Counted from the stretch's first letter, positions 1 through 64,000 are shown. The stretch is 64,000 nt of DNA from an uncultured Gammaproteobacteria bacterium (GCA_947258875.1 CAMYKB010000002.1:1-64000), one strand, 5' to 3'. The notes: generated by a model not told the origin, from the sequence alone. Program-made: numbers and translations.

Positions 1-1
1 A

Positions 2-271
2 GTGGATTTCAGTAATGAGCGCGTGCTCCACGTGAGTATGGGGGCTCAGTCAAGTGCTGGTTATAGCCTGTCGCTCGCGAACGACGAGGTACTGGTGGTG
101 CATGACATGGCACATCTACGCTTGCAATGGAACGAGCCTGCGGCGGGCATGATGACCGCGCAGGTCATGACTCAGCCTTGTTTGATCATCAAGTTAGCGA
201 AAGGGGATTATGCGCGGCTGCAACTACTGGATCAGCAAGAAAACCTCCTGGCTGAGCTGTCAGTGGATTAA
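2..271 (+). CDS. PrcB-like C-terminal domain protein, 5' partial
   Basis: The reading frame is open to the left edge, so the protein probably begins before the window; the GTG at position 2 is only the first possible start seen. The visible 89 residues contain a stretch near residues 13-24 (MGAQSSAGYSLSL) that resembles the G-x-x-x-(T/S)-x-GYS signature of the PrcB C-terminal domain, followed by beta-rich sequence with a conserved proline-type turn. Proteins of this family are known as periplasmic or surface protease-associated factors. The upstream part, including any signal peptide, cannot be seen, so the function is a weak inference from the fold-like pattern. Confidence 0.5.
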   Translation: MDFSNERVLHVSMGAQSSAGYSLSLANDEVLVVHDMAHLRLQWNEPAAGMMTAQVMTQPCLIIKLAKGDYARLQLLDQQENLLAELSVD

Positions 272-631
272 TTAAATACTTGTCGCATCGTTATCGCGGC
301 TGTTTGCCATCATGGCTTACGGTGTTGGTCCGCCCCGCCTGTTGCCGATACTGTCATCAATATCCTAAGCGCTCTGGCGTGCTGCTCTATACGGAACTAC
401 CCGTATAATATGATTTCGTGTAATATTTGCATTAGGATGGTTTTGTAATTAATTGATTCATATATATTTTCAAGGAGCAGTGCCATGCTGTTTCAAAGAT
501 TTTGCCCAGCTAATAATGGTTTCCACACCATGATGACGTTACAAAACAAGAGGCTTCGGGCATAATCCACGCTGATACAAGCAGTTATAACAATATAGTT
601 ACAAAATAAGTAACAACTACGAGGAATAACA
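272..631. other. Intergenic region upstream of the response regulator
   Basis: This 360-base gap has no convincing long gene. The 9-mer GTTACAAAA occurs at 538-546 and again at 598-606, exactly 60 bases apart, with a related GTTATAA at 584-590; these could be half-sites for the OmpR-type regulator encoded just downstream, but that is inference. A 26-codon ORF (485-565) preceded by AAGGAG is the only small coding candidate and has no recognisable product. Confidence 0.35.
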
Positions 632-1336
632 GTGAGGATAGCACTACTCGAAGACGATCATGATCAGGCCAAGCTGGTCAGCCTGTGGTTGGATGAGGCC
701 GGTCATCAGATAATTCATTTCGATTCGGGCCGCGAGGCGGTAAAGGGGGTAGTTAAGGAAAGCTTTGATCTGCTCATCCTGGATTGGATGGTCCCCGATA
801 TGAGTGGCCTTGAGGTACTCAAATGGGTGCGTGAGAACGTTGAATGGCATATCCCGGTGTTATTCGTTACCCAGCGAGACACAGAGGAGGATGTTGTCAG
901 CGCCCTGGAAAGCGGAGCAGACGACTTCATGACTAAACCCGTCAAGCGTATGGAGTTGCTTGCACGCATCAACTCGATTGCGAGGCGTGTCGGCACCGTG
1001 GATGAGGCCAATACGCTGGTGGAGTTTCCACCATTTGTGATTGATCGCGCCATACGCGTGGTCAAATCTCATGATGAGGAGATTGAACTCACCCAGAAGG
1101 AATATGAGCTGACGCTGTTTCTGTTCCGTAATGCGGGCAGGGTATTGTCCAGGGGGCATATTCTGGAAACCGTCTGGGGTCGGAGTTCAGAAGTGAATAC
1201 ACGCACGGTTGATACCCACATCAGTCGTTTACGCCGCAAGTTGGGTATATCGCCCGAGAATGGCTGGAAGCTGACCTCGATTTACCAACATGGTTACCGG
1301 CTGGAGCGCACCCAGGCAACCGAACAAACACACTAA
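632..1336 (+). CDS. OmpR/PhoB-family response regulator
   Basis: A 234-residue two-domain regulator. Residues 1-115 form a receiver domain with acidic pocket E7-D8-D9, phospho-acceptor D51 in LILDWMVPDMSG and K102 in TKP. Residues about 130-228 form a winged-helix DNA-binding domain of the OmpR type, with the usual LTQKEYELTLFLFRNAGRVLSR and RTVDTHISRLRRKL segments. The start is GTG at 632, placed behind GAGGAA. No partner kinase lies next to it in the classical arrangement, but a hybrid kinase and an Hpt protein are encoded 3-7 kb downstream on the same strand, which makes it the probable DNA-binding output of that phosphorelay. Confidence 0.93.
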   Translation: MRIALLEDDHDQAKLVSLWLDEAGHQIIHFDSGREAVKGVVKESFDLLILDWMVPDMSGLEVLKWVRENVEWHIPVLFVTQRDTEEDVVSALESGADDFMTKPVKRMELLARINSIARRVGTVDEANTLVEFPPFVIDRAIRVVKSHDEEIELTQKEYELTLFLFRNAGRVLSRGHILETVWGRSSEVNTRTVDTHISRLRRKLGISPENGWKLTSIYQHGYRLERTQATEQTH

Positions 1337-1405
1337 CCGTTGCCGGTGGATGAATTGCAGTGCACGTTGTGATTTGAGTAGGAATAAGTGATTTAAGGAT
1401 TACAA

Positions 1406-1960
1406 ATGTCAAAGAAAGATACTCCGGCAAATATGGATGAAGCAGCAGCTGGCGGCAATGTCGAGCAAATCAGGGATATTCTGTTCGGCGGACAGATGCG
1501 TGAGTATGAACGCCGTTTTAAACAACTCGAAGAACGCCTCATTAACGAGAGTGAAAATCTCAGAGGTGAATCGGACAAACGCATTGCGGCGCTTGAGGCA
1601 TTTGCCAAGAAGGAACTCAACAAACAAACCGAGGATCTCCAGCATGAGGGCAAACTGCGCGATGCTGCAATAAAGGATTTGAGTAAATCGCTAGAAAGCG
1701 TGAAGCTATCGCTTGAAGAGCGCATCACTACCATGCAGGAACGCGCCACCAGGGATTTGTCAGAGATTCGCGATCAACTGCATGCGCAGGCGAAAGAGTC
1801 GACTGAGCAAATACGCTTGATGCAGACAAATATGGCGCAATCGCTGGAGCAGGAAAGTAACACGCTGCAGGAAAGCAAGGTTGGGCGTGAAGATTTGGCT
1901 GATTTGCTGGCTGAAATGTCATTGCGGTTGAAAAGAGAATTTGACATGCCAGAGGACTAA
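1406..1960 (+). CDS. Coiled-coil protein with N-terminal IRDILFG motif
   Basis: A soluble 184-residue protein that is almost entirely charged heptad-type helix (about residues 30-170), without signal peptide or membrane segment. Near residues 20-45 it carries IRDILFGGQMREYERRF followed by LEERL. A similar but shorter pattern (LKRLLLG, then KKLEDRV) begins the OmpA-like protein encoded next, suggesting the two proteins bind a common partner or each other. The start at 1406 has AAGGAT seven bases upstream. The function is unknown. Its position between a response regulator and the GTPase/kinase run makes a scaffold or adaptor role likely, but nothing in the sequence proves this. Confidence 0.75.
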   Translation: MSKKDTPANMDEAAAGGNVEQIRDILFGGQMREYERRFKQLEERLINESENLRGESDKRIAALEAFAKKELNKQTEDLQHEGKLRDAAIKDLSKSLESVKLSLEERITTMQERATRDLSEIRDQLHAQAKESTEQIRLMQTNMAQSLEQESNTLQESKVGREDLADLLAEMSLRLKREFDMPED

Positions 1961-2172
1961 GGGCCTCATGAGTATTTCATGAACGCTTTTTCTGAATCCA
2001 GGGTTGTCAAATTTCTGGCTGTTTACAGGCCATTTTTGCCCCCACGCTCATGTGCTACTAATTCTCGTAATTGCAGTTTATCAACTGCGATCAGTTCAGT
2101 GAGGTTGGTGGCGACACTATCTTTCCCGGTACTGATTCGGGGAGCACCGAACTGTCCTGTTGGTAGAGCCTC

Positions 2173-4110
2173 TTGAACGAAATAGATGAACTTAAAAGAC
2201 TCCTCCTTGGGCAGGAGCTCGAATCAGTAAAAAAGCTTGAAGATCGTGTTGCCGATCCCGGGTTGCGTGCTCAGGATGTCGCTGAAATTCTCCCTGATTC
2301 CATTGCTTTAGGCGTTGAAAAAAATCCCCGCCTGATACGTGCCCTTGAGCAACCTGTCAGCGAATGTCTGAAACAATCTATTCGCAAGGACACCAAGATG
2401 TTTGCCGATGCCCTGTTTCCGGTGATGGGGCCTGCCATTCGTAAAGCGATAGCTGAAGCGCTGAAATCCTTCAGCGATGCCATTAACCAGGCCATGGATC
2501 TAACCTTCTCGGCAAAAGGCCTCCGCTGGCGCTGGGAGTCAATACGTACTGGTGTACCGTTTTCACAGGTCGTACTCAAGCATACGTTACTGTATCGGGT
2601 CGATCAGGCCTTTCTCATTCATCGTGAAACCGGTTTGTTGATCGATCATGCTGCACAGCCTGATGTCGCGCACAGTGACAACGATGCGGTATCGGGCATG
2701 TTTACGGCCATTCAGGATTTTGTGCGGGATTCTTTTTCAACGGGTGCGAATAGTGATCTTGATTCGGTTGATATCGGTGAACAGACCGTATGGCTGATAC
2801 ACGGCCCCTATGCGATGCTGGCCTGTGTTATCAGTGGTGTTGCGCCGCGGGAATTGCGGCAGCGTTTTAAGGAGGTCCTGGAGCATCTGCATCAGTTGTA
2901 TGGCAGGCAGCTCGAGGAATTTGATGGCGATGCGCGTGAATTGACAGGGGTTGAGCACTCACTTGATGAATGTCTGACGTTGCAGCTTAAGCATGATGCA
3001 GCAGACGGGGCTTCAAGAAAGAAACCCTTTCCGGTGCTATGGGTGATTTTGGGAGTTATTGGATTGCTGTTGATTGCGTGGTGGCTGTTTGACTACCTGG
3101 AAATGCGGCGCTTTAACAATCTACGCGCCGAGATAGATGATGCTCCGGGCATTGTGTTAGTGAGGGCCGACAAACGAGGCGGTGAGTATGTTGTTAAGGG
3201 ATTGCGTGATCCTTTAGCGTTGGACCCCAAGCAACTTGCTGCAGCGCACGGGTTTGAGGCTGAAGAAATTATGTTCGATATGGCGCCTTACCAGTCAGTC
3301 GACACAGCAATTATTCTGGAGCGGGCGCGGCGCTTGTTGTCTGTGCCGGATACGGTGAATCTGAGTCTGGACGATACGGTGCTAAAATTATCAGGCAGCG
3401 CCCCACTCGAATGGATTTCAAAATATGCCAATACGGTGCTGGCAATAGCCGGGATCGATGCGATTAATTTAGATGATGTCCAGCCTGACTCCAGTAATTT
3501 AGATGATGTCCAGCCTGACTCCAGTGCACGTAACGAACAGTTACTCAAGCAACTCGCGGCGCCAGGCACGATTAAAGTAGTAATTACGGGGAATAATGTC
3601 GAACTTGAAGGGCTTGCGTCTTTGGAGTGGATTCATGCAGCGTCCGCAAGCCTCAAAGCGGCAAACTGGGTGCAGGGGGTAGATGCGAAAAAACTGAAGC
3701 TGGCTGAGGCTGATGCGATATATGAACTCGCGCAGCGCATCGGAAACGTAAAAATTTATTTTAGTAACGGCAGTATTATGCAGGAAGATGCCAATCAAAC
3801 TTTGCGTGACGTTGCTGAAGACATAAAAACATTATCTGAGATTGCGAGAAAAACAAACCTAAATCTAAAGATTAAATTAATCGGACATGCCGATTCTGTG
3901 GGCAACTCCATACTTAACACGAGGTTGCGGGAGCAGCGTGCCAGTGCCGTCCTGACCAGTCTGTTGTCGCAGCATCTTGATGCGGATTTATTTACACTCG
4001 TCGTTGGTGATGAGGTGCAACAAGTTCAACAAATCAATCCTCAATGGAGGCGTGTAGATTTTGAAGTCAATGTTGGTCGGCCGAATATACAGGCCTTGTT
4101 CGCAAAATGA
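2173..4110 (+). CDS. Inner-membrane OmpA-family protein with large cytoplasmic domain
   Basis: A 645-residue protein with no signal peptide and one membrane helix at about 287-306, so residues 1-285 should lie in the cytoplasm and the rest in the periplasm. The cytoplasmic part has a helical N-terminus and a mixed alpha/beta segment at about 138-253 (FLIHRETGLLIDHA ... WLIHGPYAMLACVISG) that looks like a roadblock/longin-type fold. The periplasmic part has two BON-like segments (about 313-410 and 455-512) and an OmpA C-terminal domain (about 525-635). In the latter D574 and R589 are spaced like the two diaminopimelate-binding residues of OmpA. A TAG lies three codons upstream, so TTG at 2173 is the earliest start. 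It overlaps the GTPase gene by ATGA. Confidence 0.85.
   Translation: MNEIDELKRLLLGQELESVKKLEDRVADPGLRAQDVAEILPDSIALGVEKNPRLIRALEQPVSECLKQSIRKDTKMFADALFPVMGPAIRKAIAEALKSFSDAINQAMDLTFSAKGLRWRWESIRTGVPFSQVVLKHTLLYRVDQAFLIHRETGLLIDHAAQPDVAHSDNDAVSGMFTAIQDFVRDSFSTGANSDLDSVDIGEQTVWLIHGPYAMLACVISGVAPRELRQRFKEVLEHLHQLYGRQLEEFDGDARELTGVEHSLDECLTLQLKHDAADGASRKKPFPVLWVILGVIGLLLIAWWLFDYLEMRRFNNLRAEIDDAPGIVLVRADKRGGEYVVKGLRDPLALDPKQLAAAHGFEAEEIMFDMAPYQSVDTAIILERARRLLSVPDTVNLSLDDTVLKLSGSAPLEWISKYANTVLAIAGIDAINLDDVQPDSSNLDDVQPDSSARNEQLLKQLAAPGTIKVVITGNNVELEGLASLEWIHAASASLKAANWVQGVDAKKLKLAEADAIYELAQRIGNVKIYFSNGSIMQEDANQTLRDVAEDIKTLSEIARKTNLNLKIKLIGHADSVGNSILNTRLREQRASAVLTSLLSQHLDADLFTLVVGDEVQQVQQINPQWRRVDFEVNVGRPNIQALFAK
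3465..3524 (+). repeat. 30-bp perfect tandem duplication inside the OmpA-like gene
   Basis: The 30-base unit starting TAATTTAGATGATGTCCAGC occurs twice without mismatch at 3465-3494 and 3495-3524. It adds ten residues (NLDDVQPDSS twice) to the linker between the two BON-like segments and keeps the frame. The identity implies a recent slippage or duplication. Confidence 0.95.
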
Positions 4111-4616
4111 GCGCTGTGCTCAGCAAAAAAGTCTGTCTTATCGGGGATTTCGCGGTAGGTAAAACCAGTCTGGTTGCGCGCTTTATTCATAATGTTTTTT
4201 CAGATAAATATCTTACTACTTTGGGTGTCAAGATCGACACCAAGACTGTCGAGCCTGAGACTGGCGTCAGTCTGAAGATGATAATATGGGATATCGCGGG
4301 CGCTGACAGGTTGAGTACCGCGGACCGGAATTATTTGCGTGGCGCCGATGCTTACCTACTGGTCGTGGATGGTACGCGGCGCGACACCTTGATTGCGGCG
4401 TTGGATCTCAAACAGGCAGTGGATCGTATGCTTGGTGATATACCTTTTGTTTTGTTGGTAAATAAAAGCGATCTTCAGAGTGATTGGGAAATCACTACAC
4501 AAGATATCGATTTACTTAAAGATCGCAACTGGGCAGTACTGACATCCAGCGCCATGCAGGGTGATAACGTAGAACTGGCATTTACACTTCTGGCCGAGGA
4601 ATTAACCAAACCATGA
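4107..4616 (+). CDS. Small Ras/Rab-like GTPase (bacterial Rup type)
   Basis: A 169-residue single-domain GTPase. The G1 loop is GDFAVGKT (13-20), a switch-I threonine lies in LTTLGV (37-38), G3 is WDIAG (61-65), G4 is NKSD (119-122) and G5 is TSSA (146-149). The residue after G3, where Ras and Rab have the catalytic glutamine, is alanine (A66), so intrinsic hydrolysis may be slow and depend on a partner. The C-terminus ends in AEELTKP without cysteine, so no lipid anchor is expected. Start and stop overlap both neighbours as ATGA, which indicates translational coupling with the OmpA-like protein and the kinase. Bacterial homologues of this type are known as the Rup family, related to MglA. 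Confidence 0.9.
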   Translation: MSAVLSKKVCLIGDFAVGKTSLVARFIHNVFSDKYLTTLGVKIDTKTVEPETGVSLKMIIWDIAGADRLSTADRNYLRGADAYLLVVDGTRRDTLIAALDLKQAVDRMLGDIPFVLLVNKSDLQSDWEITTQDIDLLKDRNWAVLTSSAMQGDNVELAFTLLAEELTKP

Positions 4617-6139
4617 CTCTCCCGTTTGAAATCGCGCGCAAGTTGCGCCAGCTGGCAACCGATCGTCTGAGGCCGTTGGTGTTGATTATTGATCGCAACA
4701 TGAGATTGTCAGCCTGGTCCGGTGACGCGGAGTTCTACGGTTTCCCTGCCATTAATGTTGGTGACGACGCGCAACAGACTTTCGATTTTCTGACCGGTGT
4801 TGATTCTAAGGAGGCATTTGATTTGCCGTTTGTGGCTATGCCGAACGGCTTGTATGCGCACGTTGATATTATCCCGGGAGGACAATATTTGTATGCTGTG
4901 CTGATGGACAGCAGCGAGGAACATGCGCGCCAGCAAGAATTACAACAAAAGGCCAACGAGTTGGCACTGTTGCATTATACGCAAACAGCATTGATGAAAG
5001 AACTGGAAAAGGCTAAGCAGCTTGCTGACGAAGCGAGTGAAGCAAAAGGCCGTTTTATTGCCAGTATGTCGCATGAGTTTCGTGTGCCACTGACATCGTT
5101 GCTGGGTTATTGCAGCTTGCTGAGGGAGCGTTGGCAAGATCATCAGCAAGACTTGCAACATCTTGATGCGATCGATCGTGGTGCTAAGCACCTCATGGCG
5201 TTGATCAATAATGTGCTTGATCAGGCGCGTATCGAAATGGACGAAACGGTCATCACGCCCGAGTCTGCTGATTTGTTATTGATTGCTAATGATATACGGT
5301 CAGTATTCGAGCCAATCGCAGCACAGAAAAAGTTGGCTTTCAAGTTTGCTATATCAAATGAATTCGCAAGGCAAGTATTGGTCGATGATACGCGCCTGCG
5401 GCAGGTGCTGATCAATATTGTTGGCAACGCTTTCAAGTACACGCAGGAGGGCTCGGTTACGGTAGATATGCGCTGGCATGAGGGCCGTCTTCGTGTCGTA
5501 GTTACAGATACAGGGCCTGGTATCAGTTATCAACAGCAAGGGCACGTATTTAAAGCTTTTAAGAGGGCGGACCAGTCAGGACAAAGTGGAGCAGGTCTCG
5601 GACTCTCGATTAGTAAGCGATTGGTCGAGCTGATGGGCGGTGAATTGTCGCTGGTTTCAGAGCCTGGTGCTGGTTGTGCATTCATTTTTGATCTGCCTGC
5701 GCCTGAGGTGAACCATTCTGCTGATGAGGAGGCCGCGGCAGTCATTGTTAATGAAGGTAAGGTGGCCGGACAGGCGGGAGTGATACTACTAGCCGAAGAT
5801 AACGACGATATTGTAGAACTCATAAGGTTATATCTCTCAGAAGCGGGCTATGAATTATTGGTCGCGCGTGACGGTGAGCAGGCGACTCAGCTGGCGCTTG
5901 AACATCAACCCGATTTGATCTTGATGGATATGAATATGCCGAAGGTGGATGGCTTTACTGCAACTCGTCAGTTACGCGATTCCGGTTTTGATAATCCCAT
6001 TGTCGCTTTGACGGCTTCCCCCATGGACAGTGATCGTGCCCGCGCACGGCAGGCCGGGTGTACGGAATATGTGTTAAAACCCATTGAAATGGCACAGCTT
6101 GTCGCGCTAGCCGAGCGCCTGACAACTGCAAATGCCTGA
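4613..6139 (+). CDS. Soluble hybrid histidine kinase (PAS-like, HisKA, HATPase, REC)
   Basis: A 508-residue hybrid kinase without membrane helices. The order is a PAS-like sensor segment (about 10-105), a helical linker, a HisKA domain with phospho-acceptor H154 in SMSHEFRVPL, a HATPase domain with N272, a G1 box at 299-303 (DTGPG) and a GAGLGLSISK lid, then a receiver domain (about 388-500) with D439 and K489. As it is cytoplasmic it must sense an internal signal or another protein, and the co-translated GTPase is the obvious candidate. It lacks an Hpt domain, which the next gene supplies, so the expected relay is H154 to D439 to H53 of the downstream protein. Confidence 0.92.
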   Translation: MTLPFEIARKLRQLATDRLRPLVLIIDRNMRLSAWSGDAEFYGFPAINVGDDAQQTFDFLTGVDSKEAFDLPFVAMPNGLYAHVDIIPGGQYLYAVLMDSSEEHARQQELQQKANELALLHYTQTALMKELEKAKQLADEASEAKGRFIASMSHEFRVPLTSLLGYCSLLRERWQDHQQDLQHLDAIDRGAKHLMALINNVLDQARIEMDETVITPESADLLLIANDIRSVFEPIAAQKKLAFKFAISNEFARQVLVDDTRLRQVLINIVGNAFKYTQEGSVTVDMRWHEGRLRVVVTDTGPGISYQQQGHVFKAFKRADQSGQSGAGLGLSISKRLVELMGGELSLVSEPGAGCAFIFDLPAPEVNHSADEEAAAVIVNEGKVAGQAGVILLAEDNDDIVELIRLYLSEAGYELLVARDGEQATQLALEHQPDLILMDMNMPKVDGFTATRQLRDSGFDNPIVALTASPMDSDRARARQAGCTEYVLKPIEMAQLVALAERLTTANA

Positions 6140-7788
6140 TGCTTTCTGATACAGCTCAATTCCGGCTTGAACAGCTGAAAGAGACATACCGTGCTTCGTT
6201 TGCTGAAAAGCGTCGGGATTTTATGGCGTGTTGGGAGGATGTCGAAACCACTTCCTGGAGTGAAGCGTCGCAGTCCAAGCTGATGCAGCTATCTCATCGC
6301 CTGGCGGGTTCTGCTGCGTCTTATGGGTATGATGCGCTTTCGAAGGAGTGTGCCGAGATTGAGGCTTTATTGAAAACATTGGAGCAGGGAAGTCCTGTAG
6401 CCAGCGATATTTGCCAAGCAATTTCCAAGCATTACAGCATCATCATCGCCTTTTTTGACGAGGAGCTAAACCTTGCTGATGCCATGCAGGGTCTTGCAGT
6501 AACTCAGGGTTTGCAACGTAAAAGTATCCGCTATAAGGAATCGCATATTCTGGTGATTGACCGTAGCACCGATGCAGCTGGCTCATTGGCTACCCTGCTG
6601 GAGAGCCGTGGTTATACCATAAGTGCATGCTCTGAGCATGAAGCAGCATTGTCTACAGCAGGCCGAATCAGGCCGGTCATTGTTATTATCGATATTATGT
6701 CGGGAGACGATACAGCGTCATCGTTTGCCATGGCAAGTGATATTGAGCAGCTACTGGGTTACAAGCCTGGCCTGGTTTTCACTGGTGCAGATGATGACTT
6801 TGAGTTACGCATGCAGGCTGCAAGGCAACAAGCAGACGCTTTTTTTACCAAGCCGGTGAATGTGCATGCAATGTCTTCAGCGCTGGATGTCTTGCTGGAA
6901 TCATACGTTGGATGTCAGGGCCGCATCCTCATTGTGGAAGATGATGATGATCAGGCCGGTTATTATCGTTCATTGGTCACAGGTATGGGGGCAGTTGGCC
7001 GGGTTGTGAGTGAGCCGTCGACGTTGCTCGAGGTCACAATTGATTTCCAGCCCGAATTAATTCTCATGGATATCGATCTGCCGAATTATGACGGTTTTGA
7101 GTTGACGCGTATGTTGCGTAACCATGAGGGTTATTTCAACATACCGGTGGTGTTCTTGACGCACCTGGATGACCCGAACCTGCATCACAAAGCCCTGCAG
7201 CATGGTGCGGATGACTATCTGCTTAAGTCGGATGATGAAAATGTGCTCATTAATTCGTTGCTGGACCGCATCTCGCGATACCGACGGACCAAGAATATGG
7301 TTATGTTCGACTCCTTGACCGGTGCCCTCAATCGCGGAGCGTTCATCGAGCGCGTCAGCGAAGAGTATGCGGCGCTGAAACGGCGTGGTGAAAGTGCCAG
7401 CATGGCAATGGTTGATGTTGATCACTTTAAGGAGATTAACGATACCTATGGGCATGTTACGGGTGACGTTGTGTTACGGCGGATCGTTGATTTTTTCAGA
7501 CTGCGTCTGCGGCGCTCCGATGTGATAGGCCGTTATGCCGGTGACGAGTTCATTATACTGTTGCCTGGAACCGGGATCGAGGCTGCCCGTAAGTTGCTTG
7601 ACGATATTCGCGGTAACCTGGCTGAGCAGGAGGTTAAGGTCGACCACAGTTCTGTGCGCGTGTCATTGAGCATTGGTGTGGTAGCGGTGGATCCTCAGCA
7701 ATCATTCAGTCTTGATGAAGTGGTTGCTGCAGCGGACAAGCGACTCTACACTGCAAAGATTAAGGGGCGTGATCAGGTTGTAATATAA
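6139..7788 (+). CDS. Hpt-REC-REC-GGDEF protein, predicted diguanylate cyclase
   Basis: A 549-residue cytoplasmic protein. Residues 1-110 are an Hpt domain with H53 in LSHRLAGSAASYG. A first receiver (about 135-255) has D185 and K238 but its acidic pocket reads VIDRS, missing one acidic residue, so it may be degenerate. A second receiver (about 262-380) is complete (EDDDD at 267-271, D311, K363). The GGDEF domain (about 390-549) has the active variant AGDEF (467-471) and an inhibitory I-site R458-x-x-D461 five residues before it. It would receive phosphate from the kinase upstream and make c-di-GMP under product inhibition. The start overlaps the kinase stop as TGATG. Confidence 0.92.
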   Translation: MLSDTAQFRLEQLKETYRASFAEKRRDFMACWEDVETTSWSEASQSKLMQLSHRLAGSAASYGYDALSKECAEIEALLKTLEQGSPVASDICQAISKHYSIIIAFFDEELNLADAMQGLAVTQGLQRKSIRYKESHILVIDRSTDAAGSLATLLESRGYTISACSEHEAALSTAGRIRPVIVIIDIMSGDDTASSFAMASDIEQLLGYKPGLVFTGADDDFELRMQAARQQADAFFTKPVNVHAMSSALDVLLESYVGCQGRILIVEDDDDQAGYYRSLVTGMGAVGRVVSEPSTLLEVTIDFQPELILMDIDLPNYDGFELTRMLRNHEGYFNIPVVFLTHLDDPNLHHKALQHGADDYLLKSDDENVLINSLLDRISRYRRTKNMVMFDSLTGALNRGAFIERVSEEYAALKRRGESASMAMVDVDHFKEINDTYGHVTGDVVLRRIVDFFRLRLRRSDVIGRYAGDEFIILLPGTGIEAARKLLDDIRGNLAEQEVKVDHSSVRVSLSIGVVAVDPQQSFSLDEVVAAADKRLYTAKIKGRDQVVI

Positions 7789-8047
7789 CGCGATGGTCTC
7801 GGCAGTATTTATCCGGGATTATTAATATGCTGGAACAGCCCTATTTGTGGATATTATAGAAATGCTTACCGGTATAAGGATTCACGAGCGTGCAAAAATA
7901 GCCTGAAATCCGGCCTTAACCCGGCGTTAACAATTGTTCACAGCGTTATTTTCCCACCGTGCTAACATTCATCTCGTATAGCAAATATCGTAAATTCGAC
8001 TAGTATCTATTAACGTACGTCACTTAAAAAGAAAGGGAGAAAAGCCC

Positions 8048-8377
8048 ATGAAATCTACTCTGAAGCTTGGAACTATGGCTTCTGTAGCGCTGTTGGCAGC
8101 AATGACCACTGCTTGTTCAACCAGTGATGATAGTGCCAGCGCTACCGCTACAGCCGGTTCCGACATAAATACCCAGTTATCTGATTTACAGAAGCGCGAA
8201 GCAGCATTGAGGGCGCGTGAAAGCGATCTCGCCAACCAGGAGCGTATGCTCAGGCAGCAGGCGCAAAGCGCATCTTCTTCTTCAACCATGGCCGCAGCTG
8301 GTGATCCAAGCCAGGCGAGTGTTATGCACGTGCATTTACACCACCTAAGTACGGTACTGATACACAGCAGATCGTGA
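8048..8377 (+). CDS. Lipoprotein, N-terminal fragment of a frameshifted gene
   Basis: The first 109 codons encode a signal peptide with a lipobox-like LAAMTTAC, putting the lipid cysteine at about residue 23, then a serine/alanine-rich stretch and a short coiled coil (QKREAALRARESDLANQERM). After about residue 90 the frame runs into sequence that does not fit (VMHVHLHHL). Reading one frame over from about 8320 gives CYARAFTPPKYGTDTQQIVK, which joins smoothly to the repeat protein that follows. I therefore read this as the 5' part of one gene of about 370 codons covering 8048-9159, broken by a single-base loss near 8319. A strong AAGAAAGGGAG ribosome site precedes the start. Confidence 0.7.
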   Translation: MKSTLKLGTMASVALLAAMTTACSTSDDSASATATAGSDINTQLSDLQKREAALRARESDLANQERMLRQQAQSASSSSTMAAAGDPSQASVMHVHLHHLSTVLIHSRS

Positions 8378-9159
8378 AACGTGAAGCGGGTGAGCGTATC
8401 CAGATTATTCCTGCCAAGTATGGCAAGGCTACCGAGCAGGTGCTGGTTCAGGAGGCTTCCGAAAAGCTGCAAGTGATCCCGGCAACCTACAAGACGGTTA
8501 CGGAACAGGTTCTGGTGACCCCTGCAAAACAGGTCATCAAGCAGGTGCCGCCTGTCTATGAGACTGTCACCGAGAAAGTTCTCGACAAGCCTGCTCATAC
8601 CACCTGGAAGAAGGGTACGGGCCCAATCCAGAAAATCGATTCCGGTACTGGTGAAATCATGTGCCTGGTCGAAGTGCCCGCTACTTACAAAACCATTACC
8701 AAGCGGATCCTGAAACAGCCGGCAAGCACGCAAACTGTGGAAATTCCTGCAGTCTACAAAACCGTGAAACGCCGTGTTGTTGATCGTCCTGCAACCACCA
8801 CTTCGGTGCCGGTTCCTGCTGTTTACAAGACGGTAACTGTCACCAAGATGCTGGAACCTGCACAGGAAAAACGTATTCCGATTCCTGCTGAATACGGTAC
8901 GGTAACCAGCCGCAAGCTGATCTCCGACGGCAAGATGGAATGGCGCCAGATCCTGTGTGACACCAACATGACTCGCAGCAGAATCACCCAGATTCAGTCC
9001 GCACTCAAGACCAAGGGTTATAACCCGGGTGCTATCGATGGCGTGATTGGTAGTCAGACTATGCAAGCCGTCAATGCCTTCCAGCGTGACAACAAGCTAC
9101 CTGTTGACAAGTACCTGAACATCGCTACCGTTCAAGCCTTGGGTGTCAGCACGCGCTAA
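8374..9159 (+). CDS. Repeat protein with C-terminal peptidoglycan-binding domain (3' part of the frameshifted lipoprotein)
   Basis: Residues 1-195 consist of six or seven imperfect repeats of about 22-25 residues built on (I/V)PA-x-Y-x-TVT-x-x-x-L-x-x-PA, rich in valine, lysine and threonine. Residues about 205-261 form a PG_binding_1 domain (ITQIQSALKTKGYNPGAIDG, then TMQAVNAFQ). The apparent GTG start at 8374 has no good ribosome site, and the open frame extends back to 8305 with matching sequence, so the true N-terminus is the lipoprotein signal encoded at 8048. Expected location is the outer-membrane inner leaflet, binding the wall. A hairpin terminator follows at 9201. Confidence 0.75.
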   Translation: MKREAGERIQIIPAKYGKATEQVLVQEASEKLQVIPATYKTVTEQVLVTPAKQVIKQVPPVYETVTEKVLDKPAHTTWKKGTGPIQKIDSGTGEIMCLVEVPATYKTITKRILKQPASTQTVEIPAVYKTVKRRVVDRPATTTSVPVPAVYKTVTVTKMLEPAQEKRIPIPAEYGTVTSRKLISDGKMEWRQILCDTNMTRSRITQIQSALKTKGYNPGAIDGVIGSQTMQAVNAFQRDNKLPVDKYLNIATVQALGVSTR

Positions 9160-9200
9160 TATAGTGCCTGGATAGCTATTGTAGTAATGTAGTTGTATCA

Positions 9201-9234
9201 AAGAGGGTCACTTAGGTGACCCTCTTTTTTTTTG
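9201..9234 (+). terminator. Rho-independent terminator
   Basis: An 11-bp perfect stem (AAGAGGGTCAC at 9201-9211 against GTGACCCTCTT at 9216-9226) with a four-base loop runs into a tract of nine or more T. It ends the lipoprotein transcript. Confidence 0.92.
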
Positions 9235-9331
9235 GCATTGTGGTGTAATATGAACGGAATGTGCCGACTATGCCTTTAATCAGGCTTCTGACATAATATT
9301 GGCAAGGGATAACAGGCGGTAACTTTAAAAA

Positions 9332-10060
9332 ATGCGACTTCAAATTGTTTCAGATCTACACCTGGAATTTGGTCCACTGCAGTTGTCAGTCGACGACACA
9401 GACGTGCTTATCGCCGCAGGTGATATCGGATTAGGACAGGATGGCCTCGAATGGCTGTTCAAATACAAGCGCCCTGTGATTTACGTCGCCGGTAATCACG
9501 AGTACTGGGGACAGGATCTTGATTATCTTCCGGCAGCCCTCAAGGCAAAATCTTTGGGTAGTCGTGTCCATTATCTGGAAAATCGTACTGTTGAAATTGA
9601 TGGCACCCGGTTTATCGGTTGTACTCTTTGGACCAGCATGCACAATCGGGATCAGGGAGTCATCAGTGAGATCAGCAGATCGATGAATGATTTCCGTTAT
9701 ATTTCAAAGTCTTTGCGCCCCGCCAGGCCACATGACCTTGTGGCGATACACTACGATTCGCGCGCGTGGCTGGAAAAGCAGTTGGCCAAGCCATATGACG
9801 GCAAAACAGTTGTGGTGACGCATCATGCCCCGCAGATGAAAAGCTGGTTTGAGGGACGCGATGAATCGATTCAATATGCGTATTGCAATGACCTATCCAG
9901 TGTCATGCAGAAGTACGATATTGACTTGTGGGTGCATGGGCACGTACATAAAGCCTCGGATTATGAGGCGCATGGCGTACATGTAGTCTGTAATCCAAGA
10001 GGTTATTACAAACATAAACTGGTTAAGGACTTCGATTCAGAGATGATCGTAACCGTATAG
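9332..10060 (+). CDS. Metallophosphoesterase
   Basis: A 242-residue cytoplasmic enzyme of the calcineurin-like phosphoesterase superfamily. All metal-binding motifs are visible: D8-x-H10 (SDLHLEF), D31 in GDIG, GNHE at 54-57, a histidine pair in VVTHHAP (164-165) and GHVH at 203-206. The two-metal centre hydrolyses a phosphomonoester or diester, but the substrate cannot be read from the sequence. There is no signal peptide. The DUF1820 gene follows nine bases later on the same strand and they probably share a transcript. The family assignment is firm, the specificity unknown. Confidence 0.88.
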   Translation: MRLQIVSDLHLEFGPLQLSVDDTDVLIAAGDIGLGQDGLEWLFKYKRPVIYVAGNHEYWGQDLDYLPAALKAKSLGSRVHYLENRTVEIDGTRFIGCTLWTSMHNRDQGVISEISRSMNDFRYISKSLRPARPHDLVAIHYDSRAWLEKQLAKPYDGKTVVVTHHAPQMKSWFEGRDESIQYAYCNDLSSVMQKYDIDLWVHGHVHKASDYEAHGVHVVCNPRGYYKHKLVKDFDSEMIVTV

Positions 10061-10069
10061 GTCCCGGCT

Positions 10070-10408
10070 ATGTCCACACCAAGCTTGTATAAAATCACCT
10101 TCCTGAACCAGGGTAACCTTTATGAGGTTTTTGCGCGTAAGGTTTATCAGGCCGATTTGTACGGATTTGTCACCATAGAAGAGTTGGTCTTCGATGAGCG
10201 TAATTCAGTGGTCGTAGATCCATCCGAGGAGCGTCTCAAAGGCGAATTTGAGGGTGTCAAACGTAGCTATGTACCTATGCATGCTATTGTACGTATCGAT
10301 GAAGTCGAGCAGCAAGGCAAGTCTAAAATTACTGAGATCGATAGCAAGGTCATGCCATTCCCGTCCAGTATCTATACACCGAACGGTAGCCCTGGTAAAA
10401 CTGAGTAA
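10070..10408 (+). CDS. DUF1820 family protein
   Basis: A 112-residue protein that matches the DUF1820 family common in gammaproteobacteria. The characteristic blocks are ITFLNQGNLYEVFARKV near the N-terminus and VDPSEERLKGEFEGVKRSY, then PMHAIVRIDEVE in the middle. It has no signal peptide, membrane segment or metal-binding cluster. The C-terminal tail (PFPSSIYTPNGSPGKTE) is variable. No function is established. Its position directly behind a metallophosphoesterase is the only context. Confidence 0.85.
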   Translation: MSTPSLYKITFLNQGNLYEVFARKVYQADLYGFVTIEELVFDERNSVVVDPSEERLKGEFEGVKRSYVPMHAIVRIDEVEQQGKSKITEIDSKVMPFPSSIYTPNGSPGKTE

Positions 10409-10497
10409 AGACAGAGTTTACATCCCGGGCCTGTCTGGGTTAGGCTGCGCGCCTTGTTGGAAGCCTGAATCCTAACAGCAATGTTTGTACGGTTTTC

Positions 10498-10588
10498 GGA
10501 GAGGTGGCCGAGTGGTTGAAGGCGCACGCCTGGAAAGTGTGTATACGGTAACCCCGTATCGAGGGTTCGAATCCCTCTCTCTCCGCCA
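10498..10588 (+). tRNA. tRNA-Ser (anticodon GGA)
   Basis: A full class-II cloverleaf of 91 bases including encoded CCA (10586-10588). The acceptor stem GGAGAGG (10498-10504) pairs with TCTCTCC (10578-10584), the anticodon loop CTGGAAA places GGA at 10532-10534, a long variable arm follows (GTATACGGTAACCCCGTATC region) and the T arm is GAGGGTTCGAATCCCTC (10561-10577). The long variable arm and the discriminator G are typical of serine tRNA. It reads UCC and UCU codons. Confidence 0.97.
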
Positions 10589-10653
10589 TATTATTAACAA
10601 TAATTACCTTAAAATTAGACCAGTAAGCTATTGATTACTGGCATTCTTTCAAT

Positions 10654-10768
<115 letters not shown>

Positions 10769-10821
10769 AAATTGTATAGTGCACAGATCATAATGTTCAC
10801 TGCTGTACAATAAATCACCAC

Positions 10822-12456
10822 ATGAGCTACCAGGTCCTGGCGCGCAAATGGCGGCCACGCAATTTCGAACAAATGGTCGGGCAGACGCACGTATTGCGTG
10901 GCTTGATAAATGCACTCGATCAGGATCGTCTGCACCATGCCTATCTGTTTACAGGTACCCGGGGTGTGGGCAAGACGACGCTGGCGCGTATTCTCGCCAA
11001 ATGCCTGAACTGTGAGACGGGTGTCAGTGCAAAGCCCTGTGGTGAGTGCAGCGCCTGCCAGGAGATTGATGAGGGCCGTTTTATCGACCTGATAGAGGTA
11101 GATGCGGCTTCCCGGACCAAGGTAGAGGATACCCGCGAGCTGCTGGACAACGTGCAGTACGCACCCACCCGTGGGCGTTACAAAGTTTACCTGGTCGATG
11201 AGGTGCACATGCTCTCAGGGCATAGTTTTAATGCCTTGCTGAAGACTCTCGAAGAACCGCCGCCGCATGTGAAATTTTTGCTGGCAACCACCGACCCGCA
11301 GAAGCTACCGATAACGATTTTATCGCGTTGCTTGCAATTTAACCTCAAACGCATGTCATTACAGATGATCGCCGGTCACTTACAGGAGATTCTGCAAAAG
11401 GAACAGATCCCTGCTGAAGAAAGTGCTTTGGCGGAGTTGGCACGGGCGGCTGATGGCAGTATGCGTGATGCCTTGAGCCTGCTGGATCAGGCCATCGCAT
11501 TTGGCGATGGCGAAGTCAGGGCGACAGAGGTCGGTGACATGCTGGGCTCAGTGCCACGAGAGCATCTGTATGCATTGCTGTCGTCTCTGGTTAGTGCTGA
11601 TGCCGCTGGTGTGATGCAGTCAGTGGCGCGGTTGGCGGAGCAGGCCGTCGATTTTGAAGGTGTTTTGGCTGATATCATCTCTCTTCTGCATCGGGTTGCG
11701 CTCGCGCAGACTATGCCGCAGACAGCGGACAGCTCAAATGAAGACCCTAATTTGATCAAACAGCTGGCTGGCCAGCTCACGCCTGAGGCGGTGCAGCTGT
11801 ATTACCAGGTCGCGCTGATCGGGCGCAGGGATCTGCCGCTGGCGCCCGATACAAAAAGCGGTTTTGAGATGGTTCTGCTAAGAATGCTGAGTTTCCAGGT
11901 GTTGGAGCAGCCCTCACAAAAACCTGTTCCGGTTAGTGGCGGTGCTGCCTCAGTTGGCCAGCAAGCTGGCCGCAGGGATGTTGAAAAACAACAACCCCAA
12001 GTGTCAGTACAGAACACGGCAGCAAAAGATGTGGACACCGTGCCTGCCATTGTCGACGAGTGCGCGGCAGTGAATATATCTGCTACAGACTGGCCGCAGT
12101 TGGTTAAAAATCTGGATTTAAAGGGTGTTGCATTGGCGTTAGCGAATAATTGCAGTTTTCGGTCCTATGAAGAAGGGGTGCTCAGCCTGGTGCTCGATAA
12201 ACAGCATGAGCAGATGCGTACCCGAAATGCTGAGCAGAAGCTTGAAAAGGCATTTTCAGAATATACTGGTGCGTCGGTTAGTTTGCGTATGGAGATCGCA
12301 ACCCACCAGGCTGAAACGCCTTACCAGGTTGCAGATCGTACTCAAGATGAGCGCCAGCGGGCGGCTGAGCAGGCGATAGAATCTGATGACATGGTGCAGG
12401 CCCTTAAGGATTCCTTTGGGGCTAAGATAGTACCTGGTTCGATTAAACCCATTTGA
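10822..12456 (+). CDS. dnaX: DNA polymerase III subunit gamma/tau
   Basis: The clamp-loader ATPase of the replicative polymerase, 544 residues. Walker A is GTRGVGKT (45-52), the zinc module uses C64, C73, C76 and C79, Walker B is LVDE (124-127), and the sensor-1 region LLATTDPQKLPITILSRC follows. A low-complexity linker (about 370-420) leads to a C-terminal tau-type domain that would contact the polymerase core and DnaB. I see no clear slippery A-rich signal for making a shorter gamma form. It starts the dnaX-ybaB-recR operon. Confidence 0.97.
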   Translation: MSYQVLARKWRPRNFEQMVGQTHVLRGLINALDQDRLHHAYLFTGTRGVGKTTLARILAKCLNCETGVSAKPCGECSACQEIDEGRFIDLIEVDAASRTKVEDTRELLDNVQYAPTRGRYKVYLVDEVHMLSGHSFNALLKTLEEPPPHVKFLLATTDPQKLPITILSRCLQFNLKRMSLQMIAGHLQEILQKEQIPAEESALAELARAADGSMRDALSLLDQAIAFGDGEVRATEVGDMLGSVPREHLYALLSSLVSADAAGVMQSVARLAEQAVDFEGVLADIISLLHRVALAQTMPQTADSSNEDPNLIKQLAGQLTPEAVQLYYQVALIGRRDLPLAPDTKSGFEMVLLRMLSFQVLEQPSQKPVPVSGGAASVGQQAGRRDVEKQQPQVSVQNTAAKDVDTVPAIVDECAAVNISATDWPQLVKNLDLKGVALALANNCSFRSYEEGVLSLVLDKQHEQMRTRNAEQKLEKAFSEYTGASVSLRMEIATHQAETPYQVADRTQDERQRAAEQAIESDDMVQALKDSFGAKIVPGSIKPI

Positions 12457-12472
12457 TTAGAGGTAGCAGATA

Positions 12473-12796
12473 ATGAAAGGTGGATTAGGCAACCTGATGA
12501 AGCAAGCGCAGAAGATGCAGGAAGATATGCAGAAGGCGCAACAGGAACTCGCGACACTGGAAGTCACCGGCCAATCCGGTGGCGGTTTGGTGTCGGTAGT
12601 GATGACCGGCAAACATGAGGTCAAGCGTGTTGCAGTGGATGATAGCCTGGTTGGTGATGACAAGGATATGCTGGAAGACCTGATCACTGCAGCGATCAAC
12701 GATGCGGTACATAAAATAGAGCAACAGACCAAAGACCGGTTTTCCGGAATGACTGCGGGTATGAATTTGCCTGGTGGCATGAAGCTGCCGTTTTAG
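12473..12796 (+). CDS. ybaB: YbaB/EbfC nucleoid-associated protein
   Basis: A 107-residue protein of the YbaB/EbfC family: an N-terminal helix ([21 protein letters not shown]) followed by the beta-hairpin typical of the family ([16 protein letters not shown] type pattern, here [14 protein letters not shown]) and a helical tail rich in methionine and glycine. Family members bind DNA as dimers. It starts 16 bases after dnaX behind GAGGTAG and is followed by recR, the conserved gene order that couples it to recombination repair. Confidence 0.95.
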
Positions 12797-12802
12797 GTTG
12801 TG

Positions 12803-13399
12803 ATGTCAGGGGTCTCGCTGCTCGAGCAATTGATCGATGCGCTCAGGTGTTTGCCTGGCGTAGGCAACAAGACGGCACAGCGCATGGCCTTTCAGCTGCT
12901 CGAACGTAATCGTGACAAGGCCTTGGTATTGTCGGATTGCTTACGTGATGCAGTTGCCAACATAGGTCATTGTAAGCGTTGTCGGACACTGACTGAACTT
13001 GATGTTTGCCGCATATGCAGTAGCGCTAGTCGTCATCAGGAACAACTTTGTGTTGTTGAGAGCCCGGCCGATGTTATGGCAATTGAAAGCAATACGGAAT
13101 ACCGTGGGTTGTACTATGTCCTCATGGGTCGGTTGTCACCACTCGATGGTATTGGCCCGGAGGAACTGGGACTGGAAAAACTGGAGGCGCGTCTGGATCA
13201 GGAAGAGGTGGAGGAAGTGATCCTGGCTACTAATTCTACGGTGGAAGGTGAAGTCACAGCGCATGTTATCGGTGAGATGGCGCGTAAGCGAGGCATCAAG
13301 AGCACGCGATTGGCGCAGGGTGTGCCGGTCGGTGGCGAACTGGAATATCTCGACAGTTCTACACTTGCGCATGCGCTAGCAGGCCGTCGCGATTATTAA
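12803..13399 (+). CDS. recR: Recombination mediator RecR
   Basis: A 198-residue protein with the RecR architecture: helix-hairpin-helix ([15 protein letters not shown], 16-30), a four-cysteine zinc finger (C57, C60, C69, C72), a Toprim domain (about 80-175) and a C-terminal Walker-B-like GGELEYLD. It works with RecF and RecO (the latter encoded at 28239) to load RecA on gapped DNA. I chose ATG at 12803 rather than the GTG one codon before it; both are possible and differ by one residue. Confidence 0.96.
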
Positions 13400-13428
13400 A
13401 GTTATTAAGAACTGTTGTGGGGGCGAAG

Positions 13429-13773
13429 ATGAGTGATTGCCTGTTCTGCAAAATTATTAATGGTGAAATACCTGGCGAAATTGTATATCAAGATGACGAT
13501 GTGCTTGCGTTTCGTGATATCAATCCGCAAGCACCGCTGCACGTGCTGGTAATTCCGCGTAAGCATATCCCAACAATTAACGATCTGGATTCAGGGGATG
13601 CCGAACTGGTCGGTAAGATGTATCTCGCAGCAAAAAAGATCGCTGCTGAAGAGGGTGTCGCCGAAGCAGGTTATCGTGCGTTGATGAACTGTAATGCTGG
13701 TGCAGGACAGACGGTGTTTCATATACATCTGCATGTCCTGGGTGGCCGCAGTCTGGGCTGGCCTCCAGGGTAG
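13429..13773 (+). CDS. hinT: HIT-family purine nucleoside phosphoramidase
   Basis: A 114-residue HIT protein. The catalytic histidine triad is HIHLH at 98-102, followed by VLGGRSLGWPPG, the usual HinT ending. The zinc-type C4-x2-C7 at the N-terminus (CLFCKI) and H46 region are also present. HinT hydrolyses nucleoside 5'-phosphoramidates and aminoacyl adenylates. The frame extends to a GTG at 13417, but ATG at 13429 follows GGGGGCGAAG and gives the family's usual N-terminus. It is convergent with rsgA. Confidence 0.93.
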   Translation: MSDCLFCKIINGEIPGEIVYQDDDVLAFRDINPQAPLHVLVIPRKHIPTINDLDSGDAELVGKMYLAAKKIAAEEGVAEAGYRALMNCNAGAGQTVFHIHLHVLGGRSLGWPPG

Positions 13774-13805
13774 TTTTAGAAATCCGTGGGGCTTCCCGAT
13801 ACAAG

Positions 13806-14717
13806 TTACCCAATTATTGTCTGAATGATGTGCTGATAGCTTCGCAGACGCCGCTGGCTGATGTGCCCTTCATCGGCTGCAGCCTTGATGGCGCAACCGG
13901 GCTCGTGCAGGTGCGTACAGTTATGAAATCGACAATGATCCAGCAAGGGCATAAATTCAATAAAACCCTGTGCGATGGCCGGTTGTGATGACTCGCTGAG
14001 TTTGAAGTCGCGCACCCCTGGTGAGTCAATGAGTTCGCCACCGCTGGGTAAATGATACAAGGTGGTATTTGTCGTGGTGTGTTGGCCTTCTCCGCTGGCC
14101 GCCGAGACTTCTTGAACCCTGATCTCCAGATCCGGGAGCAGTACGTTTATCAGTGACGACTTGCCGACGCCTGACTGCCCAACCAGAATACTGGTTTTAC
14201 CAGATAAATTCTCTTTGAAATCACTGAGGCCGTCGCCTGTCTTTGTGCTGGTGAAGATCACCGTATAGCCGATGTGCTGATAGTCCCTGATGGTATCCGT
14301 AATCTCTTGTTCTTCAGTCGCCAGATCGGCTTTGTTGAGTACAATCAGTGCGTCCGTTGACAGTAGGCTGGACGCAACCAGATATCGATCCAGCATTTCC
14401 CAGTTGGGGGCGGGCAGGAATGCAGTGACAACCGCTAACTGATCAATATTTGCCGCGATGGTTTTGTGTCGCCCACGCGTATCGGTACGCATGAGTTCAT
14501 TACGCCGAGGCAGGATATCGGTAATGACATGGTTGCCCTGTGCACGGGCCTGCCAGCTGATAAGGTCGCCACAGGCGGCGTTGTCCAGTTTGCGGCGTGT
14601 GGTGCAGCGGTGAAGTGCGCCGGTGTCATCCTCGATAATAACTTCTGCGCCAAAGCGTGTGATGATGCGGCCACTTCGAGGTTGCGATGTTGCAGGCGAT
14701 GCTTGAGGATCTTTCAT
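13806..14717 (-). CDS. rsgA: Ribosome small-subunit GTPase RsgA
   Basis: A 303-residue circularly permuted GTPase that checks late 30S maturation. An N-terminal OB fold (about 15-75) is followed by G4 (NKAD, 128-131) before G1 (GQSGVGKS, 180-187) and G3 (DSPG, 231-234), the permuted order that defines the family. The C-terminal zinc knuckle is C262-x4-C267-x-H269-x5-C275. It starts with ATG at 14717 and is read toward hinT. In E. coli rsgA is next to orn; here orn is about 2 kb away with two genes and a repeat element between them. Confidence 0.95.
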   Translation of the reverse strand: MKDPQASPATSQPRSGRIITRFGAEVIIEDDTGALHRCTTRRKLDNAACGDLISWQARAQGNHVITDILPRRNELMRTDTRGRHKTIAANIDQLAVVTAFLPAPNWEMLDRYLVASSLLSTDALIVLNKADLATEEQEITDTIRDYQHIGYTVIFTSTKTGDGLSDFKENLSGKTSILVGQSGVGKSSLINVLLPDLEIRVQEVSAASGEGQHTTTNTTLYHLPSGGELIDSPGVRDFKLSESSQPAIAQGFIEFMPLLDHCRFHNCTHLHEPGCAIKAAADEGHISQRRLRSYQHIIQTIIG

Positions 14718-14779
14718 AAGCTGCAGGTCAATACCTGCTGAGCCAGTAGTGGAATGTTACACGCCACAATGTTGCTACG

Positions 14780-15088
14780 TTACTCGGTGGTGAACTTATA
14801 ATAATTTGTGTTCAGATAGGCTGCGACATCGGCGAGATCGTCATCAAACCATTTGAGTTCAAGATTGATGGCGCAACGTTGCACTTGTGCATCCAGTGCG
14901 GCAAGAGAGGTTACACGGTGATCTTTGCGAGTGTAGAGAGTAGTGCCGTCACCCCCTGTCATGCTGGCATGACAGCTTACACAATTTTGTTCATGTAGTT
15001 GTTGTCCATGAGGAATGTCAGCCGCTGACAACGGATTGAAAATCAACAGCGCCAGCATACTCAATGGTATTGCGAAGAGTCGTTTCAT
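14780..15088 (-). CDS. Small periplasmic c-type cytochrome
   Basis: A 102-residue exported protein with a signal peptide (about 1-22, cleavage after LSA-A) and a single haem-binding motif C36-V-S-C39-H40. Its C-terminal half (LKWFDDDLADVAAYLN) fits a family of small monohaem cytochromes. No methionine occurs after M43, so the usual distal methionine ligand of class I cytochromes is not evident; M43 or a histidine such as H55 may serve. The redox partner is unknown. It lies 15 bases downstream of the M48 protease gene and is probably co-transcribed with it. Confidence 0.85.
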   Translation of the reverse strand: MKRLFAIPLSMLALLIFNPLSAADIPHGQQLHEQNCVSCHASMTGGDGTTLYTRKDHRVTSLAALDAQVQRCAINLELKWFDDDLADVAAYLNTNYYKFTTE

Positions 15089-15103
15089 ATTGTATTACCC
15101 CTA

Positions 15104-16354
15104 TTAATGAGCGTGTGATAATGCATTTAGATGCGCGATGCGTACCGATGCGGGCGGGTGCGAATCATACACGGCGGAATGCAGTGGGTCTGGTGTAAGT
15201 GTATTGGCGTTTTCCTTGTACAGGCTGACGAGCGCCGTTACCAGGTTGCCGGCATCGGTCTGCTGCGCCGCAAATTCGTCGGCCTCGAATTCATGTTTGC
15301 GCGACCACCAGGTTAACAGCGGCTGTATGAAAAAGCTGAAAACAGGACCTACCATAATAAACAACATCAATGCGATATGTACCGAGGGGGTTGTAACGCC
15401 CAGGTTGCTGTAGAACCAATCTTGTTTCATCAGCCAGGCCAGTAATATTAAGGCTAGCAGGCTGTAGATGACGCTGAGGATCAGCCCCTTGATGACATGT
15501 TTGCGCTTGAAGTGCCCGAGTTCATGCGCCAGCACCGATTCGATTTGTTCGTGGCTTAACTTGTTGATGAGGGTGTCGAAGAACACGATACGCTTGTTAC
15601 GACCCAGTCCAGTGAAATAGGCATTGCCGTGGCTGGAGCGCCGCGAGCCATCCATAACAAAGACGCCTTTGCTTTGGAATCCGCTACGCTGTAAAAGTGC
15701 CTGGATCCGTTGCTTGAGTGACTCATTCTCAAGCGGCGTGAAGCGGTTGAACAGAGGCGCGATCAGGGTCGGGTAGGCCCAGCTGATCAATAGGCCGAAG
15801 CCTGTCCATGCGATCCACACATATAGCCACCAATAGTCGCCTGTGGTTTGCATCAACCACAACACCAGCAGGATAAGTGGGATACCGAGAATAGCAAATA
15901 GTGCCGCTCCCTTTGCGAGGTCGGTTATAAACATTTTCAAGGTGGTGCGATTGAAACCAAAACGGACTTCAATTACGAAGGTGCGATATAAAGAAAACGG
16001 GAGATCCAGCAGCCCCATCACTAACAGGATGCTGATCATAACCGCAGCGCCGGTGCCGATAGGCCCTAGGCCAAACGACTGCCATAGGGTGTCGATGGCA
16101 TTTAGTCCGCCACCCAATGTCCATGCCAGTAAAATTGCGCTATCTACAAGTAATTCAAGCATGCCGAAACGTGTCCTGGTAGTGGTATAGTCGGCGGCTT
16201 TTTGGTGGTCAGCGAGGCTGATGCTGTCAGCGAATTCGCTGGGAACGTGATCCCTGTGTTGGGAGACATGGTTGAAATGGCGACGTGCCAGCCATAAACG
16301 CGCCAATACCGATAAAGTCAGAAACACCAGGAAGACGAGAGTAAAGTAGGGCAT
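15104..16354 (-). CDS. M48-family integral membrane metalloprotease (Ste24-like)
   Basis: A 416-residue inner-membrane zinc protease. Membrane helices lie at about 3-22, 65-85, 100-120, 148-168, 175-197 and, after the active site, 290-310 and 325-347. The zinc motif is H277-E278-L-G-H281 (VLAHELGHFKRKH) and the third ligand is probably E357 in EFEADEF. The N-terminal half fits the CAAX-prenyl-protease-type M48 domain. Bacteria without prenylated proteins use such enzymes for membrane quality control. The start ATG is at 16354, directly next to the repeat element region. Confidence 0.9.
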   Translation of the reverse strand: MPYFTLVFLVFLTLSVLARLWLARRHFNHVSQHRDHVPSEFADSISLADHQKAADYTTTRTRFGMLELLVDSAILLAWTLGGGLNAIDTLWQSFGLGPIGTGAAVMISILLVMGLLDLPFSLYRTFVIEVRFGFNRTTLKMFITDLAKGAALFAILGIPLILLVLWLMQTTGDYWWLYVWIAWTGFGLLISWAYPTLIAPLFNRFTPLENESLKQRIQALLQRSGFQSKGVFVMDGSRRSSHGNAYFTGLGRNKRIVFFDTLINKLSHEQIESVLAHELGHFKRKHVIKGLILSVIYSLLALILLAWLMKQDWFYSNLGVTTPSVHIALMLFIMVGPVFSFFIQPLLTWWSRKHEFEADEFAAQQTDAGNLVTALVSLYKENANTLTPDPLHSAVYDSHPPASVRIAHLNALSHAH

Positions 16355-16394
16355 TGTGGGTAACTATTTCCTAGGTTGGGTTGTGGTTTTTGCC

Positions 16395-16639
16395 AGCAGG
16401 CTGTTGAAAAGCCTTTATGCGGCACGATCCTGCGTTAAAAAGACGGCTCAAAATACTCATGTACTATTGTGTACGGCGTTCCCGACCATTCCGGGTCTCC
16501 ACGACATAGGCACGACCCTGTGCGCCGTTCCCGGTCATCCCTGGTCTCCACGACATGTGAACATCCCTGTTCAAATGCTTTTTTTCGCCAATTTTTTGTC
16601 TTGCCTCGCACTCGCCTGATGCTTTTTCAATAGCCTGCT
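16395..16639. mobile_element. MITE-like non-coding element
   Basis: About 245 bases between the M48 and orn genes are bounded by imperfect inverted ends: AGCAGGCTGTTGAAAA at 16395-16410 and, on the other strand, AGCAGGCTATTGAAAAAGC reading back from 16639. The left interior (TGCGTTAAAAAGACGGCTC, then CATGTACTA) resembles a dispersed element seen in several proteobacteria. It holds a 31-base direct repeat (see 16477). No transposase is encoded, and I do not see a clear target-site duplication. Confidence 0.6.
16477..16556. repeat. 31-bp imperfect direct repeat inside the MITE-like element
   Basis: CGTTCCCGACCATTCCGGGT followed by CTCCACGACAT at 16477-16507 recurs with four changes at 16526-16556, 49 bases apart. 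Confidence 0.8.
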
Positions 16640-16706
16640 AGAATACCAGCCGATTTGTTGAATAACCGCATCCCAGTTTACAAAAGTATTGATAAGGACG
16701 CATCCT

Positions 16707-17270
16707 ATGGCGCAAGACCCTGACAACCTCATCTGGATCGATCTGGAAATGACCGGGTTAGATACCCAGAATGACAGGATTATCGAGATCGCAACAATGG
16801 TAACAGACAAGCATCTCAATATCCTGGCAGAAGGCCCTATGCTGGCGATTCATCAGACTGATGAAGTGCTTTCCGCAATGGATGAGTGGAATACCCGGCA
16901 GCACAATAAATCGGGGCTGGTGGTCCGTGTTAAGGCCAGTGACTGTGATGAAGCCCGTGCCGAAGCCGAAACCATTGCATTTTTAAATGAGTACGTACCC
17001 GCGGGCGCATCACCCATGTGTGGCAACAGCATTTGTCAGGACAGACGGTTTATGGCGAGAATCATGCCGGAGCTGGAAGCATTTTTCCACTACCGGAATC
17101 TTGATGTCAGTACGCTCAAGGAACTGGCGCGCCGTTGGATGCCAGAAGTGGCAAGTGGGTATAAAAAGGATTCCACGCACCTTGCTTTGGACGATATCAA
17201 GGATTCAATCGCAGAACTCAGCTATTACCGTGAGCATATGCTGAAGCCGGTCGTAATTCCCGCTGAGTGA
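16707..17270 (+). CDS. orn: Oligoribonuclease
   Basis: A 187-residue DEDDh exonuclease that degrades 2-5 nucleotide RNAs and, in organisms using c-di-GMP, finishes pGpG breakdown. The first motif is [10 protein letters not shown] (D12, E14), the second lies in [10 protein letters not shown] and the third in the [12 protein letters not shown] segment with the catalytic histidine and aspartate. The frame extends upstream to TTG at 16689, but ATG at 16707 has AAGGACG at proper spacing and gives the family's usual start. It converges with nadB, with only five bases between stops. It is relevant to the GGDEF protein at 6139. Confidence 0.96.
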
Positions 17271-17275
17271 CGCCG

Positions 17276-18946
17276 TCAGGAGGTTGTCGTTGCGGAGGTA
17301 ATTTGCAACGGAGCATAGCCCTGTGTGAAATGCTCAGGTTCCAATACCGTGTTAACGTGATCCAGACTGGTATCGGTATCCGGATAATCCAGGGTGTAGT
17401 GTAAGCCGCGGCTTTCCTTGCGGGAAAGGGCGGAGCGGATAATCAGATCTGCGACCAATGCCAGGTTGCGTAATTCAATCAGGTCGCTGGTGATGCGGAA
17501 GTTGCTATAGTATTCGTCGATTTCACTCAGTAACAGGTCCACACGGTGTTTGGCGCGTTGCAGACGTTTGGTGGTACGCACGATACCTACGTAGTCCCAC
17601 ATGAAGCGGCGTAGCTCATCCCAGTTGTGTGAGACCACCACGTCTTCATCGGAATTGGTGACCCGACTTTCGTCCCACTCAGGGATGGAAATATCTTCCA
17701 TCTGTGTGTCCAGCTGCTTTGTGATGTGGTCGCTGGCAAAGTGTGCATAGGCCAGGCATTCAAGCAGCGAGTTGCTGGCCATGCGATTGGCTCCATGCAG
17801 GCCGGTAAAGGCAACCTCGCCAATCGCGTAAAGATTTTCTGTGTCGGTGCGGGCATCACGGTCTGTCAATACGCCACCACAGGTATAGTGGGCCGCGGGC
17901 ACCACGGGTAAGGGTTCTTTAGTCATATCGAAACCCAGTTCCAGGCAGCGGGTATGGATCGTCGGGAAATGGGAAATAATGAAATCCTTCGGCTTGTGAC
18001 TGATGTCGAGGTAGACGCAGTCTTCGCCGAGGCGTTTCATCTCGTGGTCGATGGCGCGGGCGACGATGTCACGCGGAGCCAGTACTCCCCGAGAGTCGAA
18101 GCGGTGCATGAATTCGGAGCCATCTGCCAGGCGTAGCTTGCCGCCTTCTCCGCGGACGGCCTCACTGATCAAGAATGATTTGGCCTTGGGGTGATACAAG
18201 CAAGTGGGGTGAAACTGCATGAATTCCATATTGGCAACTCGGCAGCCGGCACGCCATGCCATGGCAATGCCGTCACCTGAGGAGCTATCAGGATTGCTGG
18301 TATAGAGATAGACCTTGCTGGCACCACCGGTGGCGATGGCGGAAAAATGGGAGCGAAAGACCTCAACCTGGCTAGTGTGCCGGTTCAGCACGTATGCGCC
18401 GATGCAACGATTGCCGCGGCCGGTCAACTTGCGGGTGGTAATCAGGTCGATGGCAATGTGATGGTCATAGAGTGTGATGTTATCCCGGTTCTTGACCTGT
18501 CTGACAAGCGTGCTCTGAATTGCATTACCGGTGGCATCCGCTGCATGCACCACGCGCCTGTGACTGTGGCCGCCTTCGCGGGTCAGGTGCAGGCCCGAGC
18601 TGCCATCCGGTTGCTGTTCCTCAGTAAAGGCAACCCCAAGATCCTGAAGCCAATTAATGCATTCTGGTGCTTGTTCAACAGTTCGCTGTACGGCGTCTCT
18701 ATCGCAAAGATCCGAGCCGGCCTCGAGGGTGTCCGAGAGATGGGAGCCGATAGAGTCACGCTGGTCGAATACGGCAGAGACACCCCCCTGTGCGTAGAAG
18801 GTGCTGCCTTCGGTTAATGGTCCCTTGGAGAGTACCGCAATACGCAATTTGCCGGGCAGCCGTAGCGCGAGACTCAGCCCAGCCGCACCGCTGCCTATAA
18901 TCAGGACATCATGATGATGCTGTCTATGTGTTGCTTGTGTGGTCAT
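17276..18946 (-). CDS. nadB: L-aspartate oxidase
   Basis: A 556-residue flavoenzyme that oxidises aspartate to iminoaspartate, the first step of de novo NAD synthesis. The FAD-binding [11 protein letters not shown] motif lies near residues 18-28, the substrate region [12 protein letters not shown] near 50-61, [21 protein letters not shown] in the middle, and the second FAD region CLGGV-type sequence [14 protein letters not shown] and [15 protein letters not shown] toward the end. The C-terminal helical domain is complete. It diverges from the rpoE operon; nadB next to rpoE is a widespread gammaproteobacterial arrangement. Confidence 0.96.
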
Positions 18947-19036
18947 AATGAACTCGGTATTTTGTCATATTTGGTGTCACTGGACATTAAATGTCTTATT
19001 CGGACGCATTAAATTGTATAATTAACGGCTTTCGTA

Positions 19037-19054
19037 GAACTCCAGACGGAGTTC
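19037..19054. promoter_or_regulatory. Inverted repeat in the nadB-rpoE intergenic region
   Basis: GAACTCC (19037-19043) and GGAGTTC (19048-19054) form a 7-bp dyad with a four-base centre in the divergent promoter region, about 60 bases before rpoE. It could be an operator or the base of a leader hairpin; which is not clear. Confidence 0.35.
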
Positions 19055-19113
19055 ATGGTCAATCAGGTGTTGCATAGGGAAATGTGCAGCCGGTGGTTGG
19101 GGGGAATGCCCGG

Positions 19114-19689
19114 ATGGGCGAGAAAAATAACGATCTTGAACTGGTCAGGCGGGTACAAAAGGGGGATAAGCGGGCCTATGATGCCCTGGTCCTCAAGTAT
19201 CAGCACAAGATCATTAAATTGATCTCGCGTTTTGTGCATGATCCCCATGCTGCGCAGGATGTCGCTCAGGAAGCTTTCATCAAGGCCTATAACGGTCTGA
19301 AAAACTTCAGGGGTGATAGTGCATTTTATACCTGGCTGTATCGGATAGCGGTCAATACTGCCAAGAACCATCTGGTAGCACAAAAGCGCCGTTCGCCAGA
19401 TTTCGAAGTGGATCCCGAGGACGCTGAATTTTTCGAGGGGCCATCACCACTCAAGGAATATGCGACCCCTGAGCGACAATTGCTCACCAGTGAGATTGAA
19501 CATACAGTGCATCGCGCAATCAAAGAATTACCGGAAGACCTGAAGATGGCGATAACATTGAGAGAGCTGGAAGGGATGAGTTATGAAGAAATTGCGCAGG
19601 CCATGGATTGCCCGATCGGCACTGTACGTTCGCGGATATTCAGGGCGCGTGAGGCAATTGACCGGCAGTTGCAGCCTCTTATCGGCTGA
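19114..19689 (+). CDS. rpoE: RNA polymerase sigma-E factor (RpoE/AlgU)
   Basis: A 191-residue ECF sigma factor. Region 2 (about 10-95) includes the DxxQE-type DVAQEAFIKAYNGLKNF and the -10 recognition segment YTWLYRIAVNTAKN; region 4 (about 130-188) has ELPEDLKMAITLRELEGMSYEEIA and GTVRSRIFRAR. This is the classical envelope-stress sigma. A GTG at 19084 would add ten residues; ATG at 19114 gives the normal family length. The next three genes encode its membrane regulators, so activity is expected to be set by proteolysis of the anti-sigma factor. Confidence 0.97.
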   Translation: MGEKNNDLELVRRVQKGDKRAYDALVLKYQHKIIKLISRFVHDPHAAQDVAQEAFIKAYNGLKNFRGDSAFYTWLYRIAVNTAKNHLVAQKRRSPDFEVDPEDAEFFEGPSPLKEYATPERQLLTSEIEHTVHRAIKELPEDLKMAITLRELEGMSYEEIAQAMDCPIGTVRSRIFRAREAIDRQLQPLIG

Positions 19690-19731
19690 CATGGTAATAC
19701 GGATTGAGCAAGTTAACGTGGAAGTAATACG

Positions 19732-20349
19732 ATGACGAATTTTAGTAAAGGCGAGAGGGTTTCAGTACTGGTCGATGATGAAGCGGCTGAGTTCGAGTCG
19801 CGTTTATCAATCGATGAACTGATAAATGATGATGACGAGAAAGCACGCTGGTCACGTTATCACATCATCCGCGATGCCCTTCAGGGGCATCTCCCGGAGA
19901 GGATCGATCCGGATTTTTCCCGTAAAGTGATGGCACGGGTATTGGACGAGGCGCCAGGTGTTACCACCACTTCTGTTCCCAACTCATATACCAAACCTGC
20001 GATCGGCTTGGCGTTGGCAGCCTCAGTAGCGGTCGTGACCGTACTCGGGTTTCAGTCGCTGACGGGTAGCCGATCTGTGCAGATGACTGCGCCGATTGCC
20101 CAGACTGTGCCGCAGGCTGTAGCGCCACAGCAGGCAGCGGTGGTTGCGCAACCACCCGCAGAAATGCGTGTAGGTGTATTGCCCGGGATTCAACAGGCGA
20201 ATGTAGATGAGTCAATGTCACCTCCTGGTATTGAGCGTGCTGATGCGCGACTCAACAGCTATTTGGTGAATCACACCGAGCATGCACCCTCGCGCACAAC
20301 GATGCCTTACGCCCGAGTTGTGGGTTATGGCCCGGAACAGCAGAAATAA
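19732..20349 (+). CDS. rseA: Sigma-E anti-sigma factor RseA/MucA
   Basis: A 205-residue single-pass inner-membrane protein. The N-terminal cytoplasmic part (about 1-85, with EFESRLSIDELINDDDEKAR and WSRYHIIRDALQG) is the sigma-binding domain, a membrane helix follows at about 89-108, and the periplasmic part is rich in alanine, proline and glutamine. Known pathway: site-1 cleavage in the periplasm, then RseP (encoded here at 52947) cuts the membrane segment and releases RpoE. It is 42 bases behind rpoE and in its operon. Confidence 0.93.
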   Translation: MTNFSKGERVSVLVDDEAAEFESRLSIDELINDDDEKARWSRYHIIRDALQGHLPERIDPDFSRKVMARVLDEAPGVTTTSVPNSYTKPAIGLALAASVAVVTVLGFQSLTGSRSVQMTAPIAQTVPQAVAPQQAAVVAQPPAEMRVGVLPGIQQANVDESMSPPGIERADARLNSYLVNHTEHAPSRTTMPYARVVGYGPEQQK

Positions 20350-20359
20350 TATATTGCGG

Positions 20360-21316
20360 ATGAAATTACTCTATTTGTTCGCGTTACTGGTATCGCCGCT
20401 GTGCGCATGGGGTGATGAGGATGCGCGTTTCTGGTTGGATAAGATGACGCAGGCTGTGCAGTCGCTCAACTACGAAGGCACCTTCGTATATATGCATGGT
20501 GACCGTGTTGAAACCATGCGTATCGTTCACGGTTTCGATAATGGCAATGTTCGTGAACGCTTGGTGTCACTGACGGGTGAAGCACGTGAAGTTATTCGCG
20601 ATCAGGATGTATTGACCTGCGTGTGGCCCAAGAGCAAATTCGTTGTTGTGGAAACAAGTCGTACGCGACATGGAATTCCAGCGACTACACCCGCAGACTC
20701 AGAAGCGTTGAAAGCGTTCTATGATTTTCGCATTGCTGGTGAAGACAGGATTGCAGGTAAGCTCTGTAAGTTGATTGATATCCTCCCCAAAGACAAATAT
20801 CGCTATGGGTATCGGCTGTGTGTGGCAGAGGAGTCGGGCATGCTACTGAAATCTGCCATGATGGATACGAATGACAAACCTATTGAGCAAGTGATGTTTA
20901 CCAGCCTCGCGTTGCACGATGAAATTCCGCTACAGAATTTTGAATCGAAACTGAATCGTGAAGGCTTTACCTGGCATACCGTAGCATCCAAAGATAAACG
21001 GCAGAACCTGCAATCCGATCAGGCATGGAAAATAAATGATATGCCGCCAGGATTTGCTGTGACTGAGCAAAGTAAACGGCAAATCGCGGCCAGTTCACAA
21101 CCTGTCCAACATATCATTCTTACCGATGGTCTGGCATCTGTTTCTGTGTTTATTGCCCGACCTGACAACCGCAGCGAACTATACAAAGGTATGACGCGTA
21201 GTGGCGCACTCAATGCCTATGCGCGAGATTTTAATGGTCATCAGGTGACGGTAGTGGGTGAAGTGCCACGCATCACCGTTGAGATGATCGGTGAATCAAT
21301 CGAGCATAATCCGTAA
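20360..21316 (+). CDS. rseB: Periplasmic sigma-E regulator RseB/MucB
   Basis: A 318-residue periplasmic protein with a signal peptide (about 1-18, cleaved after LCAWG or nearby). The N-terminal LolA-like fold (DEDARFWLDKMTQAVQSLNY, then GTFVYMHGDRVETMRI) and a smaller C-terminal domain are both present. RseB binds RseA and protects it from cleavage until it senses lipopolysaccharide or lipoprotein fragments. An upstream in-frame start at 20282 exists inside rseA, but ATG at 20360 gives a proper export signal. Confidence 0.94.
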   Translation: MKLLYLFALLVSPLCAWGDEDARFWLDKMTQAVQSLNYEGTFVYMHGDRVETMRIVHGFDNGNVRERLVSLTGEAREVIRDQDVLTCVWPKSKFVVVETSRTRHGIPATTPADSEALKAFYDFRIAGEDRIAGKLCKLIDILPKDKYRYGYRLCVAEESGMLLKSAMMDTNDKPIEQVMFTSLALHDEIPLQNFESKLNREGFTWHTVASKDKRQNLQSDQAWKINDMPPGFAVTEQSKRQIAASSQPVQHIILTDGLASVSVFIARPDNRSELYKGMTRSGALNAYARDFNGHQVTVVGEVPRITVEMIGESIEHNP

Positions 21317-21322
21317 CTCGCA

Positions 21323-21805
21323 ATGATCGAAGAAACAGTCAGGGTGATCACAACAGCAGACGGTGTTGCCAGAGTTCGCCGCGTTAGTGCTGCGTCATGT
21401 GGTAGTTGTGCCTCTTCAAAGGGGTGTGGCGTGTCTTCGTTCGCCCGGTTTTTCGGTAGCAGGTCTGCTGCAGTCGAGGTTGTCGATACACTCGGCGTTC
21501 GCGCAGGACAGCGTGTTGTGATTGGTATTGAGGAGTCTGCTTTGTTGCGCGGTTCGCTGCTGCTGTATGGCCTTCCCTTGATGATGATGATCGTGCTTGC
21601 GGTGATCGCCAGCCATGTTGCAGGTGACGCAATATACTCGGATCTTGCAAGCCTGCTGGCGGGTGCAACCGGTCTGGCGGGTGGGTTAATGGGTATGCGA
21701 TACTGGATGAGATTTTCTGCTGGTTGGCGGTTAAACCGTCCAGTGATACTACGCCGCGAGTCTGATCCTGAGACCAGTGTTTTGAGTGTTCCTGATATCT
21801 TGTAG
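21323..21805 (+). CDS. rseC: RseC/MucC family membrane protein
   Basis: A 160-residue protein with the family's N-terminal cysteine cluster (SCGSCASSKGCG, about 28-39) and two membrane helices at about 68-88 and 95-115. Its role is a positive modulator of sigma-E output and, in some species, a factor for assembling an electron-transport complex with a 4Fe-4S cluster. It is six bases behind rseB and clearly part of the operon. Confidence 0.92.
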   Translation: MIEETVRVITTADGVARVRRVSAASCGSCASSKGCGVSSFARFFGSRSAAVEVVDTLGVRAGQRVVIGIEESALLRGSLLLYGLPLMMMIVLAVIASHVAGDAIYSDLASLLAGATGLAGGLMGMRYWMRFSAGWRLNRPVILRRESDPETSVLSVPDIL

Positions 21806-21828
21806 CATCAATTGTTGGAGAGTGAGTT

Positions 21829-23268
21829 ATGACTAAATTGGCCCTGTTGCGCAGGCTGATATTACTGCCGTTTGTGGTATCGCTAATATTGGTAAATATG
21901 GCGCATGCGCGTGTTAGCGGATTGCCGGATTTTACCGGACTGGTTGAGCAGCACGCTACCGCGGTGGTTAATATCAGCACGACGAAGCAGCAGGCCATAA
22001 GGCATGGATTGCCTCCCGGGATGGAAATACCGGAGTTGCCCGAAGATAGCCCGTTTGGAGATTTTCTGCGGCGTTTTTTTGGTGACCAGGGGGATGGCGA
22101 GGAGTTATTCAATTCCACCTCCTTGGGTTCCGGGTTTATTATTTCGGAGGATGGTTATGTGATCACTAACCACCATGTTGTTAAGGGTGCCGATGAAATT
22201 ATTGTGCGCTTAAGTGACCGGCGCGAGTATGTTGCCGAAGTAATCGGCTCCGATAAACGCAGTGATATCGCATTGCTGAAGGTCGATGCCCGTGGTCTGC
22301 CCACAGTGAAGCTGGGTAGCTCCAAGCCACTCAAAGTCGGTGAGTGGGTACTCGCAATTGGTTCGCCTTTTGGTTTTGATCATTCGGTGACTGCCGGGAT
22401 TGTGAGCGCTAAGGGCCGTAGTCTGCCGGATGAAAATTACGTGCCATTTATTCAGACTGATGTCGCAATAAATCCCGGAAATTCAGGTGGACCCCTGTTT
22501 AATCTGGATGGCGAGGTTGTTGGCATCAATTCACAAATTTATAGCCGTACCGGTGGATTTATGGGTTTGTCCTTTGCTATTCCGGTTGAGGTGGCGATGA
22601 ATGTTACCGATCAACTTAAAGATTCCGGTAAGGTGTCGCGTGGTTGGCTCGGTGTGTATATCCAGGAGGTGACGCGTCAATTAGCAGAATCCTTTGGCAT
22701 GGATAAGCCTGCCGGCGCACTTGTTGCCAAGGTGATGGAGGATAGCCCGGCTGAGAAGGCAGGCATTAAAGTTGGTGATGTAGTTGTCTCGTTTGAAGAT
22801 AACGAGATATCGAAATCAGCTAACTTGCCGCCAATGGTTGGCCGTGCCCGTGTAGGTGAAAAGGTCAAGCTGACGCTTATGCGTGACGGTAAATTGATTA
22901 CGGTCAAGGTTAAGATAGGAGAACTGCCGGAAGAGGAACGTGCAGAAAAGGCGGACTCCGTTGATGGGAGTCCTAAGGCAAAGGATTCAGTGTTTGGCAT
23001 GCAACTGGACGAACTTGATGACGAGCAACGTAAGCACCTCGGTATCGACAAAGGTGGTCTGATGGTAATGCAGGTCGAGGAGGGCCCGGCTAAAAAAGCC
23101 GGAATCCGCAGGGGGGATGTATTGCATATGATTAACGGTGAAGTGATTGATGATGTTAAACAGTTGACGAAACTGGTTGATGATCTACCGGTGGGCAAGT
23201 TTGCCTCGTTGCTGGTGCAGAGGTCACAAGGGCCCGAGTTCGTCGCCATCAAGAAGCCAGCGCCATAG
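21829..23268 (+). CDS. mucD: Periplasmic serine protease of the DegP/MucD (Do) family
   Basis: A 479-residue HtrA-type protease-chaperone. A signal peptide covers about residues 1-27 (cleavage after AHA). The catalytic triad is H116 (TNHHV), D146 (RSDIALLK) and S219 (GNSGGPL). Two PDZ domains follow, at about 270-365 and 385-475. It degrades misfolded periplasmic and outer-membrane proteins and restrains the sigma-E response. It is the fifth gene of the rpoE operon, as in Pseudomonas algU-mucABCD. Confidence 0.96.
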   Translation: MTKLALLRRLILLPFVVSLILVNMAHARVSGLPDFTGLVEQHATAVVNISTTKQQAIRHGLPPGMEIPELPEDSPFGDFLRRFFGDQGDGEELFNSTSLGSGFIISEDGYVITNHHVVKGADEIIVRLSDRREYVAEVIGSDKRSDIALLKVDARGLPTVKLGSSKPLKVGEWVLAIGSPFGFDHSVTAGIVSAKGRSLPDENYVPFIQTDVAINPGNSGGPLFNLDGEVVGINSQIYSRTGGFMGLSFAIPVEVAMNVTDQLKDSGKVSRGWLGVYIQEVTRQLAESFGMDKPAGALVAKVMEDSPAEKAGIKVGDVVVSFEDNEISKSANLPPMVGRARVGEKVKLTLMRDGKLITVKVKIGELPEEERAEKADSVDGSPKAKDSVFGMQLDELDDEQRKHLGIDKGGLMVMQVEEGPAKKAGIRRGDVLHMINGEVIDDVKQLTKLVDDLPVGKFASLLVQRSQGPEFVAIKKPAP

Positions 23269-23474
23269 TGTAGTATTCTACAGCGGACTGCTGATTACCT
23301 TCCAGATGCGCGACCCGACATTAGAAGCCTGTACAGAATTTTGCTGTGTTGCACGAGTACGCGGCGGTTTGCACCGATTTATCCCCTAACCTTGCCCGGG
23401 GCTTCCGCTAGTGGCACTTACTGTCTGCATGACCAATAAATAAACATCTTATGCATGGGATTTATACATAACTG

Positions 23475-25268
23475 ATGATGGAGAATATCCGTAATTTTTC
23501 GATCATCGCGCACATTGATCATGGCAAATCGACTCTGGCTGACCGTCTGATTCAACTATGCGGTGGTCTTACCGAGCGTGAAATGAACGCCCAGGTGCTG
23601 GATTCCATGGACATTGAGCGTGAGCGCGGCATCACAATTAAGGCGCAGAGTGTCTCGCTCGACTACAAGGCTAGAGATGGTCAGGTATATCAGTTGAATA
23701 TTATTGATACTCCCGGGCATGTAGACTTCTCGTATGAGGTGTCACGTTCACTGGCGGCCTGCGAAGGCGCCTTGCTGATTGTAGATGCCTCGCAAGGGGT
23801 CGAGGCACAAAGTGTTGCTAATTGCTACACCGCAATCGATCTGGATCTCGAAGTGTTACCGGTACTTAACAAGATCGATTTGCCTTCGGCCGATCCGCAA
23901 CGGGTGATCAATGAAATTGAGGAAATAATAGGTGTAGATGCTTCTGATGCAGCGCTTGTGAGCGCTAAGACGGGCCAGGGTGTCGAGGAGCTGCTGGAAA
24001 CCATAGTCCATCGTATCCCGGGGCCACATGGAGATCCACTGGCGCCACTTAAAGCACTGATTATCGATTCCTGGTTCGATAGCTATGTCGGTGTAATAGC
24101 CCTGGTAAGACTGGTGGATGGGAGTATGCGGCCTAAACAAAAGTTAATGGCGATGTCCACTGGTATGACGTACCAGATTGAGAAGGTGGGTAACTTTACT
24201 CCCAAACGACAAGACAAGTCTCAACTGAATGCAGGTGAAGTTGGCTATGTTATTGCCGGCATCAAGGATATCGAAGGTGCAAAAGTGGGTGATACCCTGA
24301 CGCTGGCGGATAAACCGGCGCCGCAACCGTTGCCCGGTTTCAAGGAGGTCCAGCCCAAGGTGTTTGCCGGTGTGTTCCCGGTCAACGCGGATGATTACAA
24401 TGATTTCCGCGAGGCGCTGGAAAAGTTGCGCCTCAATGACGCCTCACTGGCCTTTGAGCCGGAAACCTCACAGGCCCTGGGATTTGGTTTTCGTTGCGGT
24501 TTTCTGGGTCTGTTGCATATGGAAGTCATCCAGGAACGTCTGGAGCGCGAATATGATCTTGATCTGATTACCACCGCACCAACGGTAATTTATGAGGTCC
24601 ATACTACGGATGCTGCGGTCATCCGGATTCATAATCCGGCGGACTTGCCGCCGGTCAACAAAATCTGCGAAATAAGGGAGCCGATCATTATAGCCTCGAT
24701 ATTGTTGCCGGATGAGTATGTAGGTAATGTGATCAGTCTTTGTATCGAGAAACGGGGTGTGCAGAAGAACATGCAATACCTCGGTAAGCAGGTTTCCTTG
24801 ACATATGAAATGCCGTTGAGCGAAGTGGTAATGGATTTCTTTGACCGGCTTAAGTCAGTTAGCCGTGGATATGCCTCGTTTGACTATCATCACTCGCATT
24901 TTGAAGCCGCCTCACTGGTTAAGCTGGATATATTAATCAATGGCGAGCGGGTCGATGCGCTGTCCCTGATTATCCACAAGGATAATGTACAAGCGCGAGG
25001 GCGCGTGTTGGTCGGCAAGATGAAGGAGATCATCCCGCGGCAGATGTTTGATGTAGCGATCCAGGCAGCTATCGGCTCGCAGATCATTGCCCGTTCCACG
25101 ACCAAGGCCCTACGCAAGAATGTCACAGCAAAATGTTATGGTGGCGATATTACACGCAAGCGGAAGTTGCTGGAAAAACAAAAGGCAGGCAAGAAACGCA
25201 TGAAGCAGATCGGTAAGGTTGATATCCCGCAAGAGGCCTTTCTTGCTGTTTTGCAGGTCGATAAATAA
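23475..25268 (+). CDS. lepA: Elongation factor 4 (LepA)
   Basis: A 597-residue translational GTPase. G1 is AHIDHGKST (near residue 12), G3 DTPGHVDF, G4 NKID. Domains II, III and V resemble EF-G, and the unique C-terminal domain ([20 protein letters not shown]) is present. LepA acts on ribosome translocation and 30S assembly. Two ATG codons lie in tandem at 23475 and 23478; either may be used. A gap of about 200 bases after mucD, without recognisable features, suggests its own promoter. Confidence 0.97.
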
Positions 25269-25430
25269 ACTCAGGAGACTTCGGATTAAGTCATGAGCGG
25301 TAGATTTTTTTCAAAGGCGTTAACTTCTTGGCAACATGGCCCATGTACTGTTCTAGCTCCTGTGATTGATAACTCTTGCCACTCCGATTTGACCAGAGAT
25401 TCCATAAATTAAACCCGAGAAAAATATGAT

Positions 25431-26261
25431 ATGCACTTTGATCTTGAATTGATTCTTGTTGTCGGCGTCTTGCTGACAGGTGGTATCTGGTTACTGGACA
25501 AACTCTGGCTAGGAGTCGCGCGCGGCCGGGCTGGAGCAGTAGGGGCTGCTTTCAATAAGACCGCGGAGAGTGATGTGCCGGAAGTGGTTTACGAAGAACC
25601 CTGGTATGTTGAGTACGCGAAATCCTTTTTCCCTGTGCTACTCATTGTTTTGGTCTTGAGGTCGTTTATTGCCGAGCCATTCAGAATTCCTTCCGGCTCC
25701 ATGATGCCGACATTATTGGTGGGTGATTTCATTCTGGTGAACAAGTTTGCCTACGGTGTACGTTTGCCTGTGTTGAATACTAAAGTTATCGATAACGGAG
25801 AACCCAAGCGAGGTGATGTGGTGGTGTTTCGTTATCCGCTGCGGCCAAGTGATGATTATATCAAGCGGGTTATAGGCCTACCGGGTGATAAAATCAGTTA
25901 TTATAATAATATGCTATACATTAACGGTGAGCCCATGCCGCAGCAGCCTGTTGCTATCTATCAAGGTGTGGGCAGGGGACAGGCGATGACAGGAGCAAAC
26001 GTTCATGAGGAAAAACTGGCGGATGTGACGCATCAGGTCCTGCTTGATCCCAACAGGCGTTTTAATCGTAGACATGAAGTTGTAGTGCCGCCAGGCCAGT
26101 TTTTTGTGATGGGTGATAATCGTGATCACAGTAACGACAGCCGCTATTGGGGTTTTGTACCCGAAGACAACCTGGTGGGTAAGGCGTTTCTGATATGGAT
26201 GAATTGGGATCCGAAAGGTGGTGTATTCGATTCCAGCAGGGTCGGACAGAAAATCAAGTAA
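25431..26261 (+). CDS. lepB: Signal peptidase I
   Basis: A 276-residue inner-membrane serine protease that removes Sec and Tat signal peptides. Two N-terminal membrane helices (about 3-23 and 63-82) precede the periplasmic catalytic domain. The nucleophile is S90 in PSGSMMPTL and the general base is K145 in DYIKRVIGLPGD; box E GDNRDHSNDSRYWGFVP is also intact. It follows lepA after about 160 bases and starts the lepB-DUF4845-rnc-era-recO run. Confidence 0.97.
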   Translation: MHFDLELILVVGVLLTGGIWLLDKLWLGVARGRAGAVGAAFNKTAESDVPEVVYEEPWYVEYAKSFFPVLLIVLVLRSFIAEPFRIPSGSMMPTLLVGDFILVNKFAYGVRLPVLNTKVIDNGEPKRGDVVVFRYPLRPSDDYIKRVIGLPGDKISYYNNMLYINGEPMPQQPVAIYQGVGRGQAMTGANVHEEKLADVTHQVLLDPNRRFNRRHEVVVPPGQFFVMGDNRDHSNDSRYWGFVPEDNLVGKAFLIWMNWDPKGGVFDSSRVGQKIK

Positions 26262-26275
26262 AGGGGAGGGGGATA

Positions 26276-26659
26276 ATGAATTCGCTTAAACGACAACAGG
26301 GCGCAGGGTTTGTATTCTGGGTATTGTTCGCAGCATTGCTGGGGTTCTTGTTTATTATCGGTGTCAGGTTGTTTCCTGTGTATCTGCAAGGCTACTCTGT
26401 GAAAACCATACTCAGTGATATCGCGGTTGAATCACGTGGTCAGGAGTGGAAGCGTGCGCAGTATTGGAACAAACTGACTAAACGCTTTGATGTGAATAGT
26501 ATTAACGGGGTGAAGAAAGAACATTTTACCTATACGCGCGAAAAGGGTGTTACCACTCTTAATATCAATTACGAACGGCAGTTTTATTTGATCGCCAACC
26601 TTGATGGCGTTGCCAAGTTTGATTTCACCGAGACCGTCGGCGCCGATGCTACTCAATGA
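26276..26659 (+). CDS. DUF4845 membrane protein
   Basis: A 127-residue protein with an N-terminal type-IV-pilin-like start (MNSLKRQQGAGFVFWVLFAA) and one membrane helix at about 12-33; the rest should be periplasmic. DUF4845 proteins lie between lepB and rnc in many gammaproteobacteria. No function is known. ATG at 26276 with a very strong GGGGAGGGGG ribosome site is preferred over an upstream in-frame start at 26195 inside lepB. It overlaps rnc as ATGA. Confidence 0.88.
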   Translation: MNSLKRQQGAGFVFWVLFAALLGFLFIIGVRLFPVYLQGYSVKTILSDIAVESRGQEWKRAQYWNKLTKRFDVNSINGVKKEHFTYTREKGVTTLNINYERQFYLIANLDGVAKFDFTETVGADATQ

Positions 26660-27330
26660 CCGTTAGCCTGCTGTCGACCCTCGACAAGGATGTATTAACG
26701 TCGGATATTTATCAGGAGGCATTGCGGCATCGAAGCGCTGGTACAGGTCATAACGAGCGACTTGAATATCTTGGGGATGCGATATTGGGCATGATCATTG
26801 CTGAATACCTATATCGTGAACAACCCGAAGCGGATGAGGGCGATTTGAGCCGCCTCAGGGCATATCTCGTGCGTAAGGAAACTCTGGCCGAGATCGCTAA
26901 AGAAAACAATCTGGGTGATGCCATGATATTGGGTCCAGGTGAACTCAAGAGTGGCGGATATCGCCGCAGCGCTATTCTTGCCGACGCCATGGAAGCAGTT
27001 ATCGGTGCGGTTTATCTATGCAAGGGCCTGACATACGTTCGGGATTTCATTCATACATTGTATAAGACACGCTTTGATACCCTGCCATTACCTCTAGAAC
27101 TCAAGGATCCGAAGAGTCATTTGCAGGAGTATTTGCAATCAAGGGGCATGCCCTTGCCCGAGTATGTTGTCACCGCTGAGGGTGAGCCACATGCGCAGAA
27201 ATTCAAGGCCTATTGCCGTATATCCGGTAGTGATATAGAAGGCCGCGGTGTGGGTAGCAGTAAGCGCAAAGCTGAACAGGATTCGGCCCGTCAGGCGTTA
27301 AGCTTGTTGAACAATATCCATGCGTCCTGA
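26656..27330 (+). CDS. rnc: Ribonuclease III
   Basis: A 224-residue double-strand-specific endoribonuclease. The signature NERLEYLGDAIL lies near residues 33-44 with catalytic acidic residues, and the second acidic cluster is in LADAMEAVIGAVYL. The double-stranded RNA-binding domain covers about 155-222 (DPKSHLQEYLQSRG ... GSSKRKAEQDSARQAL). It matures rRNA and several mRNAs. Its start overlaps the DUF4845 stop and its stop overlaps the era start, so the three are translationally coupled. Confidence 0.97.
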   Translation: MTVSLLSTLDKDVLTSDIYQEALRHRSAGTGHNERLEYLGDAILGMIIAEYLYREQPEADEGDLSRLRAYLVRKETLAEIAKENNLGDAMILGPGELKSGGYRRSAILADAMEAVIGAVYLCKGLTYVRDFIHTLYKTRFDTLPLPLELKDPKSHLQEYLQSRGMPLPEYVVTAEGEPHAQKFKAYCRISGSDIEGRGVGSSKRKAEQDSARQALSLLNNIHAS

Positions 27331-28234
27331 AGGAACAGCCTCTGATAATACCGCACATTGTGGGTATGTCGCCATTGCCGGCAGACCGAATGTCGGCAAA
27401 TCCACATTACTGAATCGTCTGGTAGGTCAGAAACTTGCAGCAGTCAGCGGCAAGCCGCAGATGACTCGGCAAAACTTGGCAGGAATTGTCACCCACGAAA
27501 CGTCACAAATCGTTTTTATTGATACTCCGGGTATACATACTAACGACAAGCGCCTACTGAATAAAGCGCTGAATGCCAATGCACAAGCGGCACTTGATGA
27601 TGTTGACCTGATATTGTTTGTGGTTGAAGCGGGTGTATGGACGAGAGAGGATGAAGTTGCGCTGTCGAGAATACGGCGTTGCCGATCAGCGTGCTTGTTG
27701 TGTGTGAATAAAGTGGATCGGGTAAAAGATAAGTCACGCCTGCTGCCGTACCTGGATAAAATGTCAAGTTTAGGCGACTTTGAAGAAATCATCCCGATTT
27801 CAGCCACATCGGGTGATAATCTGGACGTATTGTTCAAAGCGATACGTCAACGTTTGCCACAATCTGATTTTATGTTTCCGGAAGAACAGATTACAGATAA
27901 AAGTGAGCGCTTTATGGTGGCCGAACTGGTCAGGGAGCAGTTGTTTGAGCGTTTGCAACAGGAATTGCCTTATTCTACTCATGTCGAGATTGACGCGTTT
28001 GAAGATGAGCGCGAGCATTGCGAAATAGCGGCGACGATCTGGGTTGAACGTGCCAGCCAACGCGCTATTGTTATCGGCAAGCAGGGTGCCATGCTCAAAA
28101 GTATCGGTATCAGTGCCAGGCAAGCTATCCAACACTTGTTGGATAGGCATGTGCGCTTAAAGTTGTGGGTAAAGGTGAAACCGGATTGGCAGGATAACCC
28201 GGCGATTATTGGCAGGTTTAGGGAAGGCAATTAA
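27320..28234 (+). CDS. era: GTPase Era
   Basis: A 304-residue GTPase for 16S rRNA and 30S maturation. G1 is AGRPNVGKST (about 20-29), switch I includes QMTRQN, G3 is DTPGIH, G4 is NKVD, and the C-terminal KH domain (about 205-290) contains VIGKQGAMLKSIG, the RNA-binding GxxG loop. It begins within the last codons of rnc. The order rnc-era-recO is conserved in gammaproteobacteria. Confidence 0.97.
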   Translation: MRPEGTASDNTAHCGYVAIAGRPNVGKSTLLNRLVGQKLAAVSGKPQMTRQNLAGIVTHETSQIVFIDTPGIHTNDKRLLNKALNANAQAALDDVDLILFVVEAGVWTREDEVALSRIRRCRSACLLCVNKVDRVKDKSRLLPYLDKMSSLGDFEEIIPISATSGDNLDVLFKAIRQRLPQSDFMFPEEQITDKSERFMVAELVREQLFERLQQELPYSTHVEIDAFEDEREHCEIAATIWVERASQRAIVIGKQGAMLKSIGISARQAIQHLLDRHVRLKLWVKVKPDWQDNPAIIGRFREGN

Positions 28235-28238
28235 TTCA

Positions 28239-28949
28239 ATGGCTCGTGTTACCGCTGAACGCGCATACCTGTTGCATGCTAGACCTTATCGGGAGACAAG
28301 CCTAATACTCGAAATTTTGAGTGATAATTATGGCCGAGTCAGCCTGGTGCAAAGAGGTGTCAGGAGCGGAACCAAGGCTGGACAGGATATTCAACCATTT
28401 AGCGCATTGCGTGTATCCTGGTCGGGTAAAGGTGAGATCCATACCTTGACCGGCGTGGATATCGACAAGCGCTACCCTATGGATGACAACCTGCATAAGG
28501 TATACGGCTTGTATCTTAATGAGCTGATCATGAAGTTAGTGCCTAAACATGGCCTGGGCCATGAATTGTTCGCTTTGTATGAATCGACACTTGAACATAT
28601 TGCTTGTAGCAATATCGAGGTATTGCTGCGCATGTTTGAATTACGTCTATTGCAGTTGATCGGCTATGGGCTAGATCTTGGACATGATTTTGAGGATAGT
28701 GCGCCGGTTGATGCCCAAAATACATATTATTATGACCATGCTAATGGGGGTGTAACAGCGGTAGGTCGTGTCGATACGAGTTGTCCGGTGAGCGGGAAGA
28801 CATTACAGGTGCTCGATAGACTTGATTTTGCTGAAGCAGATCAACGCAGTCTGAAAGAGGCCAAGCGGTTACTACGTAACATTATTGATAGCCACTTGCA
28901 TGGTAAGCCATTGAAAAGCCGTCAGATAATGCAGTACTTATATCATTGA
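28239..28949 (+). CDS. recO: DNA repair protein RecO
   Basis: A 236-residue protein: an N-terminal OB fold (AERAYLLHARPYRETSLI and LVQRGVRSG) and a helical C-terminal domain. The cysteine-based zinc finger of some RecO proteins is not complete here, as in other gammaproteobacterial members. RecO anneals strands and helps RecR load RecA. The frame is open from TTG at 28209, but ATG at 28239 lies just behind the era stop and gives the normal start. Confidence 0.94.
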   Translation: MARVTAERAYLLHARPYRETSLILEILSDNYGRVSLVQRGVRSGTKAGQDIQPFSALRVSWSGKGEIHTLTGVDIDKRYPMDDNLHKVYGLYLNELIMKLVPKHGLGHELFALYESTLEHIACSNIEVLLRMFELRLLQLIGYGLDLGHDFEDSAPVDAQNTYYYDHANGGVTAVGRVDTSCPVSGKTLQVLDRLDFAEADQRSLKEAKRLLRNIIDSHLHGKPLKSRQIMQYLYH

Positions 28950-28967
28950 ATCCGGATTAACAAAATC

Positions 28968-29708
28968 ATGGATAAAACACGCACGATACGTCTTGGGGTC
29001 AACCTGGATCACGTCGCCACAATACGCCAGGCACGTTTCACGCCCTATCCGGACCTGATTGAGGCCGTGAAAATCACTGAACAGGCCGGGGCTGATGGTA
29101 TCACCATGCATTTGCGTGAAGATCGCAGACACATACAAACTGAAGATGTGTTTGCAGCCCGTGAGGTTGTTGGCACTACCTTGAATCTGGAAATGGCTGC
29201 CACTGCAGAAATGATCAAGATCGCGCTGCAACTTGAGCCCGATTATTGTTGTATTGTTCCTGAAAAACGCGCTGAGTTAACCACGGAAGGCGGCTTGGAT
29301 GTGATAGCAAATATACGACATATTGCCGATGCATGTGCGAAGCTGAATCAGAAAAACATCCAGGTCTCGTTATTCATTGAGCCAGATATCGATGTCATTG
29401 AGGCGGTAATAAAAACAGGCGCAACTCTAGTGGAGTTACATACCGGTAAATACGCTATTTCCAGTGCTGATGAGGCTAAATATGAGCTGCAACGTTTAGT
29501 AAGTGCAGCAGAGTATGCAGCTGAGAAAGGCCTGCAAGTCAATGCGGGGCATGGAATTGATTACCATAATATCGCTGTTATCAAAACTATCCCTCATTTG
29601 TATGAGCTCAATATTGGTCATTCAATTGTTGCCAGGGCGCTATTCGTTGGTCTTGCGCAAGCGGTTTCAGAAATGAAGACTGCTATGATCGCGGCCAATG
29701 ACGCATGA
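28968..29708 (+). CDS. pdxJ: Pyridoxine 5'-phosphate synthase
   Basis: A 246-residue TIM-barrel enzyme that joins 1-deoxyxylulose 5-phosphate and 3-amino-2-oxopropyl phosphate, the last ring-forming step in vitamin B6 synthesis. Family blocks seen are LGVNLDHVATIRQAR, TMHLREDRRHIQ, LNLEMAAT, CIVPEKRAELTTEGGLDV and VNAGHGIDYHN. It follows recO by 18 bases and overlaps acpS by four. Confidence 0.97.
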   Translation: MDKTRTIRLGVNLDHVATIRQARFTPYPDLIEAVKITEQAGADGITMHLREDRRHIQTEDVFAAREVVGTTLNLEMAATAEMIKIALQLEPDYCCIVPEKRAELTTEGGLDVIANIRHIADACAKLNQKNIQVSLFIEPDIDVIEAVIKTGATLVELHTGKYAISSADEAKYELQRLVSAAEYAAEKGLQVNAGHGIDYHNIAVIKTIPHLYELNIGHSIVARALFVGLAQAVSEMKTAMIAANDA

Positions 29709-30085
29709 CGATTAATGGTATTGGTGTTGATATCGTCAGTGTCGAGCGTATAGAAAAGGCGCTAGCACGGCATGCCGATTCATTTGTAAAAAAAATACTC
29801 ACACCAGGTGAGATAGATGAATACAACGCGATCAAGTACAAGGCTGCATTTGTAGCAAAACGGTTTGCCGCAAAAGAGGCCGTGCTAAAAGCGCTAGGAA
29901 CAGGAATGTCGAATGGTATCTCATTTAAAGATATTGCTATTACGCACGACACAAATGGGCGCCCCCTGGTTCAGATGAGCGATGTCAGTGAGCGACAGTT
30001 AGAACTGGAAAATGCACAGGTATTGATCAGTATTTCCGATGAGGACAGGTATGCGATGGCCTATGCTATGGTTGTCGTGAATTGA
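29705..30085 (+). CDS. acpS: Holo-[acyl-carrier-protein] synthase
   Basis: A 126-residue phosphopantetheinyl transferase that attaches the 4'-phosphopantetheine arm of coenzyme A to ACP. The two hallmarks are present: GIGVDIVSVERIEKAL at the N-terminus (magnesium-binding D9) and the FAAKEAVLKALG motif near residues 58-69. The start overlaps the pdxJ stop. It converges with the barA-like gene, with seven bases between the ends. Confidence 0.97.
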   Translation: MTINGIGVDIVSVERIEKALARHADSFVKKILTPGEIDEYNAIKYKAAFVAKRFAAKEAVLKALGTGMSNGISFKDIAITHDTNGRPLVQMSDVSERQLELENAQVLISISDEDRYAMAYAMVVVN

Positions 30086-30092
30086 AGAATTT

Positions 30093-32834
30093 TTAGGTAT
30101 AAGGGTTATCCAGAGCAAGGATCTCAGTGATGGCGCGGGAGAGCTGTTCAAGTAGCCTGCCAACGTATTTTCCATCCGTATCTTCATTGATTGCCGACTC
30201 AACCTTGGAGGCATGGAATTGTAGTTTCTCGGCAGCACAATATTTTGCGCCGCCGTGAATCTTGTGGGCGATTTCTTTTATCTCTTTGAAATGAAGTTTC
30301 TCATAGTGTGTGGCCAGCTGGCTGCGCTTGGTTTTTAGATCAGCGACTAACATCTTGTAGAGCTCATGCGAGAGTTGTTTGTTGCCGCCTGATATCTTGA
30401 TGGCCTTCTCGATATTGACGATTTTCATCTGTTTATCTGAGCTGCTTTCCCTCGAGGGTTTTGATGATGCGTCCTGGTTGGATATGCCTGGCGTAGTTAA
30501 TGCTTCCAGGATAGTCATGATTAATTTTTTTTCGATCACGGGCTTGGTAAGGCATGCATTAAATCCTGATTTAAGGTAGTTGTTAAGGTTTTCAGGATTG
30601 GCGTCCGCGGTTACCGCGATGATGGGTAAATCGGGGTGTTTGCTTTTTATCTTCGCGGTGGCTTGCAGGCCGTCAATGTTTGGCATGTGTACGTCCATTA
30701 TCACAATATCGATGTCATGATTTTCCACGGCATTGATTGCTTCCTCGCCGTCTCTGGCGACGACATGAACCCCGTCGTTGCGAGTAATGTATACCTCTAA
30801 TAAGTGCTGGTTAATTTCATTATCATCAGCCAATAGTACTGTGATTCCTTCCAGGTTCTGGAGTCTGTGTATACCCGTTTCTCTTGTTATAGGAGACGTT
30901 TCGGTATCAGCTGCTGGTGGTTCGTTAGCAATTTCCTCAATAATTGCGGAATACAGTGCATTGGGAAGAATAATGTTGCTGAAATGCAGAAAATTAGTTG
31001 CTGAAGACAAGTCTTCGTAATAATTATCGTTATGTAAAAATACTATGGTTGCATCGGTTGCGTCAGGGATATGGTTGATCGAAATTTGCAAGTCTGTGTC
31101 AATATTATTCTGATTCAGGAAATAAAAAACAAGTTTGTGTTTGGGTAAGGGAAGTTCTTTCATGAACTTCTCTATGGTAGAGGTTGTCGTGGGCTTGAGT
31201 CCCCAGGTGGTCAGCATGTTCTCAGTATACTCGGCGCGCTTTTCGTTTCTGTCGTAGATAAGCACAGAATGCGAATCAAGCGGGTTTTGCAAGTAATATG
31301 GTGTTGCATCGCAGTCGACATATGGGATGGTAAATGTAAATGTACTGCCAACATTAGTCTTGCTTTCGAAGCGGATGCCACCGCCTAATTTTTCGATAAA
31401 ATACTTTGCGATCGAAAGACCCAGGCCAGTTCCGGTAGTTTGTCTGGATAATGAGTCATCAGCTTGTGTGAATGGGTCGAATATGCGTCGCTTTTCTTTG
31501 TCAGCGATGCCTATTCCAGTATCGATAACCTTGAATTCATAATAGCCCTCGGGGTGATCGCCACCTTTCTTGAGACTGATTTCAAGTGCTACATATCCCA
31601 TGTTGGTGAACTTGATAGCATTACTGAGTAGATTGATGATGGCCTGTTTGATCCGTAGCGGATCGCTGTGGATGATCGTGGGTATGTTGGGATCTATGTA
31701 AAGCAGGAAATCAATATTCTTTTCGTATGCTGATTTGCTGAGCAGACTGATAATATCATCAACTAACTCGTAGAGATTGAATTCACATTTGTCAATTTTC
31801 AGTTCACCGGACTCGATTTTTGAGTAATCGAGGATTTCATTTATCAGGATCAGCAGGTCAGCTGCTGAGCGCGCTATCGTACTCACATAGTCGTTATGGG
31901 CTGCGTCGACTTTATATTCGCTGATGAGGTCGGTGAAACCCACAATGGAATTCATAGGGGTCCTAAGTTCATGACTCATATTGGCGAGAAAACGTGATTT
32001 GGCAAGACTGACATCCTCGGCACGCATCCGTGCCATTTCCAGCTCAGTATTCGTCTCGTTAATTTCTGCTATCTTGTGATTCAATTCTGAAGTGGCAACT
32101 GCAATTGCTTGTGACATGTCTTTATGAAGACCTTCTATCTTCTCAGCCATTTGATTAACGCCGTATTCAAGATCGCCAATCTCGCCACCTGATGTGACGG
32201 GCACGCGCGCTTCGAAATGGCCTTGCTGGATAGCGGAGACAAGAACATTTAACTTTTCCAGCGGTGTCGAAATAGATCGGCTGGTGTAAAATGCGAATAG
32301 GGTGGCGATGCCAAGTATAACGGCGACGATACCGATTCCCGTTAGTGTGATAACCGTTTCCTTGTAGTTTGTCGGCTCGGTGGTCATGGCGATACTTACA
32401 ACGCCCAGTTTTGTCTCGGAGTTGTTACGGATATTTTCCCTTATAATGCCCTGCTGAAAGGTCATAGGTTCGTTACGGTTTACAAGGTTTGATACGAACT
32501 GAACGAAGGGAGCGGGAGAGCTGTTCCAGTAATTACTCCGTTTTTCTTCGAAGAGGGTGTCACCGCGGATATCGGTGATTCGCAAACTCATGACATCGGG
32601 CTGTGAGAGTGCGTTCCTTGCAAGTCGGAGCAGCGCGAGACGGTTGCCTGGATTCATATTATCTTCGGCTGACAATGCCAGATTGTTGGCGATGGCGCTG
32701 CCGCGTTGCTGTATATCACGATCAAGGTTTCCGATTAATCGCAGAGAAAAATACAAGGTCAGGAAAATGGCGATGCATACCGCCGGTAGCAGGGCCAGAA
32801 AGCTTAATCTATTTTTAATAGTCCAGGATTTCAC
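30093..32834 (-). CDS. barA: BarA/GacS-type tripartite hybrid sensor kinase
   Basis: A 913-residue inner-membrane kinase. Order: membrane helix (about 12-32), periplasmic region to about 158, second helix (about 160-183), HAMP (184-236), coiled coil, HisKA with H288 (MSHELRTPMN), HATPase (GTGLGLSIAKYF lid), a weak receiver-like segment, a full receiver (LADDNEIN and IMDVHMPNIDG) and a C-terminal Hpt domain with H857 (AHKIHGGAKYC). Known relatives phosphorylate GacA/UvrY and act through Csr/Rsm small RNAs; no partner gene is in this window. Placement beside cysM and rlmD matches gacS of Pseudomonas. Confidence 0.93.
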   Translation of the reverse strand: MKSWTIKNRLSFLALLPAVCIAIFLTLYFSLRLIGNLDRDIQQRGSAIANNLALSAEDNMNPGNRLALLRLARNALSQPDVMSLRITDIRGDTLFEEKRSNYWNSSPAPFVQFVSNLVNRNEPMTFQQGIIRENIRNNSETKLGVVSIAMTTEPTNYKETVITLTGIGIVAVILGIATLFAFYTSRSISTPLEKLNVLVSAIQQGHFEARVPVTSGGEIGDLEYGVNQMAEKIEGLHKDMSQAIAVATSELNHKIAEINETNTELEMARMRAEDVSLAKSRFLANMSHELRTPMNSIVGFTDLISEYKVDAAHNDYVSTIARSAADLLILINEILDYSKIESGELKIDKCEFNLYELVDDIISLLSKSAYEKNIDFLLYIDPNIPTIIHSDPLRIKQAIINLLSNAIKFTNMGYVALEISLKKGGDHPEGYYEFKVIDTGIGIADKEKRRIFDPFTQADDSLSRQTTGTGLGLSIAKYFIEKLGGGIRFESKTNVGSTFTFTIPYVDCDATPYYLQNPLDSHSVLIYDRNEKRAEYTENMLTTWGLKPTTTSTIEKFMKELPLPKHKLVFYFLNQNNIDTDLQISINHIPDATDATIVFLHNDNYYEDLSSATNFLHFSNIILPNALYSAIIEEIANEPPAADTETSPITRETGIHRLQNLEGITVLLADDNEINQHLLEVYITRNDGVHVVARDGEEAINAVENHDIDIVIMDVHMPNIDGLQATAKIKSKHPDLPIIAVTADANPENLNNYLKSGFNACLTKPVIEKKLIMTILEALTTPGISNQDASSKPSRESSSDKQMKIVNIEKAIKISGGNKQLSHELYKMLVADLKTKRSQLATHYEKLHFKEIKEIAHKIHGGAKYCAAEKLQFHASKVESAINEDTDGKYVGRLLEQLSRAITEILALDNPYT

Positions 32835-32926
32835 AGTAATATCTTTGATGTAGTGTGCGGTCTGTCATCGACGCTGATTTTTCCGTACAATCAGTCTCTC
32901 ATAGTTATATAAGCTGCTCAAATATA

Positions 32927-33823
32927 ATGGAATTCCCAACCCTGGAAGCGTTTATCGGTAATACCCCCCTGGTCAGGCTGCAGCGTCTGCTTAGTAATAC
33001 GTCCAATCAGCTGCTTGTCAAGCTGGAGGGCAACAATCCGGCCGGCTCAGTTAAGGATCGTCCGGCGCTTAACATGATTAAGGGTGCAGAGCTGCGCGGT
33101 GAAATCAAGCCCGATGATACCCTGATTGAAGCCACCAGCGGCAATACGGGTATCGCACTGGCCATGGCAGCGGCGATCAAGGGTTATCGTATGGTGCTGA
33201 TCATGCCTGAAACCATGAGTTTGGAGCGCCGCGCTACCATGAAGGCATTCGGTGCCGAAATAATCTTGGTAACCGGTGAGGAGGGGATGGAAGGTGCGCG
33301 TGACCTGGCCAAGCAGATGGAGTCTGAAGGCAAGGGCAAGGTGTTGGACCAGTTTGCGAATGCTGATAACCCAATGGCGCATTATCAAGCTACAGGGCCG
33401 GAGATCTGGCGTGATACTACGGGTAGAATTACCCATTTTGTCAGCTCTATGGGCACCACTGGCACCATAATGGGTACATCCATGTACCTGAAAGAAAGAA
33501 GCCCGGAGATTCAGATTGTCGGCGTACAACCTACCGAAGGTTCTAAAATCCCGGGAATTCGCCGATGGCCGGTAGAATACCTGCCTGAGATTTATAATCC
33601 GGAGCGTGTTGATCACATTATCGATATTGATCAAAGTGAAGCCGAGCAGACCATGCGTCGCCTGGCATGTGAAGAAGGGATCTTCTGCGGCGTCTCATCC
33701 GGCGGTGCAGTGGCGGCATCGCTTAAACTTATAGAGGAACAGAAACTCGAGAATGCCGTTATCGTGGTGATCATTTGTGATCGCGGTGACCGTTATATTT
33801 CAACCGGCGTGTTTCCTTCCTGA
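32927..33823 (+). CDS. cysM: Cysteine synthase B
   Basis: A 298-residue PLP enzyme that makes cysteine from O-acetylserine and sulfide or thiosulfate. The PLP lysine is K43 in NNPAGSVKDRPA, the substrate loop is TSGNTGIALA, and the phosphate-binding loop is MGTTGTIMG. GTG at 32855 would add 24 residues lacking similarity to the family; ATG at 32927 gives the expected start. It diverges from the barA-like gene and begins a run with an exonuclease gene and rlmD. Confidence 0.96.
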   Translation: MEFPTLEAFIGNTPLVRLQRLLSNTSNQLLVKLEGNNPAGSVKDRPALNMIKGAELRGEIKPDDTLIEATSGNTGIALAMAAAIKGYRMVLIMPETMSLERRATMKAFGAEIILVTGEEGMEGARDLAKQMESEGKGKVLDQFANADNPMAHYQATGPEIWRDTTGRITHFVSSMGTTGTIMGTSMYLKERSPEIQIVGVQPTEGSKIPGIRRWPVEYLPEIYNPERVDHIIDIDQSEAEQTMRRLACEEGIFCGVSSGGAVAASLKLIEEQKLENAVIVVIICDRGDRYISTGVFPS

Positions 33824-33850
33824 TGGTTGTTTAACTATGAAGACTAACCC

Positions 33851-34630
33851 ATGAACATATTTGTATTCGATATTGAAACCATTCCTGACATCGAGTCGGG
33901 CAAGCGTTTGTACGATTTGGAGGGATTATCAGACAAGGATGCCGGCAAGGCCATGTTTCACATGCGGCAGCAAAAAACCGGCAGTGAGTTTATGCCGCAT
34001 CATATGCAACGTATCGTGGCCATTTCTATTGTATTGCGTTCGCGGGACAGCTTTAAGGTCTGGACCCTGGGCGATGAGGACGCAGATGAAAAAGAAATCA
34101 TCCAGCGGTTTTATGACGGAATCGAACGCTTCAGTCCTACCCTGGTTTCGTGGAACGGCAGCGGCTTCGACTTACCCGTGATTCATTACCGCTCCTTGCT
34201 ACACGGTATCAGCGCCCCGCGTTATTGGGAGACCGGTCAGGACGACAGCAGTTTTAGATACAATAATTATCTGAGTCGATATCACTGGCGGCACACCGAC
34301 CTGATGGATGTCTTGTCCGGATTTCAACCGCGCGCCTTTGCACCCCTGGATCAAATGGCTACCATGTGCGGGTTCCCCGGTAAACTGGGCATGAGCGGTG
34401 ACAAGGTCTGGGACACGTATCTTAAAGGTGAAATCGGGGCGATCCGTGATTATTGTGAGACCGATGTGCTGAATACCTACTTGTTATACCTGCGCTTCGA
34501 TCTATTGCGTGGCCAGATTGGTGAACAGCGCTATAAGGAAGAGTGCCAGGTGGTGCGTGATGCACTGGCCGAAGCCAACAAACCCCATCTCATTGAATTT
34601 CTTGAAGCCTGGCCCTCCAGCGACAGTTAA
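33851..34630 (+). CDS. Predicted 3'-5' exonuclease related to PolB proofreading domain
   Basis: A 259-residue DEDD-superfamily protein. Exo I is VFDIETIPD (D7, E9), Exo II is in SWNGSGFDLPVIHYR and Exo III is in RDYCETDVLNTYLLY. It has no polymerase domain. Such stand-alone genes lie next to cysM and rlmD in other gammaproteobacteria. The substrate is untested as far as I know; DNA 3' ends are likely by family. Confidence 0.9.
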   Translation: MNIFVFDIETIPDIESGKRLYDLEGLSDKDAGKAMFHMRQQKTGSEFMPHHMQRIVAISIVLRSRDSFKVWTLGDEDADEKEIIQRFYDGIERFSPTLVSWNGSGFDLPVIHYRSLLHGISAPRYWETGQDDSSFRYNNYLSRYHWRHTDLMDVLSGFQPRAFAPLDQMATMCGFPGKLGMSGDKVWDTYLKGEIGAIRDYCETDVLNTYLLYLRFDLLRGQIGEQRYKEECQVVRDALAEANKPHLIEFLEAWPSSDS

Positions 34631-34638
34631 TCATCCCG

Positions 34639-35970
34639 GTGTCCAGAAGATCGCGTAAAAAACGCCTGCCCACCGAGCCGGTAGAGACCACTATTGAGTC
34701 CTTGTCGCAGGATGGCCGTGGCGTTACGCATATTGAAGGTAAGGCCGTGTTCATCGATGGCGCTTTGCCCGGTGAGCGAGTGCGTTTCATCTATACCCGC
34801 CGATGCCGCCGGCATGATGAAGGGCGTGTGGAAGAGGTGCTGGAAGCCTCAGCTGACCGCGTAGCACCCCGTTGCGCACACTTTGCCATCTGTGGCGGTT
34901 GCAGCCTGCAACACATGGCGCCGAAGGCGCAGATCATTGCCAAACAGCAGGCTATGATTGATGGGCTCAAACACATCGGCAAGGTTGAGCCTGAGCATGT
35001 CCTCGCGCCACTCACCGGTCCGGTGTGGGGCTATCGGCGCAAGGCGCGGTTGGGTGTGCGCAAGGTCATCAAAAAAGGACGGGTACTGGTCGGCTTTCGC
35101 GAGAAACGTAACAGCTACGTGGCCGATATTGAGCGCTGTGAAGTGCTCGATGCATCCGTAGGCCTCAAGCTCGACGCTCTGAGCCAACTCATCGAAGGGC
35201 TTGATGCCAAGGCCACCCTCCCGCAGATCGAAGTTGCGGTGGCTGACAATGCCACTGCGCTGGTGTTGCGTCATCTTGAGCCGCTCAGTGAGCATGACTG
35301 TGAACAGGTGGTCGCATTTGCCAAACAACAGGACTATCAGATATACCTGCAATCCGGTGGGCCGGATACGGTCGTACCGTTATATCCTGAAAAACCCGAG
35401 CTGTATTATGAACATCAGGATTATGATGTGCGCATTGATGTCGGGCCGCTGGATTTCTATCAAGTCAACGCCGATATCAATCATCAGATGCTGCAACGTG
35501 CGCTCGAGTATCTCGAGCTTGTACCTACAGACAAGGTCCTCGACCTGTTCAGTGGCTTGGGGAATTTCACCTTGCCCATTGCTCGGCAAGTCGCGGAAGT
35601 CGTTGGTATCGAAGGCGATCAGATTATGGTGAATCGCGCCCGTGCAACGGCCGAGCGTAATGGTATTAGCAACACGCGCTATTACGCCGCAGACTTAATG
35701 GATGAGCTCAAAGATGAGCCCTGGCTAAAGGAACGCTTCGATAAAATCCTGCTCGATCCGCCGCGTTCAGGTGCCAAGGAGGTTATTGAGCATATTGGTA
35801 AGCTGGACGCGAAGTGTATAGTCTATGTTTCCTGTCATCCCGGTACACTGGCGCGGGATGCCGGAGAGTTGGTACATACGCATGGGTATAAGTTAGTGAG
35901 TGCGGGGGTGATGGACATGTTTCCGCATACGGGGCATGTGGAGTCGATGGCGATTTTTGTTAGGGGTTGA
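34639..35970 (+). CDS. rlmD: 23S rRNA (uracil-1939-C5)-methyltransferase RlmD
   Basis: A 443-residue SAM-dependent RNA methyltransferase. An N-terminal TRAM domain (about 12-70) is followed by a 4Fe-4S site with C79, C85, C88 and C167, and by the methyltransferase core with LDLFSGLGNFTLPIA and the nucleophile C399 in YVSCHPGTLARD. The start is GTG at 34639, eight bases after the exonuclease gene. In Pseudomonas relA follows; here it does not. Confidence 0.95.
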   Translation: MSRRSRKKRLPTEPVETTIESLSQDGRGVTHIEGKAVFIDGALPGERVRFIYTRRCRRHDEGRVEEVLEASADRVAPRCAHFAICGGCSLQHMAPKAQIIAKQQAMIDGLKHIGKVEPEHVLAPLTGPVWGYRRKARLGVRKVIKKGRVLVGFREKRNSYVADIERCEVLDASVGLKLDALSQLIEGLDAKATLPQIEVAVADNATALVLRHLEPLSEHDCEQVVAFAKQQDYQIYLQSGGPDTVVPLYPEKPELYYEHQDYDVRIDVGPLDFYQVNADINHQMLQRALEYLELVPTDKVLDLFSGLGNFTLPIARQVAEVVGIEGDQIMVNRARATAERNGISNTRYYAADLMDELKDEPWLKERFDKILLDPPRSGAKEVIEHIGKLDAKCIVYVSCHPGTLARDAGELVHTHGYKLVSAGVMDMFPHTGHVESMAIFVRG

Positions 35971-36044
35971 TTTGTTCCTTCTCATGATAGGTTGGCGGTG
36001 AGGAACGAACTCCAACCTGTTTCGACCTTTAAATTCACTCCCAT

Positions 36045-36386
36045 TTACTTCGCAGGTAATGAGTCGGCGAATGTCATACAACGCGTAATCCATTCTTGCA
36101 GGTCACTGTCGTCTACAATCCCTTCCGCATCAACATAAATGAACCCCTTCAGCGGTTTGCCGGTGAAATCCATTTCCCGGGCGTGCGGATGCTGTAAAGC
36201 ATCTTCATATTGTTCAGGGCCGACCCTCGCCATGAGGGTCTCGTCCACAATGCCGACGCACATGTTTCCCGAGAGCATGAAGGCGAGACCACCAAACATT
36301 TTCTTTTCAATAATTTCTGCAGCGATATTGTCCTGTTGTTCGAATATTTCGCGTATGCGTTGAGCCAAGCCTTCATCGTATGCCAT
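36045..36386 (-). CDS. TfoX/Sxy N-terminal domain protein
   Basis: A 113-residue protein consisting of only the TfoX N-terminal domain: EKKMFGGLAFMLSGNMCVGI and the RVGPEQYEDAL block are typical. Full-length Sxy/TfoX has a second helical domain and controls competence genes with CRP; single-domain versions are common and their role is not established. It is convergent with rlmD and sits 16 bases downstream of the ArsJ-like gene, so the two may be co-transcribed. Confidence 0.88.
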   Translation of the reverse strand: MAYDEGLAQRIREIFEQQDNIAAEIIEKKMFGGLAFMLSGNMCVGIVDETLMARVGPEQYEDALQHPHAREMDFTGKPLKGFIYVDAEGIVDDSDLQEWITRCMTFADSLPAK

Positions 36387-36402
36387 CTTTGTTCCTTTTT
36401 TA

Positions 36403-37632
36403 TTATGATACTTCAGGTGTCACCCTGGTCTCGAGTTTGCCGATGCGTGCAGTCAACAATGCGGCGGCGATAACGAATGCGCTGGAGATCCACAGACATC
36501 CACCGAGACCTATGGTTTGGTAAGCCCATCCAGATAATACAGTTCCGACTAAACGGCCGGCGGCATTGGACATATAGTAAAAGCCGACATTCAGCGCAAT
36601 CTTGTCACGATCCGAATAGGCAAGAATCAAAAAGGAATGTAAAGAGGAATTGAGAGCAAAGACAACCCCGAAGATCCCCAGTCCTATGATCACTATTATG
36701 GCTGGCGAGAATGCACTACCAAGACCTAGGGCTATTGCTGCCGGAATCATGGCAAGGATGCTGGTCCAGACCAATACATCCCTGCTGGTCGGTGCGTGTT
36801 TCTTATTCTTACCCAGTAAACGTGGTGCCAGTGCCTGGATCACGCCATAACCAATCACCCACAGCGCCAGCGCGGTGCCGACCGCGATATGCTGCCAACC
36901 CAGCACAGACGAGAGAAACACCGGCAGCGCCACCACAAACCAGACATCGCGCGAACCAAACAGAAAAAACCGCGCCGCCGACAGCCGGTTGATGGCGGGC
37001 GTGGTGGACAGGATATGGCTGAATTTGGGTTTTGCTGCGGATTTGCCCATACGGCGAGGCAATAGCAGGGCGGTGATAACCAAAGAAATTAACAAACCAC
37101 CAGCCAGTATCAGTAATGCTGCCCGAAAGCCGAAAACGCTTAACAACAATCCGCCTAAAAAGAAACCGATACCTTTCAACGCATTCTTCGAGCCGGTGAG
37201 CACCGCCACCCAGCGAAATAACCGATTGTCATGGTCTTGTGTCGTCGGCAGTAATTTCACCGACGCCTTGGCACTCATCTTGTTGAGATCCTTGGCGATC
37301 CCGGACAACGCTTGTGCTGCCATCACATACGGCACCGACAACCAGGCCGGGTCCACCGCCAGCATCGACAATGCAACGATCTGCAACGCTGTGCCCACCA
37401 GCATGGTGACAGTGAGACCAAGCCGCGCGCCAATCCAGCCACCCACCAGGTTCGTGACCACACCAAAGAATTCGTAAAACAGGAACAGCATGGCAATGCT
37501 GAATGGCGGATAACCGAGTTGATGGAAATACAGTACCACCAGCATACGGATCGCGCCGTCGGTGAGGGTGAAGGCCCAGTAGTTGCCGGTGATGGTGAGG
37601 TAGTGGCGAAGGGGGTGTTGGTTATGGTTCAT
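36403..37632 (-). CDS. arsJ: MFS transporter resembling organoarsenical exporter ArsJ
   Basis: A 409-residue transporter with about twelve membrane helices. Blocks typical of ArsJ are present: TGNYWAFTLTDGAIRMLVVL at the N-terminus, LFLFYEFFGVVTNLVGGWIG, MAAQALSGIAKDLNKMSAKA and VAVLTGSKNALKGIGFFLGG. Known ArsJ exports 1-arseno-3-phosphoglycerate made by an adjacent glyceraldehyde-3-phosphate dehydrogenase. No such dehydrogenase gene lies beside this one, so either the housekeeping enzyme supplies the substrate or this transporter has a different one. It occupies the place where relA is expected. Confidence 0.78.
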   Translation of the reverse strand: MNHNQHPLRHYLTITGNYWAFTLTDGAIRMLVVLYFHQLGYPPFSIAMLFLFYEFFGVVTNLVGGWIGARLGLTVTMLVGTALQIVALSMLAVDPAWLSVPYVMAAQALSGIAKDLNKMSAKASVKLLPTTQDHDNRLFRWVAVLTGSKNALKGIGFFLGGLLLSVFGFRAALLILAGGLLISLVITALLLPRRMGKSAAKPKFSHILSTTPAINRLSAARFFLFGSRDVWFVVALPVFLSSVLGWQHIAVGTALALWVIGYGVIQALAPRLLGKNKKHAPTSRDVLVWTSILAMIPAAIALGLGSAFSPAIIVIIGLGIFGVVFALNSSLHSFLILAYSDRDKIALNVGFYYMSNAAGRLVGTVLSGWAYQTIGLGGCLWISSAFVIAAALLTARIGKLETRVTPEVS

Positions 37633-37903
37633 GGGGGTATTATCTAACAGTTTTGTTAAACAATGGCTAATGCTAAGAAAACGTCGTTCTCCCGCGCTTT
37701 AATGCGTCATTCCCGCGAAGGCGGGAATCTAGTCAATCAAGCGATTTTAAGTCAAGCTAATAGACACCTGTTAAGGCGAGTGTGACGGTATTTAATGTAT
37801 CGCTTTGCGAGATAATTATGCGGGTATTCGCACCCGCGGTACTTTCTTTTGTTCGACCAAAAGCAAACTGTAGGATGGGTGGAGTGTAGCGCAACCCATC
37901 AGA
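37633..37903. other. Intergenic region with REP-like palindromes
   Basis: No gene is visible in these 271 bases. The palindrome ATTCCCGCGAAGGCGGGAAT lies at 37709-37728, a dispersed repeat type common in proteobacteria. A GCGGGT/ACCCGC hairpin lies at 37820-37837, and the left flanking repeat of the adjacent transposase begins at 37871. Confidence 0.7.
37871..37901 (+). repeat. REP-type palindrome flanking the RAYT gene, left copy
   Basis: TAGGATGGGTGGAGTGTAGC then GCAACCCATCA. It is itself an imperfect hairpin (GATGGGT against ACCCATC) and is inverted relative to a similar sequence at 38472-38502. Confidence 0.85.
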
Positions 37904-38437
37904 TCATATCTCACCAAACTCGCCCGATGCCTCCGGTTGACCGCCTGCCCAATTCAATGGATAGATACCTTGTTTCACGTATTGATGGAAGCTTGAATGA
38001 GGCCAATCACATACACGGATCACATGCCCATGTTTTACAGGATTGTAATGAATATAATCGATATGCCTGTTGAAATCCGTTTCATCACGAAGCGTGTGTT
38101 CCCAGAAACGTCGCTGCCAGATGCCTCGTTCACCCTTTGAGATGCGGCTTTTGGAGCGGCGTTCTGTCTTGGGAATATGTCGGGAAAATCTGCCTTTGAT
38201 TTTCTTCCAGCGCGTCGAATAATCACGATCGTCGGTGGGTAAGGTCCAGATGCAATGCAGATGTTCAGGAAGAACGACTATTGCGTTTATCGTGAAAGGG
38301 TGTTCTGACTGGGTGAGCCGAAAGGCTTTACGTAGTATATCGGTCTTGTCTGTCAGCAGATTGCTGGATCGTTCAGCAAGTGTGACGGTGAAGAAAAAGC
38401 TGCCTCCGGCAACATAGTTCCTGCGATATTCGGTCAT
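37904..38437 (-). CDS. REP-associated tyrosine transposase (RAYT, TnpA_REP)
   Basis: A 177-residue Y1 transposase of the IS200-like HUH family. The metal-binding histidines are H59 and H61 in LPEHLHCIW and the tyrosine lies in YIHYNPVKHG (Y129 or Y132). Between them is the basic WKKIKGRFSR segment. RAYTs are usually single-copy domesticated transposases that cut at flanking REP palindromes, and both sides of this gene carry such palindromes in opposite orientation. The gene appears intact. Confidence 0.92.
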   Translation of the reverse strand: MTEYRRNYVAGGSFFFTVTLAERSSNLLTDKTDILRKAFRLTQSEHPFTINAIVVLPEHLHCIWTLPTDDRDYSTRWKKIKGRFSRHIPKTERRSKSRISKGERGIWQRRFWEHTLRDETDFNRHIDYIHYNPVKHGHVIRVCDWPHSSFHQYVKQGIYPLNWAGGQPEASGEFGEI

Positions 38438-38471
38438 GGATAAATATTAACATGGAACTTATTGGTTGATG

Positions 38472-38502
38472 TGATGGGTTACGCTGCGCTTCACCCATCC
38501 TA
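38472..38502 (-). repeat. REP-type palindrome flanking the RAYT gene, right copy
   Basis: TGATGGGTTACGCTGCGCTT then CACCCATCCTA. Read on the minus strand it matches the left copy at 37871-37901 with a few changes, so the pair brackets the transposase gene. Confidence 0.85.
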
Positions 38503-38516
38503 CGCGGGCTTCAAAA

Positions 38517-39656
<1,140 letters not shown>

Positions 39657-39821
39657 TTACCGCAAAGGCGCGAAGAGCGCAAAGTAAAAAAATTCTTTCT
39701 TAGCGTCCTCGGTAACTGCTGCTCGACAACTGCTCCTGCGTTGTCCTAATTACGGGCTTCCCGCCCTAATGCGTTATTCTATCTCCTCCATCCATGGAGT
39801 CGTCAGCGCCTTTGCTGTGAA
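39657..39821. repeat. Inverted-repeat-bounded element between dapE and the VOC gene
   Basis: TTACCGCAAAGGCGC (39657-39671) and its imperfect inverse GCGCCTTTGCTGTGAA (39806-39821) bracket about 165 bases without a gene. The same arm sequence forms the hairpin at 40575-40630, so both may derive from one element family. Confidence 0.55.
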
Positions 39822-39836
39822 TGATTTTTCAGTTGA

Positions 39837-40220
39837 TTATTTTTTGTTGGCGATTTCAATCAGGTTACCGTCGGGATCGCGCATATATACGGAGATAATG
39901 GAACTGGTAGCGCCGGTACGTTCAAGCGGGCCTTCCTCAATGGAGACCTTCATGTTGTTCAGGTGTTGGGTGACATCATCGAGGGGTTGATCCGTTACGA
40001 AGCACAGATCAGCTGAGCCGGGTAGTGGTTGTTTAGCGTGTGGGCTGAACTCGTTCCCATGCTGATGTAGATTGATCTTTTGTTGGCCGAAGCGGAGTGC
40101 CTTGCGGTTGTCACCGAAAGAGATGATTTCCATGCCCAGTACCTGACTATAGAAACGACAGCTGACATCGATATCAGCAACAGTAAGCACCAAATGATCG
40201 AGTTGTGAAAGTTTGATCAT
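39837..40220 (-). CDS. VOC superfamily (glyoxalase-like) protein
   Basis: A 127-residue protein with two beta-alpha-beta-beta-beta modules. The start LDHLVLTVADIDVSCRFYSQVLGMEI, shortened here as LDHLVLTVADI, carries the first metal-type histidine and the end RDPDGNLIEIA the glutamate. Members bind a metal and act as dioxygenases, isomerases or resistance proteins; the substrate is not readable. It overlaps the yffB stop by four bases, so the two are co-translated. Confidence 0.88.
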   Translation of the reverse strand: MIKLSQLDHLVLTVADIDVSCRFYSQVLGMEIISFGDNRKALRFGQQKINLHQHGNEFSPHAKQPLPGSADLCFVTDQPLDDVTQHLNNMKVSIEEGPLERTGATSSIISVYMRDPDGNLIEIANKK

Positions 40221-40564
40221 GTGCCGAACAGTTCGGCGTAGTCTTTTTCGCTAAAACCCACTTTGCGTTGTTTACCCAGATCCAGTACCGGGCGTTTGAT
40301 CATAGTAGGTTGTCCCAGCATGAGTGCTATGGCGTTTTTCTCATTAATACTGTCTTTGGTTTTATCGGGCAGCTTGCGCCAGGTGGTACCGCGTTTGTTG
40401 AGCAAGGTTCCCCAACCGAGTTCTTTTACCCAAGCTTTGAGTTGTTTTTCGCTTAAACCATCAGTACGGAAGTCATGAAATTGATAATCAATGCCGTTTG
40501 TCTCCAGCCACTTGCGGGCCTTCTTTATCGTATCGCAGTTTTTGATGCCGTAAAGTGTAGTCAT
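40217..40564 (-). CDS. yffB: ArsC/Spx-like reductase family protein YffB
   Basis: A 115-residue thioredoxin-fold protein. The N-terminal YGIKNCDTIKKARKWL has the single active-site-type cysteine (C10), then DFRTDGLSEKQL and the ArsC-type proline loop IKRPVLDLG. This is the YffB branch, next to dapE in many gammaproteobacteria; it is not a proven arsenate reductase and may be a glutathione-dependent thiol reductase. It is co-translated with the VOC gene. Confidence 0.9.
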   Translation of the reverse strand: MTTLYGIKNCDTIKKARKWLETNGIDYQFHDFRTDGLSEKQLKAWVKELGWGTLLNKRGTTWRKLPDKTKDSINEKNAIALMLGQPTMIKRPVLDLGKQRKVGFSEKDYAELFGT

Positions 40565-40574
40565 GATCTAGTTC

Positions 40575-40630
40575 TTACCGCAAAGGCGCAAACAAGAATT
40601 TTTCGGTTTTACTGTGCGCCTTTGCGGTAA
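40575..40630. repeat. 16-bp perfect inverted repeat between dapD and yffB
   Basis: TTACCGCAAAGGCGCA (40575-40590) and TGCGCCTTTGCGGTAA (40615-40630) form a perfect stem with a 24-base loop. It may act as a processing or termination hairpin in the dapD-yffB transcript, or be a remnant of a mobile repeat (see 39657-39821). Confidence 0.85.
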
Positions 40631-40636
40631 ATCAAG

Positions 40637-41461
40637 TTAGTCGATATTGCGTAGCAGTTCATTGATGCCGACTTTGCTTAGTGTTTTCTGATCGACTTTC
40701 TTAACGATTACGGCACAGTAGAGACTGTATTTTCCGTCTTTTGAAGGTAGGTTGCCCGAGACAACAACGGAACCGGCTGGTATACGTCCATAGCTGACCT
40801 CTCCGGTTTCGCGGTCATAGATTTTGGTGCTCATGCCGATGTACACACCCATTGATATGACGCTGCCTTCTTCGACAATGACGCCTTCAACGACTTCGGA
40901 GCGTGCGCCGATGAAGCAGTTATCCTCGATGATGGTGGGTGCGGCCTGCAGGGGCTCCAGCACGCCACCGATGCCCACGCCGCCAGACAGGTGTACGTTC
41001 TTGCCAATCTGCGCACAGGAGCCGACGGTGGCCCAGGTGTCGACCATAGTGCCGGAATCAACATAGGCACCGATGTTGACGAAGGAAGGCATTAGTACGG
41101 TATTGGGTGCAATGAAGGCGCCCCTGCGTACCGTGGCGGGGGGCACCACACGCACGCCACCATCCTGAAAATCCTGTGCGCTGATTTCGGCGTATTTCGA
41201 CGGCACCTTGTCGTAATAGTTGGTGAAACCGCCGCGTACGTAACGGTTGTCTTCAATACGGAATGATAACAACACGGCTTTTTTCAGCCATTCATTAACA
41301 ACCCAGTCACCACTTTGCTTTTCGGCGACACGTTGTTTGCCACTGTCCAGTTGACTGATGGCTTCTTGCACGGCTTCCTTGACCGCGGTGGTGACATTAC
41401 GCGGGGTAATTTCGCTGCGGCGTTCAAAGGCTTCTTCAATAATGTTTTTTATGGCGCTCAT
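40637..41461 (-). CDS. dapD: Tetrahydrodipicolinate N-succinyltransferase
   Basis: A 274-residue left-handed beta-helix enzyme that succinylates tetrahydrodipicolinate using succinyl-CoA. An N-terminal helical domain (about 1-100) precedes the hexapeptide repeats ([20 protein letters not shown], then [17 protein letters not shown]), and the C-terminal [18 protein letters not shown] block is typical. It belongs to the dapC-dapD-dapE group on this strand. Confidence 0.97.
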
Positions 41462-41481
41462 TTTAATGTTTACCCCTTACT

Positions 41482-42696
41482 CTATATTGATTCTATGTAG
41501 TTTCGAATTCGATGTGCCGCTTCGATACATTCATCCAGTGGTGCGACCAGCGCCAGCCGTGCATGGCCGTGCCCAGGGTTATCCTGACCTGAATCACTTC
41601 CACTATCGCTACTACGTGATAAATAGCTACCGGGCAGCACGGTGACATGCTCCTGAACGAACAACCCTTTGGCAAAGTCTGCATCATCAATCGGTAACTT
41701 TGGCCAGAGATAAAATCCGCCTTGCGGGCACTCGACTTCCAGTATAGGCGAGATTATATCCAGTACGGCAGCGAATTTTTCACGATAAAGCCGCCGATTC
41801 TCGATGACATGGCCTTCGTCTTGCCAGGCGGCGGTGCTCGCAGCCTGTGTCGGGGGCGGCATGGCGCAGCCGTGATAAGTGCGGTAGCGAAAAAATTGTT
41901 TGAGGATATCCGCATCACCGGCCACGAAACCGGAACGCAGTCCTGGTGCATTGGAGCGTTTGGACAAGCTATGGAAAACCACGCAACGCTTATAGTCAGT
42001 ATTGCCCAGGTTGGCGGCAGCGCCGAGCAGGCCGGGTGGCGGCTGGGCTTCGTCCAGATAGATTTCTGAGTAGCATTCATCCGAGGCGATAATAAAATCA
42101 TGGCGCTCGGCCAATTCGATCAGCTTTTGCAGTTGTGGTTCGCTTATGACTGCCCCGGTCGGATTGCCCGGACTGCAGATAGTCAAAAGTTGACATTGCT
42201 GCCAGATCTTGTCGGAAATTGATGCAAAATCAGGTACAAAACCACTGTCTTTCTGACAATTGAGATAGACGGGTCTGGCGCCTGCCAGCAGGGCGGCGCC
42301 CTCGTAGATTTGGTAAAATGGGTTTGGCATCAATGCCAGTGGGTCGTTGTTGCGGTCGATCACGCATTGTGCGAAGGCAAACAGGGCTTCGCGGGTGCCG
42401 TTCACTGGCAAAATATTAAGTGCGGGGTCGATGCTGTCTGCTGGAAGACCAAAGCGTTGGCTCAACCAGGCGGCGATGCTTTCGCGCAAGCTGTCCCTGC
42501 CACGCGTGGCCGGATAGTGGCTCAATTCATGCAGGTGTACGAGCAGCGCCTCATGGATGAACGCCGGCGTGCCGTGCTTGGGCTCACCGATAGAGAGTGC
42601 AATATGCGCCTTCTCCGCAGGCGCCTCGATGCCACGGAAGAGTTGCGCCAGCCTTTCAAAGGGGTAGGGCTGTAATAAAGTTAGATCAGGATTCAT
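41482..42696 (-). CDS. dapC: Succinyldiaminopimelate transaminase
   Basis: A 404-residue fold-type I aminotransferase. Visible features are the N-terminal LTLLQPYPFERLAQLF, SIGEPKHGTPAFI, the PLP-phosphate region and the Schiff-base lysine in FHSLSKRSNAPGLRSGF. The sequence matches the DapC subfamily of Pseudomonas rather than general aspartate transaminases. It lies just upstream of dapD (20 bases) and downstream of glnD on this strand, as in Pseudomonas. Confidence 0.93.
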   Translation of the reverse strand: MNPDLTLLQPYPFERLAQLFRGIEAPAEKAHIALSIGEPKHGTPAFIHEALLVHLHELSHYPATRGRDSLRESIAAWLSQRFGLPADSIDPALNILPVNGTREALFAFAQCVIDRNNDPLALMPNPFYQIYEGAALLAGARPVYLNCQKDSGFVPDFASISDKIWQQCQLLTICSPGNPTGAVISEPQLQKLIELAERHDFIIASDECYSEIYLDEAQPPPGLLGAAANLGNTDYKRCVVFHSLSKRSNAPGLRSGFVAGDADILKQFFRYRTYHGCAMPPPTQAASTAAWQDEGHVIENRRLYREKFAAVLDIISPILEVECPQGGFYLWPKLPIDDADFAKGLFVQEHVTVLPGSYLSRSSDSGSDSGQDNPGHGHARLALVAPLDECIEAAHRIRNYIESI

Positions 42697-42790
42697 GACC
42701 AGTGTTCTAAATAATCAGCCGCATAGTATACGCGACGCGTATTCAGCTGACAGTATAAGACTACAATGACCTGCTACTTAAAATAATCCT

Positions 42791-43171
42791 ATGAATATCA
42801 CCGGAATTCACCATGTCAGTATTATTGTTGCGGATACCGCGCTGTCGTTGCGGTTTTATTGTCACGTATTGGGCCTGCAACAGGACCATTCGCGGCCTGA
42901 TCTCGGCTTTCCCGGGGCATGGTTGACCACTGGCAAGCAGCAGATTCATTTGTTGGAATTGACCAACCCCGACCCCGTAACAGGCAGGCCTGAACATGGT
43001 GGTCGTGATCGGCATATTGCGCTGAGCGTAACTGACCTGAATGCCTGCGAAGCATCTTTGCTGAATGCAGCGATCCCCTATCGCCGCAGCAAGTCGGGCA
43101 GGTGCGCCTTGTTTTGCCGTGACCCGGATGGCAACGCAGTGGAATTGGTCGAGGATGTCAGAGAAGTGTAA
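42791..43171 (+). CDS. VOC superfamily (glyoxalase/bleomycin-resistance-like) protein
   Basis: A 126-residue glyoxalase-fold protein: ITGIHHVSIIVADTALSLRF and FYCHVLGL begin the first module, HIALSVTDL the second, and FCRDPDGNAVELVE ends it. Candidate metal ligands are H7, H74-type HIA and the glutamate near the end. It is on the plus strand, inserted between the minus-strand genes dapC and glnD, and convergent with glnD. Its substrate is unknown. Confidence 0.87.
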   Translation: MNITGIHHVSIIVADTALSLRFYCHVLGLQQDHSRPDLGFPGAWLTTGKQQIHLLELTNPDPVTGRPEHGGRDRHIALSVTDLNACEASLLNAAIPYRRSKSGRCALFCRDPDGNAVELVEDVREV

Positions 43172-43178
43172 ACAGGCC

Positions 43179-45875
43179 CTAGATCTGGTAACTGTCAGCT
43201 ATGCTTGTATCGCTTAATTCGCCAAGCGCCTGCAACAGACTCCCCTTAATGCGTTCTAGCTCATTTTCATCAGTGATAGGCTGGTGGAACAAATCAGTAA
43301 TACTAAACACATCTTCGGCCTGGGCACCAATGGTAGCGATACGTGCGCTGTGTACCAATGCGCCGGTTTCAAGCAGCGCCTTGGTGACATTAGACAGCAA
43401 CCCGGGATGATCGGCGGTAATTAGCTTGAGTAATGTGTGTCTGGATTGGCTGTTGTTGTCGAAATCTATTCTGGTAGGGATATCAAAATGACGCAGCTTG
43501 CTAGATACATGCCGTTGTACTTCTATAGGTGGTTCATAGGGATGCTGCAATACGTGTTGCAGTGTATCGGTTATCTCGTCGATTCTGAAGCCGTCGGTTA
43601 TGGGTTTGCCGGCATCATTCAATACCAGAAAAGTATCCAGGGTCAGTCCTGTCGATGTGGTAGTGATGCGCGCATCGAGAATATTTAATCCCATCTGTGA
43701 TAATGCGGACGTGATGTGTGCAAATAAATGATGATGAGCATGTGCGCAGATGAAGATCTCGGTACTGCCGCGCGCAGTATGTTGACGGATCTGTACTACC
43801 GGTTTGTGTGCTGGATTGAACTGCAGGATAGTTTCCGTATGCCAGGTTATTTCGTCATCGGAATGCCTCAGGAAATAGTCTTCATCGAAGCCTTGCCAGA
43901 GACGCTGACAACGCTGTAGGTCAAGGCCCTTGGTGTCTAGTATTTCAAGCGCGGATTGCTGGACTTCATTGACGAGTTCCTCCCGCGCCACTGGCTGATC
44001 TAGCCCGCGTTCCAGGGTGCGTTTGGTGCTCGTGTAGAGCTCGCGCAACAACGAGTCTTTCCAGTTATTCCAGAGGGTAGGGTTGGTGCCGCGTATATCG
44101 GCGACCGTCAGCAGGTAGAGGTAATCGAGGCGCTGGATCGAACCAGCCTTTTCGGCAAACGCTTTTATTTCTTCCGGATCGCTGATGTCTTTGCGTTGAG
44201 AGGTCAATGACATCAGCAGATGGTTTTTCACAATCCATGCCACCAGTCGAGCATCGTAGCTGCTCAAGCCGTGCTCAAGGCAGAATGTTTCGGCTTCTTT
44301 TTCCCCGATTTCGGAATGATCGCCGCCGCGACCTTTACCAATGTCGTGGAATAGTGCCGCAAGATAAAGTAATTCGGGCTTTGCAATCTGACTGAATAGT
44401 TGGTAACACAACGGCAGTTCATCGGCATGTTCAGGAAGCGCCATACGTCTGACGTTGCGTAAAACAAAAAGTGTGTGTTCATCAACAGTATAGGCGTGAA
44501 ATAAGTCGTATTGCATACGCCCAACTATCCTGGCAAAACTTGGCCAGTAGGCGGCGAGAATACCATAACGATTCATGCGCCGAAATTCATGAGTAATACC
44601 ATGCGGTTGCCGCAGAATCTCCATAAACAGGCTGCGGTTAACGATGTTGCTGCGAAATTCATCATCAATCAAGTGACGGTATTCCCGTATCAGGCGAATA
44701 GTTGATGCGCGGATGCCTTTGACGGTGGATGTATGTTGCTGCACCAGTAGAAAGGCTTCCAATAGGGCGGAGGGGTAATGTTCGAAGACCTTGTCATTGG
44801 TGACCTCGAGATAGCCGTTATTGATCTGGAAGCGGCGATTAATGGCAATGGGTTCGCTACGGTTATCACCCTGTAGGATGGCCTCGTCATATAACTGCAA
44901 CAACATTTCATTGAGCCGCTCCAGTTCCATGACGGCTCGATAATACGCTTGCATGAACTGTTCGACTGCGAGGTTGTGCTCCTGGTCGGTATAGCCGAAT
45001 TGCCGGGCAAGCTCGCGCTGGTGATCGAACAACAGGCGATCTTCGCTGCGTCCTGTAAGCACATGCAATGCAAAGCGAATTCGCCACAAACATCTCTGGC
45101 CTTCTTTCAGCGCCTGGTATTCCTCTTCGGTGAGGAAATTATGTTCCACTAATTGATGTAGATGGCTGGCGCCAAAGTGGCGTTTTGCAACCCAGTCCAC
45201 CATCTGGATGTCGCGCAGGCCGCCTGCGCTTTCTTTTATATTGGGTTCCAGTTTATATGCGGTATCACCGTATTTGTGATGCCGTTGTATTTGTTCTTGC
45301 AGCTTGGCACTAAAGAAATCACGGCTGGGCCAGATATGTTCAGGTCCCGTGCGTTCCATCATGGCATCGAACAAGGGTTGCGAGCCGATAAGCAAGCGCG
45401 CTTCCATCAGGTTGGTGGCGACTGTGACGTCCAGCTTGGCTTGTTCGACACTGTCATCCAGGGTGCGAACGCTATGCCCAACTTGCAGGCCGATATCCCA
45501 TAAAAAGGTAATAAATGCAGATAGGTTTTCATTACTGGCAACATCAGTCGTTGTAACCAGTAGCATCAGGTCGATATCGGAGCGTGGATGAAGTTCGCCA
45601 CGGCCATAACCGCCGACGGCTATAAGTGCGATATCCTTTTCTTGATCGAGCGTGTGTGCATGCCAGGCCGTGATGAGTACGCGATCGATAATGACTGCGC
45701 GGCTATTGACCAGTGTTGGCGTGTCTTCGCCTGCAAGAAAGGCCTGCTTGAGTGATTCATCAAGTTGCTTTATTGCCTCGCGATAGCTATGGATATCCGG
45801 TGCCGCGTTGACGTCCAGCAAGGACCAGTCTGTGGCCGCGTCAGCGATCGACTGTATAGCCTCTGTGATACGCAT
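43179..45875 (-). CDS. glnD: [Protein-PII] uridylyltransferase / uridylyl-removing enzyme
   Basis: An 898-residue bifunctional nitrogen sensor. The nucleotidyltransferase domain has GGYGRGELHPRSDIDLML (about residue 88), the middle HD phosphohydrolase has ALFHDIGKGRGGDHSEIG, and two ACT domains at about 715-790 and 825-895 bind glutamine. It uridylylates PII when glutamine is low and removes UMP when glutamine is high. It is 37 bases downstream of map, forming the conserved map-glnD pair. Confidence 0.97.
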   Translation of the reverse strand: MRITEAIQSIADAATDWSLLDVNAAPDIHSYREAIKQLDESLKQAFLAGEDTPTLVNSRAVIIDRVLITAWHAHTLDQEKDIALIAVGGYGRGELHPRSDIDLMLLVTTTDVASNENLSAFITFLWDIGLQVGHSVRTLDDSVEQAKLDVTVATNLMEARLLIGSQPLFDAMMERTGPEHIWPSRDFFSAKLQEQIQRHHKYGDTAYKLEPNIKESAGGLRDIQMVDWVAKRHFGASHLHQLVEHNFLTEEEYQALKEGQRCLWRIRFALHVLTGRSEDRLLFDHQRELARQFGYTDQEHNLAVEQFMQAYYRAVMELERLNEMLLQLYDEAILQGDNRSEPIAINRRFQINNGYLEVTNDKVFEHYPSALLEAFLLVQQHTSTVKGIRASTIRLIREYRHLIDDEFRSNIVNRSLFMEILRQPHGITHEFRRMNRYGILAAYWPSFARIVGRMQYDLFHAYTVDEHTLFVLRNVRRMALPEHADELPLCYQLFSQIAKPELLYLAALFHDIGKGRGGDHSEIGEKEAETFCLEHGLSSYDARLVAWIVKNHLLMSLTSQRKDISDPEEIKAFAEKAGSIQRLDYLYLLTVADIRGTNPTLWNNWKDSLLRELYTSTKRTLERGLDQPVAREELVNEVQQSALEILDTKGLDLQRCQRLWQGFDEDYFLRHSDDEITWHTETILQFNPAHKPVVQIRQHTARGSTEIFICAHAHHHLFAHITSALSQMGLNILDARITTTSTGLTLDTFLVLNDAGKPITDGFRIDEITDTLQHVLQHPYEPPIEVQRHVSSKLRHFDIPTRIDFDNNSQSRHTLLKLITADHPGLLSNVTKALLETGALVHSARIATIGAQAEDVFSITDLFHQPITDENELERIKGSLLQALGELSDTSIADSYQI

Positions 45876-45912
45876 TTATTGGAACATCTCTTACAGTGAG
45901 GAATTGGCGGGT

Positions 45913-46680
45913 CTAGAATGTTTCTTCGGGACGACGGGTGAGGACCTCATGGCCAGTATCCGTCACCAGGATTGTATGCTCCCATTGCGCTGACAGGCTG
46001 TGATCCTTGGTTACCACGGTCCAGCCATCCGACAACAGTTTTACATTGCGTTTACCCGCATTCACCATGGGTTCGATGGTGAAGGTCATGCCGGTAACCA
46101 ACTCCATACCGCTCCCAGAGTCGCCATAGTGTAGTACCTGTGGGTCTTCATGAAAGCCACGGCCGATGCCGTGGCCGCAATATTCACGGACCACTGAACA
46201 ATTGTGTTTTTCCACGTAGCTCTGAATGGTGTGGCCAATATCTCCCAGGTGCGCGCCGGGTTTGACTCGTTTGATACCCTGTAGCATGGCTTCGTGAGCG
46301 ACATTGGCGACGCGTTTCGCGAGGACTGAGGGCTTGCCGACAAAGAACATCTTGCTGGTATCGCCATGGTAGCCGTCCTTGATAATGGTGATATCGAAGT
46401 TGACGATATCGCCGTTCTTGAGTTTCTTGTTGCCCGGTATGCCGTGGCAGACCTGGTGATTCACTGAAGTACAGACGGATTTGGGAAAACCCTTGTAGTT
46501 GAGTGGTGCCGGGATTGCTTGTTGCACATTAACAATATAGTCATGGCAGATGGTGTTGAGTTCATTGGTGGTGATGCCCGGTTTGACGAATTCCTCGATC
46601 ATGACCAGAACATCGGCAGCCAATTTGCCAGCGATACGCATTTTTTCGATTTCTTCAGGGGTCTTAATGGTCACGCTCAT
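45913..46680 (-). CDS. map: Methionine aminopeptidase, type I
   Basis: A 255-residue metalloprotease that removes initiator methionine. Metal ligands lie in VNFDITIIKDGYHGDTSK, CGHGIGRGFHEDP, FTIEPMV and the C-terminal QWEHTILVT block. There is no N-terminal extension. It is divergent from rpsB, sharing the intergenic promoter region, the arrangement known from E. coli. Confidence 0.97.
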   Translation of the reverse strand: MSVTIKTPEEIEKMRIAGKLAADVLVMIEEFVKPGITTNELNTICHDYIVNVQQAIPAPLNYKGFPKSVCTSVNHQVCHGIPGNKKLKNGDIVNFDITIIKDGYHGDTSKMFFVGKPSVLAKRVANVAHEAMLQGIKRVKPGAHLGDIGHTIQSYVEKHNCSVVREYCGHGIGRGFHEDPQVLHYGDSGSGMELVTGMTFTIEPMVNAGKRNVKLLSDGWTVVTKDHSLSAQWEHTILVTDTGHEVLTRRPEETF

Positions 46681-46733
46681 ATGGGGATAGTGCCTGTTAA
46701 TAGCGCCTCGAAAGGCTTGATATCACGAATAAA

Positions 46734-46762
46734 TTGTTGCGATTGGCCAAGTATGGTATAAA
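46734..46762 (+). promoter_or_regulatory. Predicted sigma-70 promoter of rpsB-tsf
   Basis: TTGTTG (46734-46739) and TATAAA (46757-46762) are 17 bases apart, followed at once by the GC-rich stretch GCGCCCGCGC, a discriminator type associated with stringent control of ribosomal genes. Transcription would start near 46769, giving a leader of about 120 bases. Confidence 0.5.
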
Positions 46763-46800
46763 GCGCCCGCGCTTAGCGCAAATAACTTTTTAAATCCGCA

Positions 46801-46857
46801 CATATGCCGACACAGACCGCTGGGTGCCCCGTAAAGGGTTGCCGTCTGGGGCATATG
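46801..46857 (+). promoter_or_regulatory. Predicted rpsB leader hairpin
   Basis: CATATGCC (46801-46808) pairs with GGCATATG (46850-46857), and inside it CAGAC (46813-46817) with GTCTG (46844-46848), ending 29 bases before the rpsB start. Leaders of this kind in gammaproteobacteria bind ribosomal protein S2 to repress their own translation; that role is inferred here from position and structure. Confidence 0.55.
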
Positions 46858-46886
46858 GAGGCCTAACCCAATTGGAGAATATAGAA

Positions 46887-47810
46887 ATGGCTAATGTTAC
46901 CATGCGCCAGATGCTTGAGGCTGGCGTGCATTTCGGGCATCAGACCCGCTACTGGAACCCAAGGATGGCACCCTACATCTTTGGCGAACGCAACAAAATC
47001 CACATAATTAATCTGGAAAAGACGCTCCCGTTATTCGGCGACGCTATCAACTTCCTTGGCAAAATGGCTGCTAATGGCGGCAAGATCATGTTTGTCGGCA
47101 CCAAGCGCTCTGCGCGCGAAACCGTTCGTGGCCAGGCTGAACGCTGCGGCATGCCCTATGTGAATCATCGTTGGTTGGGTGGCATGCTCACCAACTTTCA
47201 GACCGTGCGTCAATCTATCAAACGGCTCAAGGACCTTGAGACGATGTCGGAAGATGGCAGTTTTGACCGTCTCGGCAAGAGGGAAGTGCTGGACCTCAAA
47301 CGTGAAATGATCAAGTTGGAACGTAGTCTAGGTGGAATCAAGGATATGGGTAGTCCACCAGATGCGATGTTCGTGATCGATGTCGGCTATGAAAATATTG
47401 CAATCAATGAAGCCAGAAAGTTGGGCATCCCTGTGGTTGCAGTCGTCGATACCAATAATTCCGTTGAAGGCGTTGATTATGTTATCCCGGGTAACGATGA
47501 CGCCATTCGTGCTATTCAGCTTTATGCCACAGCGGTAGCGGATGCCATTAATGAAGGTATTTCTACGGCGCGGACCATGAGTGGTTCTGAGGATGAATTC
47601 ATTGAGCTGGATGAAAATGGTGAGGTCATCGCGGCGCCTAAGAAAAAAGCGCCTGCTAAGAAAAAGGCTGCTGTGAAGAAAAAAGCACCCGCCAAGAAAA
47701 AGGTTGCCGCCAAGTCTAAGGATGAAACAGCCGATGACAAAGAAGGCGCTCCTGCAGAAGCCGCAAAAGCAGATGCTGATAAAGAAACCACGCAGGAAGC
47801 GAGTGAATAA
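46887..47810 (+). CDS. rpsB: Ribosomal protein S2 with lysine/alanine-rich C-terminal extension
   Basis: A 307-residue S2. The first 240 residues are standard ([69 protein letters not shown]). Beyond about residue 246 comes an extra 60-residue tail with repeated [11 protein letters not shown]-type units followed by an acidic-alanine segment; E. coli S2 ends at 241. Earlier in-frame codons from 46824 lie within the leader; ATG at 46887 has TTGGAG upstream. It is followed by tsf. Confidence 0.97.
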
Positions 47811-47873
47811 TCTCCACCTGACTTGTTTGCTTTTCAATTTGCCAAACAGATTACATTTCAGGAGTATTTAAAG

Positions 47874-48755
47874 ATGCAAATCAATGCAGCTATGGTTAAG
47901 GAGCTCCGCGAGCGCACCGGCGCAGGTATGATGGAATGCAAAAAAGCATTAACTCAAACCGGTGGCGAGATGGATGCCGCAATAGAACTCATGCGAAAAT
48001 CCGGTCAGGCCAAGGCCGATAAAAAAGCGGGCCGTGTTGCAGCCGAGGGTGTGATTGTTGTAGCACTTTCGACAGATAGCAAAGAAGCCGCGATCGTTGA
48101 GGTCAATAGTGAAACTGACTTCGTCGCCAAGGACGAGCAGTTCCAGACATTTTCCCGTGCGGTAGCTGATGTGGTGCTGCAACATCAGCCTGACGATCTC
48201 GAAGCCTTGAGTAGTCTGCCAATTGGGAGTGGCGGGACGGTAGAAGAAGCACGTCTTGAGTTGATCAGCAAGATCGGTGAGAACATCAAGCTGCGTCGAT
48301 TCGAGCGACTTGTCAGTGAAGGTGATCGCATTGGCGCTTATCTACATGGTAGCCGCATCGGCGTACTGGTGGATATGAAAGGTGGTGACGATGTTTTGGT
48401 AAAGGACATCGCCATGCACGTGGCAGCCAGTCGTCCGGTTTGCGTTTCCGAGAATGAAGTGCCCCAGGATTTGCTCACCAAGGAGAAAGCGATTTTCGCT
48501 GCCCAGGCGCAGGAAAGTGGTAAACCTGCTGATATCGTCGAGAAGATGGTTGTAGGCCGCGTTAAGAAATACCTGGCTGAAATCACCCTGGTAGGTCAGG
48601 CTTTCGTCAAGGATCCTGACAAGACGGTTGGCAAGTTATTACAGGATGCTGGTGCATCGGTGTCACGCTTTTACCGCCTGGAGGTGGGCGAAGGCATCGA
48701 GAAGAAAGTCGAAAACTTTGCAGATGAGGTTATGGCCCAGGTTAAAGGGTCCTGA
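47874..48755 (+). CDS. tsf: Elongation factor Ts
   Basis: A 293-residue guanine-nucleotide exchange factor for EF-Tu. The N-terminal UBA-like part ([20 protein letters not shown]) and the core motif [13 protein letters not shown], which inserts into EF-Tu, are present, and the C-terminal [16 protein letters not shown] closes the protein. The frame extends up to 47823, but ATG at 47874 with AGGAGT before it is the family start. It lies about 60 bases behind rpsB. Confidence 0.97.
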
Positions 48756-48798
48756 CAGAACCGGAACGGGGGCAGTTTATGCCCCCGTTCTGGTTCTG
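48756..48798 (+). terminator. Strong hairpin between tsf and pyrH
   Basis: CAGAACCGGAACGGGGGCA (48756-48774) pairs with TGCCCCCGTTCTGGTTCTG (48780-48798) over 19 positions with one G-T pair and a five-base loop. No T tract follows, so it may be an attenuator or an RNA-processing site that lowers pyrH expression relative to rpsB-tsf. Confidence 0.75.
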
Positions 48799-48823
48799 TA
48801 ACCTGTAACGATGATAATAAATC

Positions 48824-49552
48824 ATGGCAGATAATACATCGCTTCCTTATAAACGTATCTTGATCAAACTCAGCGGCGAAGCGCTGATGGGTGAGTTTGA
48901 TTTTGGTATTTCTCCCGTCGTGATTGATCGAGTGGCGACCGAGATAGCCAAACTCAATGAGAATGGCGTGGAGGTATCTATTGTTATTGGTGGTGGAAAT
49001 ATCTTCCGCGGCGCGGGTCTGGCCGAAGCAGGAATGGAACGTGTTACCGGTGATCAAATGGGTATGCTCGCCACTGTGATCAATGCATTGGCATTGCAGG
49101 ATTCCCTGGAGCGACACGGCCTGCAGGTGCGGGTGATGTCGGCACTAAAAATTAATCAGGTGTGTGAAGACTACATTCGTCGCCGTGCGGTACGTCATCT
49201 TGAGAAGGGCCGGGTTGTAGTGTTCGCGGCCGGCACCGGTAATCCATATTTTACGACAGATTCGGCGGCGAGTTTGCGTGCCAGTGAGATCAATGCGAAC
49301 TTGATGCTCAAGGCAACCAAGGTCGATGGTGTGTTTGATGTGGATCCAATGAAGCATGCCGATGCCAGGCGCTATGATCGCATTACCTATGACGAAGCGT
49401 TGACCCAGAAGCTGGGGGTAATGGACGCTACTGCAATGGTGTTATGTCGCGATAATGATATACCGCTGCGGGTGTTTAATATGTTCAATGAAGGTGACCT
49501 GATACGGGTAGTGATGGGTGAAGATGTGGGAACCCTGGTAGAGCGAGGTTAA
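48824..49552 (+). CDS. pyrH: UMP kinase
   Basis: A 242-residue hexameric amino-acid-kinase-family enzyme that makes UDP. Seen are [12 protein letters not shown] at the N-terminus, [24 protein letters not shown] and the C-terminal FNMFNEGDL. In gammaproteobacteria it is allosterically controlled by GTP and UTP. It starts 25 bases after the hairpin that follows tsf and leads directly to frr (five bases). Confidence 0.97.
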
Positions 49553-49557
49553 AACTG

Positions 49558-50115
49558 ATGATTGAGGAGATAAAAAAAGATGCTTCTGTACGTATGCAGA
49601 AAAGCATTGAGGCATTCAAGCTCGAGCTGGCCAAGATTCGTACCGGGCGAGCGCATCCGAGCCTGCTGGATCACATCACACTCGAATATTATGGTTCCGA
49701 GGTGCCGATTAATCAGGTTGCAAACGTCAATGTCGAGGATTCGCGCACACTGAGTATCGTGCCTTGGGAAAAGCAGATGGTGTCTGCTGTCGAAAAGGCC
49801 ATCATGAAGTCTGATCTTGGACTGAATCCCGCGACTTCCGGCACTGTGATTCGTGTGCCGATGCCGGCGCTGACAGAAGAGCGTCGCCGTGACCTGGTCA
49901 AGATAGTTCGTCATGAAGCTGAAAATGCGCGTGTCGCGATTCGTAATATTCGGCGCGATGCCAATAGCGATTTTAAAGACTTGCTCAAAGAAAAGGAGAT
50001 CTCCGAAGATGACGAGCATCGGAGCGAGGACGATATCCAAAAACTGACCGATAAGGCTGTTGCTGATATCGAAAAGATTCTTGAGGAAAAAGAACGGGAA
50101 TTGATGGAAATTTGA
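49558..50115 (+). CDS. frr: Ribosome recycling factor
   Basis: A 185-residue two-domain protein, a three-helix bundle plus a small beta domain, that splits post-termination ribosomes together with EF-G. Family blocks are [20 protein letters not shown] and [19 protein letters not shown] near the N-terminus, and [18 protein letters not shown] in the middle. It lies between pyrH and uppS, the conserved order. Confidence 0.97.
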
Positions 50116-50159
50116 TTGCTAAGGAATTATTGCCATCATAACGGCCGGCATTACTCACT

Positions 50160-50912
50160 GTGAGTCCGTCACCGCAGCATCCTGAAGGGATCCCACGGCA
50201 CATTGCCATCATCATGGATGGTAACGGGCGCTGGGCGCGTGGCAGGCACCTACCGAGGACGGCAGGGCATAAGAACGGTGTGGATGTTGCGCGTAATATC
50301 ATCGAGGCCTGCGGCAAGCGTGGCGTTAAGGTTCTGACGTTGTTTGCATTCAGTAGCGAAAACTGGCAACGACCCGCTACTGAAGTCAATACACTTATGG
50401 AATTGTTTTTCGCGACGCTACGTCGCGAGGCGCGCAGGCTGGCGGAGAATGGTGTCAGGCTGAATTTCATCGGTGACAAATCCGCCTTCGAGGAAAAACT
50501 GCAAAAACAAATCATTGCAGCTGAGGAATTAACCGCCGCCAGCGAGGACCTTGTGTTGAATGTTGCAGCGAACTATGGCGGTCAGTGGGATATTACCCAG
50601 GCAGCGGCACGCGTCGTCGATGAAGTGTTGGCGGGACGCGTTGACAGGGATGACATCACGCCGGCCACTATCGCAGCACATCTGTCGACTGCGGGACTCC
50701 CGGAGCCGGATCTGTTTATCCGCACCGGTGGGGAGCAGCGCATCAGTAACTTCCTTCTTTGGCAACTGGCGTATACCGAACTCTATTTCGCCGACACGCT
50801 ATGGCCTGATTTCGATGAACAGGCCCTGGACGCCGCCATCGAGGCATTCGCGCTCCGGCAACGCCGTTACGGTATGACGGGCGACCAGATCAAGGTGATG
50901 ACGGATGCTTAA
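50160..50912 (+). CDS. uppS: Undecaprenyl diphosphate synthase (di-trans,poly-cis)
   Basis: A 250-residue cis-prenyltransferase that builds the C55 carrier for peptidoglycan and O-antigen. The catalytic block is HIAIIMDGNGRWARGRHLPR (about 14-33), then TLFAFSSENWQRP, and near the end DLFIRTGGEQRISNFLLWQL and YTELYFADTLWPDF. The next ATG would cut off the catalytic region, so GTG at 50160 is the start. It overlaps cdsA by eight bases. Confidence 0.97.
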   Translation: MSPSPQHPEGIPRHIAIIMDGNGRWARGRHLPRTAGHKNGVDVARNIIEACGKRGVKVLTLFAFSSENWQRPATEVNTLMELFFATLRREARRLAENGVRLNFIGDKSAFEEKLQKQIIAAEELTAASEDLVLNVAANYGGQWDITQAAARVVDEVLAGRVDRDDITPATIAAHLSTAGLPEPDLFIRTGGEQRISNFLLWQLAYTELYFADTLWPDFDEQALDAAIEAFALRQRRYGMTGDQIKVMTDA

Positions 50913-51708
50913 GCAACGCGTTATTACCGGTATTGCGCTTGGCGCCGTCGTTGTCTCCGCTGTACTCTTTTTGCCGAGTAATCTTTTGGCATTGCTATTT
51001 TTATTGATTGTGTTGCTTGGTGCCTGGGAATGGTCACGTCTTGTAGGTATCAAAAGCCTATTGTGGCGTATTGGCTATCTGCTGATTGTGGGTGGGTGCG
51101 CCTATGCTGTGTGGTGGCTGCCCATACAAAACTGGGGTATGGTGCCTTTGCTCGTTGGTGTGGGATGGTGGTGTATTGTGCTGATCATTCTGGCGACCTT
51201 TCAGGAAGACAAACCCGGTGGCTCGGGACTCGTGATGTCTTGTCTCGCTGGCCTGCTGACGCTGGTGCCAGCGTGGCTGGCGATCGTGCGATTGCACGAG
51301 TTACAGCCTGCCTGGTTGATGTATTTGCTGTTATTGATCTGGCTGGCCGATTCGGCGGCTTACTTTTCAGGAAAATCACTGGGCAAGGTCAAGCTCGCGC
51401 CACATATTAGTCCCGGAAAGACCCGTGAAGGATTATTTGGCGCGTTGCTTGCGGTTATGCTGTTTTCGATGTTTGCGGCATGGTGGTTCGAACTACCGGG
51501 CATTTCATGGGTCTACTTTGCTGGGTTGAGCCTAGTGACTGCATTAATGTCAGTGGCCGGCGACTTGTTTGAGAGCATTTTGAAACGCCGTGCCGGAGTC
51601 AAAGACAGTGGTAATCTGTTGCCTGGGCATGGTGGCGTTATGGATCGAATTGACAGCCTGACGGCCGCTGCACCGGTGTTTATGCTCGGCCTGTACTGGA
51701 TGCTGTGA
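50905..51708 (+). CDS. cdsA: Phosphatidate cytidylyltransferase
   Basis: A 267-residue inner-membrane enzyme that makes CDP-diacylglycerol for all phospholipids. It has about seven or eight membrane helices and the family signature near the C-terminus (SVAGDLFESILKRRAGVKDS and LPGHGGVMDRIDSL), with the metal-binding aspartates. It overlaps uppS and precedes dxr by about 24 bases. Confidence 0.96.
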   Translation: MLKQRVITGIALGAVVVSAVLFLPSNLLALLFLLIVLLGAWEWSRLVGIKSLLWRIGYLLIVGGCAYAVWWLPIQNWGMVPLLVGVGWWCIVLIILATFQEDKPGGSGLVMSCLAGLLTLVPAWLAIVRLHELQPAWLMYLLLLIWLADSAAYFSGKSLGKVKLAPHISPGKTREGLFGALLAVMLFSMFAAWWFELPGISWVYFAGLSLVTALMSVAGDLFESILKRRAGVKDSGNLLPGHGGVMDRIDSLTAAAPVFMLGLYWML

Positions 51709-51731
51709 ATATGATGGATGGGGCGTGATGG

Positions 51732-52943
51732 ATGGCTGATTCAATTTCCGGACGCTCTATCGGCGTCACTGTATTGGGTGCGACCGGGAGCATAGGGGTC
51801 AACACCCTGGATGTGATCGCCCGGCACCCTGATGAATATCATGTGGTGGCGCTTACTGCTAACCAGGATATTGAGCGCTTGTTCGAACAATGTTTGCAGC
51901 ACCGCCCGGCGTATGCCGTGATGATAGAGTCGGGCAAGGCAAGCGAGCTGCGTGACAGATTGCAGCAGGCAGGTGTGACGACCGAAGTCCTGACTGGTGT
52001 AGATGCGCTGCAGCAGGTCGCGGCATTGCCGGAAACAGATTACGTTATGGCAGCAATTGTCGGCGCTGCCGGATTGCTGCCGGCATTGGCCGCAGCGCGC
52101 GCTGGCAAGCGCATACTGTTGGCTAACAAGGAAGCACTGGTGATGTCCGGTCAGTTGTTCATGAATGAAGTGCAGGCCAATGGCGCAGAGCTGCTGCCTA
52201 TCGATAGTGAACATAATGCAGTGTTTCAGTGCATGCCGAATGGGTTTGATAAGGGTCTTGAAGACGTAGGCGTTGATCATATTGTATTGACGGCATCCGG
52301 TGGCCCGTTTCTGGAGACGCCATTAGCGCAGCTGGAAGGGGTGACGCCTGAGCAGGCATGCGCCCATCCGAATTGGGTGATGGGCCGCAAGATTTCGGTT
52401 GATTCGGCAACCATGATGAATAAAGGACTTGAGATTATTGAGGCGTGCTGGTTGTTTGCTACTGAAGCTGATCGTGTGAAGGTGATTTTGCACCCACAAA
52501 GTGTGATTCATTCAATGGTTGCTTATACCGATGGGTCAGTGCTGGCGCAATTAGGGAATCCTGATATGCGCACACCTATTGCGCACGCGCTGGCATGGCC
52601 ACGACGAGTATCGTCAGGCGTGCAGCCACTGGATTTGACCGAGGTTGCGCGCTTGGACTTTCGTGCACCTGACTTTGAGCGTTTTCCGTGCTTACGCCTG
52701 GCGTACGAGGTATTGGCGGCTGGCGGAACAGCTAGCGCTATACTCAATGCAGCCAACGAAGTGGCAGTGCAGAGTTTTCTTGATCATGAAATCGCATTTA
52801 CCGGGATACCGCGTGTGATTGAATACACGCTGCAGCAACTCGCTATCGAAGCAGTGGATAGCCTTGAGGTTGTGCTTGCTGCTGATCAGGCAGCACGCAC
52901 GGCGGCCCGCAACTACGTGGAATCAGAAAAAATAACGGCGTAA
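51732..52943 (+). CDS. dxr: 1-Deoxy-D-xylulose 5-phosphate reductoisomerase
   Basis: A 403-residue NADPH enzyme, the first committed step of the MEP isoprenoid pathway, which feeds uppS. The nucleotide site is [16 protein letters not shown] (13-28), [12 protein letters not shown] lies in the middle, and the metal and fosmidomycin region includes [12 protein letters not shown] and the segment [20 protein letters not shown]. Known in the same cluster in many gammaproteobacteria. Confidence 0.97.
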
Positions 52944-52946
52944 TCA

Positions 52947-54320
52947 ATGACCATATTTATCAGCATAGCCGCATTTATTGTTGCCATCAGCGTGCTCGTT
53001 GCGTTTCACGAGTTCGGCCACTTTTGGGTGGCGCGAAAACTGGGTGTCAAGGTGCTGCGTTTTTCTATCGGTTTTGGTAAGCCATTGTGGAAGCGGGTCG
53101 CAGGTGAAGACCAGACGGAGTATGTGCTGGCTGCAATTCCCCTGGGTGGATACGTAAAGATGTTGGATGAACGTGAACAGGAATCGCCTGTCACTGAACC
53201 GGAGCGTGCCTTCAACCGGCAATCAGTGTGGAAACGTATTGCGATCGTTGCGGCAGGGCCGTTATTTAATTTTATACTCGCGGTGATTGTGTTCTGGATA
53301 ATGTACCTGATTGGTCTCAATACAGTGAAACCGGTCATCGGTGAGGTTGTGCCTGATTCCATTGCAGCGCACGCCGGACTGCAGGCAGGCGATCAGATCA
53401 TAAGGGTCAACGGCGCATCAACACGCTCCTGGGATGAGGTAGGGCTGCGTCTTATTAATGAGGTCTTTGAAAATAAGGCGGTGACCCTGGAAGTCGATAA
53501 TAACGGTGAATACCGCGGCAGTTTTGAGCTGGGTTCCCAGGATTCCAGGGTATTGCTCGCCGATGGTAATGTACTTGAAAAACTGGGTATTACACCATGG
53601 CGCTTCAAGCTTGAGCCAGTGCTTGATGAGGTTCTCCAAGGTGGAGCGGCTGCGCAGGCAGGGTTTCGTGCTGGCGATCGAATCTTGTCGGCTGATGGCA
53701 ATGTTATTCACACCTGGGATGAGTGGGTACGATATGTTCGTGCCCGGCCGGATGTCAGCATAGATACCGGTATAGAAAGGCAGGGCGAGCGCTTAACGCT
53801 GTACTTGCATACCCATGGGGAGACAGAAGGCGGCAAGCTGGTCGGAAAAATTGGTGCGGCGGTGAAGTTTGATAAAGCTGAATTTGAGTCTGCGGCTGCG
53901 TCGATGAGGATCAAGATCAGGTATGGCATGGTTGAAAGCTTTGGCAAAGGACTTGCCAAGACACGTGATATTTCTGTGTTGACAGTACGTTTTCTCGGCA
54001 AGCTTGTGACCGGGCAGGCATCCCTGCGAAATATCAGTGGCCCTATATCCATTGCCGAGTATGCTGGTGTTTCCGCCAGCAGGGGCATCGATTGGTACTT
54101 GATGGCGCTAGGGCTTATCAGTGTCAGTATCGGTATTCTTAATCTACTGCCTATACCGGTACTCGATGGTGGGCATTTACTTTACTACTTCATCGAATTA
54201 ATCAAGGGGAGCCCTGTGTCCGAGGCAGTCGAGGCTTTGGGGCAACGTATTGGTCTGGCGATGCTGGCCAGCTTGATGTTGTTGGCATTTTATAACGATA
54301 TACAAAGGTTACTTGGTTAG
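52947..54320 (+). CDS. rseP: Site-2 intramembrane protease RseP
   Basis: A 457-residue zinc protease. The active site is H21-E22-F-G-H25 in the first membrane helix, the third ligand is the aspartate in NLLPIPVLDGGHL, two PDZ domains lie at about 125-205 and 225-300, and membrane helices at about 98-118, 380-400 and 430-450. It cuts RseA (19732) inside the membrane and also clears signal-peptide remnants. It is three bases behind dxr and overlaps bamA's open frame. Confidence 0.96.
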   Translation: MTIFISIAAFIVAISVLVAFHEFGHFWVARKLGVKVLRFSIGFGKPLWKRVAGEDQTEYVLAAIPLGGYVKMLDEREQESPVTEPERAFNRQSVWKRIAIVAAGPLFNFILAVIVFWIMYLIGLNTVKPVIGEVVPDSIAAHAGLQAGDQIIRVNGASTRSWDEVGLRLINEVFENKAVTLEVDNNGEYRGSFELGSQDSRVLLADGNVLEKLGITPWRFKLEPVLDEVLQGGAAAQAGFRAGDRILSADGNVIHTWDEWVRYVRARPDVSIDTGIERQGERLTLYLHTHGETEGGKLVGKIGAAVKFDKAEFESAAASMRIKIRYGMVESFGKGLAKTRDISVLTVRFLGKLVTGQASLRNISGPISIAEYAGVSASRGIDWYLMALGLISVSIGILNLLPIPVLDGGHLLYYFIELIKGSPVSEAVEALGQRIGLAMLASLMLLAFYNDIQRLLG

Positions 54321-54321
54321 C

Positions 54322-56613
54322 ATGTTGTTGCGTATTACGAGATTTATGGTGCTGTCATGCGCCCTTTGGTTAAGTGTAGCCCAGGTTATTAATGCTGCCT
54401 CATTCATTGTTGAGGATATAGAGGTTGAAGGCTTGCAGCGTATTCAGGCGGGTACCCTATTCACATATCTTCCAGTAAAGGTTGGTGATGAATTTGATGA
54501 TGGGAACACTGCTGAAGTTATTCGGGAATTGTTCAAGACCGGCTTTTTTAAAGATGTATCCTTGCGTCGGCGGGGTGATGTTCTTATTGTGATTGTCGAG
54601 GAACGCCCGGCAATATCGTCTTTAACGTTTGATGGTAATAAGGATATACCCGATGATGAGCTGGAAAAGGTTCTCAAAAGCGTCAATATTTCCAAGGGGC
54701 GTGTGCTGAACCGCTCCGTACTGGAACGGCTTGAGAACGAGCTTTTGCAGCAATATTTTGCGCGCGGTAAATACAATGTTGTGGTAGCCACCGAGATCAA
54801 GGAATTGCCACGCAACCGGGTCGATATCGCTATCAATATTTCTGAGGGTGATGTTGCCAAGATAAAGCGTATCAATATCGTTGGTAACGAGGATTATGTT
54901 GAAGATAAATTGATGAAGGATTTCGAATCTGGCATTCCATCATGGTATGCCTTTTTGAGTAGTAAGGATAAATATTCCAAACAAAAATTATCGGGCGACC
55001 TGGAAACGTTACGCAGTTTTTATCTGGATAAGGGTTACCTACAGTTTAATGTTGATTCCACCCAGGTCTCATTGTCACCTGACAAGGACGATATCTACAT
55101 CACCGTCAATATTGATGAGGGTGATAAATACACGGTAAAGGATATTAATCTAGCCGGTACATTCGTTGTCCCGGAAGATACCCTGCGAAAACTGATTCAA
55201 CTCGAACCTGGTGAAACCTTTTCGCGCAGTAAAGTTGTGCAGACCACGGAGTTATTTAACCGGGTGCTTGGCAACAAGGGTTATTCTTTTGCCAAAATTA
55301 ACCCCATACCTGAAATTGACAAGGATAGTAAAGAGGTTTCTTTGACCTTTTTTGTAGATCCGGGTGAGCGTATTTATGTGCGTCGCATCAACTTCAAGGG
55401 CAACAATAGCACGCGTGACGAAGTTTTCAGGCGTGAAATGCGCCAGATGGAGGGTGCCTGGTACTCGCTGGACAATGTTGATCTTTCCCGTCGGCGTCTG
55501 GAGCGTTTACCTTTCGTGGAGTCTATGGATATCAAGACGGAGCGTGTGCCCGGTATCAGTGATCAGGTTGATCTCAATATCGAAATTGTAGAGAGAATGG
55601 CGGGGTCGTTTACGATCGGTGCAGGTTATAGTGGCGATGAGGGCTTTATTTTCAACACTACCCTTTCCGAAGAGAATTTTCTGGGTACCGGGAAGAGTGT
55701 AAGCTTGCGCTTCAACAATAGTGATTCCAGCACGGTTTATAGTCTTTCATATACAAATCCATACTATACGATTGATGGCGTCAGTCGGGGGTTCTCGATC
55801 AGTTATGTCGAAACCGACGCCGCCGAGAGTTCTGTGTCGGATTACAATGCTAATACTTTTACAGGCAACTTTGTTTACGGAATCCCGCTTACCGAAGTCG
55901 ATCGATTGCGTTTTGGTATTGGCTTCAGTGATGTCGAAATCGTTACCAGTATAAATACGCCTACGGAGATCTTGGATTTTATAGCCGAGAATGATGATAA
56001 TTATCTGAATTTCCCGCTGACAGCTGGTTTTTCGCATGACACCCGAAACCGGGGACTGTTTGCCACACGGGGTAATCAGCAGTCGCTAAATCTCGAGGTT
56101 ACAGTGCCTGGTAGCGATCTAGAGTATTATAAGATTGATTATGTGGGTAAATTCTATTTCCCGGTAGCCAGCAAATTGACCCTGTTATTGAACAGCCGCG
56201 TGGGCTATGGTGAGGGGTATGGTGAGACGACCGACTTGCCATTTTTTGAGAAGTATTATGCAGGTGGACAAAGAACCGTGCGAGGTTATGAAAATAACAG
56301 CCTGGGTCCGCTGGATTCCAGCGGTGATCCTTTCGGTGGAAACTTCAGAGTGGTTGCTAATGCCGAATTGATTTTCCCTCCACCATTTGTGGATGACCCG
56401 AAGAATATACGCTTAAGCCTGTTTGCGGATGCGGGTACCGTGTTTCGTGCCTTTGATGATTTTGACGAGGGAGAAATCAGGACGTCGGCCGGTATTGCTA
56501 TGTCATGGATTTCCCCTGTCGGTGCGCTAACATTCAGTTGGGCCCAGCCTTTGAATGACACTGAAAGTGATGAGGTCGAATCATTCCAGTTTAATATTGG
56601 TACCTTGTACTAA
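54322..56613 (+). CDS. bamA: Outer-membrane protein assembly factor BamA
   Basis: A 763-residue Omp85 protein that inserts beta-barrel proteins. A signal peptide (about 1-26, cleavage after INA) is followed by five POTRA domains (about 27-425) and a 16-strand barrel. The barrel region has the conserved YYAGGQRTVRGYENNSLGP (VRGF/Y motif of the lid loop) and ends with an aromatic C-terminal residue (QFNIGTLY). ATG at 54322 just behind the rseP stop is the best start; a TTG three codons before it is less likely. Confidence 0.97.
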   Translation: MLLRITRFMVLSCALWLSVAQVINAASFIVEDIEVEGLQRIQAGTLFTYLPVKVGDEFDDGNTAEVIRELFKTGFFKDVSLRRRGDVLIVIVEERPAISSLTFDGNKDIPDDELEKVLKSVNISKGRVLNRSVLERLENELLQQYFARGKYNVVVATEIKELPRNRVDIAINISEGDVAKIKRINIVGNEDYVEDKLMKDFESGIPSWYAFLSSKDKYSKQKLSGDLETLRSFYLDKGYLQFNVDSTQVSLSPDKDDIYITVNIDEGDKYTVKDINLAGTFVVPEDTLRKLIQLEPGETFSRSKVVQTTELFNRVLGNKGYSFAKINPIPEIDKDSKEVSLTFFVDPGERIYVRRINFKGNNSTRDEVFRREMRQMEGAWYSLDNVDLSRRRLERLPFVESMDIKTERVPGISDQVDLNIEIVERMAGSFTIGAGYSGDEGFIFNTTLSEENFLGTGKSVSLRFNNSDSSTVYSLSYTNPYYTIDGVSRGFSISYVETDAAESSVSDYNANTFTGNFVYGIPLTEVDRLRFGIGFSDVEIVTSINTPTEILDFIAENDDNYLNFPLTAGFSHDTRNRGLFATRGNQQSLNLEVTVPGSDLEYYKIDYVGKFYFPVASKLTLLLNSRVGYGEGYGETTDLPFFEKYYAGGQRTVRGYENNSLGPLDSSGDPFGGNFRVVANAELIFPPPFVDDPKNIRLSLFADAGTVFRAFDDFDEGEIRTSAGIAMSWISPVGALTFSWAQPLNDTESDEVESFQFNIGTLY

Positions 56614-56633
56614 ATAGTGCCTGTGGGGGCGAT

Positions 56634-57149
56634 ATGTGCAAATTGAATAAGCAAGCGATTTTTCTGATGTTATGTTCAGTCATCCTGCTTGCACCTGTGC
56701 AAGCCGCCGACATCAAGATTGGCTTTGTCAATATTGCGGTGGTTATGGAAAAAGCACCACAGGCCGAGTTTGCAAGAAAGTCTCTCGAGAAAGAATTTTC
56801 TGATAGAGACGGCAAGCTGACTTCCAGCCGGGACTCGATATTGAATCTCGAGGATAAGCTGAAGCGTGAAGGTGATGCAATGAGTGCGACCCAGCGCTCT
56901 GAGCTTGAACGTGAAATCGTCAAGCGCAAGCGTGATTTCAATCGCACCAAGGATGAACTCAAAGAAGATTTCAACATCCGGCGCAATGAGGAGCTGGGTA
57001 AGTTGCAACGCGATATTTATGATGTGATCCTGGAGCTGGCTCGCAGTGAGGGCTATGACTTGATGGTCACCGAAAGGGTGCTTTATGCAAGTGAGCGTAT
57101 CGATATTACTGAGGCTGTGCTGGCGCGCCTGCGCGAGGCACATGAGTAA
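56634..57149 (+). CDS. skp: Periplasmic chaperone Skp/OmpH
   Basis: A 171-residue exported protein. A signal peptide (1-24, cleavage after VQA) is followed by the conserved strand IKIGFVNIAVVMEKAPQAEF and a long coiled-coil tentacle of charged helix, then a C-terminal strand (YDLMVTERVLYAS). Skp carries unfolded outer-membrane proteins to BamA, encoded 20 bases upstream. The family position between bamA and lpxD is conserved. Confidence 0.94.
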   Translation: MCKLNKQAIFLMLCSVILLAPVQAADIKIGFVNIAVVMEKAPQAEFARKSLEKEFSDRDGKLTSSRDSILNLEDKLKREGDAMSATQRSELEREIVKRKRDFNRTKDELKEDFNIRRNEELGKLQRDIYDVILELARSEGYDLMVTERVLYASERIDITEAVLARLREAHE

Positions 57150-57173
57150 GCGACCGAGTCGGCGCAACCTCTA

Positions 57174-58220
57174 ATGGCATATCGGTTAGCAGAACTGGCA
57201 AAGCGTGTTGATGCCATGCTGGTTGGCGACCCGGAGTGTATGATTGACAGGGTTGCCAGTCTGCCCAATGCTGGCCCGGGAAGTATCAGTTTTCTCAGCG
57301 ATAACAAATACAAACGTCATCTTCTGCGCACCAGTGCATCAGCAGTTATATTGACAGAGAGCGCCCTGGACGCCTGGTCTGGCGTAGCCCTGGTATCTGA
57401 AAATCCTTATCTGACGTATGCGAAAATTGCACAAATACTGAATCCAGCCCCCCGGGTTCAACCTGGTATTCATACGAGCGCAGTCGTGAGCGAGCGTGCT
57501 GTCATCGATCCTGGTGCGCAAATTGGCCCGCATTGTGTGATCGATGACGATGTGCAAATTGAAAAAAATGTCATAATTGGTCCCGCATGCGTTATAGGGC
57601 AGGCCTGTGTGATCGGCGAAGACAGCCGCTTGGTGGCGGGTGTGACCCTGTGCGAGCAGACCATCCTGGGCCGCAGGGTGCTGATTCACCCGGGCGCAGT
57701 GCTTGGCAGCGACGGTTTCGGTCTCGCGAACGATAAGGGTGTGTGGGTTAAGATTCCACAACTCGGCCGGGTGGTAGTCGGTGATGACGTGGAGATTGGC
57801 GCCAATACCACTATTGATCGTGGTGCCCTTGAAGATACTGTGTTGGAAGAGGGCGTCAAGCTGGATAACCTGATTCAGGTTGCGCATAACGTCTACATTG
57901 GTGCCCATACGGCCGTGGCGGGTTCTGCGGGCATTGCAGGCAGTGCCAAGATAGGGCGGCACTGCACGATCGGTGGTGCAGCGGGTATTCAGGGGCACAT
58001 TACCATTGCTGACAATGTACATATATCGGGTATGTCCAAGGCTAGCGGCTCAATCTCGGAAGCTGGTCAGTACACTTCGGGAACACCGCTGGAAACGAAT
58101 GCAAAATGGCTGAGGAATGCCGCGCGTTTTCGTCAACTTGACGATATGGCACGCCGCTTGCGCCAACTTGAGAAAAAATTGCTAGAAAAAAATACACTAG
58201 AACAGAAATCGAAAGATTAA
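57174..58220 (+). CDS. lpxD: UDP-3-O-acyl-glucosamine N-acyltransferase LpxD
   Basis: A 348-residue left-handed beta-helix acyltransferase, third step of lipid A synthesis. An N-terminal uridine-binding domain (about 1-100, with GPGSISFLSDNKYKRHL) precedes many hexapeptide repeats; the catalytic histidine is in IQVAHNVYIG, and the C-terminus has a helical tail. If the gnn genes described below supply a 2,3-diamino sugar, LpxD's substrate would carry two amide chains per unit. Confidence 0.96.
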   Translation: MAYRLAELAKRVDAMLVGDPECMIDRVASLPNAGPGSISFLSDNKYKRHLLRTSASAVILTESALDAWSGVALVSENPYLTYAKIAQILNPAPRVQPGIHTSAVVSERAVIDPGAQIGPHCVIDDDVQIEKNVIIGPACVIGQACVIGEDSRLVAGVTLCEQTILGRRVLIHPGAVLGSDGFGLANDKGVWVKIPQLGRVVVGDDVEIGANTTIDRGALEDTVLEEGVKLDNLIQVAHNVYIGAHTAVAGSAGIAGSAKIGRHCTIGGAAGIQGHITIADNVHISGMSKASGSISEAGQYTSGTPLETNAKWLRNAARFRQLDDMARRLRQLEKKLLEKNTLEQKSKD

Positions 58221-58239
58221 ACAACACAGGATAACAGCA

Positions 58240-58689
58240 TTGATTACGCACGATATTAACGAGGTCATGAAGCGGTTGCCGCAACGCTATCCGTTCCTTC
58301 TGATCGATCGCGTCACTGATTGCACTCCCGGTGAATCATTGACTGCGATAAAGAATGTGACGGTTAATGAACCTTTTTTTCAAGGACATTTTCCAGGTCT
58401 GCCTCTGATGCCGGGTGTTTTGATCCTTGAGGCGATGGCGCAGGCTTGTGGTATTTTCACAATGCATGCGGCCGGGCTTGAGCCGGGTTGTAATATTTCA
58501 TTTTTGTTTGTTGGCATCGACAAGGCTCGTTTTAAACGCCAGGTGATTCCGGGTGATCAGCTTGTCTTTACGGTTTCCCTGTTGCGCAGAAAACGTACCT
58601 TTTGGGTATTTGATGTCGAAGCGCGGGTGGATGATCAGTTGGCTGCTACTGCTGAAATCATGTGCGCTGAGCATGAGATGGAATTTTGA
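58240..58689 (+). CDS. fabZ: 3-Hydroxyacyl-ACP dehydratase FabZ
   Basis: A 149-residue hot-dog-fold dehydratase of fatty-acid synthesis. The catalytic pair is H50 in FFQGHFPGLPLMPG and E64 in LILEAMAQ. RLPQRYPFLLIDRV near the N-terminus is typical. The start is TTG at 58240; the next ATG (58267) would remove the first nine residues, leaving it a possible but less complete alternative. It competes with LpxA and LpxD for 3-hydroxyacyl-ACP. Confidence 0.95.
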   Translation: MITHDINEVMKRLPQRYPFLLIDRVTDCTPGESLTAIKNVTVNEPFFQGHFPGLPLMPGVLILEAMAQACGIFTMHAAGLEPGCNISFLFVGIDKARFKRQVIPGDQLVFTVSLLRRKRTFWVFDVEARVDDQLAATAEIMCAEHEMEF

Positions 58690-59456
58690 TTCATACGCAT
58701 GCCATAGTTGATTCTGCTGCGGAGCTGGATAGCAGTGTTACTGTTGGTCCCTTCTCCGTAATAGGGCCTGGTGTGAAGATTGGTGCGGGCACCGTCATTG
58801 GTTCAAATGTGGTTATTAAAGGACCGACAATCATTGGTTCCGACAACACCATATTGTCCTTCGTGTCATTAGGCGAGGACCCGCAAGACAAAAAATTTGC
58901 AGGTGAGCCGACGCGTCTGATCATCGGTGATCGCAACACCATACGGGAATTTTGCAGTTTTAATCGTGGAACTGTGCAGGGCAACGGTGCCACCGTAATT
59001 GGTGATGATAATTTGCTTTTGTCGCATGTACATATTGCTCATGATTGTACGCTGGGTAATGAAATTATCATGTCAGGGCGAGCAACCCTCGCAGGGCACG
59101 TCACTGTTGGGGATTATGCCAATCTGTCCGGTTTCGCAAAGGTGCATCAGTTTTGCCACATCGGCGCACACAGTTTCTGCGGTGCAGATGCAACGATATT
59201 GCGTGATGTGCCACCTTATATTCTGGTGGGTGGCAATCCCACCCGGCCTGTGGGTATTAACAAGGTTGGTCTTGAGCGGCGTGGTTTTAATGAGCAGAGT
59301 CGGGAAGCCATTAAACGCGCGTACAAAATACTCTATCGTTCGAAACTCCCTCTTGAGGCAGCCAAAGAACGTTTACAGCTTTTCGCTGAAGAACAGCCTG
59401 ATGTTGCCCCAATAGTCGATTTTCTGAACAGCTCAATGCGCGGCATTCTGCGCTAA
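58686..59456 (+). CDS. lpxA: UDP-sugar O/N-acyltransferase LpxA
   Basis: A 256-residue hexapeptide-repeat enzyme catalysing the first acylation in lipid A synthesis. The catalytic histidine is H119 in HIAHDCTLGN, AGEPTRL and the C-terminal helical domain (LERRGFNEQSREAI) are present. The start is TTG at 58686 overlapping the fabZ stop. With gnnA and gnnB nearby, this LpxA may prefer UDP-2,3-diamino-glucose as acceptor, giving an amide at position 3 in place of an ester; the sequence alone does not settle this. Confidence 0.95.
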   Translation: MIHTHAIVDSAAELDSSVTVGPFSVIGPGVKIGAGTVIGSNVVIKGPTIIGSDNTILSFVSLGEDPQDKKFAGEPTRLIIGDRNTIREFCSFNRGTVQGNGATVIGDDNLLLSHVHIAHDCTLGNEIIMSGRATLAGHVTVGDYANLSGFAKVHQFCHIGAHSFCGADATILRDVPPYILVGGNPTRPVGINKVGLERRGFNEQSREAIKRAYKILYRSKLPLEAAKERLQLFAEEQPDVAPIVDFLNSSMRGILR

Positions 59457-59485
59457 CGCCGTGATTATTTAAGTCATTTCTATTT

Positions 59486-60637
59486 ATGCGGATCGGGATT
59501 GTCGTTGGGGAACCATCGGGGGATAACCTCGGCGCCGATCTGATCAAGGCACTGCGCGAGCAGCTTCCTGAGCTGCAGGTGGAAGGGGTGTGCGGCCCTC
59601 AATTGATTGCGCAAGGTGCCACAGCCTTGGTCGACAGCGAGCGACTTGCGGTGATGGGGATTACCGCAGTGCTTGGGCGTTTACCTGAACTTTTCGGCAT
59701 CAAACGGCGCATTCAAAAACATTTCATCACTCATCCACCCGATGTGTTTATCGGTGTTGATGCGCCGGATTTCAATTTGCCATTGGAGCGTAAGCTCAAG
59801 GCAGCAGGGATCCCTACTATACATTACGTCAGTCCTACAGTCTGGGCCTGGCGTGAGAAACGGGTACACAAAATTGCCGCTGCGGTCGATCTGGTGTTGT
59901 CGATATTTCCGTTTGAAGTTGATTTTTTCACGCGTTATAACGTCCCGGTACGGTATGTTGGTTACCCATTAGCTGATGCCATTCCGCAACAAGTCGATAT
60001 GTCGGGTTTGCGTGGATCCCTGAAGCTGCCGTCTGACAAACATGTGGTGGCGGTGTTGCCCGGTAGTCGTCAGGGTGAGATGCATTATCTGGGCAGGGTG
60101 TTTGTCGAGACCATGTTATGGTTGGCAGAGCGCCGTCCGGATGTGCATTTCGTGGTACCACTGGCGTCCGCTCGATTACGCGTAGCGTTTGAACGTGAGC
60201 TCAAAGGGGCGGCAGCAAACACGTTGAATCTAACGCTGGTTGATGGCCACTCCAGGGATGCGATGGGGAGCGCTGATGTGGTGTTGAGCGCCTCAGGAAC
60301 AGCAACTATGGAGGCGTTATTGCTCAAAAAACCATTGGTTGTTGCGTACCGTATGTCAGCGTTGACGGTGTGGATCATAAGAGCGCTGGGCTTGATGAAC
60401 ATTCAGTATTATGCCATGCCAAATATTCTGGCTGGCGAGCAGCTGGCTGGTGAATTCATACAGGAAAACGCGCGCGCGGATTTGATTGGACCTGCCGTGC
60501 TTGAGTTGTTGCAGGATTCGGCTAAAGCGCAAAATATGCGCACCCGTTTTGCCGAGATACGTAAAACATTACAGCGTGACGCAAGCCATTGTGCAGCGCA
60601 GGCAGTGATTGATTTGGTGCGGGAGCGGATTAAATAG
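59486..60637 (+). CDS. lpxB: Lipid-A-disaccharide synthase LpxB
   Basis: A 383-residue GT-B glycosyltransferase that joins UDP-diacyl-sugar and lipid X. The N-terminal VGEPSGDNLGADLI is the family signature, followed by DAPDFNLPLERKLK, YVSPTVWAWREKRV and SASGTATMEALLLKKPLVVAYR in the donor-binding half. It ends the plus-strand lpx run; the next two genes are on the other strand. Confidence 0.96.
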   Translation: MRIGIVVGEPSGDNLGADLIKALREQLPELQVEGVCGPQLIAQGATALVDSERLAVMGITAVLGRLPELFGIKRRIQKHFITHPPDVFIGVDAPDFNLPLERKLKAAGIPTIHYVSPTVWAWREKRVHKIAAAVDLVLSIFPFEVDFFTRYNVPVRYVGYPLADAIPQQVDMSGLRGSLKLPSDKHVVAVLPGSRQGEMHYLGRVFVETMLWLAERRPDVHFVVPLASARLRVAFERELKGAAANTLNLTLVDGHSRDAMGSADVVLSASGTATMEALLLKKPLVVAYRMSALTVWIIRALGLMNIQYYAMPNILAGEQLAGEFIQENARADLIGPAVLELLQDSAKAQNMRTRFAEIRKTLQRDASHCAAQAVIDLVRERIK

Positions 60638-60718
60638 GTTTTGTTAACTAAATTTTGTTTTACTATTCACCATCGATAGTTAGGGCTATAGTTTGATGGC
60701 TAATCAAAGGCGCGATAG

Positions 60719-61807
60719 TTACGCCTGCTTGATTGTCTGGCAAATCGTATCGATTTGTTCCGCAGTAAGTTCCGGGTTCATGGGTAATGAGAAACATTCC
60801 TGCACGATACGTTCGCTAACGGGCAGCGTGACATCCTTGCAATCATCGGCAAACACGGGTTGTTTGTGTAGCGGGATAGGATAGTAAATCGCGCAGCCTA
60901 TCTGCGCCTCGCGTAAGGCTGTTATGATTTTGTCTCTCTGGCTTGAGAGTAGTGTGTACTGATGGTAAACGTGATGTCCGATACCATCTTCAAATGGTAA
61001 CGTGATATCGGTAGCAGCTAGTTGTTGGTTGTAGAGGTTCGCTACCTTGCGCCGACGTGAATTATAGTCATCAATATGTTGCAGATTGATGCGCAGGATA
61101 ACGGCCTGTAATTCATCCAGCCGACTGTTGTAACCAATACGGTCATGCTGGTACTGTGCCTGGCTGCCATGGTTGCGTAAAGAACGTAGATTTGCAGCGT
61201 GTTCCTCCGAGTGAGTGATGACCAAACCCCCATCGCCATAGCAATTCAGGTTTTTGCTGGGATAAAAACTGAAACAGCCGAAGCTGCCGAATGTGCCAGT
61301 GTATTTGCCCTCTATATGCGCACCGAAGGACTGTGCGCAATCCTCAATGACTTCAATATGATGTGCTTCGCAAACTGGCATGAGGCGGGTCATATCAACC
61401 GGCTGGCCAAATAAGTGTACCGGCATGACCGCGCGGGTATTGGGGGTGATGGCTCTTTCAACACAATCAACATCGATATTAAACGTTTGTGGATCAATAT
61501 CCACGAACACCGGTGTCGCGCCGACATAACGAATTGCTTCTGCCGTGGCAATAAAGGTAAACGGACTGGTGATGACTTCATCACCGGGGCCGATGCCGGC
61601 GGCCCGCAAGGCGAGATGCAATGCATCGGTACCGGAGGCGCAAGTGACAGCATGTTCTATGCCCAGATAATCGGTGCTTTCACGTTCGAATGCCTGCACA
61701 TTCGGTCCCAGAATAAACTGGGTGTTTGCGAGTGCGTCGAGTATGGCCGCATCGATCTCCTGTTTATTTGAAGCATATTGCTGGCGCAGGTTGACCATTG
61801 GAATCAT
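60719..61807 (-). CDS. gnnB: DegT/DnrJ/EryC1-family aminotransferase, GnnB-like
   Basis: A 362-residue fold-type I sugar aminotransferase. The PLP lysine is K185 in FYPSKNLNCYGDGG, D156 lies in VIEDCAQSFGA, and the GTDALHLAL loop binds the cofactor phosphate. It follows the oxidoreductase gene by 20 bases on the same strand. That pairing next to lpxB matches GnnA/GnnB, known from Acidithiobacillus, which oxidise and transaminate UDP-GlcNAc at C3 to UDP-GlcNAc3N for lipid A. WbpE-type enzymes of O-antigen synthesis are the alternative. Confidence 0.75.
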   Translation of the reverse strand: MIPMVNLRQQYASNKQEIDAAILDALANTQFILGPNVQAFERESTDYLGIEHAVTCASGTDALHLALRAAGIGPGDEVITSPFTFIATAEAIRYVGATPVFVDIDPQTFNIDVDCVERAITPNTRAVMPVHLFGQPVDMTRLMPVCEAHHIEVIEDCAQSFGAHIEGKYTGTFGSFGCFSFYPSKNLNCYGDGGLVITHSEEHAANLRSLRNHGSQAQYQHDRIGYNSRLDELQAVILRINLQHIDDYNSRRRKVANLYNQQLAATDITLPFEDGIGHHVYHQYTLLSSQRDKIITALREAQIGCAIYYPIPLHKQPVFADDCKDVTLPVSERIVQECFSLPMNPELTAEQIDTICQTIKQA

Positions 61808-61827
61808 GTCGGGAATACCTTGTAGGA

Positions 61828-62763
61828 TTAGTGAGCAATCAGCTCGGATATCTGCATTGCAGTGCGCAGGGCGCGGGCGCCATCTTCCCCAGATACGACA
61901 GGTTCGCTACCGTCAGTGATGGCCTGCAGGAAATATTTGATCTCCGTAGCCAATGCGTCACTGTCTTCATAACTGAACACCTCGCTTTCGACACCCAGTA
62001 TACCGGGGTACATCTCTTCTTTGCCTTTACGATAGAGGGATAGCACGCGGTCCTGAAAATCGACCGATAAATAAGCATCGTGCTGGAAGATGCGCATCTT
62101 GCGCTCCGTCTTGGTGCTGATCCGGCTGGCGGTCACATTGGCGACACAGCCGTTCTTAAATACTAATCTGGCATTGGCAATGTCCACCGCGTCGGAGAGT
62201 ATCGGCGCGCCGCTGGCATCAATACGTTCCAAGTCTGAGTGCACGATATTCAAAATGATATCAATATCATGAATCATGAGATCAAGGATGACGCTGACGT
62301 CAGTGCCGCGCGGTTTAAAGGGGGCAAGCCGGTGTGATTCTATAAAACGTGGTTTATCCAAGAGTGTATCGAGTCCCAGAATAACACTATTGAAACGCTC
62401 AAGATGGCCGACTTGCAGGATTTTAGTGTGTCGTTTTGCGGTGCTGATAAGGTCCTCGGCTTGTTCTACAGTGGTAGTGATCGGTTTTTCCACTAATACA
62501 TGACAGCCGTGCTCGAGAAAGGCCTTGCTGATCTCATGGTGATATTGAGTGGGCACCACAATACTGACCGCTTCGACTTTACCCAGAATGTCTCGATAAT
62601 CGCTGTAGGCCTCCACCCCCAGACGTTTTGCCACAGCCTCGCAAGCCTCGCGGTCAGGGTCAACTACGGCGACCAGTTGACTCTGTTCGAGCTGGGCATA
62701 TTTTTCCGCGTGGAACCTGCCAAGGTACCCTATGCCGACGACAGCCGTGTTAATCTTTTGCAT
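61828..62763 (-). CDS. gnnA: Gfo/Idh/MocA-family oxidoreductase, GnnA-like
   Basis: A 311-residue NAD(P)-dependent dehydrogenase. The Rossmann motif is VVGIGYLGRFHAEKYA (G10, G12, G15) and the catalytic E92-K93-P94 lies in VLVEKPITT. The C-terminal half is the typical beta-sheet substrate domain. With the aminotransferase behind it, the likely reaction is oxidation of the 3-hydroxyl of UDP-GlcNAc. An individual good sigma-70 promoter lies upstream on this strand. Confidence 0.75.
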   Translation of the reverse strand: MQKINTAVVGIGYLGRFHAEKYAQLEQSQLVAVVDPDREACEAVAKRLGVEAYSDYRDILGKVEAVSIVVPTQYHHEISKAFLEHGCHVLVEKPITTTVEQAEDLISTAKRHTKILQVGHLERFNSVILGLDTLLDKPRFIESHRLAPFKPRGTDVSVILDLMIHDIDIILNIVHSDLERIDASGAPILSDAVDIANARLVFKNGCVANVTASRISTKTERKMRIFQHDAYLSVDFQDRVLSLYRKGKEEMYPGILGVESEVFSYEDSDALATEIKYFLQAITDGSEPVVSGEDGARALRTAMQISELIAH

Positions 62764-62856
62764 ATGCTGGATCCAATTAAGTCAGGGGGAGTCAGTGCGC
62801 GTCATGCGTCAATGAGTCTGGATAATTTATAGTTAAAACAACGGGTAATGATATTA

Positions 62857-62885
62857 TATAAAGTGCTCCCTAATTAACAGGTCAA
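62857..62885 (-). promoter_or_regulatory. Predicted sigma-70 promoter of gnnA-gnnB
   Basis: On the minus strand TTGACC (62885-62880) and TTTATA (62862-62857, within TTTATATAATAT) are 17 bases apart. Transcription would begin near 62850, leaving an untranslated leader of about 85 bases before gnnA. Confidence 0.55.
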
Positions 62886-62982
62886 TCCTTGGGGACACCT
62901 CACAACATGGGACCACAGGTATCACCGATAATCTAGGTTAAAACGATTACCCTGCTCAAACCATCCGTACATAATTTACTCT

Positions 62983-63612
62983 ATGCCACAACAGAATTTG
63001 CATATTCAGGATAACTTTACCGCTGATATGATGGTTGCGGGGGTCGATGAGGCGGGCAGGGGGCCGCTTGCCGGTCCCGTGGTGGCGGCCGCAGTTGTGC
63101 TCGACCCGGGATATCCCATCGATGGGCTTGCCGATTCCAAGACCTTGAGCGCAGCGACCCGGGACGAGCTGGCAGAAGAGATTAGGTGCCACGCCCTGGC
63201 CTGGGCGCTGGGCAGTGCAGGGCATCAGGAAATCGATCAGATCAATATTCTCGCCGCGACAATGCTGGCTATGCAGCGCGCGGTCGCAGGTTTGAGGTTA
63301 ACGCCCCGGCATGTGCTGGTCGATGGTAATCGATGCCCGGATTTACCCTGTCCGGCAACCGCCATAGTCAAAGGCGACAGCAAGGTGGCCGCGATCAGCG
63401 CGGCATCCATACTCGCCAAGGTGGCGCGCGACAACGAAATGCAGGAATGGGATAAACGTTATCCACAGTATGGTTTTACCAGACATAAGGGTTATCCAAC
63501 ACGGGCGCATGTGCAGGCATTGCAGTTGCACGGGCCCTGTGAGTGTCATCGACACAGCTTTGCGCCTGTGCGCAAAGCCCGTGCCGCGGGCATACAAGCA
63601 GACTCAGGTTAG
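62983..63612 (+). CDS. rnhB: Ribonuclease HII
   Basis: A 209-residue enzyme that removes RNA or single ribonucleotides from RNA-DNA hybrids. The catalytic start [20 protein letters not shown] carries D and [14 protein letters not shown] follows, then [13 protein letters not shown] and KGYPTRAH. In gammaproteobacteria lpxB-rnhB-dnaE is the usual order; here two reversed genes separate rnhB from lpxB. Confidence 0.96.
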
Positions 63613-63617
63613 CATCG

Positions 63618-64000
63618 ATGCCTGACCAGTTTGTTCATCTGCATCTCCATACGGAGTTTTCACTGGTGGATGGCTTGATACGGATCAAGCCTCTTATGAA
63701 TGCCGTTGCTGAAGCCGGCGTGCCTGCAGTTGCATTAACCGATTTCAGCAATATGTTTGCATTGGTCAAATTTTACCGTGCGGCTATCAGTAAGGGTATC
63801 AAACCTATCATCGGTGCGGATTTGGCGTTGCAATCGCTACGTGAGAATGAGGCGCCGAGCAGGGTGGTGTTGCTTTGCCAGAATGATGAGGGTTACCGCA
63901 ACCTGACACGCCTGGTGACACGCGCATACCTGGAGGGTCAGCACGGTGATCAGCCCACTCTGCAACGCGACTGGCTGGCGGCGGCGAGTACCGGTCTTAT
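63618..64000 (+). CDS. dnaE: DNA polymerase III alpha subunit, 3' truncated by window end
   Basis: The first 127 codons of the replicative polymerase. The N-terminal PHP domain is seen as FVHLHLHTEFSLVDG, then AVALTDFSNMFALVKFYRAA and GIKPIIGADLAL. The reading frame is open to the right edge and the polymerase core lies outside. ATG at 63618 is five bases after the rnhB stop, so both genes share a transcript. Confidence 0.95.
   Translation, partial: MPDQFVHLHLHTEFSLVDGLIRIKPLMNAVAEAGVPAVALTDFSNMFALVKFYRAAISKGIKPIIGADLALQSLRENEAPSRVVLLCQNDEGYRNLTRLVTRAYLEGQHGDQPTLQRDWLAAASTGL

What the first reader, a model, noticed from the sequence alone, without database searches (positions are those of the whole stretch)
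2173..7788. Coupled operon joining a wall-binding OmpA protein, a Rab-like GTPase, a hybrid kinase and a c-di-GMP cyclase
Four genes overlap at every junction (ATGA, ATGA, TGATG): an inner-membrane OmpA-family protein, a small GTPase, a soluble hybrid kinase and an Hpt-REC-REC-GGDEF protein. Two more genes upstream, an OmpR regulator and a coiled-coil protein, complete a six-gene module. Established: OmpA C-terminal domains bind peptidoglycan; Rup/MglA GTPases act as switches; REC-Hpt-REC chains pass phosphate; GGDEF makes c-di-GMP. Inference: the wall state, read by the OmpA protein, sets the GTPase, which gates the kinase, which controls transcription (632) and c-di-GMP (6139). I know of no described system with this combination.
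Basis: partly seen in the sequence, partly recalled or inferred. Interest (0 to 1): 0.9.

Follow-up and report, generated by a model that had tools for sequence, protein, structure and literature searches.

The report
Wall-linked bacterial Ras-switch signalling cassette
A bacterial gene cassette that probably joins a cell-wall-contacting membrane protein to a Ras-like switch, a phosphate relay and the messenger c-di-GMP; the cassette type was described in 2014, but its membrane protein appears to hide a known kind of Ras-regulator fold that had not been recognised.

Summary
The six genes are real, and the three overlaps are exactly as described. The combination is not undescribed. It is a Group 1 "Rup" GTPase system, predicted by Wuichet & Sogaard-Andersen in 2014: coiled-coil protein, unknown domain-TM-OmpA protein, Rup GTPase, and an output protein with an invariant glutamine. 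I tested those features here and they are met.

Among 29 gammaproteobacterial genomes that carry the OmpA-protein N-domain, the GTPase lies next to it in 27. Every intact GTPase locus runs into a signal-output gene.

Three things appear new. (1) The "unknown" cytoplasmic domain folds like a roadblock/longin domain (best PDB match MglB, then Ragulator and longin subunits). A profile comparison with roadblock proteins beats all 150 shuffles. Rup GTPases were defined by lacking an MglB/roadblock neighbour, so this looks like the hidden partner. (2) In gammaproteobacteria the kinase version is a conserved relay: OmpR regulator, coiled coil, OmpA protein, Rup, kinase, Hpt. The window fuses the Hpt to REC-REC-GGDEF, as does one other family. 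(3) The same genome has a second Rup gene next to an HD-GYP protein.

Direct binding, direction of signalling and wall sensing remain untested. Verdict: a known kind, new variant, with one useful structural insight.

The parts
632..1336 (+). OmpR/PhoB-type response regulator (REC D51 + winged helix)
   Evidence: Pfam Response_reg, Trans_reg_C; same gene precedes the cassette in 12 of 14 testable loci with a HisKA kinase output, 0 of 12 with other outputs
1406..1960 (+). coiled-coil cytoplasmic protein with an N-terminal VEQIRDILFG motif (1460-1489)
   Evidence: no Pfam family above cut-off; conserved upstream of the OmpA gene in 25 of 28 testable genomes; motif resembles the start of the OmpA protein
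2173..4110 (+). inner-membrane OmpA-family protein: LKRLLLG motif, helical region, roadblock/longin-like domain, TM helix, periplasmic region, OmpA C-terminal domain
2560..2922 (+). cytoplasmic roadblock/longin-like domain, residues about 130-250
   Evidence: AlphaFold2 order H130-138, E142-150, E156-161, H170-189, E196-201, E204-210, E214-221, H226-248; PDB fold hits MglB, Ragulator, Sec22b longin; profile comparison against roadblock proteins, 0 of 150 shuffles reach the score
3034..3090 (+). transmembrane helix, residues 288-306
   Evidence: hydropathy 2.63 over 19 residues; a hydrophobic segment at the same place in all 31 relatives
3820..4002 (+). OmpA C-terminal domain with the expected peptidoglycan-contact residues D574 (GHAD) and R589 (EQRA)
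   Evidence: Pfam OmpA E 2.5e-5; residue positions; role of the D/R pair from general knowledge of OmpA-like domains
4107..4616 (+). Rup Group 1 small GTPase; G motifs intact, Ala66 at the Ras Gln61 position
   Evidence: Pfam Ras E 1e-29; motifs and residue-66 table
4613..6139 (+). soluble hybrid histidine kinase: PAS-like domain (4676-4909), linker helix with invariant Q111/Q112 (4943-4948), HisKA (H154), HATPase, REC (D439)
   Evidence: AlphaFold2 and Foldseek; Q111/Q112 conserved 16/16
6139..7788 (+). Hpt (H53)-REC (D185)-REC (D311)-GGDEF diguanylate cyclase (AGDEF 467-471, RxxD inhibitory site 458-461)
   Evidence: residues; same architecture at L083:3625-5292
538..610 (.). direct repeat GTTACAAAA(C/T)AAG, 60 bp apart, upstream of the regulator gene; possible binding sites of the OmpR-type regulator (guess)

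Best explanation
This is a Group 1 Rup GTPase signalling cassette in its kinase/phosphorelay form. The OmpA-family protein sits in the inner membrane with its OmpA domain on the peptidoglycan side. Its cytoplasmic part carries a roadblock/longin-like domain that most likely binds the Rup GTPase as MglB binds MglA, so the state of the envelope can change the GTPase's nucleotide state or position. The GTPase lacks the Ras catalytic glutamine. The output kinase presents a surface with an invariant glutamine just after its PAS-like domain, where it most likely meets the GTPase, as effector and possibly as helper of GTP hydrolysis. Kinase activity then passes phosphate from H154 to D439, to Hpt H53, to the OmpR-type regulator (D51) and to the receiver domains of the diguanylate cyclase, changing transcription and c-di-GMP together. 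Shown: membership by neighbourhood and motifs, conserved order, residues; predicted: folds. Inferred: all contacts, signal direction, wall sensing.
For: Published description of the same neighbourhood. GTPase next to the OmpA-N domain in 27 of 29 genomes and followed by an output gene in 28 of 28 loci. No Gln at the Ras-61 position in 31 of 31 GTPases. An invariant Gln in the linker after the sensor domain of all 28 outputs. Roadblock/longin fold of the OmpA protein's domain. PAS-like fold of the kinase N-terminus. The OmpR regulator tracks the kinase output, 12/14 versus 0/12, Fisher p 9.5e-6, phylogeny not corrected. GTPase lineages follow output type in the tree. Complete relay residues.
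Against: No binding or activity data. The OmpA-N model has low overall confidence (mean pLDDT 58.9; about 60-84 in the roadblock-like part) from only five sequences. Pfam Robl_LC7 is not among the families matched by the 33 members, as far as shown. 12 of 31 relatives lack a hit to my OmpA C-terminal profile. One genome (G176) has the OmpA and coiled-coil genes but no detectable Rup. The direction of signalling cannot be read from sequence.
Confidence: 0.6

Rival explanations
1. The signal runs the other way: the kinase or other output protein is the regulator (trans-acting GAP) of the GTPase, and the GTPase with its roadblock-OmpA and coiled-coil partners forms the output, for example marking a place in the envelope as MglA does.
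For: Invariant Gln in all outputs while the GTPase lacks it; the 2014 authors speculated that a GAP supplies the Gln in trans, and argued that in actinobacterial conservons the GTPase is the output.
Against: The outputs are themselves complete effector enzymes (diguanylate cyclase, HD-GYP, GGDEF-EAL, kinases with their own OmpR regulator), which suggests that they are the output end.
Confidence: 0.25
2. The genes are two separate modules that merely sit together: a wall-anchored GTPase complex and an unrelated phosphorelay, with no physical coupling.
For: A 213-bp gap with a terminator-like hairpin between the coiled-coil and OmpA genes; one genome (G283) keeps the GTPase-kinase pair and the CC-OmpA pair at separate places.
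Against: GTPase and output gene remain adjacent even when split from OmpA (L139, L026); output-type swaps follow GTPase lineage; the shared invariant Gln motif occurs in otherwise unrelated enzymes.
Confidence: 0.1
3. The OmpA protein's cytoplasmic domain is not roadblock/longin but another alpha/beta domain with the same order of helices and strands.
For: Low model confidence; no Pfam detection of Robl_LC7; modest hhalign probability (28%).
Against: 18 PDB matches at E<=0.001; the best 18 are MglB, Ragulator/Rag, longin and coatomer-zeta chains and complexes that hold such chains, nearly all of roadblock/longin fold; profile score 26.5 against a shuffled maximum of 22.6 and reversed 11.0.
Confidence: 0.15

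Closest known systems
Group 1 Rup GTPase systems (Wuichet & Sogaard-Andersen 2014, PMC4316618)
   Same: Coiled-coil protein, unknown-domain-TM-OmpA protein, Rup GTPase without G3 Gln, output protein (kinase or c-di-GMP enzyme) whose N-terminal region has an invariant Gln
   Different: The window adds an OmpR regulator and a second, phosphorelay-driven output (Hpt-REC-REC-GGDEF). The roadblock/longin-like fold of the unknown domain was not noted in that paper
MglA-MglB polarity switch of Myxococcus/Thermus
   Same: Prokaryotic Ras-like GTPase paired with a roadblock-fold protein (here predicted) and linked to receiver-domain proteins
   Different: Rup, not MglA, family; the roadblock-like domain is fused to a TM helix and a wall-binding domain; no stand-alone MglB found in this genome
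Actinobacterial conservons (CvnA-D)
   Same: Histidine kinase + roadblock protein + small GTPase in one operon
   Different: The conservon kinase is membrane-bound and has no response regulator; here the kinase is soluble, with Hpt and OmpR regulator, and the membrane part is the OmpA protein
PleD-type response-regulator diguanylate cyclases
   Same: REC-REC-GGDEF with inhibitory RxxD site
   Different: An Hpt domain is fused at the N-terminus and the gene is coupled to a Rup cassette

Membership tests
Group 1 Rup system | small Ras-superfamily GTPase lacking the catalytic Gln of G3 | tested here: met
   WDIAGAD in the window; 0 of 31 sequences have Gln at that position
Group 1 Rup system | neighbouring gene for a coiled-coil cytoplasmic protein | tested here: met
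   1406-1960, profile-conserved in 25 of 28 testable genomes
Group 1 Rup system | neighbouring protein with conserved unknown domain, often with inner-membrane helix and OmpA domain | tested here: met
   2173-4110
Group 1 Rup system | output module (c-di-GMP enzyme or histidine kinase) with N-terminal region holding an invariant Gln | tested here: met
   Q111/Q112 in 16 of 16 kinases; an equivalent Gln in all 28 outputs
Group 1 Rup system | placement of the GTPase in the published Group 1 clade | not tested
   the sequences of the 2014 tree were not retrieved; only neighbourhood, motifs and relatives were tested
Robl_LC7 (Pfam PF03259) family, for OmpA-protein residues 130-250 | match to the Pfam model | tested here: not met
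   no family matched by the window's own domain at E<=10, and Robl_LC7 not among the families shown for the 33 members; no PF03259 hit in the window's genome
roadblock/longin fold, for OmpA-protein residues 130-250 | alpha-beta2-alpha-beta3-alpha fold and structural similarity to known members | tested here: met
   (low-confidence model); profile support
MglA family GTPase | coupled to an MglB homologue recognised by sequence | tested here: not met
   none in the genome by PF03259
Active diguanylate cyclase | GG(D/E)EF signature | tested here: inconclusive
   AGDEF variant with intact I-site; activity of AGDEF variants known from elsewhere (own knowledge), not testable here
Phosphorelay | phospho-acceptor His/Asp in HK, REC, Hpt and regulator | tested here: met
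   H154, D439, H53, D51 present; transfer itself not testable here

The most novel reading that the evidence does not exclude
Group 1 Rup GTPases are not partnerless. Their roadblock/longin regulator has been hidden inside a transmembrane, often wall-binding OmpA protein, which makes this a wall-anchored Ragulator/MglB-like platform. One such platform in this genome may serve two Rup switches: one tied to a kinase relay plus diguanylate cyclase, the other to an HD-GYP c-di-GMP phosphodiesterase.
Probability: 0.5. Interest if true: 0.7.

Novelty: new variant of a known kind. Interest (0 to 1): 0.5.

Why it matters
No Rup-family GTPase had been characterised by experiment as of the 2014 survey, and the family was set apart from MglA because no MglB/roadblock gene lies beside it. 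A roadblock/longin fold in the OmpA protein would remove that distinction. It gives a concrete testable complex (domain 130-250 with the GTPase) and a plausible route by which a bacterial Ras-like switch could read the cell wall and control both transcription and c-di-GMP. The conserved relay form with OmpR regulator and Hpt gives readouts (phosphotransfer, regulator targets) that the c-di-GMP-enzyme forms lack.

Tried and rejected
Sequence search of the PDB with the OmpA-N profile found nothing meaningful. A scan of viral contigs for the OmpA-N domain found no relatives. A first hhalign run with a handful of roadblock sequences was weak (P 0.021, no better than the coiled-coil control at 0.025); it was repeated on the isolated domain with a larger roadblock set (33 sequences before removing duplicates) and shuffled controls. 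The idea that the invariant Gln is limited to kinases and GGDEF outputs was rejected: HD-GYP, GGDEF-EAL and HATPase-type outputs carry it too. The idea that the Hpt-REC-REC-GGDEF fusion is unique to the window was rejected: L083 has it at 34% identity. Whether that fusion arose once or twice is unresolved, because tree support there is low. Literature searches for later experimental work on Rup-OmpA systems returned none in the held library, which lacks most subscription journals.

Full report
Observation. All six ORFs and the three overlaps are present as stated. Pfam and NCBIfam assign an OmpR-type regulator, a coiled-coil protein without a family, an OmpA-family protein (OmpA domain just below the Pfam cut-off, but several NCBIfam OmpA-like models hit the same end), a Ras-type GTPase, a soluble hybrid histidine kinase and an Hpt-REC-REC-GGDEF protein. 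The last four genes are tightly coupled. The first two are separated from them by 213 bp with a terminator-like hairpin.

Already described. Wuichet & Sogaard-Andersen (2014, PMC4316618) defined the Rup family as prokaryotic small GTPases not coupled to MglB. [quoted passage not shown] They found this Gln noteworthy because the GTPase lacks the G3 Gln, which they speculated is provided in trans by an unknown GAP. They stated that no Rup member had been characterised.

Membership tested. A profile of the OmpA protein's N-domain hit 29 of 369 genomes of the class. I annotated the neighbourhoods with home-made profiles. The GTPase follows the OmpA gene in 27 of 29 genomes, counting G267, where the contig break falls between them. 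The exceptions are G283, whose GTPase and kinase sit elsewhere together, and G176, with no detectable GTPase. The coiled-coil gene is upstream in 25 of 28 testable genomes. All 28 GTPase loci whose downstream flank is held run straight into an output gene: 16 HisKA kinases with REC, 8 HD-GYP proteins, 1 GGDEF-EAL protein and 3 kinases found only by their ATPase domain. None of 31 GTPases has Gln at the Ras-61 position (Ala in the window), while P-loop, switch, WDxxG, NKxD and SA motifs are intact. Q111 and Q112 are the only two invariant positions in the sensor/linker part of the 16 kinases. A Gln in a comparable place after the sensor domain is found in every other output.

The gammaproteobacterial relay form. 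When the output is a HisKA kinase, an OmpR-type gene lies upstream in 12 of 14 testable loci; with other outputs 0 of 12 (Fisher p 9.5e-6, relatedness not corrected). A small Hpt gene follows the kinase in several loci (L019, L029, L062, L066, L071-L073, L075) or lies upstream (L018, L063). So the regulator at 632 and an Hpt are regular parts of this form. In the window the Hpt is the head of an Hpt-REC-REC-GGDEF protein. L083 (genome G228) has the same architecture at 34% identity, without the OmpR gene. All phospho-acceptors are in place. The GGDEF motif reads AGDEF with an intact RxxD site.

A second Rup in the same genome. C35 carries a GTPase 50% identical to the window's, followed by an HD-GYP protein (HDIGK and HHExxDGSGYP present) and no OmpA or coiled-coil gene beside it. 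On the GTPase tree it falls with the HD-GYP group, not with the window's GTPase. The genome has one OmpA-N protein only. It is thus possible that one OmpA protein serves both GTPases (inference).

The unknown domain. AlphaFold2 on residues 1-290 with five sequences gave a low overall confidence (pLDDT 58.9), but residues 130-250 (about 60-84) form helix, two strands, helix, three strands, helix. Foldseek against the PDB returned MglB first (E 2.7e-4), followed by Sec22b longin, Ragulator subunits, Rag complexes, COPI/AP longin-like subunits and MglC. As an independent test, hhalign of the 33-member domain profile against a profile of roadblock sequences from the same class gave score 26.5, P 6e-4, colinear over the strand-helix-strand core. 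Column-shuffled controls averaged 11.4 (sd 2.1, maximum 22.6, 0 of 150 reached it), the reversed profile scored 11.0 and six other domain profiles at most 14.8. Pfam's Robl_LC7 model does not see it, which would explain why the 2014 survey missed it. I conclude that a roadblock/longin-like fold is likely, but I do not file it as a Robl_LC7 family member.

The kinase N-terminus. AlphaFold2 (pLDDT 85.8) gives a PAS-like sheet and a long helix 101-146 that holds Q111/Q112. PDB matches are PAS-type domains of kinases and photoreceptors. By the heptad of neighbouring leucines the glutamines would face outwards, suiting a contact site (inference).

Shared motif. The coiled-coil protein (VEQIRDILFG) and the start of the OmpA protein (IDELKRLLLG) carry a similar short helix motif in most relatives, and hhalign aligned these two segments unprompted, though weakly. 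They may dock on the same partner (inference).

Mechanism and limits. The most economical model is: the envelope-facing OmpA protein, through its roadblock-like domain, sets the state of Rup; Rup meets the PAS-linker surface of the output; the output relays phosphate to the regulator and the cyclase. The order of cause and effect is not shown, and the reverse (output acts on GTPase) is a live rival. The OmpA wall-binding domain matches my profile in 19 of 31 relatives, so wall binding is not universal.

Verdict. What is worth keeping is the predicted roadblock/longin partner and the conserved relay form.

Noticed in passing
window 8048-9159: A lipoprotein-like gene with repeated PAxYxTVTxxVL motifs and what looks like a peptidoglycan-binding C-terminus is split between two frames (8048-8377 and 8374-9159), suggesting a frameshift near 8320, natural or an assembly error.
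   Followed up: partly
window 3463-3525: A perfect 30-bp tandem duplication (AATTTAGATGATGTCCAGCCTGACTCCAGT) in the periplasmic part of the OmpA-protein gene.
   Followed up: no
window 538-610: Direct repeat GTTACAAAA(C/T)AAG spaced 60 bp, with an inverted TTTTGTAA at 441, upstream of the OmpR-type gene; possible regulator binding sites.
   Followed up: no
L026:5982-7486 (own genome, contig C35): Second Rup GTPase followed by an HD-GYP protein, with no OmpA or coiled-coil gene beside it; a short stretch at the HD-GYP end reads N.
   Followed up: partly
L064:9190-10677 and L068:313-2319: Output proteins that carry both sensor types in tandem, each with its own conserved Gln motif (QQKxNELxLL and LQxGRE), ending in HD-GYP or kinase respectively.
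   Followed up: partly
L023:2177-7594 (Thermoplasmata MAG): A 1806-residue archaeal protein on the opposite strand beside a Ras-like GTPase matches the OmpA-N roadblock-like region (window residues 141-264, E 7e-16) near its C-terminus, so this domain occurs in other architectures in archaea.
   Followed up: no
L027, L065, L078 (family f33): OmpA proteins with a second, partial copy of the N-domain in front of the full one.
   Followed up: no
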